Below, in pieces: positions 1-26,136 of a stretch of DNA of 26,136 nucleotides. The stretch is from a virus. Position 1 is the stretch's first letter. Each line of letters starts with the position of its first letter. The stretch spans positions 1-26,136 of IMG/VR virus record IMGVR_UViG_3300024348_000210; one strand, written 5' to 3'. The notes beneath the pieces were generated by a model that saw only the letters and a program-made list of their open reading frames with translations, did no database searches and was not told the origin of the DNA. The translations under genes and the position numbers were made by a program.

Positions 1-447
1 ATCGGCATATTCTTTTGTTACCGCATCCTTGGCATCAATCGGAGTGCCAAGATTAGTGATTCTACTATCGGATACATTAATATTGCCAGCTGCGGCTAAT
101 ACTATGTCACCAATAGCAGTAGAGAGCGTATTTTCGTTAAACTGAAATGTACCGACATTAAATCGATTAATCCAGCCATTCGAATCGACTATAAGAGCCG
201 TATTAGCGGTTAACGTACCAAATGGCGCGAATTCGCCACCTAATAGATCGGTATAATACTTACCGCCGATAACCGTATGGTTAACTGCATTACCGGCAAC
301 TTCGCTGCCGGTACCGATATAGAGTTTATTACCACCAGCACCAGAATAATATGAATACGCTAATTCACCGTTTGCCAGTATACTTGGGTTACCGGAAGTA
401 CTAGATCGTTTTATTCTGAATAGTGGAAGATTTGGATTAACAGCCAT
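1..447 (-). CDS. Tail-fibre-like structural protein, N-terminal part (runs off window)
   Basis: An open frame of 149 codons starts with ATG at 447 and continues past position 1 without a stop. It begins MAVNPNLPLFRIKRSSTSGN and continues with ILANGELAYSYYSGAGGNKLYIGTG. This is the opening common in phage fibre proteins: a short strand with RxxS, then 'GELAYS...NKLYIG'. At the cut end it reads NLGTPIDAKDAVTKEYAD, resembling the 'DAxxKxYVD' segments that repeat in phage tail fibres. The ATG overlaps the TAA of the upstream 91-aa gene by one base (TAATG), implying coupled translation. Role inferred: attachment of a fibre or spike to the virion. The family-level call is moderate, and the receptor-binding part lies outside the window. 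Confidence 0.75.
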   Translation of the reverse strand, partial: MAVNPNLPLFRIKRSSTSGNPSILANGELAYSYYSGAGGNKLYIGTGSEVAGNAVNHTVIGGKYYTDLLGGEFAPFGTLTANTALIVDSNGWINRFNVGTFQFNENTLSTAIGDIVLAAAGNINVSDSRITNLGTPIDAKDAVTKEYAD

Positions 448-722
448 TAGTAAAACCCACCATCAAATTCTTGTTGGTTAAGTAATAACACTGGCTCCCA
501 TTTGGAAGTAGCGGTATTATATACTAATACTGAACCATTTTCAATGCCTACCAAAGTAACATCGCTGAGTTGTGCCATTGAACTAGCACCACCAGCTCCA
601 TTTGCATTTACCGCGTGTACTGGTCGGCCTAACGTTACTTTTTTAACGATAGTATTTTGACTGGTCGTTACCTTAGCAATGACCCGTTTTGTAGTACCCC
701 TTGAAGCAACGCGAAAAGCCAC
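447..722 (-). CDS. Small phage structural protein (91 aa), fibre-associated
   Basis: The start is GTG at 722, supported by a well-placed GAGG about 7 nt upstream and by the TAA of the preceding gene only three bases before. The protein has a basic N-terminal half (residues 1-30, many K/R/T), a Gly/Ala linker near 41-48, and a C-terminal part with QLSDVTL...NGSVLVYNTATSKWEP and the ending EFDGGFY. 'LSDV...NGSVLVYN...W' is a common adaptor-like motif in fibre and baseplate-periphery proteins of marine T4-like phages. It sits between a 118-aa structural protein and a tail-fibre-like gene, with tight spacing on both sides, so it probably shares their transcript. Specific function unknown. Confidence 0.7.
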   Translation of the reverse strand: MAFRVASRGTTKRVIAKVTTSQNTIVKKVTLGRPVHAVNANGAGGASSMAQLSDVTLVGIENGSVLVYNTATSKWEPVLLLNQQEFDGGFY

Positions 723-725
723 AGA

Positions 726-1082
726 TTACCTCGTTACTGATGGATTAACAGTAATTTTACCTTCTAAAATACGTTCAATCATTGTAACGCCGGCGCTGTC
801 CTGATACGACAATTCAACGTCATATACGTAACGACCACGGCTGGAAAGACTATCTGTCTGTGTATTGGATAAAGAAATAACTACAATACCGCTAGTAGGC
901 GGTGCTGCAATTATTGAAGTGAAATCTAACGTGTCGGCACTGTCGCTACTATAGTTGCGTTTTAATTTAGCCGCAACTGAATGTCCTGTTAGATTTTTTA
1001 CTGAACCATCGACGTTAACTAGCTCTATTTCTAAAGCAATATCAGCGCCTTGGTCAATCTTAAAATCTTCATATGTTGCCAT
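726..1082 (-). CDS. Small beta-rich virion structural protein (118 aa)
   Basis: ATG at 1082 begins MATYEDFKIDQGADIALEIEL, followed by DGSVKNLTGHSVAAKLKRNY and a C-terminal segment GRYVYDVELSY...RILEGKITVNPSVTR. The 'D(Q)G(A/S)D...LTG..V.A.(I/L)(K/R)...G.Y.YD(V/I).....v..GkI.V.P.VT' arrangement matches a small, all-beta structural family common near fibre genes in marine T4-like phages and reminiscent of baseplate-adaptor N-terminal domains. No membrane or signal segment is visible. The gene has its own T4-type late promoter and an unusual inverted repeat that covers its ribosome-binding site (see 1082-1160). It leads the block continuing into the 91-aa and fibre-like genes. Biochemical role unknown. 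Confidence 0.7.
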   Translation of the reverse strand: MATYEDFKIDQGADIALEIELVNVDGSVKNLTGHSVAAKLKRNYSSDSADTLDFTSIIAAPPTSGIVVISLSNTQTDSLSSRGRYVYDVELSYQDSAGVTMIERILEGKITVNPSVTR

Positions 1083-1160
1083 ATTACCGTTTTCCCAATC
1101 TTATGTATCAAAAACTCTTAATACTATTTATATGAAAATGAAACTAAGAAAACGGTAATA
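1082..1160 (-). promoter_or_regulatory. RBS-sequestering inverted repeat with late promoter in its loop
   Basis: A perfect 13-bp inverted repeat has arms at 1082-1094 (TATTACCGTTTTC on +) and 1148-1160 (GAAAACGGTAATA on +). In minus-strand RNA the stem extends inward by seven further pairs (1095-1101 with 1141-1147: three Watson-Crick, four G-U), giving about 20 bp with a 39-nt loop. The 3' arm includes the likely Shine-Dalgarno GGGA (1096-1093) and the A of the start codon at 1082. The late promoter at 1125-1132 and its expected start near 1118-1119 lie inside the loop. Only read-through RNA could therefore form the hairpin. A competing 6-bp hairpin (1155-1160 with 1165-1170, loop TCTC) uses the same upstream arm. 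Function is inferred by analogy to T4 e, soc and 49. Confidence 0.7.
1125..1132 (-). promoter_or_regulatory. T4-type late promoter (TATAAATA)
   Basis: The minus strand reads TATAAATAGT, the T4 late-promoter element plus the GT shared by three other sites in this window. It is 43 nt upstream of the 118-aa gene's ATG, in an 88-nt gap between genes. The expected start is near 1118-1119, giving a leader of about 36 nt. Confidence 0.8.
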
Positions 1161-1170
1161 TCTCTATTAC

Positions 1171-1878
1171 TTATTCTGCAGAGGAAATATCCGCAATTAC
1201 CATCTCACGAAATTCTTCTGAAGCCTGCGCAGTACTAAATGTATATGATACAGTGCATCTCCAGTTATCAGTTTCTGCTGCATGATATAACAATTTGTCT
1301 TGTTCGCCATAATGGCCAAAATAAGCTGCTTTACATGTCCATGCGCCGGCAGCATCTTCACATATAATTTCTTCTTTAGTAACCGGGTGAATGTATTTGA
1401 AACAACCTTCACCAAATTCAGACCACGTGAAAATCAAATTAAAAGCTGCAGCATTAGCATTGTTATGCCAAGAAATAAAACCGCCTGGAGGATAAATTGC
1501 ACATAAAGCATTATTTCGAACCGATAAAAAATTCATCATTTTATCGTTAAGAGTCGCCAGATGCATAGTGAAATCACGCTTGAACACAGGATCAGCATCT
1601 GGTTCAAATATCTGGTGATGTCTTTCGCCGAGCTTCAAGTTATAACCTACTAACTGCTCTGGGAAACCATCGTGTTTAGTTCCCATCAAAAGAATTTCTT
1701 CTTTATGTTTATCACCGGCATAGTACTTACGCTGTCTAGCGTGTTCTTTGGCGCTACAGTGGACATTCTCAGCAAATCCTTGCCACGTATGCAATTTGGC
1801 ATACTCGTTAAGAATCTCTAATAATTCTGGATTATTAATAGGAACGTGTTTTAAATATTCGTCGTTAAGCTGTGTCAT
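1171..1878 (-). CDS. 2-oxoglutarate/Fe(II) oxygenase-like protein (235 aa)
   Basis: The C-terminal half looks like a double-stranded beta-helix dioxygenase. CAIYPPGGFISWHNNANAAA has the first candidate metal ligand at H138. FNLIFTWSEFGEGCFKYI follows, and LLYHAAETDNWRCTVSYTF supplies the second histidine H199 and the 2-oxoglutarate-type arginine R207. The middle ligand of the usual HxD/E triad appears as Asn (H138-N139-N140), so metal binding may be altered; related phage proteins with a 'WHxN' pattern are, from memory, not unusual. The N-terminal 100 residues are helical and unassigned. Its ATG overlaps the stop of the glycosyltransferase gene by 4 nt (ATGA), implying translational coupling. 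Likely role, inferred: hydroxylation of a protein or small molecule in the infected cell. Alternative: a cupin-like protein without oxygenase activity. Confidence 0.6.
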   Translation of the reverse strand: MTQLNDEYLKHVPINNPELLEILNEYAKLHTWQGFAENVHCSAKEHARQRKYYAGDKHKEEILLMGTKHDGFPEQLVGYNLKLGERHHQIFEPDADPVFKRDFTMHLATLNDKMMNFLSVRNNALCAIYPPGGFISWHNNANAAAFNLIFTWSEFGEGCFKYIHPVTKEEIICEDAAGAWTCKAAYFGHYGEQDKLLYHAAETDNWRCTVSYTFSTAQASEEFREMVIADISSAE

Positions 1879-2600
1879 ACGATTGGTTTATCCTTATTTA
1901 GGCCAGCAGAGAAGTGTCTAATGATAACTTCACCTTCTGGTCGGGTTCTCGCCCAATTTAGTGCGTTATAGTAATTCCATCTTAGATCGTCATCAAAAAT
2001 TCCGATCTTAAGATCTTTATACTTAGGTTCTTTTTCAGTTAACCACCATAATGAGAATTGGTCCCACGACTTAAGGCTATCAGCATAACCTTTTGGCCAC
2101 CATTCACCGTCCATTTGACGTCTGGTTAAATCCCACCAATCAGCCATAAATTCACGGATAATTGGTTTTCGCATATCATATAAACAAACTGCCCCACACA
2201 ATCTAAACTTGGCAGGACCTTCTGGGGTGCTAAAATCTCGTTCAGCGTAAATATAACTACGCTCATCGGTTAATTCAGACCATACCATATCATGATCTTT
2301 AAGTTCATCCCAGACCTTTCTAATATCTTCGTGCTCAACTTCCATATCAGCATCGATATACATTGCGATGTCATAAGGTACTTTTGCCATACCAAAAAGT
2401 TTTGCGCGATAATGATCATCACAAAAAATAACATCATCAGCAATCTCTTCGCGACCGTCTAGAAACCTTTCTTCAGTTACCAAACAAATCTTGGCATCTT
2501 CATAGTAATCTCTAATAGATTCGCATAGATTAATTGCATACAAATAAAAATTATGATTTTTGGAGGCAACAACCACAAAACCTTTAGTAGGCTCACTCAT
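1875..2600 (-). CDS. GT8-like glycosyltransferase (241 aa)
   Basis: The protein has GT-A-fold hallmarks in order: an N-terminal strand GFVVVASKNHNFYLYAINLC (residues 7-26) as in nucleotide-sugar-binding folds, the metal-binding DxD motif in MYIDADMEVEH (D83, D85), an acceptor-side segment LCGAVCLYD (about 134-142), WDQFSLWWL (179-187), and a terminal RHFSAGLNKDKPI (H229, K236/K238) resembling the HxxGxxKPW of retaining GT8 enzymes. The length is about that of a single catalytic domain, with no membrane anchor or signal peptide, so it is cytoplasmic. It overlaps the upstream 158-aa gene by 8 nt and the downstream oxygenase-like gene by 4 nt. Substrate unknown. The location beside Ser/Thr/Tyr/Asn-rich giant fibres makes glycosylation of virion proteins plausible but unproven; nucleotide-sugar use for host surface or DNA is an alternative. 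Confidence 0.75.
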   Translation of the reverse strand: MSEPTKGFVVVASKNHNFYLYAINLCESIRDYYEDAKICLVTEERFLDGREEIADDVIFCDDHYRAKLFGMAKVPYDIAMYIDADMEVEHEDIRKVWDELKDHDMVWSELTDERSYIYAERDFSTPEGPAKFRLCGAVCLYDMRKPIIREFMADWWDLTRRQMDGEWWPKGYADSLKSWDQFSLWWLTEKEPKYKDLKIGIFDDDLRWNYYNALNWARTRPEGEVIIRHFSAGLNKDKPIV

Positions 2601-3069
2601 CAGTAGATTCTACCTTTTCAGCTTCAGCAATAGCCATAGCATCTTGTAAAATCATGATAGACCACATATCAACTTCGATTCTGGACTTAGCACGACGCAA
2701 TTTTGCTTTAAGAGCACGGTTTTTAGAATTTTTAATTTCATCAACTTCAAAAGCTTCAAGCTTGTAGTTGAAAAGTTTTTCTAATTTTCGTGCTTTTTGA
2801 TGCTCCAAATCACGTTGGGCTTCTTCTTCCTTTTGTGCTGCTTTACGTACAACTCGATCTGTTGTTTCTTTATCGATAGTTTCTTCGCCAAGCGCATTAA
2901 CTACTTCTTCAAAGTCCGGATTCGGTTTACCTTCTTTATCGTGGCGTTTAAGTAGCATTACCTGTCTGGTAGTTCTACCTACGTCATCTTCAATTTCCAA
3001 GATACAATTTAATTGATCTTTGGCTTCAGTTTCCCAAAACGCATTATTCATCCATCGCTTATAACTCAT
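2593..3069 (-). CDS. Charged coiled-coil protein of unknown function (158 aa)
   Basis: ATG at 3069 has a clear GGAG about 10 nt upstream. The N-terminal 65 residues (YKRWMNNAFWETEAKDQLNC, LEIEDDVGRTTRQVMLLKRH, then NPDFEEVVN) look beta-rich. Residues 70-140 are highly charged and helical (KEEEAQRDLEHQKARKLEKL, then KNRALKAKLRRAKSRIEVD), probably coiled coil. I associate this kind of protein with hypothetical proteins near structural genes in marine T4-like phages but cannot assign a role; a chaperone or assembly factor for the adjacent fibres is a guess from position. It is the first gene of a three-gene cassette with overlapping stops and starts, downstream of a hairpin terminator. No exact late promoter precedes it, only a weak TATAAAAC variant, so its timing may differ from its neighbours. 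Confidence 0.75.
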   Translation of the reverse strand: MSYKRWMNNAFWETEAKDQLNCILEIEDDVGRTTRQVMLLKRHDKEGKPNPDFEEVVNALGEETIDKETTDRVVRKAAQKEEEAQRDLEHQKARKLEKLFNYKLEAFEVDEIKNSKNRALKAKLRRAKSRIEVDMWSIMILQDAMAIAEAEKVESTDE

Positions 3070-3107
3070 TTACATCTTCTCCAAAGGGGGGTTTCAATCA
3101 ATTCAAG

Positions 3108-3115
3108 GTTTTATA
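3108..3115 (-). promoter_or_regulatory. Weak promoter candidate TATAAAAC for the enzyme cassette
   Basis: The gap between the terminator and the 158-aa gene lacks an exact late element. The best match on the minus strand is TATAAAAC, 39 nt upstream of the ATG, embedded in AT-rich DNA. It could be a degenerate late promoter or a -10 hexamer, but no good -35 is visible at 17 nt. Confidence 0.25.
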
Positions 3116-3137
3116 ATGTATATATTATTTTAATAAA

Positions 3138-3157
3138 GTGGCTCCCGGAAGAGCCAC
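3138..3157 (-). terminator. Hairpin terminator after the 1630-aa gene
   Basis: A perfect 7-bp GC-rich stem (GTGGCTC/GAGCCAC) with a 6-nt loop lies 14 nt past the TAA of the 1630-aa gene. On the minus strand it is followed by TTTATTAAAATAATA, a moderate U-rich tail. It separates the giant fibre genes from the enzyme cassette. Confidence 0.75.
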
Positions 3158-3170
3158 GATATTATTTTCT

Positions 3171-6100
3171 TTATGCCAATCGCACATATAACGTATAAGT
3201 TTCAACAGGCGTTGATGATGATTGAATAGTAAGACCAGTATAGTTACCGATAAAACTACGTGAGTAGTTACCGATAAAGGTCCTAGAATAATCACCAGCA
3301 AAGTCTCTACTATAATTACCGGCAAAATCGCCAGCAAAAGTAATAGAACTATTTCTTGTTGATACTGAAGTATATGAACTAGTTCTTACTCTAGTATAAC
3401 TTGACTGTCGTGTTCTAGTGAAAACATTTGTAGAATTTCTAGTATACGTACCAGCAAAGCCTCTAGTATATACGCCGGTATAAACGGCACTGTAAGTAGA
3501 AGTTCTTGTTCTAGCATACGTACCAGCAAAATCCCGTGAATAGTTACCAATAAAGTCACGTGAATAGTTGCCTATATAGTTACCAGTATAGGTTGATACT
3601 CTTTCACGTACATAGTTACCTTCGAATGAACGAGTGTAGTTACCTATATATGTGTTGTTAAACGTGGTAGTATACGCACCAGCATATTCACCAGCAAAGT
3701 TACGAGTATAGTTACCGATAAAGGTAGTAGCAAAGTCTCTGGCATAGTTACCTATAAAGTCACGGGTATAGTTACCAGTGAAAGTAGTATTATACGTACC
3801 AGTGTATTCACCAGCAAAGTCACGAGTATACGTACCAGTGTATTCACCAGCAAAGTCACGTGCATAGTTACCTGCATATTCACCAGCAAATGTTCTTGAA
3901 TAATTACCTATGTAGTTACCTATAAAGCTGCGAGCATAGTTACCAACATATTCACCAGCAAAGCTGCGAGCATAGTTACCAACATATTCACCAGCAAAGT
4001 TACGTGCATAGTTGCCTGCGTATTCACCAGCAAAGGCACGGGCATAGTTACCTGCGTACTCACCAATAAAGTTTCTAGTATACGTACCAGCATATTCACC
4101 AATAAAGTTTCTAGTATACGTACCAGCATATTCACCGATAAAGTCACGAGTATACGTACCAGCATATTCACCGATAAAGTCACGGGCATAGTTACCTGCG
4201 TACTCACCAATAAAGTTTCTAGTATACGTACCAGCATATTCACCGATAAAGTCACGAGTATAGTTGCCTACGTAGTTACCAATAAAGGTATTAGCATAGT
4301 CGCCAACATAGTTACCAGTAAAGTTGCGAGCATATTCGCCAGCAAAGTTACGGCTATAGTTACCGATAAAGTCACCAGCAAAGTTAGTTAACTGATCTCT
4401 TGCATAAGCACTAGTACGGGTACGGGCATATGTTGAATAACGGACTCGAGAATAAGCAGAGGCACGAGTTCTAGTACTAGTACGTGTATATAAACCAGTA
4501 TAGTTACCTACGTAATCGCCAGCAAAGCCTCTTGTATAGTCACCTACGAAGTTACCAGCATAATCACGGGCATAGTTGCCTACGAAGTTACCTGCATAGT
4601 CAGTAATACGAGTACGAGCATAGTTGCCTACGAAGTCACCAACGTAATCACCAACGTAGTTGCCTACGAAGTTGCCGACGTAATCAGTAATACGAGTGCG
4701 CGAATATTGACCAATAAAGTTTCGGGCATAAAATCCAGCGTATTCGCCTACAAAATCACCAATGTAATCAGTAACACGAGTGCGACCATAGTTACCTACG
4801 AAGTCACCGACATAGTTGCCTACGTAGTTACCTACGAAGTCGCCGACATAGTTGGTAACTCGAGTTCTAGCATAGTAACCAACGTATTCACCGACGTATG
4901 CCGTATTTCCAGCATAAGCAGATGTGCGTGTATAGTCAGTAATACGAGTTCTAGCATAAGCACCAGCAAAATTACCAGTAAAGGTTAGGTTGCGTGCATA
5001 ATAGAATGTAGAACCACGCGTACGCGTATAGTTACTTGTTGTAGCATAAGCAGTTACACGATCTCTTGTGTAATCTAATGTGGCAGCTCTGTTTCTAGTA
5101 TAATAGAGCGTGCCAGCTACGGCTCTAGTATAATCAACTAATACCCCGCGGGCTCTAGTGTAATATACAGTGGTACCCTGATATACAGTACGGGTATAAT
5201 CAGAAACTGTAGTAGATACACGGCTATAGTTACCTAGGAACGGAGTTGGTTCACCAGCAATAACTCTAGAATATAACTTAGAGAACGTCAGGGTTGTTGC
5301 GGCAGATCTGGTATAGTTACCGGTATATGGCCCGCCGATTTCTATTCTAGAATAGTCACCGACATAATAGATTGTATTTGTATAGTTACCGGTATATGTT
5401 ACTGCGGCAGCATAATCACCAGTATATGTTACTGCGGTGGTATAGTTACCTACGAAGTTACCAGCATAATACAAAGTTCTAGTATAATCACCGACATAGT
5501 TAACAGCAGTAGCATAAGCAGAAGTACGGGTAGAATCAGTTACTCTTGTTCTGCCGTAGTTACCTACGTAGTCGCCAGTATAAGTTAAGTTGCGAGCATA
5601 ATAGAATGTAGAATTACGAGTTCTAGAATATGTACCAGCATAGTTACCTACGAAGTCACCAGTATAAGTCGTAATACGCGTACGGGTGTAATCAGCGGCA
5701 TAGTCGGTTACGCGAGTTCGTGCATAAGTACCAGCATAGTTACCAGTAAAGGTTGCTATGATGGTGCGAGAATAAACACCAGTATAAGCACTAGCACGTA
5801 CACGTGTATATGTACCACCATAGTTACCGGTAAAGGTTTGTAGACGGTCTCTGGTATAATCAGCGGCATAGTTGGTAATACGAGTACGAGCATACGTACC
5901 ACCATAGTTGCCGGTATATGTTACTACGTTATCGCGAGTATACGTATTGGCAAAGTTGGTGACACGATCTCTTACATATGCAGAGTATCTAGTTCTAGTA
6001 GAAGTCGTTATTGTCGTACGAGCATAGTTACCTACGAAATCACCAGCAAAAGTACGGGCATAATCACCAGTAAATGCGCGGGCATAATCGCCGGCGAAGT

Positions 6101-8063
6101 TACGGGAATAGTTGCCAATAAAGTTACCGGTAAAATCAGTTACTCTATTACGAGCATATGCAGAAACTCGAGTTCTAGCAAAGAATCCGGTGTAATCAGT
6201 TATACGAGTACGAGCAAATGTAGACGGTCTTGTTCTGGTATAATCGGCAGCATAAGCACTAGTGCGGGTACGTGAATAGTTACCAGCGTAAGAAGAAACT
6301 CGAGTTCTAGAATAAACGCCAGCATAAGCACTAGTGCGGGTACGTGAATATGTACCAGCATAAGAACTAGTTCGGGTACGTGCATAGTTACCAGCATAAG
6401 AACTAGTGCGGGTACGTGCATAGTTACCTGCATAAGCACTAGAACGGGTACGTGCATAGTTACCTGCATAAGCACTAGAGCGGGCACGTGTATATGTGCC
6501 AGCATAAGCACTAGAACGGGTACGTGAATATGTGCCAGCATAAGCACTAGAGCGGTCACGCGTATATGTGCCAGCATATGAAGAAGCTCTAGTCCTAGTA
6601 TAAGCTGCAGCATATGCACTAGAACGGTTACGTGCATAGTTACCTGCGTAGGCAGAATTACGAGTTCTAGAATATGTACCAGCATAAGAACTAGTGCGGG
6701 TACGTGCATATGTACCAACATAAGAAGAAACTCTACCGCGAGTATAATCACCTACTCTTGTGCGAGAGAATGTACCAGTAAATGTAGAAGCACGGTTAAC
6801 CGTGTATACTGATGCTCTAGCTCTAGAATAGTAGCCAGTAAAGTTGCCAATATAAGCTGCAGCAATTGTGCGCGTATATGTTTCAGTACGCGTGATTACA
6901 TATTCGCCAGTAAATGATCTAGAGTACACGCCGGTATAATCAGCAGAATATGCAGATGGTCTTGTTCTGCTAAACTGATTAGTATAAGCACCAGTATATT
7001 CGCCAGCAAAGTCGCGAGTATAATTGCCAGTAAACGGTGTTGTATATGTACTTGTTCTTACACGTGAGTATTCACCTACGAAATCACCAGTATAGTTACC
7101 AGCAAAATCACGTGAATAGTTACCAGCAAAGTCTCTTGTGTAATTACCAGTATAGTCACCAGCAAAGTTTACAGTAGAGATGCGAGTTGATACACGTGTA
7201 TAAGTTGAAGCTCGTGTACGAGTGAATACAGAAACCCTAGGATTGATATAAGCCGACGCTCTAGTTCGGGTATATGCAATTAGGCTTGTATCTTTTTTAG
7301 TATTTAACGCAGTACCGACAGCTTTCCAAGTACCTGCAGCAGTCGGTGCACCTTGAGCGGATGAACGTAATTGATATGAACCAAGTTCGCCAGCTGAGGC
7401 GCGCAACGATTTTACACGTTGACCAAGTGTATATTGAATTTCGGCATCCGTCATTTCGGCTAGACTGGCAGAAGCACCAGTTTTTCTAGTCATTGGACGC
7501 GTTGCAGCAGGAGCTGTAGACATGGAGGTTCGGAGATACACATGATATGGAACGGCCGTACCATCACCTTGTGTATCGGAGAATATGCTGTTAATGAATA
7601 CGCTGTAATCAACGCCAGGACTTGTCGCAGCAAGTTTGAAAGTACCCGGGTAGTCTAAGTCGACTAGGACGTTAATGACACGTTTAGCTAAAGCATCTAG
7701 GTCTGCATCTACCATTTCGTAGAAGCCAGGGTTCAATGAATCGCTATAATATCCGATAGGACGCTTAAAGTTCGCTCCGGACTCATCGGCAGAACCAGCA
7801 GTTTGATAAACTGTAGTTGTCGTTGAACCTGAAGTGATCTGACTGGCAGGATGCGTACCGGTCGTTTGGTTGAAGAATGTATCAACAAACGAACCGACAG
7901 CAGTGTTGCCAGTAGAGGTTAATGTAAGCGACCCCACGTCAGATGCTAGTACACCTGATAAATGTTGACCTACGCTCCATGCCAAGTAATTTTCTTCACT
8001 TGGCTGAAACTCATGTAGATCTCCACCGGATAGGAGTTTTAGTGGAATACTCGATTTTGACAC
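3171..8063 (-). CDS. Giant tetrapeptide-repeat fibre-like protein (1630 aa)
   Basis: The start is GTG at 8063, preceded by GAG 7 nt upstream and a late promoter 37 nt upstream. Residues 1-263 form a non-repetitive head, clearly homologous to the head of the neighbouring 1050-aa protein (shared GNTxxGSFVD, GTHPA, YQxAGxADES, SSAQGAP, GTWKAVG). Residues about 264-1605 are a shaft of tetrapeptides (Y/F)-x-(G/R)-x, often paired as YxRxRxSx, with aromatics 4 or 8 residues apart. Residues about 850-1010 are irregular (10-residue units) around an island shared with the paralogue. The last 22 residues (TGLTIQSSSTPVETYTLYVR then LA) are a conserved cap. The shaft has almost no Lys and no Cys, His, Met or Trp that I could find. 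Likely role, inferred: an extended virion fibre or adhesin at the baseplate periphery. No known fold recognised. Confidence 0.85.
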   Translation of the reverse strand: MSKSSIPLKLLSGGDLHEFQPSEENYLAWSVGQHLSGVLASDVGSLTLTSTGNTAVGSFVDTFFNQTTGTHPASQITSGSTTTTVYQTAGSADESGANFKRPIGYYSDSLNPGFYEMVDADLDALAKRVINVLVDLDYPGTFKLAATSPGVDYSVFINSIFSDTQGDGTAVPYHVYLRTSMSTAPAATRPMTRKTGASASLAEMTDAEIQYTLGQRVKSLRASAGELGSYQLRSSAQGAPTAAGTWKAVGTALNTKKDTSLIAYTRTRASAYINPRVSVFTRTRASTYTRVSTRISTVNFAGDYTGNYTRDFAGNYSRDFAGNYTGDFVGEYSRVRTSTYTTPFTGNYTRDFAGEYTGAYTNQFSRTRPSAYSADYTGVYSRSFTGEYVITRTETYTRTIAAAYIGNFTGYYSRARASVYTVNRASTFTGTFSRTRVGDYTRGRVSSYVGTYARTRTSSYAGTYSRTRNSAYAGNYARNRSSAYAAAYTRTRASSYAGTYTRDRSSAYAGTYSRTRSSAYAGTYTRARSSAYAGNYARTRSSAYAGNYARTRTSSYAGNYARTRTSSYAGTYSRTRTSAYAGVYSRTRVSSYAGNYSRTRTSAYAADYTRTRPSTFARTRITDYTGFFARTRVSAYARNRVTDFTGNFIGNYSRNFAGDYARAFTGDYARTFAGDFVGNYARTTITTSTRTRYSAYVRDRVTNFANTYTRDNVVTYTGNYGGTYARTRITNYAADYTRDRLQTFTGNYGGTYTRVRASAYTGVYSRTIIATFTGNYAGTYARTRVTDYAADYTRTRITTYTGDFVGNYAGTYSRTRNSTFYYARNLTYTGDYVGNYGRTRVTDSTRTSAYATAVNYVGDYTRTLYYAGNFVGNYTTAVTYTGDYAAAVTYTGNYTNTIYYVGDYSRIEIGGPYTGNYTRSAATTLTFSKLYSRVIAGEPTPFLGNYSRVSTTVSDYTRTVYQGTTVYYTRARGVLVDYTRAVAGTLYYTRNRAATLDYTRDRVTAYATTSNYTRTRGSTFYYARNLTFTGNFAGAYARTRITDYTRTSAYAGNTAYVGEYVGYYARTRVTNYVGDFVGNYVGNYVGDFVGNYGRTRVTDYIGDFVGEYAGFYARNFIGQYSRTRITDYVGNFVGNYVGDYVGDFVGNYARTRITDYAGNFVGNYARDYAGNFVGDYTRGFAGDYVGNYTGLYTRTSTRTRASAYSRVRYSTYARTRTSAYARDQLTNFAGDFIGNYSRNFAGEYARNFTGNYVGDYANTFIGNYVGNYTRDFIGEYAGTYTRNFIGEYAGNYARDFIGEYAGTYTRDFIGEYAGTYTRNFIGEYAGTYTRNFIGEYAGNYARAFAGEYAGNYARNFAGEYVGNYARSFAGEYVGNYARSFIGNYIGNYSRTFAGEYAGNYARDFAGEYTGTYTRDFAGEYTGTYNTTFTGNYTRDFIGNYARDFATTFIGNYTRNFAGEYAGAYTTTFNNTYIGNYTRSFEGNYVRERVSTYTGNYIGNYSRDFIGNYSRDFAGTYARTRTSTYSAVYTGVYTRGFAGTYTRNSTNVFTRTRQSSYTRVRTSSYTSVSTRNSSITFAGDFAGNYSRDFAGDYSRTFIGNYSRSFIGNYTGLTIQSSSTPVETYTLYVRLA
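3792..4259 (-). repeat. Thirteen 36-bp tandem units in the 1630-aa gene
   Basis: The region is exactly 13 x 36 bp in frame, encoding 12-residue units such as TRDFIGEYAGTY, with variants at fixed positions. Adjacent copies are sometimes identical (for example the pair beginning at 3924 and 3960), while others differ mainly at third codon positions, pointing to a mix of recent and old duplication. Confidence 0.9.
5225..5294 (-). repeat. 70-bp dispersed repeat, copy in the 1630-aa gene
   Basis: This matches 9275-9344 in the paralogous gene at 69 of 70 bases (mismatch at 5281/9331). It encodes KLYSRVIAGEPTPFLGNY within the irregular mid-shaft section (residues about 923-946). The surrounding DNA of the two genes is much less similar, so recent gene conversion or strong selection is implied. 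Confidence 0.9.
6240..6743 (-). repeat. Fourteen 36-bp tandem units in the 1630-aa gene
   Basis: The region is exactly 14 x 36 bp in frame, encoding 12-residue units such as ARTRTSSYAGNY, which is an 8-residue RTR element plus a 4-residue YAGx element. Variation is confined to a few positions (A/S/T before R; T/S/A/N before SxY; N/T/V/D/A after YAG). Confidence 0.9.
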
Positions 8064-8099
8064 TGTTAATCTCGCTCTTAGTAGTTAATCGTGTACTAC

Positions 8100-8107
8100 T
8101 ATTTATA
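8100..8107 (-). promoter_or_regulatory. T4-type late promoter (TATAAATA) for the 1630-aa gene
   Basis: The minus strand reads TATAAATAGT, 37 nt upstream of the GTG start at 8063. The TAA stop of the upstream 1050-aa gene (8105-8103) lies inside the element. A 7-bp inverted repeat (8079-8085 with 8095-8101) touches the promoter's edge. Confidence 0.8.
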
Positions 8108-11100
8108 CAAGTTTAACATACAACGTATATGTTTCCACTGCCTCATTTGAAGATTGAATTGTTAGACCTGTATAGTTACCTATAAAGCCTCTAGAATAGT
8201 CACCAATAAAGCCTCGAGTATAATTACCTACGAAGTCACCAGCATAGGTAGATACTCTATTTAGTATGCTGTTACGAGTATATACTGAAGATCTTGTTCT
8301 GCTATATGTGCTTTCTCTGCCTCGAGAATACGTAGATATTCTAGTTCTAGAATAGTCACCGGCAAATGCTCGACTATAATTACCTATGAAATCGCCAGCA
8401 AAATCAATCACGTTATCGCGGGCAAATGTAGATACTCTATTTCTAGTGTATTCTTCGACCCTGGTAGTTGCGTAAGCACTATTTCTTACTCTAGTATATA
8501 CGCCAGTATATTCACCTACGAAATCACCAGTATAATTTGTGATACGTGTACGAGTAAATTCTCCAACATAATCAGTTATGCGAGTTCGAGCATATGCACT
8601 AATTCTAGTTCTTTCAGAAGTTCTGGTACTTACGCGTACATAGTTACCAACATAATCACCAATATAACTACTGGTCCTTATTCGAGCATATGCACTAACT
8701 CTAGTTCTAGTGTATTCACCAGCAAAGTCACGAGTATAGTTACCAACATAATCACCAATATAACTACTGGTCCTTGTTCGAACAAAGGTAGATGGTCGTG
8801 TTCTAGTGTATTCACCAGCAAAGTTGCGAGCATAGTTGCCGACGTAATCGCCGATATAACTACTAATCCGTGTTCGAAGAAACGTAGACGGTCTTGTTCT
8901 AGCGTAGTTGCCGATAAAGTCACGAGTATAATCACCAGCAAAAGTACGAGCATATGATGAGTTTCGTGTACGAGCATATGTTGATATGCGATTTCTTACA
9001 AAGTTTCTGGCGTACTCACCAATAAAGGTTCTAGAAAAGTTACCAGTAAATAGTCGAGCATAAAAGCTAACATATGTTGATGAACGGTCTCTAGTATATG
9101 TTGACACTCTACTAGAAGTTCGAACATATGATGAAACTCTGGTAAAGTTGCCGGTGAATGTTAAATTACGTGTATAGTTACCGGCATAATTAAGCGTTCT
9201 AGTATAAAATCCTGCAAAGGTTAATGTACTAGGAACTAGTCTAGCATAATCATCAACGATGATCGATATACGGGTATAGTTACCTAGGAACGGAGTTGGT
9301 TCACCAGCAATAACTCTAGAATATAACTTATAGAACGTCAGGGTACTTGGTCTGTTTCTAGTAAAGTTAGCAAGGAAAGATGAGACTCTGGTGTAATTTC
9401 CTTCAAACCCAACCGTTGAAGCGCGGACACGAGTATATGTAGAGGCGCGAGTAAAGCCCGTAGTAAAGTCAAGTACTCGAGTATAATTACCAGTAAAAAA
9501 TAAAGTTCGGGAATAGTTACCGGTAAATAGTCGAGTAAAATTCGGGCTGACATATGTACTACTTCGATCTGTAGCATATGCTGAGGCACGATCTCTTACA
9601 AAGTTTCTGGCGAACTCACCAATAAAGGTTCTAGAAAAGTCACCGGCAAATGCTCTAGAATACGTCGATTCTCTAAGGCGAGAATATGACGATGCCCGTG
9701 TACGGGTATACAGGCCACCAAATGTTCTTGCATAAAAACCGTCAAAACCTGTAGTATAATCAGTTATACGAGTTCTGGCATATGACGATATCCGAGTACG
9801 GCTATAGTTGCCGGCGTAGTTACGTGCGTAGTTACCGCCAAAATCTCTAGTATAATCAGTTATACGAGTTCTGGCATATGCAGAATTACGAATGCGACTA
9901 TAGTTACCGGCAAAGTTACGCGTGTAGTTACCGGTAAAATCTCTAGTATAATCAGTTATGCGGGTACGAATATATTCTCCCACAAAGTTACCGGCAAAGT
10001 TGCCAGCAAAACCACGAGAATAATTGCCTACATAGTTACCAGTAAAGTTACGGCTATAGTTACCTACATAGTCGCCGGTAAAAACTATTTGAGTATTTCT
10101 AGAATAAACTCCAGAATAATTTCCAGTAAAGTCCCTAGTAAAATTACCAGTATACTGTCTAGTATAATTGCCGGCGTAACTTCTAGCATATTCGCCGATA
10201 AAGTTACCAGCAAAGTTGGTTATTCTATTTCTTGAATATGTTGAGTTTCTTAGACGATTATAGGTGCCAAAAAATCCACGGGTATATTCACCGCCAAAAG
10301 TTCTAGAATAGTCACCGGCAAAGTCCCGAGTATAGTTACCAATATAATCGCCGACAAAAGTACGAGCAAAGTCAATTACTACGTTTCGGGTATAAGTAGA
10401 AGCTCTAGATCTAGTATACGTAGATATTCTATTTCGTGTATAGTCTTGATCTGCTACTTGTTTCCGTGTATTAATTGCGCTACCCACGGCTTTCCAAGTA
10501 CCTCCGACCGGAGCACCTTGAGCAGATGAACGTATTACATATGAGCCAGGAGAACCGGCAATTGCCCGTCGAGTCTTAGCTCTTTGTGCTAAAGAATGTA
10601 CCAATTGCGCATTAGTAAATTCTTGCACTCCTTTGTATATACTGGCATCTCTACGGATTTTCATCAACGTAGATGCTGCTAGATTGCTATCAAGTATTCC
10701 TGTAGGGGCAACTGATGTAGTCTTTCGATATATGTTATATACGGTCTGTACGCCAGATGTTGTAGTATCATTAAATGCGCCGGCAATATATACTGACCAG
10801 TTTGCACTAGGTGCAGTTGAACCTAAATAGAAAGCACCGCCATAATCATTATCGGCAAGTTTACTATTAACGCGATCCATCATAGTATTAAATGATGCAT
10901 CAGACATTTCATAAATGCCTTCAGTAGGATCGTTATCTTTATAACCTACAGGCTTGTGGAAAAGAGGACTAGATTCATCAGCAATACCAGCAACTTGGTA
11001 TAAAGTAGTAGTAGTTTCACTAGAAGTGATAGATGTCGCCGGATGAGTTCCTACTGGTTGATTATAAAAGAAATCAACGAATGAACCGATTGGGGTATTT

Positions 11101-11255
11101 CCGCTAGAAGATAGAGTAATATTACCAATATCATTATTTGCAGATACTGCTAATTCCTCGCCAACTAAGTAAGCAAGGAAAGTTTCTTCTGCAGAGTTTA
11201 AGCGCTTTAGGTCACCGTCGTCGGTGAATCTTTTTAGTGCCTTATCAAGTGACAT
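8103..11255 (-). CDS. Giant tetrapeptide-repeat fibre-like protein (1050 aa), paralogue
   Basis: ATG at 11255 has AGGA 7 nt upstream. Residues 1-270 align without large gaps to the head of the 1630-aa protein (TLxSxGNT, IGSFVDxF, NQxxGTHPA, TTTTxYQxAG, ADES, RSSAQGAP, TWKAVG). Residues about 272-1025 are the same (Y/F)-x-(G/R)-x shaft, here with two sets of three 32-residue units. The end TGLTIQSSNEAVETYTLYVK, then LV, matches the paralogue's cap. Lys is nearly absent from the shaft although Arg is abundant. Fixed head and cap with variable shaft length suggest a fibre whose length or binding surface evolves by repeat gain and loss. It lies between the 613-aa fibre-like gene and its longer copy. 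Virion location is inferred from context. No exact late promoter sits in the 21-nt gap upstream; the nearest is inside the previous gene at 11423. Confidence 0.85.
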   Translation of the reverse strand: MSLDKALKRFTDDGDLKRLNSAEETFLAYLVGEELAVSANNDIGNITLSSSGNTPIGSFVDFFYNQPVGTHPATSITSSETTTTLYQVAGIADESSPLFHKPVGYKDNDPTEGIYEMSDASFNTMMDRVNSKLADNDYGGAFYLGSTAPSANWSVYIAGAFNDTTTSGVQTVYNIYRKTTSVAPTGILDSNLAASTLMKIRRDASIYKGVQEFTNAQLVHSLAQRAKTRRAIAGSPGSYVIRSSAQGAPVGGTWKAVGSAINTRKQVADQDYTRNRISTYTRSRASTYTRNVVIDFARTFVGDYIGNYTRDFAGDYSRTFGGEYTRGFFGTYNRLRNSTYSRNRITNFAGNFIGEYARSYAGNYTRQYTGNFTRDFTGNYSGVYSRNTQIVFTGDYVGNYSRNFTGNYVGNYSRGFAGNFAGNFVGEYIRTRITDYTRDFTGNYTRNFAGNYSRIRNSAYARTRITDYTRDFGGNYARNYAGNYSRTRISSYARTRITDYTTGFDGFYARTFGGLYTRTRASSYSRLRESTYSRAFAGDFSRTFIGEFARNFVRDRASAYATDRSSTYVSPNFTRLFTGNYSRTLFFTGNYTRVLDFTTGFTRASTYTRVRASTVGFEGNYTRVSSFLANFTRNRPSTLTFYKLYSRVIAGEPTPFLGNYTRISIIVDDYARLVPSTLTFAGFYTRTLNYAGNYTRNLTFTGNFTRVSSYVRTSSRVSTYTRDRSSTYVSFYARLFTGNFSRTFIGEYARNFVRNRISTYARTRNSSYARTFAGDYTRDFIGNYARTRPSTFLRTRISSYIGDYVGNYARNFAGEYTRTRPSTFVRTRTSSYIGDYVGNYTRDFAGEYTRTRVSAYARIRTSSYIGDYVGNYVRVSTRTSERTRISAYARTRITDYVGEFTRTRITNYTGDFVGEYTGVYTRVRNSAYATTRVEEYTRNRVSTFARDNVIDFAGDFIGNYSRAFAGDYSRTRISTYSRGRESTYSRTRSSVYTRNSILNRVSTYAGDFVGNYTRGFIGDYSRGFIGNYTGLTIQSSNEAVETYTLYVKLV
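8640..8903 (-). repeat. 96-bp tandem units (2.75 copies) in the 1050-aa gene
   Basis: In-frame 32-residue units each join two 8-residue RTR elements to IGDYVGNY and, in the first two, xRxFAGEY. The third copy is cut after IGDYVGNY. The period was checked on TAACTACTGG at 8665 and 8761. Confidence 0.85.
9275..9344 (-). repeat. 70-bp dispersed repeat, copy in the 1050-aa gene
   Basis: This is the partner of 5225-5294 (one mismatch in 70). It encodes KLYSRVIAGEPTPFLGNY at residues about 637-660, roughly mid-shaft as in the paralogue. Confidence 0.9.
9684..9971 (-). repeat. Three 96-bp tandem units in the 1050-aa gene
   Basis: These are three in-frame 32-residue units, each starting xRTRITDY and ending with an 8-residue xRxRxSxY element. 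The third is the most diverged (TTGFDGFY in place of TRDFxGNY). They differ in sequence from the 32-residue units at 8640-8903 but have the same length. Confidence 0.85.
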
Positions 11256-11276
11256 TGGCTGTCCTAATAATTTAGA

Positions 11277-13118
11277 TTAATTTAACAGTACACCATTTTC
11301 ATCATATACCCGAATCCATTTTCCGGCTAAATGATTCAATGCAGCAATAATACTATTAGTTGCTCCGGCACTATCAAAATAAGCTGACAGATCAGATCTA
11401 TGTCCAATGATATTATCTTTAATATTTATAAGATCACTTGAGGCTGAATCTAATTGTGTATGAAGTTCATTAATAGCAGGTACAACAGTAGTTGCAGTAG
11501 TACCCATGTTGCCAGCAGTAACATTGCCAAGATCTGTCATTAACTCATTGAGAGCGTCCATGACAGTTACTGAACCAAAATTAGCGTGGAATGCTTGCGT
11601 TGGTTCTACCCGAGTATTCAGGGTATCAACTTCATTTTCAACTTCATTAATTGCTGCAACAACATTAGTTGCAGTAGTACCCATGTTGGCAGCAGTAACA
11701 TCACCTAGGTCAGTTCTTAATTCTCTGATTGCAGCTGAAATATTAGTAGCAGCTAGACCAGTAAACGTCATGTTACCAATATCAGTCTCATGCTCATTGA
11801 TTGCAGCAGAAAGATTAGTAGCAGTAGTAGTTAAGGTTGTACCAACACCAGTTTTAGTATTAAGAGTATCAATTTCGGTTTCAAGCTCTAGCATTGCACC
11901 GACTACAGTACTAGCAGTAGTACCCATATTGACAGCAGTAACGTCACCGATGTCCGTCATCAATTCGTTAATGCCGTCCATAATAGTATTTGATGTAAAG
12001 TTACTATGGAAGGCTTGAGTAGGTTCAACCCGAGTATTCAAAGTATCAATTTCGGTTTCAAGCTCTAGCACTGCGCCGGTCAGATTTGTTGCAGCAGTAC
12101 CCATATTGCTAGCAGTAACATCACCAATATCAGTTCTTAATTCACGAATAGCGGCTGAGATATTAGTGGCAGTCAAGCCAGTAAATGTCATGTTACCGAT
12201 ATCAGTCTCATGCTCGTTAATAGCACCTACTACGTATTTCGCCGTAGTATTAAGAGAAGTTAGAGAACCGGCAGTAACAAGATCGGCATTTAGTGCATTC
12301 ACAGCAGTAGTAAGATTTGTTCCTAAACCACTAGCTAGAACCATAGTACCAATATTAGTCTCATGTTCATTGAGAGAACCAATAATTGTTTGCGCAGTAG
12401 TATTCAGCGTATCCCAAACACCGCTGTCTGATCCAATCTTTTCATTAGTTAATACTAAACGTATTTTAGTAATTTCTAACTCAGAAGAAGCCGAATCTAA
12501 TTCAGCATGAACTTCGTTAATTGCGCCTACTGCTATTTTAGATGTTGTATCTAAAGTGGTAACTTGACCTAGTTCGTCAACAATCTCTTCGATTGCACCT
12601 TTAAAATGTTTAGAAGTTAAACCATCAAACGAACCAGTAGTAGAAGTATATAAATCAGTTTCGTGTTCATTGACTGCAGCAATCAAATTACCTGCGCCAG
12701 TAGTTAGCGTGTAATTAGTTAAATTGCCACGTACTGCCGACTCTAATTCATTAATAGCAGCAACTGCGCTAGTTTTATTAGTTGTTCCTAATGCAGTATG
12801 ATCGCCTAATTCAGTTCTAAGTTCTTCTATGCCATCATAAAAGTTAATAGCACTTAAGCCAGTAAAGCTAATACCCGAATCATATAATTCGGTATAAAAT
12901 TCATTAACCGCATCTCTAAGATTATCTGCAGTTGTCCAAAGGTCGTAATTGGTCGCACTTCCACGAACAACGGTTTCTAATTCATTCACTGCCGAAACAA
13001 TATCAACTTTAACCGTAGTATCTAATACCGATGGGTCACCTACGTTAGTTGAAATTTCATTGATTTTATCTTTTAAAATCTTGAATGAATCTGTTATTTC
13101 TACAATTGGCTTTGCCAT
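11277..13118 (-). CDS. Repetitive helical fibre-like structural protein (613 aa)
   Basis: ATG at 13118 directly follows the TAA of the 79-aa gene. The protein consists of short units of the form T-(T/S)-A-x-x-(V/L)-x-x-A-(I/V)-N-E-(H/L)-E-T-(D/E)-I, linked by turns such as GNMTFTGL and GDVTAxNMGT. The units look like helices joined by loops, as in trimeric coiled-coil or whisker-like phage fibres. A 140-residue block is duplicated in tandem. The C-terminus (KWIRVYDENGVLLN) is a small non-repetitive cap. No Cys was noted, and there is no signal or membrane segment. Its position between the large baseplate/fibre protein and the giant shafts suggests a fibre or connector at the baseplate rim. 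Specific homologue not identified. Confidence 0.8.
   Translation of the reverse strand: MAKPIVEITDSFKILKDKINEISTNVGDPSVLDTTVKVDIVSAVNELETVVRGSATNYDLWTTADNLRDAVNEFYTELYDSGISFTGLSAINFYDGIEELRTELGDHTALGTTNKTSAVAAINELESAVRGNLTNYTLTTGAGNLIAAVNEHETDLYTSTTGSFDGLTSKHFKGAIEEIVDELGQVTTLDTTSKIAVGAINEVHAELDSASSELEITKIRLVLTNEKIGSDSGVWDTLNTTAQTIIGSLNEHETNIGTMVLASGLGTNLTTAVNALNADLVTAGSLTSLNTTAKYVVGAINEHETDIGNMTFTGLTATNISAAIRELRTDIGDVTASNMGTAATNLTGAVLELETEIDTLNTRVEPTQAFHSNFTSNTIMDGINELMTDIGDVTAVNMGTTASTVVGAMLELETEIDTLNTKTGVGTTLTTTATNLSAAINEHETDIGNMTFTGLAATNISAAIRELRTDLGDVTAANMGTTATNVVAAINEVENEVDTLNTRVEPTQAFHANFGSVTVMDALNELMTDLGNVTAGNMGTTATTVVPAINELHTQLDSASSDLINIKDNIIGHRSDLSAYFDSAGATNSIIAALNHLAGKWIRVYDENGVLLN
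11423..11430 (-). promoter_or_regulatory. Probable late promoter (TATAAATA) inside the 613-aa gene
   Basis: An exact TATAAATA on the minus strand lies 168 nt upstream of the 1050-aa gene, which has no element in its short upstream gap. It lacks the GT extension of the intergenic sites. It may drive the 1050-aa gene or occur by chance in AT-rich coding DNA. Confidence 0.5.
11470..12192 (-). repeat. 420-bp tandem duplication in the 613-aa gene
   Basis: Segments around 11671-11810 and 12091-12230 align at an offset of exactly 420 bp, and TLNTRVEPTQAFH occurs once per copy. One full copy is about 11773-12192 and the second, shortened at its C-terminal side, is about 11470-11772. Within each copy there are further 25-45-residue subrepeats. 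Confidence 0.8.
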
Positions 13119-13358
13119 TTATAATCTCTCTACGATTTTCGAAAGCATTAACTTCATTTCTGCCATATCTGACTGCAAACTAGCCACACTATCTTTTAAA
13201 TTCTGTTGTTCCAGTTTACGCTTCTGAATCAGTTCTTTTCTTGCTTTAGCTTCTTGAACTTCAGTTTTACTTATATTTATAATGGCACCCGAAGCATCTC
13301 TTACTAGATTCGGGTGCCCTTCTACGTTAATCAAAATTATACTGCCATCGCAATACAA
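13119..13358 (-). CDS. Small coiled-coil structural protein (about 79 aa)
   Basis: The frame reads INVEGHPNLVRDASGAIINI and then a charged helix to the end (KARKELIQKRKLEQQNLKDS, later MAEMKLMLSKIVERL), probably coiled coil over residues 38-79. 'V(E/K)GHPxLVRDxxxGAIIN' is typical of a small protein family next to neck/baseplate genes in marine T4-like phages. The start is uncertain: there is no in-frame ATG near the beginning. TTG at 13358 gives 79 aa and overlaps the end of the 2009-aa gene by 22 nt; TTG at 13334 would give 71 aa. The coding region contains a strong hairpin and a late-promoter element. Its TAA abuts the ATG of the 613-aa gene. Confidence 0.7.
   Translation of the reverse strand: MYCDGSIILINVEGHPNLVRDASGAIINISKTEVQEAKARKELIQKRKLEQQNLKDSVASLQSDMAEMKLMLSKIVERL
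13274..13281 (-). promoter_or_regulatory. Probable late promoter (TATAAATA) inside the 79-aa gene
   Basis: An exact TATAAATA on the minus strand lies 156 nt upstream of the 613-aa gene and three bases past a strong hairpin. It could start transcripts for the 613-aa gene that omit the small gene's 5' end. Confidence 0.55.
13284..13318 (-). promoter_or_regulatory. 10-bp perfect hairpin just after the 2009-aa gene
   Basis: Arms GGCACCCGAA (13284-13293) and TTCGGGTGCC (13309-13318) pair perfectly around a 15-nt loop. The structure begins 18 nt past the TAA of the 2009-aa gene but lies within the 79-aa coding region. What follows on the minus strand is ATTATAAATA, not a U-run, so it looks more like an RNA-stability or processing element than a classic terminator. 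Confidence 0.6.
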
Positions 13359-16300
13359 CGTAAGTCTCTAAGTACTGCTACTTGCGTTGAGTTAGTTGAA
13401 GTAAATACTATTTTTAATTGGAAAGTAGTAAATGGTTCCATCTCTCCATTAGGTCCACCAATCAAATATCTGTATTCACGGAAAACATTTTTGTCAATAT
13501 CTGACGGCAATGTATTTTCTGGATTAATATATTCCCATGGAGTAGATCTAATCACGTCGGAGTTATTTGTTGCTCTCCAGTATACGTGGAACTCGGCTTC
13601 AGGCGGCTTGTTTGCTGCTAACAAAACTTTAAGACCAACCGCTTCTTGAAGCAAATTAATTGGAATTGTAATATGTTTGGCCGCAGAACTACCTAAAGAA
13701 GGATGAGTTTCTGGAACATAATTAATTGCTTCGTTAAATGAACCTAAGTTACCAATTAGTTGGTTGTCTACCCAGTTAGAAATACATGCTAATTGAGCTG
13801 CTTGCATATCAATAGCCGGCGACACTCTAGAGTCTGCAGTAACCATGTTAACTTTAATTGTAGCAGATCTTTCGCCAGCTGGTAACTGAGTTTCTTCTTC
13901 AAAATGATTGATAATCATCATTGGTTCAGTAAACGGAGCATTGTTTGTTTTATTTTTCAACAGTCTATACGAATTATCTCGCGTAAATCGATTTACAACA
14001 GCAGAAGGCGGACTTGCAAACGAAGTTGTCTGAACAAATTTACCTGACATAGAATAGTTAGTAGAGCTAGGATGTTCCATGTTAAACATTGGTCGAATAG
14101 TTTCAAATACAATATTCTGCAGACCTCGTAATGTACCACCGGTTTTACCAGTCTTATTGGCAACAGCAGCAGCATTAAATGTATAACCAAAAGCATCAAC
14201 TTTAGTAACAACTCTTTGACCAGATATATCAGAACCGAGAATACCGTTGTAATAGGCGCCAGCAGTCAAGCCAAATAGCTGACAGCTATCGCCAACACGG
14301 AGACCATGACCTTTATGACGAACTACAATTTCAGCTGAACCTGCAGTAGTATACAATGGATCATATAACAAATCAGTTGGCGGAACTTGTCTATTTTCAA
14401 TAATAGCAGTACCCTGAGATTTAAAGTTTGCTCTATGAAGAATAAACGCAACGTCTTGTCTTTGATCTGGTTCCCACAATTGTGAGTTTTGCGACTTATA
14501 CAATGAACCTAATGTAGGTTGTTTAGTAATTCTCAATTCAGTAGAACCGAGAATGAAGTCTTCCACTTCAGAAATAAACACTCGGTATTTCATTGAGGTA
14601 GATCTAATCACGAAGGCATATTCTGCACCGCCTTCTAAGTATATTGGCTCTGGGAATATAAATGATGTTCCATTAGCACGCATTGAAGCAATTGTATCAG
14701 AAGGAACAACGTTGACTTGGTTAGGGTGCAATGAAACAAACGCAGAGTCAATCATTCGAATACTATCCGGAGCTCCATTAACCATAGGTCTGATTTCAAC
14801 AGAAACATGCTCATTGCCATCATCTTTGCTGGCAAAGTATAAAGTTAATCGCGTAACAAAAATACCATTTGGATCTTCAACTGCAAATGATTGTGCTGTA
14901 GGATCGATATATCTAAATGCGTTTTCTACAGTTTTCAACGTAGCAGACTGTGTATATCTTTGTACGCCGCTGGCCGCCGGAACTGTAGCTACAGGAGTAT
15001 CAACCGGAATTTGTGGTGCAGGGAACGCCAGTGGATCAGTATAGTATTGCTCAGCCGAATTATACGGCGGCGCCGGATCCGGATCAACAATTGCAGTCTC
15101 TTGAGTCCAATCAGTATAATACGGTACATCAACAGTAGTTTGTGGCTGATCAGCACTAGCAACTACTTCAGTAGAACCGCTTACAACTTCAGTTCTGGTA
15201 TATTCATCTGAAGCCTCTACTGTCGCAACGTTATCAGTAGATAGATCTGCATTAACATTAACGTTAGTTCCTACAGTTGAAGAAGCTACAGTCGTTGATT
15301 GTGAGCCAACAATCTGCAAAACTCTAACATTAGAAACTACGTCTTGTGATACTTCACCTACTACGTTATAAATCGCCCGTGCAGATGATTTGTTATTGTT
15401 TTTATTGTATAGTGAAATATCGAGTAGCTCAAATACTAATTGACCTGATCTAAATTTATTTTGATCATTACACGGTATTTCAAATTCACCTTCTAGGCGA
15501 CCTGAAGCATCAGTAATTAGTGGGCCAGATCCTTCGCTATGTTCTAGTGCCGGAACATTGCTATAATCATAGTCAATTTCCCTATCAGACATTAGTACAA
15601 AAGGTTTTGCCTTACAGAATGCAGATACATTAACAGTATCAAAGAAAGGCCAGTACCTACTATTGGCGCGTAAACCGGTTGCTATGAAACTTACAGTTCT
15701 AGATCGTACCCATGGAATTAACGCAACATCAACAACACGTGTACCAATTATTTCTCGAATTGTCGATTCACCTGCAACACGGTTAACGGTAACAGTGGTT
15801 GTAGTATTAGTAGTTGTCCCAGCACTGACGCCGCCAGTGGTAGTAGTAGTAGTAGTTTCTGCATCGAAAACATCGACCGTGCCAGAAGTAATTGGATTAC
15901 TCTGTACATCTACGCCGCCAGAAATTACCAAAGTAATTGGATTAGTTGTTCCACCTGACAAAATAGTACATTCATAGCCGGTTACATTAGTGTCAACAAC
16001 GATCAACAATGTATCAACATCATCAAGTACGGCAGTACAGTTAGTGGATTTAATTATGGTCCAATTTAAAGTTTCTGGTATAGTAACATCAATTGTATCG
16101 CCAGGACCGGCTTCTTGATATACTGTTTTGTAACCAGTCTTAAGACTAGGTAAACCAACAAACTTGTTTATAGTTTTAGGAACATACGTGCCATCATTGC
16201 TTGCTGCTAATATTGCAGGATCTATTCCTGAACCGATATTAACATAACCTAAACTTCCGATACCTTCTAGATTAATAGAAACGCCGATATCGCCGTAGTA

Positions 16301-19300
16301 CGTATAGTATCCGGTATTTTGAGTAACACTATTGCCACTAACTATTTCAGTCTGAGCATTTTGAGTAGTACTGGTAGTAATACTAGTCTGAGACTGACTT
16401 GCGCCTACCTGTAGATCATTAATGTCTACACCATTCCAGTTCCATTCCCAGTTGTTCCACAATAGTGCTTGGGTAGTATCTAATCTAGTACCACCATCAA
16501 CCACGGCAGGAGCATCGATGTCTGAGTTCTTCCAGTTGTCACCACTAGGAGACAATCGTAAGTTACCATCGAAATATTCAACCATAAACGGGTTGACGTT
16601 GACAGATTTAGAAGCAACGGTCTGAGAAGTATGTGCTACTTCAGTAAAATCTAGTAATACTTTATCGCCTTTTTTAACAGTATTTGTTGATTCAGCCTGA
16701 TCAAACCATACGTCTACTGCTCTTTCTGTAAATGATGGCCGCGCATACAAATGCTGTGGATCTAATGACGCTCTATGTTCAATACTCTTAGTATCAGTAT
16801 AGCGATGATCTTTAAAGTTATCTACAAAGAAACCAGCCTTAATGCGATCGTTACCGTCTGAGTCAACTATTCTAGTTTGTGCTGTATACAACTCAAGTAA
16901 TGACATAGTAGTCACTTCTTCGAGCTTTTCTATTTTCTTATCAAGTCTACCAATATCTGCCATAGTATAACCTTTAAGAGGCAATACTTTAGACTTAAGA
17001 TCTTGCGTATGCAATGTATTTGCATTTAACTCGTACTTGTAAAGATCAATACAACCCAATGGAGTTGTAGGGTATTTTGGAGTTAGCGATGAACTACCAA
17101 CAATATATCGCATTTCACCATTTTCTGACAAACATAGTTTATCAAATCGCGGCATATAATATTCAGTGTCGGCTCTTACTAAACTAGTAGGCTGTGGTAA
17201 TTCGCTTACTCTAGATTCTGTAAATACGCCGGAACCATTAGTAGATGGTCTGAAATCCATAGCATCGCGCAATGATATTACTGTACCATTCTGCAATCTA
17301 TGTGATGGAATTTCGCTATATTCTAACTGACCAGTATAAGAATTGACAGCAAAGAAGTCACCAGCACCGTGGGTAAAATATTTAAATCTTACAAATACTG
17401 GAGCTGCAGCCGAATCTAAACCAGATCCGCTGTATACTAGTCTACCATCACCATAATAGCCATCGCGCTGACCATTGTCTAATGTGAAAGAATTTAACAA
17501 ATTATCGCCATCTGAATCGGTAGCAGTAACTCTTACAAGATTGTAAATGTCAGACTTAGATAACGGAATATATCTCTGATTGCTAATTGGGTCAGTTACT
17601 AAAGTTGCTGTTGTAGTAACTTCAGTTAAGGTTTTCTGTCTTATAGAACCGACGCCTTTTGACACGTAAGCCAAAATACTAACACTAGTAGAAGCCGGAA
17701 GATTAGAAATGGTTGCTGACTGAGAACCACTTAAAGCAATATTACGAGTAATATTAATTGCATTTGTTGGATCTGATACAATCCAATCATTAATATTGGT
17801 AAAATCTTCGTCTCCGGACAATGAGATTGTTACTTCGCCAGAACCGTCTGTAATTAATGGCGCAAACAATCTAGATACTGTCAAAGATACATCAGATAAA
17901 GACTTAGGTCTAGAGATAGGCAACGGGAATAATAGAGCATTACTATTCGGCTCTTTAATTACAGTATAACCAGAAGCATCTTTAGAAGTAGTGATCCATG
18001 GATTTGAATCGGTATTAGCACCTTCAACAGAAGAAATCGTATGAATATCTCTTATGGTAAGAGAACCATTGGTAGTTGTTTTCTTAATATCAAATACATG
18101 TAGGTTATACTTACCATTGCTTCCTTCATGTATTGCACGGACACGTGCTTCACCATAAGTAGCATTAGTTACGTCTTTAAGATAAACTTTTTGACAAGTA
18201 CCGATATTAAATAAGTTTCCGCCAGATGAAGCAGCATTGGCAGTAAACTCAAAATAGTTGCCGTAATTAACCGAGAGACCATCGTTATTTTGTAACATAG
18301 TTTCTTGTGGCTTAGGTACGATGATTTGACTGGAGTCGATCTTCTCGATCCTATAGCCATTGATATACGCAATACCTGGAGTAATTTTTAACTTTAAAGA
18401 ACTAATATCGTTAGGAATAAAATGCGATTTAAACTGCTTTTTAATGTAGTTACCAGATTCTTCAAATGTTCTAAGAGCAAGTTCTTTGCGAATAGAATTA
18501 AAACCAGAAGTAGTAGTCACTTGACTTACAATCTTACCGGCTTGAATATTGCTTAAATGTACAAATGTTTCATCAGATGCTATATTGATTTGATCGATAA
18601 GTTGTAATCTAATACGGTATCGATCAGCACCAGGAGATGCCAAATTAGGAGTAACACCTTGGTTATCGTATAATGCAATATTATCATCTGACGTGACAAT
18701 ATCTTGTATGACTTTAAAGCCAACATTAGCAAAAGCATTATTTGTGTATTTGCTTAAAATAATCGATTGGGCAGGACAAAATACAAAATGACCTTGTACG
18801 AAGAAACTACCTTCACTAATTTCGCACAATGAGCCTTTGCCCAAAGCAGGATTAATAGAACTGTTAGTAGTTTGTACTACAACATCTACGACGTTACCAT
18901 TAACGATACCGGTAAGTGTTTCGCCAGGAATAACTCTTCTAGAAACAGTTTCGCCAACTCCAATTTGAGCAGGTGCATCTAAGTATGTTACATACAAAGT
19001 TTCCGGATCAGCGTCTACTGCTGATACTGCTTGGTTAACGCGTACTTTAATACCAGAATCTAAACCTTCAAATATACTATTTTCCATTAGCGCCAAATTG
19101 CTAGGAAGTACACTAGGTGGGGCTAATTTAATAAACTCATAGTTGTTAGTAACTTTTAGGCCTGCGGTTTGAATTGCAGCGCCTTCAACAAATAAATTAC
19201 TACCAAGTCTAGAAATTTCTTTCTGGATTATAGTTTGTAGTTGAGTAAGTTCTCTTGCTTGTAAAGCACGGCCACTATTAAACAGGATTCTATGATAGTT

Positions 19301-19366
19301 ATCACTATCTTTAAAATCGTCTTTATAGGTGGTTCGGAAAACCTGTTCAGTAAAATCTTTTGCCAT
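13337..19366 (-). CDS. Large baseplate/fibre structural protein with DUF4815-like N-terminus (2009 aa)
   Basis: ATG at 19366 has TAAGG overlapping the gp8 stop. The N-terminus (YHRILFNSGRALQARELTQL, residues about 24-43, then QTIIQKEISRLGSNLFVEGA) is the DUF4815-type module seen in large structural proteins of marine T4-like phages. A Ser/Thr-rich linker with long Thr runs lies at about 1000-1200. FIATGLRANSRYWPFFDTVN (about 1230) and AQSFAVEDPNGIFVTRLTLYF (about 1490) begin beta-rich modules that recur in such proteins, and WEPDQRQDVAF is near 1630. No membrane segment or signal is visible. It follows gp8 directly and precedes fibre-like genes, so a baseplate-periphery or fibre-docking role is inferred, comparable in position to T4 gp9-gp12. 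Direct T4 homology is not visible to me. Confidence 0.8.
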   Translation of the reverse strand: MAKDFTEQVFRTTYKDDFKDSDNYHRILFNSGRALQARELTQLQTIIQKEISRLGSNLFVEGAAIQTAGLKVTNNYEFIKLAPPSVLPSNLALMENSIFEGLDSGIKVRVNQAVSAVDADPETLYVTYLDAPAQIGVGETVSRRVIPGETLTGIVNGNVVDVVVQTTNSSINPALGKGSLCEISEGSFFVQGHFVFCPAQSIILSKYTNNAFANVGFKVIQDIVTSDDNIALYDNQGVTPNLASPGADRYRIRLQLIDQINIASDETFVHLSNIQAGKIVSQVTTTSGFNSIRKELALRTFEESGNYIKKQFKSHFIPNDISSLKLKITPGIAYINGYRIEKIDSSQIIVPKPQETMLQNNDGLSVNYGNYFEFTANAASSGGNLFNIGTCQKVYLKDVTNATYGEARVRAIHEGSNGKYNLHVFDIKKTTTNGSLTIRDIHTISSVEGANTDSNPWITTSKDASGYTVIKEPNSNALLFPLPISRPKSLSDVSLTVSRLFAPLITDGSGEVTISLSGDEDFTNINDWIVSDPTNAINITRNIALSGSQSATISNLPASTSVSILAYVSKGVGSIRQKTLTEVTTTATLVTDPISNQRYIPLSKSDIYNLVRVTATDSDGDNLLNSFTLDNGQRDGYYGDGRLVYSGSGLDSAAAPVFVRFKYFTHGAGDFFAVNSYTGQLEYSEIPSHRLQNGTVISLRDAMDFRPSTNGSGVFTESRVSELPQPTSLVRADTEYYMPRFDKLCLSENGEMRYIVGSSSLTPKYPTTPLGCIDLYKYELNANTLHTQDLKSKVLPLKGYTMADIGRLDKKIEKLEEVTTMSLLELYTAQTRIVDSDGNDRIKAGFFVDNFKDHRYTDTKSIEHRASLDPQHLYARPSFTERAVDVWFDQAESTNTVKKGDKVLLDFTEVAHTSQTVASKSVNVNPFMVEYFDGNLRLSPSGDNWKNSDIDAPAVVDGGTRLDTTQALLWNNWEWNWNGVDINDLQVGASQSQTSITTSTTQNAQTEIVSGNSVTQNTGYYTYYGDIGVSINLEGIGSLGYVNIGSGIDPAILAASNDGTYVPKTINKFVGLPSLKTGYKTVYQEAGPGDTIDVTIPETLNWTIIKSTNCTAVLDDVDTLLIVVDTNVTGYECTILSGGTTNPITLVISGGVDVQSNPITSGTVDVFDAETTTTTTTGGVSAGTTTNTTTTVTVNRVAGESTIREIIGTRVVDVALIPWVRSRTVSFIATGLRANSRYWPFFDTVNVSAFCKAKPFVLMSDREIDYDYSNVPALEHSEGSGPLITDASGRLEGEFEIPCNDQNKFRSGQLVFELLDISLYNKNNNKSSARAIYNVVGEVSQDVVSNVRVLQIVGSQSTTVASSTVGTNVNVNADLSTDNVATVEASDEYTRTEVVSGSTEVVASADQPQTTVDVPYYTDWTQETAIVDPDPAPPYNSAEQYYTDPLAFPAPQIPVDTPVATVPAASGVQRYTQSATLKTVENAFRYIDPTAQSFAVEDPNGIFVTRLTLYFASKDDGNEHVSVEIRPMVNGAPDSIRMIDSAFVSLHPNQVNVVPSDTIASMRANGTSFIFPEPIYLEGGAEYAFVIRSTSMKYRVFISEVEDFILGSTELRITKQPTLGSLYKSQNSQLWEPDQRQDVAFILHRANFKSQGTAIIENRQVPPTDLLYDPLYTTAGSAEIVVRHKGHGLRVGDSCQLFGLTAGAYYNGILGSDISGQRVVTKVDAFGYTFNAAAVANKTGKTGGTLRGLQNIVFETIRPMFNMEHPSSTNYSMSGKFVQTTSFASPPSAVVNRFTRDNSYRLLKNKTNNAPFTEPMMIINHFEEETQLPAGERSATIKVNMVTADSRVSPAIDMQAAQLACISNWVDNQLIGNLGSFNEAINYVPETHPSLGSSAAKHITIPINLLQEAVGLKVLLAANKPPEAEFHVYWRATNNSDVIRSTPWEYINPENTLPSDIDKNVFREYRYLIGGPNGEMEPFTTFQLKIVFTSTNSTQVAVLRDLRCIAMAV
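15841..15856 (-). repeat. Trinucleotide tract in the Thr-rich linker
   Basis: (TAG)5T on the plus strand encodes a run of Thr (ACT codons) in the linker of the 2009-aa protein. Near-uniform codon use here makes it prone to slippage and in-frame length variation. Confidence 0.8.
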
Positions 19367-19377
19367 TGTCTAAAACC

Positions 19378-20760
19378 TTAGAGTTGAATAACGATCTTAA
19401 TATCTTCTGCTTGATCTGTTGAACGAATTACTGCTGCTCGATTATCGATATAGAGTAACTCGCCTGTTAAAGGATCTACTTTGCCCTTTAAGATACTATT
19501 TATTATAGCTGTTGTAGCGCCGCCGTTAACAATTTCAATGGTTTCGGACGCCTGAAATGCTTTATATCCTGTTTCTTCTGACTGGTGGTACCATATGTTT
19601 GCACTATCAAAATCATCGATATATGCACGTGCCATCGATGTTTGACCTTCAATCAATACGTCACGCGTGAAAGGACCACTGTTAATAGAACCTATTGCCA
19701 ACTTATTTAACGTTCTGCCAACTGATTCAGTAAACAATCCACCAGGAACAGCACTATCTGTTTGCAATAAATTCTTAAGTAGAGTTACTTGTCTAAAATC
19801 TTGACCTACGATGAAAGCGCCATTTTCTTTTCCATCAGGTTTAGTGTTAAACATTACAGCGCTAGATTTAAAATCATCACGTGGATCTGCACCAAAGCCG
19901 GCTTTAGGAGCAAAGATTGGACGAGCTTTTGCGCCGCTACCAGTTCCGCCTATAAATTCGACACTAGCATACTCATAGTCATGGCCGTAGTAAGAATTAT
20001 TTGCGTAATCGCCGGCGATATTACCAGAGGAATCTTCTTTAACATCTACTCGGACAACCTGATTACCAATCACTACCGCAACTGCTTTAGCGTTAGAACC
20101 ATTACCATTAACTTTTACTTGTGGGGCAACAGTGTAGTTTAGGCCCTGATCGATCATGGCATAACCAACAATTTGTCCAGGAATAGCAGCATCCTGGATT
20201 GCTTTTTGTTCAATAATTTCTGCCGGAGAATCAGAGTCAGTTGATACTACCAACTGGACTGGCATATATGCTGATGATAAAAACTTAGTTGCTCTTAAAG
20301 CACCGATAGAATATACAAACTTCCATACATAACCATCCGGAGTTTTAAATGGCTGTCCAGTAGTATTACCCGATGGCTGATCGGTAGAAGCATTATTAAT
20401 GTTACCAGAACCCTGTCTCAAACAAAGATATACTTGTTGGTTTGAATTCATTACGTAGTATGAATTTGATGGATAACCAATAACATTATCATCGAATGCA
20501 GAATAAATTGCGCCTGTTGTCCAATTGTGTCTAGGAATACAAAATGACATGTCAGTGATATTTTTTACTGACTGTATGGCCAAACGTGTATTTCTGACAT
20601 CTCGCGCTGAGTTTTGTGGAATTAACGGAACATCCGAGTCATTCCAGTCTTCGGATCGGCCAATACCAGCAAAATAGTGGTTAGCCGAATCGACGAAATC
20701 TGCCAAAACGTCTTCTAATAGTTGTTTTTTAAAGGCATCTGTTAATATTGCTGCTGACAT
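19378..20760 (-). CDS. 8: Baseplate wedge protein gp8
   Basis: This is the T4 gp8 homologue. Landmarks in order: FAGIGRSEDWNDSDVP (residues 30-45) parallels T4 FITFGRSEPW; PRHNW (about 77) parallels PRRDW; PDGYVWKFVYSI (about 141) parallels GDGYVWEYLFEI; DFRQVTLL parallels GFRQISII; and the C-terminal YIDNRAAVIRSTDQAEDIKI parallels T4 YMENRPPIIMAMDQTEEINI. At 460 aa it is longer than T4 gp8 (334 aa), mainly through a central insertion (about 190-310) rich in Gly/Asn/Asp. gp8 forms part of the wedge with gp6, gp7, gp10, gp53 and gp25. ATG at 20760 has AAAGGAAA 8-9 nt upstream. It follows a fibre-connector-like gene and precedes the 2009-aa gene. Confidence 0.92.
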   Translation of the reverse strand: MSAAILTDAFKKQLLEDVLADFVDSANHYFAGIGRSEDWNDSDVPLIPQNSARDVRNTRLAIQSVKNITDMSFCIPRHNWTTGAIYSAFDDNVIGYPSNSYYVMNSNQQVYLCLRQGSGNINNASTDQPSGNTTGQPFKTPDGYVWKFVYSIGALRATKFLSSAYMPVQLVVSTDSDSPAEIIEQKAIQDAAIPGQIVGYAMIDQGLNYTVAPQVKVNGNGSNAKAVAVVIGNQVVRVDVKEDSSGNIAGDYANNSYYGHDYEYASVEFIGGTGSGAKARPIFAPKAGFGADPRDDFKSSAVMFNTKPDGKENGAFIVGQDFRQVTLLKNLLQTDSAVPGGLFTESVGRTLNKLAIGSINSGPFTRDVLIEGQTSMARAYIDDFDSANIWYHQSEETGYKAFQASETIEIVNGGATTAIINSILKGKVDPLTGELLYIDNRAAVIRSTDQAEDIKIVIQL

Positions 20761-20780
20761 TTATAAAATTTCCTTTGCGA

Positions 20781-21764
20781 TTACGCTAGAAGCGCGCCTT
20801 CGTTATTAGTTACCATCCACTGAGTACCAGTCCAAATAAGAGTTACGGCATCATTGTTAGACATTGTGATTGTAGAATAATTTTTTAAATTAGTAGGAGT
20901 AACATTTACTTCACCACTATTAATATTCATTAGTTTCTTTTCTTCACCTGTTGCTGTACCGTTGCCCATAGTAACAGACATACTAATAGCAGAGTTAAAG
21001 AAAGTAAGTGGCACTTTTAAATCAACCGCACCGGCCGCAGTCATATTCTGAGAACCTAACGCAACTTTATTTTTAAAACTAATTGCTCCAGTACCTTTTG
21101 TTGCAATATCCAAACCGATATTAGTATCAGTGCCATCAACCGAAAGTTTAGGAGGGTATAATTGAATACTATTATCCACAGAAAGAAAGTTAACAGCAGA
21201 ACTAACTGGAGTAAACTCTATTAAAGTACTTCCGCTGTTATCTGCGATTAAATCATTAATACGTGGAGAAGTGATTACTGGAGCAGTTAATGTTTTATTC
21301 ACTAGTGTCTGCGCGAAATTATTGAACGTAAAAGTATCATCCGTCAATAAAGCAGGCAATGTCACATTAACGCTAGCAGATAACGCAGAAGGCAGTATGA
21401 CATACTCATATGGATTGCCGTCTTTAATACGCGGCATGATGAGCAATACTTCATCCATTGTTTTATCGTTTAATGTTTGAGCAGAATTAGTTAAAACGAA
21501 ATCACCGTCTGCATCAGGAAGAGTCAACAGTCGATCTGTGGTAGCGGCTGATGCAACTAAGCTTATACTATATAATGATAATCCAGGCTGAGTAAATAAA
21601 ATACCATCGCTGTCAAATGACATTTTCTGAGATAGATTAAATCCATCGCCAAACTTAGTATAAAGATCGGTGAAGTTCTGTTCTATCTTAAGGGATGCTT
21701 GACGGAGAGTATCACCTGTTCCATCGTTAGCAATTGTTCCCAAGTTAAGTTGCTGTCTGCTCAT
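20781..21764 (-). CDS. Fibre-connector-like protein with gp9/gp10-type N-terminus (327 aa)
   Basis: The first 40 residues (QLNLGTIANDGTGDTLRQAS, then LKIEQNFTDLY) match the N-terminal signature of T4 gp10 (INIGNVVDDGTGDYLRKGG...KINENFDELY) and, more weakly, gp9, which these proteins use to sit on the wedge. The rest has no gp10 pin domains. It carries two similar stretches (SAQTLNDKTMDEVLLIMPRI and FAQTLVNKTLTAPVITSPRI) of the 'TLxNKTLxxPxI' type frequent in phage fibres, then a beta-rich end with NNDAVTLIWTGTQWMV. It has its own late promoter and AGGT with long spacing. Inferred role: a baseplate protein connecting a fibre. Its place between 7 and 8 differs from T4. Confidence 0.75.
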   Translation of the reverse strand: MSRQQLNLGTIANDGTGDTLRQASLKIEQNFTDLYTKFGDGFNLSQKMSFDSDGILFTQPGLSLYSISLVASAATTDRLLTLPDADGDFVLTNSAQTLNDKTMDEVLLIMPRIKDGNPYEYVILPSALSASVNVTLPALLTDDTFTFNNFAQTLVNKTLTAPVITSPRINDLIADNSGSTLIEFTPVSSAVNFLSVDNSIQLYPPKLSVDGTDTNIGLDIATKGTGAISFKNKVALGSQNMTAAGAVDLKVPLTFFNSAISMSVTMGNGTATGEEKKLMNINSGEVNVTPTNLKNYSTITMSNNDAVTLIWTGTQWMVTNNEGALLA

Positions 21765-21793
21765 GTTTTTTTATACCTAAAAAATCTTATTAC

Positions 21794-21801
21794 TATTTAT
21801 A
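21794..21801 (-). promoter_or_regulatory. T4-type late promoter (TATAAATA) for the 327-aa gene
   Basis: The minus strand reads TATAAATAGT, 30 nt upstream of the ATG at 21764. The TAA stop of gp7 (21799-21797) is embedded in the element. Confidence 0.8.
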
Positions 21802-22825
21802 ACAATTCTATGAGCGACTTTTCGCTATCTGAATCGTTAGGTTCAATCCAAGTAAATCTTTCTTGGTTAATAGGTTCTGTACTGCTTATCTTCATACCGT
21901 TGATGTTTCCTACGTCGTCATCATCATCTAGTGTAGGTGAATCTGGGGTTAAGTATTCGCCGATGCTTGAGTAGTTGTCATCTAGTTCTTGTAGTGTTCT
22001 ATTTTGTAGATCAATCAAATCATTACCGCCAAATTCAGGATATGTTATTTCAGAACCCATATTTGTTCTGAATAATGTAATAGGTTCGCTGATGCCCGCA
22101 ATATTAAACATTGCTGTATGTTGAGAATGCGCTGTCATATCCAAAGCAGCTTGACCGGATACTTCATATGGCGGAAGATCCAAAACGCCAGGATTAGGCT
22201 GATCTTCAATTGCCAAATCTACAAAACCAACGATCTGGACTTCTGCTCCTAAATACATTCCGGCCGGGTGTACGAACGTCTTGTATATTGATCGCCAATT
22301 TTCAGACGGCAATTCTGATTTAATTTGTAAAGCAAACGTTTGGTATAACTTGTCATCAGTAATATATTTTTGTGATTCAGCGCCAATAAATGATTCGCCG
22401 ACATTAAAAATATATTTTTTAGTGTAGATAATATCCGGGTCAATAGAAAAAAACATTCTAAAGAATTGCTGGATAGAATACTTAGTACCTTTTGATCGAT
22501 ATAATAAGTTAGAATACTTGGCAGCATCTCGTTTATTTGAAAATCCACCAAAGTATGATTGACCTAATAGTAACTCGTCTTCGATATATGCTAATAGATC
22601 TAAGTCGGTTTGACTAATATCGCGAGTAGTAAATAATTCATCAATTAATCTAGATGGTGAAAACTCTTCATTTTCGATATGATAATATTCACTAAGTAGT
22701 TTCACCAACTTAGGATACGTTTCAATGATATAACCAGGAAGAACTTCTTCAACTTTATACTGTCGAAGATTTAGATTCCTTCTACCTATATCAAATAAAG
22801 TCCGATCAAACGTTTCGATGCTCAT
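21797..22825 (-). CDS. 7: Baseplate wedge protein gp7, short form (342 aa)
   Basis: This corresponds to the C-terminal third of T4 gp7 (1032 aa). YIIETYPKLVKLLSEYY (residues 32-48) parallels a T4 segment FEAFCEAYIQYLSDGY. NKRDAAKYSNLLYRSKGTKY (97-116), then SIQQFFRMFF, parallels NADKRDAVARFF...KGIEASYKFLFKVL. ALQIKSELPSENWRSIYKTF (165-184), then VHPAG, parallels VMKIKSNLPSSRWKSDVIRFVHPVG. The large N-terminal domains of T4 gp7 are missing, and an acidic tail of about 135 residues replaces T4's end. In T4, gp7 forms the wedge core with gp6 and contacts gp10, gp8 and gp53. Its ATG begins one base after the gp6 stop, so it is probably translated by coupling; no clear Shine-Dalgarno is visible. 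Confidence 0.85.
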   Translation of the reverse strand: MSIETFDRTLFDIGRRNLNLRQYKVEEVLPGYIIETYPKLVKLLSEYYHIENEEFSPSRLIDELFTTRDISQTDLDLLAYIEDELLLGQSYFGGFSNKRDAAKYSNLLYRSKGTKYSIQQFFRMFFSIDPDIIYTKKYIFNVGESFIGAESQKYITDDKLYQTFALQIKSELPSENWRSIYKTFVHPAGMYLGAEVQIVGFVDLAIEDQPNPGVLDLPPYEVSGQAALDMTAHSQHTAMFNIAGISEPITLFRTNMGSEITYPEFGGNDLIDLQNRTLQELDDNYSSIGEYLTPDSPTLDDDDDVGNINGMKISSTEPINQERFTWIEPNDSDSEKSLIELL

Positions 22826-22826
22826 A

Positions 22827-24656
22827 TTAGTTAGTTGCCGTAACTATAACTGCTTTAGCGGAAGAGGCTGTTGAATCGTGTAATAATATGTCATTGCGTA
22901 CAGGCGCTATCGCACTTTGGTTAGATGGAACTACTGACAATTTAACATCAGCAACGCCACTAGGCAATGAATCAACTATTAGCCCTACAAGATTAACGCT
23001 ACCTCTGATTGGATCATAATTTCCAACATTGTCTACTAGAATAACATTATCGTTAATGTTTACAACTTGCAACTTATTTGAAGTTAGTTTATTTCTAACT
23101 TGGCAGCTAAATCCGCGGTAAGTAAATGTACTAGATCTAATAGTAAAGTTAATATCGTCCGGAGTTGCTATTGGCACCGGGAATAAAAAACTATAGTTTT
23201 GTTCTATCGTAGGAGCTGGCGTAAATCTCTGTTGCATTTTAATATCGGCTCTAGAAGATAAAATGGCAGGACTTAAATCGTCAACCAGTGATAACATATT
23301 AGATCTTCTAAATGCTCTATCAAATCTACCTGTATTCTGAACAAAATAGTTGTTTATAACTTCACGCACGTTAGCCTGAACTGTATTCAGCGTTAATGTG
23401 GTAAGTCTAGGGTTAAACTGAAAAAACACTTCTGACTCTATGTATGTTTGTACTGGGTCAGTAAACTTTAAACCAAAAGAAGCAACTGCTAATTGAGCAG
23501 TAAGATCCAATATGGAATTTTTTGTTGTTGTTTTAACATTTTCAGCAACATTATCAGCAAAAAGTATTGACATGAATACTGTGCCAAATTCAGGTTCTAA
23601 TGCTTCTTCGCCGCCCCAAGATTTTATATCTTTAATTCTAGAAGAATAATTTCTTAATACTAATGCAGAATAATCTGATGCAGTAACCATTCTATTTTGT
23701 GTGGCATACTGGAAAGGAGCATTTTTTCTAATTGATTCGATACTTTCTTTATCGGATCCCGCATTAGATTTTGCAACTGTAGTTACCGTCGGAGTTCTAG
23801 AAGTACTTTCATTAACAAATACTTTATCTTTAGGTTCGAATTTATTGATATTGTCTGCACTTGAACCAGCAACACTCAAATAGTCAACCGTAATTTTTGC
23901 ACCAGCCGCCGGCGCCTGTCCCAAAGTAATGCCATTACCAAACGACAATTCATAAAAACCATTAGGGAGTTCTTTTAAAACAAACAGTGTCGAATCGCTT
24001 GATATCGATATTGCTCTCAGGATATTAGTATATGTTGAATAGCTAGTAGACGTCGCCGATTCATATACACGAACAACTGCGCCGTCAATATTCATATTGG
24101 CATCTGGAATAATATATGAAGTATTTTCTGAAGCATCTCCGGCAATAAATGTTTTGCGACGGGCAATACCTTCGTATATAGAAATTACTGGCAATTCATC
24201 ATATGTTGTAAACTGATAAAACCCATTGCCATCGTCTTCGGCTTTAAGTGCTTCTAATGTTTGGAATGTATATGCCTTATCATCACCAGCGCCATTGAAT
24301 TTAAAACCAGAAGGAATACCTAATGTAGATGGTCTGTTTGCTACACCAGAAAGGTTAATAGCCATACGGACCTGAGACATGGACGGTGACTTACTATCTG
24401 GAATGTATCCCAAACCTTCAGATAAAGATATTAATGAACTACGTAACTGAGCAGTACTTAAAAAGCTTTCGTTCAATGCAAAGTTAGCAGTTAATGCGTT
24501 AATATGTGTATTGTACGCAAGTACGTCTAAAATAGAAGATAGTCCGGATGCTTCGAAGTTATAATCTTTAAATTCTGCAGTTTTCTCCAAATAACTTTTC
24601 AGATTATTTTTAATATTCTGAAAGTCTAGAGCCGTAGATTTAATCGTAGTTGTCAT
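22827..24656 (-). CDS. 6: Baseplate wedge protein gp6
   Basis: The 609 residues compare with 660 in T4. The N-terminal part has the family signature VLAYNTHINALTANFALNES (residues about 45-64), then FL, AQLRSSLISLSEGLGYIPDS and MSQVRMAINL, typical of gp6/baseplate-J-like wedge proteins. The middle includes APFQYATQNRMVTASDYSAL (about 311-330), another conserved stretch where phage wedge proteins read 'A...R.VT..DY..L'. gp6 dimers form the ring and clamp that hold the wedges around the hub. Position between gp25 and gp7 agrees. The ATG abuts the TAA of gp25 (TAAATG), so the two are coupled. No truncation is apparent. Confidence 0.92.
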   Translation of the reverse strand: MTTTIKSTALDFQNIKNNLKSYLEKTAEFKDYNFEASGLSSILDVLAYNTHINALTANFALNESFLSTAQLRSSLISLSEGLGYIPDSKSPSMSQVRMAINLSGVANRPSTLGIPSGFKFNGAGDDKAYTFQTLEALKAEDDGNGFYQFTTYDELPVISIYEGIARRKTFIAGDASENTSYIIPDANMNIDGAVVRVYESATSTSYSTYTNILRAISISSDSTLFVLKELPNGFYELSFGNGITLGQAPAAGAKITVDYLSVAGSSADNINKFEPKDKVFVNESTSRTPTVTTVAKSNAGSDKESIESIRKNAPFQYATQNRMVTASDYSALVLRNYSSRIKDIKSWGGEEALEPEFGTVFMSILFADNVAENVKTTTKNSILDLTAQLAVASFGLKFTDPVQTYIESEVFFQFNPRLTTLTLNTVQANVREVINNYFVQNTGRFDRAFRRSNMLSLVDDLSPAILSSRADIKMQQRFTPAPTIEQNYSFLFPVPIATPDDINFTIRSSTFTYRGFSCQVRNKLTSNKLQVVNINDNVILVDNVGNYDPIRGSVNLVGLIVDSLPSGVADVKLSVVPSNQSAIAPVRNDILLHDSTASSAKAVIVTATN

Positions 24657-25112
24657 TTATCTTAGCCTGCTAACGTTTGTTGTAAACTCAAGCGTTTGAG
24701 TCGTATTAATTATTTTGAAAATAACGGTTATTTCAAGAGAGTTTAAATCAGGAGCAGATATTGCTTTAACAATTAAGCTTTTTTGATCTACTCTAGGTTC
24801 GTATGTTTTTATAGCATTTATTATACTAAACTCTACTTCTCTTTCGGTATAATTATCGGCGAGCTCAAATAAGTAAGTTTGAATGTTGCCACCGAAATAA
24901 GGCGAAAATGGTTTCTCACCACGATTAGTCATTAATAGAATTTTTAATGCTTGTTTGACGGCCGCAGCGCCTTTGACTTTATATATGTCGCCTGCTACTG
25001 GAGTAATATCTAAGGATAGATCAACATCAATATAATCAATATTGCGTGTAGCCGCAATAGATGATTGCTGAATATTACCATCCTCTAGCGAAAGTGCTCT
25101 TTTAGCTGCCAT
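24657..25112 (-). CDS. 25: Baseplate wedge protein gp25 (GPW/gp25 family)
   Basis: The 151-aa length fits T4 gp25 (132 aa) with a slightly longer N-terminus. AVKQALKILLMTNRGEKPFS (residues 51-70), PYFGGNIQTYLFE and INAIKTYEPRVDQ contain the conserved 'R.GE.PF.P.FG' and the EPR motif (E105-R107) that characterises the gp25 core. The protein joins the gp6 ring to the sheath and is also conserved in contractile injection systems. A late promoter precedes it (25148-25155) with a leader of about 30 nt; the Shine-Dalgarno is weak. It is followed without gap by gp6. Confidence 0.95.
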   Translation of the reverse strand: MAAKRALSLEDGNIQQSSIAATRNIDYIDVDLSLDITPVAGDIYKVKGAAAVKQALKILLMTNRGEKPFSPYFGGNIQTYLFELADNYTEREVEFSIINAIKTYEPRVDQKSLIVKAISAPDLNSLEITVIFKIINTTQTLEFTTNVSRLR

Positions 25113-25147
25113 GTTTAAATACTACTATATTTGAAAAGTTGTACAAC

Positions 25148-25155
25148 TATTTATA
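25148..25155 (-). promoter_or_regulatory. T4-type late promoter (TATAAATA) for gp25
   Basis: The minus strand reads TATAAATAGT, immediately past the TGA of the 199-aa gene (25158-25156) and 36 nt upstream of the gp25 ATG. It would drive the gp25-gp6-gp7 group. Confidence 0.8.
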
Positions 25156-25755
25156 TCATTTTTCAAGGACTTCTATTAATTCATTGACACTTAATAACCT
25201 TCCGTTATACACGGTATCAATAAACATATTAAAATTAACATCATATGATGCGCCGAGTACGGTAGGCATCTCAACTACTATTTGACTAGTAAGAGAACCG
25301 TCTGGATTTAGTGTGTCATAGTCTAATGTTAATTTTTCAAAGAAGTTATAGTCTTTCCAATATTCAGCCACTTCGTATGTGCGTTCATGGTTAACTTTAC
25401 CGTCTCGGTCAATAACTTGATAAACAACAGTTCTGCCATCGGCCTTCTTAATATTATCTCCGCCTAAAAATTCTGTCGGACCTGCTCGATATATTCCTTC
25501 TGATACAATTAAACGAACATCATTAAACATATCTGTATTGCCATTAATACTACGATATAATTCGGCATGCAAATACAGTTGTCTAGTGATAGAAAGTCTG
25601 GCACTAGCTGAAGTAATGTGATTAAAGGAAGTACGATTCCCGTAAGATCCTAAAAACTTTGCTATGCTTATTCCTGGGCCAAGTTTAGTTGACGCATTAA
25701 TTTCACTAGGATTTAAAAAGTTTGGGTTGTAGACCGGATCAACTAAAAATATCAT
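25156..25755 (-). CDS. Baseplate-associated protein of unknown function (199 aa)
   Basis: Its ATG overlaps the upstream stop by 4 nt (ATGA), so it is translated with the preceding gene. Similar length and position invite a gp53 call, but I see none of the T4 gp53 landmarks. Visible parts: STKLGPGISIAKFLGSYGNR (residues about 23-42), then a helix LSITRQLYLHAELYRSING, then DVRLIVSEGIYRAG and a beta-rich end QIVVEMPTVLGASYDVNFNM. The order 'KLxxxxxxxxFL...L..L..hAE..R.I.....d.RL.VSEG.yR' faintly recalls M15-type peptidase domains, but the SxHxxxxAxD zinc site is absent, so any relation would be to a non-catalytic version. Virion role is inferred from position only. Confidence 0.65.
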   Translation of the reverse strand: MIFLVDPVYNPNFLNPSEINASTKLGPGISIAKFLGSYGNRTSFNHITSASARLSITRQLYLHAELYRSINGNTDMFNDVRLIVSEGIYRAGPTEFLGGDNIKKADGRTVVYQVIDRDGKVNHERTYEVAEYWKDYNFFEKLTLDYDTLNPDGSLTSQIVVEMPTVLGASYDVNFNMFIDTVYNGRLLSVNELIEVLEK

Positions 25756-26136
25756 GGTGTAAATCTCTTTCCTCTGTTAGCAATACCGTTTCCTAGTGGA
25801 GTGTAACCAAATTTAGATGAAGGATTTCTATTAGATACCCTACCGGTTTTACTTGGTTGTTGCTCATATGATTTATGGCTAATACGACCTTCAGCAACCA
25901 TTTTCGTGTGTAGTTTGCTTTTGTTTGCTTTATCTCTAAATGCTGATCGCAATTCTTGTGTGGTAGGAACCTTTTCAAATATACCAGCATAGTCATCTGC
26001 TAATATTAATGAATCCCGATACTTGTTATCATCATCAACTTTAATAGTACGTACCGCATATGAACCAAGCGTGAGGTGGCCAGTAACAATAGGAGCATTT
26101 GGAGGTGGACCGTTTGGTGCCAATGCTTGTTGTTTA
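25752..26136 (-). CDS. C-terminal end of an unidentified structural protein (partial)
   Basis: The frame is open to the window edge: upstream of a possible TTG at 26123 it still encodes KQQA, so this is most likely the 3' part of a longer gene rather than a 123-aa protein. A Pro/Asn-rich linker (APNGPPPNAP) precedes a segment LTLGSYAVRTIKVDDDNKYR, then KVPTTQELRSAFRDKANKSK and a basic, low-complexity tail ending RGKRFTP. The position before gp25 and gp6 fits a baseplate hub or wedge gene (gp5-like proteins are a possibility), but I cannot confirm the family. It overlaps the 199-aa gene by 4 nt. Confidence 0.6.
   Translation of the reverse strand, partial: KQQALAPNGPPPNAPIVTGHLTLGSYAVRTIKVDDDNKYRDSLILADDYAGIFEKVPTTQELRSAFRDKANKSKLHTKMVAEGRISHKSYEQQPSKTGRVSNRNPSSKFGYTPLGNGIANRGKRFTP

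Follow-up and report, generated by a model that had tools for sequence, protein, structure and literature searches.

How can a gene for a structural protein be kept from translation while the genes that lie upstream of it are being transcribed? The question is raised by the leader of a minus-strand gene of 118 codons in a stretch of viral DNA of 26,136 nucleotides (IMG/VR record IMGVR_UViG_3300024348_000210; hereafter the window), in which a late promoter lies within the loop of a hairpin that takes in the start signal of the gene. From its sequence and predicted folding, we consider the leader likely (with a probability of roughly 0.85) to be a transcript-start-dependent translational switch on a tail-collar gene; across a large group of marine T4-like phages, read-through messages probably keep the start signal hidden in a fold, and it would be freed only in messages from the gene's own late promoter. 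Read-through RNA from the upstream enzyme cassette would bear both arms of a 21-bp stem, which would mask the Shine-Dalgarno (SD) region and the start codon and leave the gene silent. Late transcription would begin at TATAAATA in the loop, and because it would start there, the late mRNA would be without the upstream arm and translatable. The likely purpose, and the presumed benefit to the phage, would be transcription of the cassette early in infection without premature production of a virion part.

The controlled gene and its neighbours

The product of the 118-aa gene (726..1082, minus strand) matches phrog_1084 and phrog_3304 (L-shaped tail fibre assembly), and its predicted fold, with a pLDDT of 93, retrieved the T5 and DT57C tail-tip chains of 7qg9 and 8hqz in a structure search (E 1e-8 to 2.5e-7). 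This predicted likeness in fold to the T5 and DT57C tail-tip proteins makes it very likely that the product, which resembles the T5 tail-tip collar, is a part of the virion; identity to these proteins is about 21–24%, and the likeness is one of product, not of switch. Upstream lie the three co-directional genes of the cassette, all on the minus strand: a gene of 158 aa with no assigned function (2593..3069), a glycosyltransferase-like gene of 241 aa with a weak match to PF00535 (1875..2600; E=0.0046, below the Pfam cut-off), and a gene of 235 aa (1171..1878), possibly 2OG-oxygenase-like by motif only, with no family match and a poor predicted fold (pLDDT 50). Between the structural operon and the cassette is a terminator-like hairpin (3157-3138, minus strand), and many relatives have a similar hairpin in the corresponding position; in many, too, a sigma70-like promoter stands just before the hairpin. 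The hairpin of the window is followed on the minus strand by an element, TATATACATTATAA, placed before the cassette and similar in relatives. A conserved element that precedes the cassette, TATATACAT, was considered as a promoter class and rejected for want of support, since the relative C48C1 has only four CTATATAC sites.

Stem, start region and predicted folding

The original prediction described a perfect inverted repeat of 13 bp; the repeat is real and perfect, but its length is 14 bp (plus strand 1081-1094, atattaccgttttc, and 1148-1161, gaaaacggtaatat), and it takes in the A and U with which the reading frame of the 118-aa gene opens. In minus-strand RNA it is extended inward by three Watson–Crick and four G-U pairs, exactly as had been claimed, to a total of 21 bp (about 20 in the prediction), in the sequence as in the minimum free energy (MFE) fold: 1147U.G1095, 1146U.G1096, 1145A-U1097, 1144G.U1098, 1143U-A1099, 1142U.G1100 and 1141U-A1101. 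The 5' (upstream) arm spans 1141..1161 and the 3' (downstream) arm 1081..1101, both on the minus strand and both supported by sequence, MFE fold and pair probabilities. The latter arm covers the SD-like GGGA as well as the AU of the AUG, which agrees with the earlier claim of a stem over the SD and the start-codon A; the full SD-like motif within it, GGGAA, lies at 1092..1096 (minus strand). The promoter scan places the T4-type late promoter TATAAATA at 1132-1125 on the minus strand, in the loop as predicted, which is 39 nt long inside the 21-bp stem. Late transcription is expected to start at 1117..1121 (~1119), likewise in the loop, about 6 nt downstream of TATAAATA if the spacing of T4 late promoters applies, and given such a start the 5' arm would be missing from late transcripts. 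An Rfam covariance-model search of positions 1-4000 of the window gave no match at E<=1.

No other 14-bp repeat with a spacer of up to 60 nt occurs in the window, and none of 100 dinucleotide-resampled windows contained one. It might be supposed that the repeat is a by-product of chance or composition, as the sequence is AT-rich and a 6-bp start-codon pairing is seen at another late promoter of the window (21801); against the resampled windows and the covariation of the family described below, which excludes chance, such an origin is scarcely credible. The pairing at that other promoter (21801-21794, minus strand, region 21764-21820) is GCTCAT/ATGAGC, lies over the start codon, and may be due to chance.

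The RNA from 1200 to 1060 has an MFE of -32.7 kcal/mol, compared with -20.9 +/- 3.2 kcal/mol for its shuffles (z -3.66; 0/200), whereas the structure of the RNA beginning at 1118 is ordinary relative to shuffles (z +0.5), and the folding check proposed at the outset sets the two transcripts apart. In the predicted read-through RNA the main stem has a mean pair probability of 0.98, and the SD together with the AU of the AUG is unpaired with a probability of 0.000-0.06; for GGGAA the range is 0.000-0.005, as against 0.25-0.87 in the late RNA. The predicted cost of opening the start region is 13.9-14.6 kcal/mol in the read-through RNA and 6.5-7.0 kcal/mol in RNAs starting at 1117-1120. The idea of a silent read-through RNA and an open late RNA is therefore borne out insofar as the predicted folds separate the two; the late RNA, however, is predicted to be not fully open, since its AUG is still paired (P unpaired ~0.02-0.1). 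For this reason the switch would be a large change in accessibility with no clean on/off state, and the size of the repression is a quantity that we infer. A small competing hairpin, which had been suggested to modulate the stem (~1156-1171, 6 bp, -2.6 kcal/mol), can be set aside, as its probability is at most 0.0002 against 0.98 for the main stem and no counterpart was seen in the leaders of relatives.

Turnover of the arms among relatives and association with the cassette

A near-identity search of phage records with the window sequence gave no match. By tblastn, the 118-aa gene was found in 75 phage records, mostly of cyanophages, and scans of viral contigs brought together about 120 loci of the gene family, among which TATAAATA is conserved at a suitable distance in 77 distinct leaders. 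The arms of the relatives differ while the architecture is alike (CCTTAAACTGT/ACAGTTTAAGG, CCTCAAGATGT/ACATCTTGGGG, CCAGTTTC/GAAACTGG and CCTAGTTTC/GAACTAGG), and 18 sets of arms have no 8-mer in common, which amounts to a complete turnover of sequence with the pairing kept. In a set of 17 leaders, changes on both sides that keep the pairing occur at 9/24 pairs (17 cells), a count as high being reached in 0/500 shuffles and slid control versions giving only 1-6 pairs, although these controls leave the relatedness of the loci in place and, because the loci are related, counts and p-values across leaders, here and below, are not independent. RNAalifold recovers the core of the stem from the alignment of these 17 leaders. 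Among the four leaders of the window's own type, both-side changes are present at 4/13 pairs (1/500 shuffles), and in a third group, in which 98% of cells are paired and variation is small, at two pairs (49/500 shuffles). The counts from alignment A3 are lowered by misplaced gaps in L048 and L038. The comparison of arms in related phages, named beforehand as a way to check the stem, accordingly finds complementarity preserved through changes on both sides.

Across the stems of the family, G-U pairs outnumber A-C pairs by 53:11 in a strand-neutral score, and the sense stem is stabler than the antisense stem in 42/48 leaders (p=1e-8). Since the opposite strand would have an A-C mismatch wherever the transcript has a G-U pair, this excess points to selection acting on the RNA, an argument that the original prediction had made from the window and that holds family-wide. 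The same figures bear on the possibility that the repeat is an element of the DNA, either an operator bound by a dimeric regulator or a cruciform formed at the late promoter. Its symmetry about a promoter would suit such an element; however, no arm sequence persists across the relatives, as would be needed for an operator recognised by its sequence, the G-U to A-C asymmetry is not expected of DNA, and the repeat is mostly absent at other late promoters of these phages, all of which renders a DNA element highly improbable.

The relation of the stem to its surroundings was followed by ddG, the rise in the opening cost of the start region from late to read-through RNA. Where the cassette lies directly upstream, ddG exceeds 6 kcal/mol in 46/59 leaders; the figure is 2/16 for family leaders without it and 6/73 for the remaining late promoters of these phages, a control set that had been cleared of alternative starts of the 118-aa gene. 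In one subclade (L072, L075, L083, L087) the cassette is kept and the stem is absent. Of the stem-bearing loci, 30/39 have a sigma70-like promoter scoring at least 10 ahead of the cassette, as against 5/13 of those that are stem-less (Fisher p=0.017, Spearman rho 0.52); in many relatives it lies directly past the stop of the structural gene, as TTGACA-17-TATAAT in L003, L038, L047 and L122. Because most stem-bearing relatives have such a promoter before the cassette, read-through from the cassette is plausible. In C48C1 the strong matches to this promoter class cluster beside replication genes, which suggests that the class is perhaps an early one. Before the cassette of the window the best sigma70-like match is 7/12 (p=0.99), not above chance, and as the window is without a clear promoter of this class, it is above all for the window phage that early transcription of the cassette would rest on the relatives. 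L045 (4900-5001), which keeps the gene and the 158-aa cassette gene, lacks the late promoter together with the two arms, a joint absence in line with the switch.

A stem situated mainly behind a co-directional cassette could also serve to split the cassette mRNA from the tail mRNA, as a site for RNase III or other processing or as a stabiliser of the mRNA 3' end. This location would fit, and 21 bp is near the length that RNase III requires (general knowledge), but processing leaves unexplained why the SD or AUG falls in the 3' arm, including in groups whose 3' arms lie at differing distances from the start codon, and we regard it as improbable. Much the same standing is given to an intrinsic terminator of the upstream cassette with the next promoter placed in its loop. 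Five of the 49 strong leaders do have at least five T shortly before the start codon, with seven in L038 and L047 (T runs were counted directly in the leaders, as a U run is often taken up within the duplex). Most leaders, however, including that of the window, are without a T run after the stem, and 46/49 have an SD-like hexamer within the 3' arm. An intrinsic terminator has a GC-rich stem, a short loop and a U run; in the window, the loop of 39 nt inside a 21-bp stem is long, there is no U run, and the site is not among the terminator-like hairpins listed by the terminator scan.

While a translational switch is the reading that we prefer, the stretch may carry further functions in some relatives. 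In leaders of the C48C1 type and the CCTTAAACTGT type, the TATAAA of the late promoter pairs with a UUUAUA of the leader to form the upper stem; a few of these stems end in a U run. This upper helix, TATAAA included, is paired in 81% of cells of the 17-leader set; covariation cannot prove it, because the promoter side cannot vary. It is conceivable, although we rate it as rather doubtful, that in these relatives one short stretch serves as promoter, as anti-RBS strand and as partial terminator, in a compact module that has arisen anew, with different sequences, behind the same cassette.

Known switches and a second gene with the device

The late genes e, soc and 49 of T4, as well as I-TevI, segB and Aeh1 mobE of this class, are carried on long early or middle transcripts in which the ribosome binding site (RBS) is sequestered, and a late promoter excludes the 5' strand of the helix (PMC3014915, PMC2988022). 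For gene e, late RNA is without the 5' strand of the inhibitory RBS helix and early read-through RNA is silent, an effect of about 100-fold, and the marine T4-like phages syn9, S-PM2 and PSSM2 are listed without gene e (PMC3014915). The likeness to T4 e, soc and 49 that had been drawn from the window is apt (PMC3014915, PMC2988022). As in the 118-aa leader, the late promoters of e lie upstream of the RBS and the late RNA would lose the 5' strand (PMC3014915), whereas e differs in controlling lysis, in its two tandem late promoters and in its shorter stem. The genes soc and 49 give late products behind early genes, with the SD or AUG in a helix (PMC3014915), and soc encodes a virion protein, as the 118-aa gene is predicted to do. 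The leaders of I-TevI/II/III, segB and Aeh1 mobE resemble the 118-aa leader in that late RNA is without the 5' strand (PMC2988022), but the genes they control code for mobile endonucleases, located inside introns or in the gaps between genes. In the ddG assay, T4 gene 26 (12.8), I-TevII (12.7) and e (11.2) were highest, with gene identities taken from coordinates; soc reached only 3.3, which marks the assay as imperfect, and gene 49 was outside what the start-site scan captured.

By sequence, the window element has the features of the T4 e/soc/49/I-TevI class: the SD and start codon are inside an RNA helix in the predicted fold, the late promoter TATAAATA lies between the two strands of the stem, where transcription is expected to start, and the helix is conserved by compensatory change, more weakly in the third leader group. 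Translational timing of the kind known for T4 e, soc, 49 and I-TevI is the reading that fits best. Textbook examples of such control are T4 e, soc and 49 together with the homing endonucleases; here the same architecture extends across diverse uncultivated marine T4-like phages, at the gene of a virion tail protein as well as at a second small gene, and the sequence of the arms has been wholly replaced with the pairing kept. The loci form a large comparative data set on the gain and loss of such switches, and also a natural experiment, as the stem accompanies the co-directional enzyme cassette and is mostly missing beside a different neighbour. Within the collection of papers searched, none mentions late promoters, ribosome binding sites and hairpins along with cyanophages, a result that speaks only weakly for a true absence.

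A different GC-rich hairpin, GGAGCAGGG(GCGCGCGC)GTCCGACAA, is placed between the late promoter and the start codon, just upstream of the 118-aa gene, in L005 (3440-3512) and also in L120, L126 and L132; its bases vary among these loci, for example GGGTGCTGCGGCACCG in L126, with the pairing apparently kept. The second small gene encodes an 89-aa membrane-like protein, and in C48C1 (at 81032) and 38 relatives (L023:30950-31040 and L139-L176 among the loci) it has the same RBS hairpin with a late promoter in the loop. Its leader reads CTCTCYGTC-tataaata-...GGAGAG, and ddG exceeds 6 in 15/17 distinct leaders.

Follow-up and report, generated by a model that had tools for sequence, protein, structure and literature searches.

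The 26,136-nucleotide stretch analysed here (the window; IMG/VR virus record IMGVR_UViG_3300024348_000210) is a 26-kb virus record of a T4-like phage, and it raises the question of what structure is encoded by two adjacent giant genes, A and B, whose long shafts repeat a four-residue unit. The main genes of the window all lie on the minus strand, in the order gp25, gp6, wedge, gp9/10-N, gp8, a 2009-aa DUF4815 protein, a 613-aa fibre protein, B and A. They are followed on the same strand by a 158-aa protein, a GT-A-like glycosyltransferase, a 235-aa protein and a 118-aa protein. Our reading, to which we assign a probability of about 0.88, is that A and B are giant antiparallel beta-hairpin fibres with a variable tip and a residue-pairing code. 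Their parts are as follows.

3171-8063, minus strand: ORF A, 1630 aa.
7275-8063, minus strand: N-terminal head domain of A, residues 1-263, from the alignment with the heads of B and of phage C48C1; the homologous B head has an AF2 pLDDT of ~90.
5559-7274, minus strand: outgoing arm of A, residues 264-835, in a strict 4-residue register (aromatic autocorrelation, covariation, arm/apex periodicity).
5031-5558, minus strand: apex region of A, residues 836-1011, non-periodic, at the mirror centre and hypervariable among relatives.
5238-5264, minus strand: apex motif VIAGEPTPF of A, residues 934-942, with the covariation centre at residue 936.
3240-5030, minus strand: return arm of A, residues 1012-1608 (aromatic autocorrelation, covariation, periodicity).
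3171-3239, minus strand: C-terminal strand of A (..VETYTLYVRLA), conserved in the family and predicted to join the head.
8103-11255, minus strand: ORF B, 1050 aa.
10443-11255, minus strand: N-terminal head domain of B, residues 1-271 (AF2 pLDDT ~90).
9555-10442, minus strand: outgoing arm of B, residues 272-567 (aromatic autocorrelation, covariation, periodicity).
9099-9554, minus strand: apex region of B, residues 568-719, non-periodic (dip in identity among relatives, periodicity, covariation).
9288-9314, minus strand: apex motif VIAGEPTPF of B, residues 648-656, with the covariation centre at residue 650.
8172-9098, minus strand: return arm of B, residues 720-1028 (aromatic autocorrelation, covariation, periodicity).
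8103-8171, minus strand: C-terminal strand of B, residues 1029-1050, predicted to be folded into the head (AF2 pLDDT 85-95 for 1031-1050; strand 1012-1049).

The shafts are defined by their aromatic residues. With 292 Tyr and Phe residues in A and 169 in B, the aromatic autocorrelation exceeded that of shuffled sequences at every multiple of 4 (z of 20-24 in A and 12-16 in B, where lags 4-8 gave about 14-16) and was negative at nearly every other lag. Spacings between aromatics are multiples of 4 in 84% of cases in A, 82% in B and 80% across 57 non-redundant relatives. Plain parity of the spacings was rejected as a description, as multiples of 4 dominate. The repeat unit is (Y/F)-(T/A/V/S/I)-(G/R/S)-(N/T/D), with Y/F (80%) or R at position 1. 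Residue identity at odd lags is 0.03-0.04, far under the composition baseline of 0.096, indicating that successive residues point strictly to opposite faces, the pattern of a beta-strand. Arm indels mostly come in lengths divisible by 4 but not by 8 or 12. The repeat is therefore four residues long, and 12 is a local super-pattern only. This period is distinct from those of pentapeptide (5), hexapeptide LbH (6) and RTX (9) repeats, and none of the Pfam repeat models matched A or B. The regular part of each protein forms two arms, separated by a non-periodic stretch (A 836-1011, B 568-719). An earlier note on this DNA had described aromatics recurring every 4 or 8 residues, an extended strand with the aromatic and G/R on one face, and A and B as paralogues. 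The autocorrelation and the strict two-face alternation bear out the first two points, and the heads of A and B, at 46% identity, identify the proteins as paralogues.

The relationship between the two arms emerges from length differences among close relatives, in which shaft insertions occur in equal-length pairs mirrored about the middle of the protein, with nesting up to four deep. Compared with the window, a contig of the same species (L003, 97-98% identical) lacks 60 aa at residue 524 and 60 aa at residue 1282 of A, as well as 32 aa at residue 458 and 32 aa at residue 798 of B; in both proteins the gaps are placed symmetrically about the middle. Between L058 and L060, the out arm differs by +124, -44, -28 and +80 residues and the return arm by +80, -28, -44 and +124, at mirrored distances. 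Among 14 groups of close relatives, 25 distinct changes in arm length were counted, and 13 of them had exactly the same size on the two arms, compared with a mean of 0.94 and a maximum of 6 over 20,000 rounds of shuffling. The indels of L165 are centred ~115 aa off the simple midpoint, which predicts ~230 extra residues in the return arm, and an inserted domain of ~219 aa is present there. The paired blocks of A are unlike in sequence (YAGNYARTRSSA-type versus FIGEYAGTYTRN-type) and its gene contains no inverted repeats of at least 20 nt; structural constraint is therefore the best explanation of the paired indels. One-sided changes were found between L039 and L034 (24 aa; 99.9% identical), L079 and L081 (58 aa) and L146 and L147 (12 aa), and the one-sided difference between L149 and L151 is an ORF truncation. 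The 24-aa block of L039, near residue ~1438, occurs in the return arm only and may be either a recent change still lacking its counterpart or an error in the assembly of repeats.

Covariation between the arms provides a signal that is independent of the indels. Out-arm tokens were counted from the first Tyr, and return-arm tokens were counted back from the last aromatic unit. In a single antiparallel register, facing tokens share a mutual information of 0.36 against a null of 0.046 (z ~50), compared with 0.05-0.09 off register. The parallel orientation was flat (maximum 0.048), and a parallel arrangement of the arms was rejected on this basis. With log-odds taken from the other proteins, all 31 testable proteins chose the same register among 51 in a leave-one-out analysis; the 0/1 difference in register reflects the choice of end anchor, namely whether the last YxGx unit is counted. 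Refinement of the register raised the mutual information to 0.74/0.72. The pair statistics share ancestry, but so do the wrong registers and the parallel orientation, which are nevertheless flat.

The facing residues of the two legs follow a pairing code: Tyr pairs with Tyr, Phe with Arg, Arg with Gly or Ser, and Gly with Thr. Position 1 faces position 1, where Y:Y occurs at 1.66x, F:R at 3.1x and R:F at 2.9x expectation, with 0 cases of R:R. Position 3 faces position 3, where R:G (1.7x), R:S (2.3x) and G:T (2.6x) are enriched and R:R (0.10x), S:G (0.03x) and G:S (0.12x) are depleted. In B, residue i lies opposite 1300-i, and the ladder starts with Y272:Y1028, R274:G1026, R276:F1024, S278:R1022 and Y280:Y1020 and continues with R282:G1018, R284:F1016, S286:R1014 and Y288:Y1012. 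In A, residue i lies opposite 1872-i. Although the arms of A and B differ about two-fold in length, the covariation centre is the same Ala of the shared VIAGEPTPF motif in both paralogues (A936 and B650). By computation, the mirror-image indels and the antiparallel covariation thus describe a chain that runs out and back. Here the fold proposed in the earlier note held in part: the extended strand with its aromatic and G/R face stood, while the one-way course of the shaft did not. The covariation is compatible with pairing inside one chain or between chains, since in a homotrimer an out arm might find its partner in the return arm of a neighbouring chain.

The turn of the chain is hypervariable. 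Close relatives, compared in pairs, mostly share 0.8-0.9 of their residues over the arms, and 0.50-0.52 at the centre. The GEPTP apex motif is present only in the window and L003 and was rejected as a family-wide landmark. For B, AF2 predicted a confident head (residues 1-270) and placed the C-terminal residues in it, with strands 253-288 and 1012-1049 at residue sums of 1300-1302, matching the covariation register; the arms were given no confident structure (pLDDT ~20-35). In this model, the needle of B would be inserted in a terminal collar built from both chain ends. Together, the mirrored indels, the single antiparallel register, the pairing rules, the hypervariable centre and the predicted position of the C-terminus in the head argue for a giant hairpin.

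As long tail fibres of a T4-like marine phage, or as fibres attached to its baseplate, A and B would carry the head domain at the virion end, from which the chain would run out as one extended beta-strand of 4-residue units and turn at the non-repetitive, hypervariable apex. The return leg would run antiparallel to the outgoing leg, and the final strand would complete the head. The legs keep one fixed register through the pairing code on the aromatic face, and length changes, with few exceptions, through the addition or removal of equal blocks of four-residue units at facing leg positions. At 0.29-0.33 nm per residue, such fibres would measure ~195-220 nm for A and ~110-125 nm for B. The apex most likely carries the receptor-binding site, and three hairpins would probably bundle as a six-stranded needle, by analogy with other phage fibres.

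An antiparallel homodimer would produce identical mirrored indels and covariation. In it, two chains would lie head to tail and each out arm would pair with its partner's return arm, leaving a head at either end of the fibre and the apex halfway along. We consider this arrangement unlikely, because the midpoint is non-periodic and hypervariable, as expected of an exposed tip, the midpoint of the phage C48C1 homologue is close to a non-periodic domain, and AF2 puts the C-terminus in its own head, although a swap is possible.

Slightly less probable again is that A and B are secreted or cell-surface phage proteins that lie in the tail cluster by chance. Such a role would fit their lack of a match to any known fibre family, but they always lie between baseplate genes and a fibre-assembly homologue, in an order conserved across distinct loci, and their variable tip and inserted non-periodic domains also argue against it. 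In the window, A and B are flanked by the gp25, gp6, gp8 and DUF4815 baseplate genes on one side and by the fibre-assembly homologue on the other, which places them in a fibre and baseplate cluster with assembly genes, as is typical of tail fibres. The neighbouring 613-aa fibre protein (11277-13118, minus strand) has long internal repeats (..TDIGDVTA..NELETEIDTLN..), weak coiled-coil-like Pfam matches and a PHROG tail fibre match, and is shorter by 140 aa in L003.

A three-sided beta-solenoid with 12 residues per turn, which the earlier note had offered as an alternative, is very improbable and was rejected. A local 12-residue super-pattern in A (the period of the 60-aa indels) and a weak peak at a token lag of 3 are in its favour, but arm indels of 32, 28, 44, 80, 124 and 176 residues are multiples of 4 and not of 12, and a solenoid predicts neither the mirror pairing of distant arms nor a single antiparallel register. 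That the mirrored indels are an artefact of DNA inverted repeats or repeat assembly can be practically dismissed: repetitive DNA is prone to misassembly, and a few one-sided 24-aa differences may have this origin, but inverted repeats, of which the A gene has none of at least 20 nt, were rejected as the cause of the symmetry, the paired blocks differ, and the covariation does not depend on indels.

The hairpin family is found almost exclusively in marine viral metagenomes, in keeping with the earlier note. An alignment of the head found 104 viral-contig stretches and one of the 158-aa protein found 140; 76 distinct heads were tabulated, and the relatives come from ~75 distinct marine viral loci. 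In a collection of 50,697 phage records, phage C48C1 (OQ984149), classed in the Kyanoviridae, was alone in carrying the heads or the downstream proteins and is the closest named record. Its hypothetical protein WJE88074.1 is a true homologue that shares the head, shaft, C-terminal strand and downstream cassette with the window; it differs in being a single 3347-aa protein with inserted non-periodic domains, mostly in the return arm. These inserted stretches (L001, 13980-24023) measure ~120-250 aa, and those in the return arm had no match in Pfam. A ~75-aa stretch of this protein is repeated near residues 2005-2155, which may be an assembly error. A search of GTDB genome contigs found no relative and hence no host.

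Two short members (L074 9989-11302 and L076 3148-4491; 437 and 447 aa) keep the head, C-terminal strand, cassette and downstream gene order. Their shafts of only ~170 residues depart from the (Y/F)x(G/R)x pattern, and arrays of an NYAGPT hexapeptide and an NYLGEASGAV decapeptide replace the tetrapeptide shaft. In the second shaft proteins of L066, L161, L160 and L044, the heads are enlarged by ~400 aa ahead of the shaft.

Database searches agree with the suggestion of the earlier note that the fold lies outside described repeat folds, within the libraries searched. Searching A and/or B against Pfam, PHROG, NCBIfam and the sequences of PDB returned nothing meaningful; the head of A had no match in Pfam, PHROG or PDB, and B had none in PDB by sequence. 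PHROG 22557 and 20647, families of unknown function, gave weak matches to short stretches of A/B only. Foldseek with the B model found no match at E<=0.001 in PDB and BFVD, a search that the disordered arms may dilute.

A useful comparison is the receptor-binding needle of the T4 long tail fibre protein gp37 (PDB entry 2XGF). In gp37, domain D11 (882-1009) is inserted in D10 (811-881 and 1010-1026), so that the chain runs out to the tip and back; the stem is a six-stranded antiparallel needle that coordinates seven irons, G921 accommodates F970 of another subunit, and the tip binds OmpC and LPS (PMC6957217, PMC9659904). A and B, as known from sequence and AF2, resemble this plan in their out-and-back chain with a variable tip at the turn, and the G921-F970 contact is reminiscent of their complementarity of small and large residues. 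On the basis of this plan and complementarity, we propose for both A and B a needle-like fibre with the whole shaft as its stem. The differences are considerable: the legs of gp37 span ~50 residues compared with ~300-670 in A and B (about ten times longer), no tetrapeptide pairing code is known in T4, and in the family of A and B the HxH iron motif occurs 0 times in 57,219 shaft residues, of which His makes up 0.18%. Homology to gp37 or gp12 found no support in PDB sequence matches, Foldseek matches or Pfam/PHROG families covering the protein. A and B are best described as a variant form of the phage needle fibre that lies outside the gp37 family.

Other repeat arrays are more distant. The VTGN arrays in a structural protein of cyanophage S-RIM2 share hydrophobic-T-G-N four-residue units with A and B, but they are short and aliphatic and have neither the aromatic nor head homology. 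In S-RIM2 (L002, 7387-13125), these V/L-T-G-N arrays form two blocks near the C-terminus and are possibly another strand-pairing array. The triple-stranded beta-helix of T4 gp5/VgrG (VxGxxxxx), a trimeric spike, likewise has repeats of small residues and Gly, but its unit is 8 residues, its chain runs one way without mirrored arms, and it gave no match to protein B. The VTGN and gp5/VgrG-type arrays are weak compositional matches to each other.

The genes that follow A form a conserved cassette.

2593-3069, minus strand: 158-aa conserved partner, whose gene directly follows the shaft genes in every sufficiently long locus.
1875-2600, minus strand: GT-A-like glycosyltransferase, 241 aa, with an invariant DxD (D83/D85); the gene overlaps that of the 158-aa protein.
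1171-1878, minus strand: 235-aa protein with a 2OG-Fe(II)-oxygenase fold (AF2 pLDDT 93, Foldseek, alignment).
726-1082, minus strand: 118-aa protein at the end of the cassette, related to the L-shaped tail fibre assembly family (PHROG 3304).

In every locus that extends more than ~170 bp beyond the last shaft gene, the 158-aa protein is followed by the glycosyltransferase and, sequence permitting, by the 235-aa and 118-aa proteins. The 158-aa partner, which had no Pfam match above cut-off, is proposed to be an assembly factor or chaperone. In the glycosyltransferase, D83/D85 are invariant in 27 sequences; Pfam Glycos_transf_2 matched at E=0.0046, below the curated cut-off, and PDB profile searches gave chance matches only. 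The model of the 235-aa protein had 91 Foldseek matches in PDB at E<=0.001, led by the prolyl-4-hydroxylase 4j25; the top matches (P4H, AlkB and PHD2) share its double-stranded beta-helix fold. Its H138, N140, H199 and R207 are invariant, with Asn140 replacing the usual acidic iron ligand (HxD/E...H). This H-x-N...H arrangement, seen in 30 relatives, may mark either an atypical iron site or a derivative without catalytic activity. The constant linkage of both genes to the fibre suggests that the two proteins hydroxylate and glycosylate the fibre or its partner, a tentative assignment whose chances we put a little short of even.

In the literature on tetrapeptide, tyrosine-rich or hairpin phage fibres, we found no description of a hairpin fibre architecture at the length of A and B. 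We consider it quite probable that these molecules are a protein analogue of a complementary duplex, with two beta-strands of hundreds of residues in a single chain, a near-deterministic complementarity (Y:Y, F:R, R:G, R:S, G:T) and length adjusted mainly through compensated four-residue blocks. They would then be the first hairpin fibre of giant size, equipped with a hypervariable tip and dedicated modification enzymes. For a giant, widespread phage family with no entry in Pfam, PHROG, NCBIfam or PDB, this yields a testable fold, register and tip position, and the indel-pairing test can be applied to further unannotated giant fibres. That a glycosyltransferase and a 2OG-oxygenase-fold protein are obligate neighbours suggests chemical modification of the fibre. 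Fibre length would be set by paired strands, whose pairing rules, readable from the sequence, come close to base pairing in their complementarity, which is rare among proteins.
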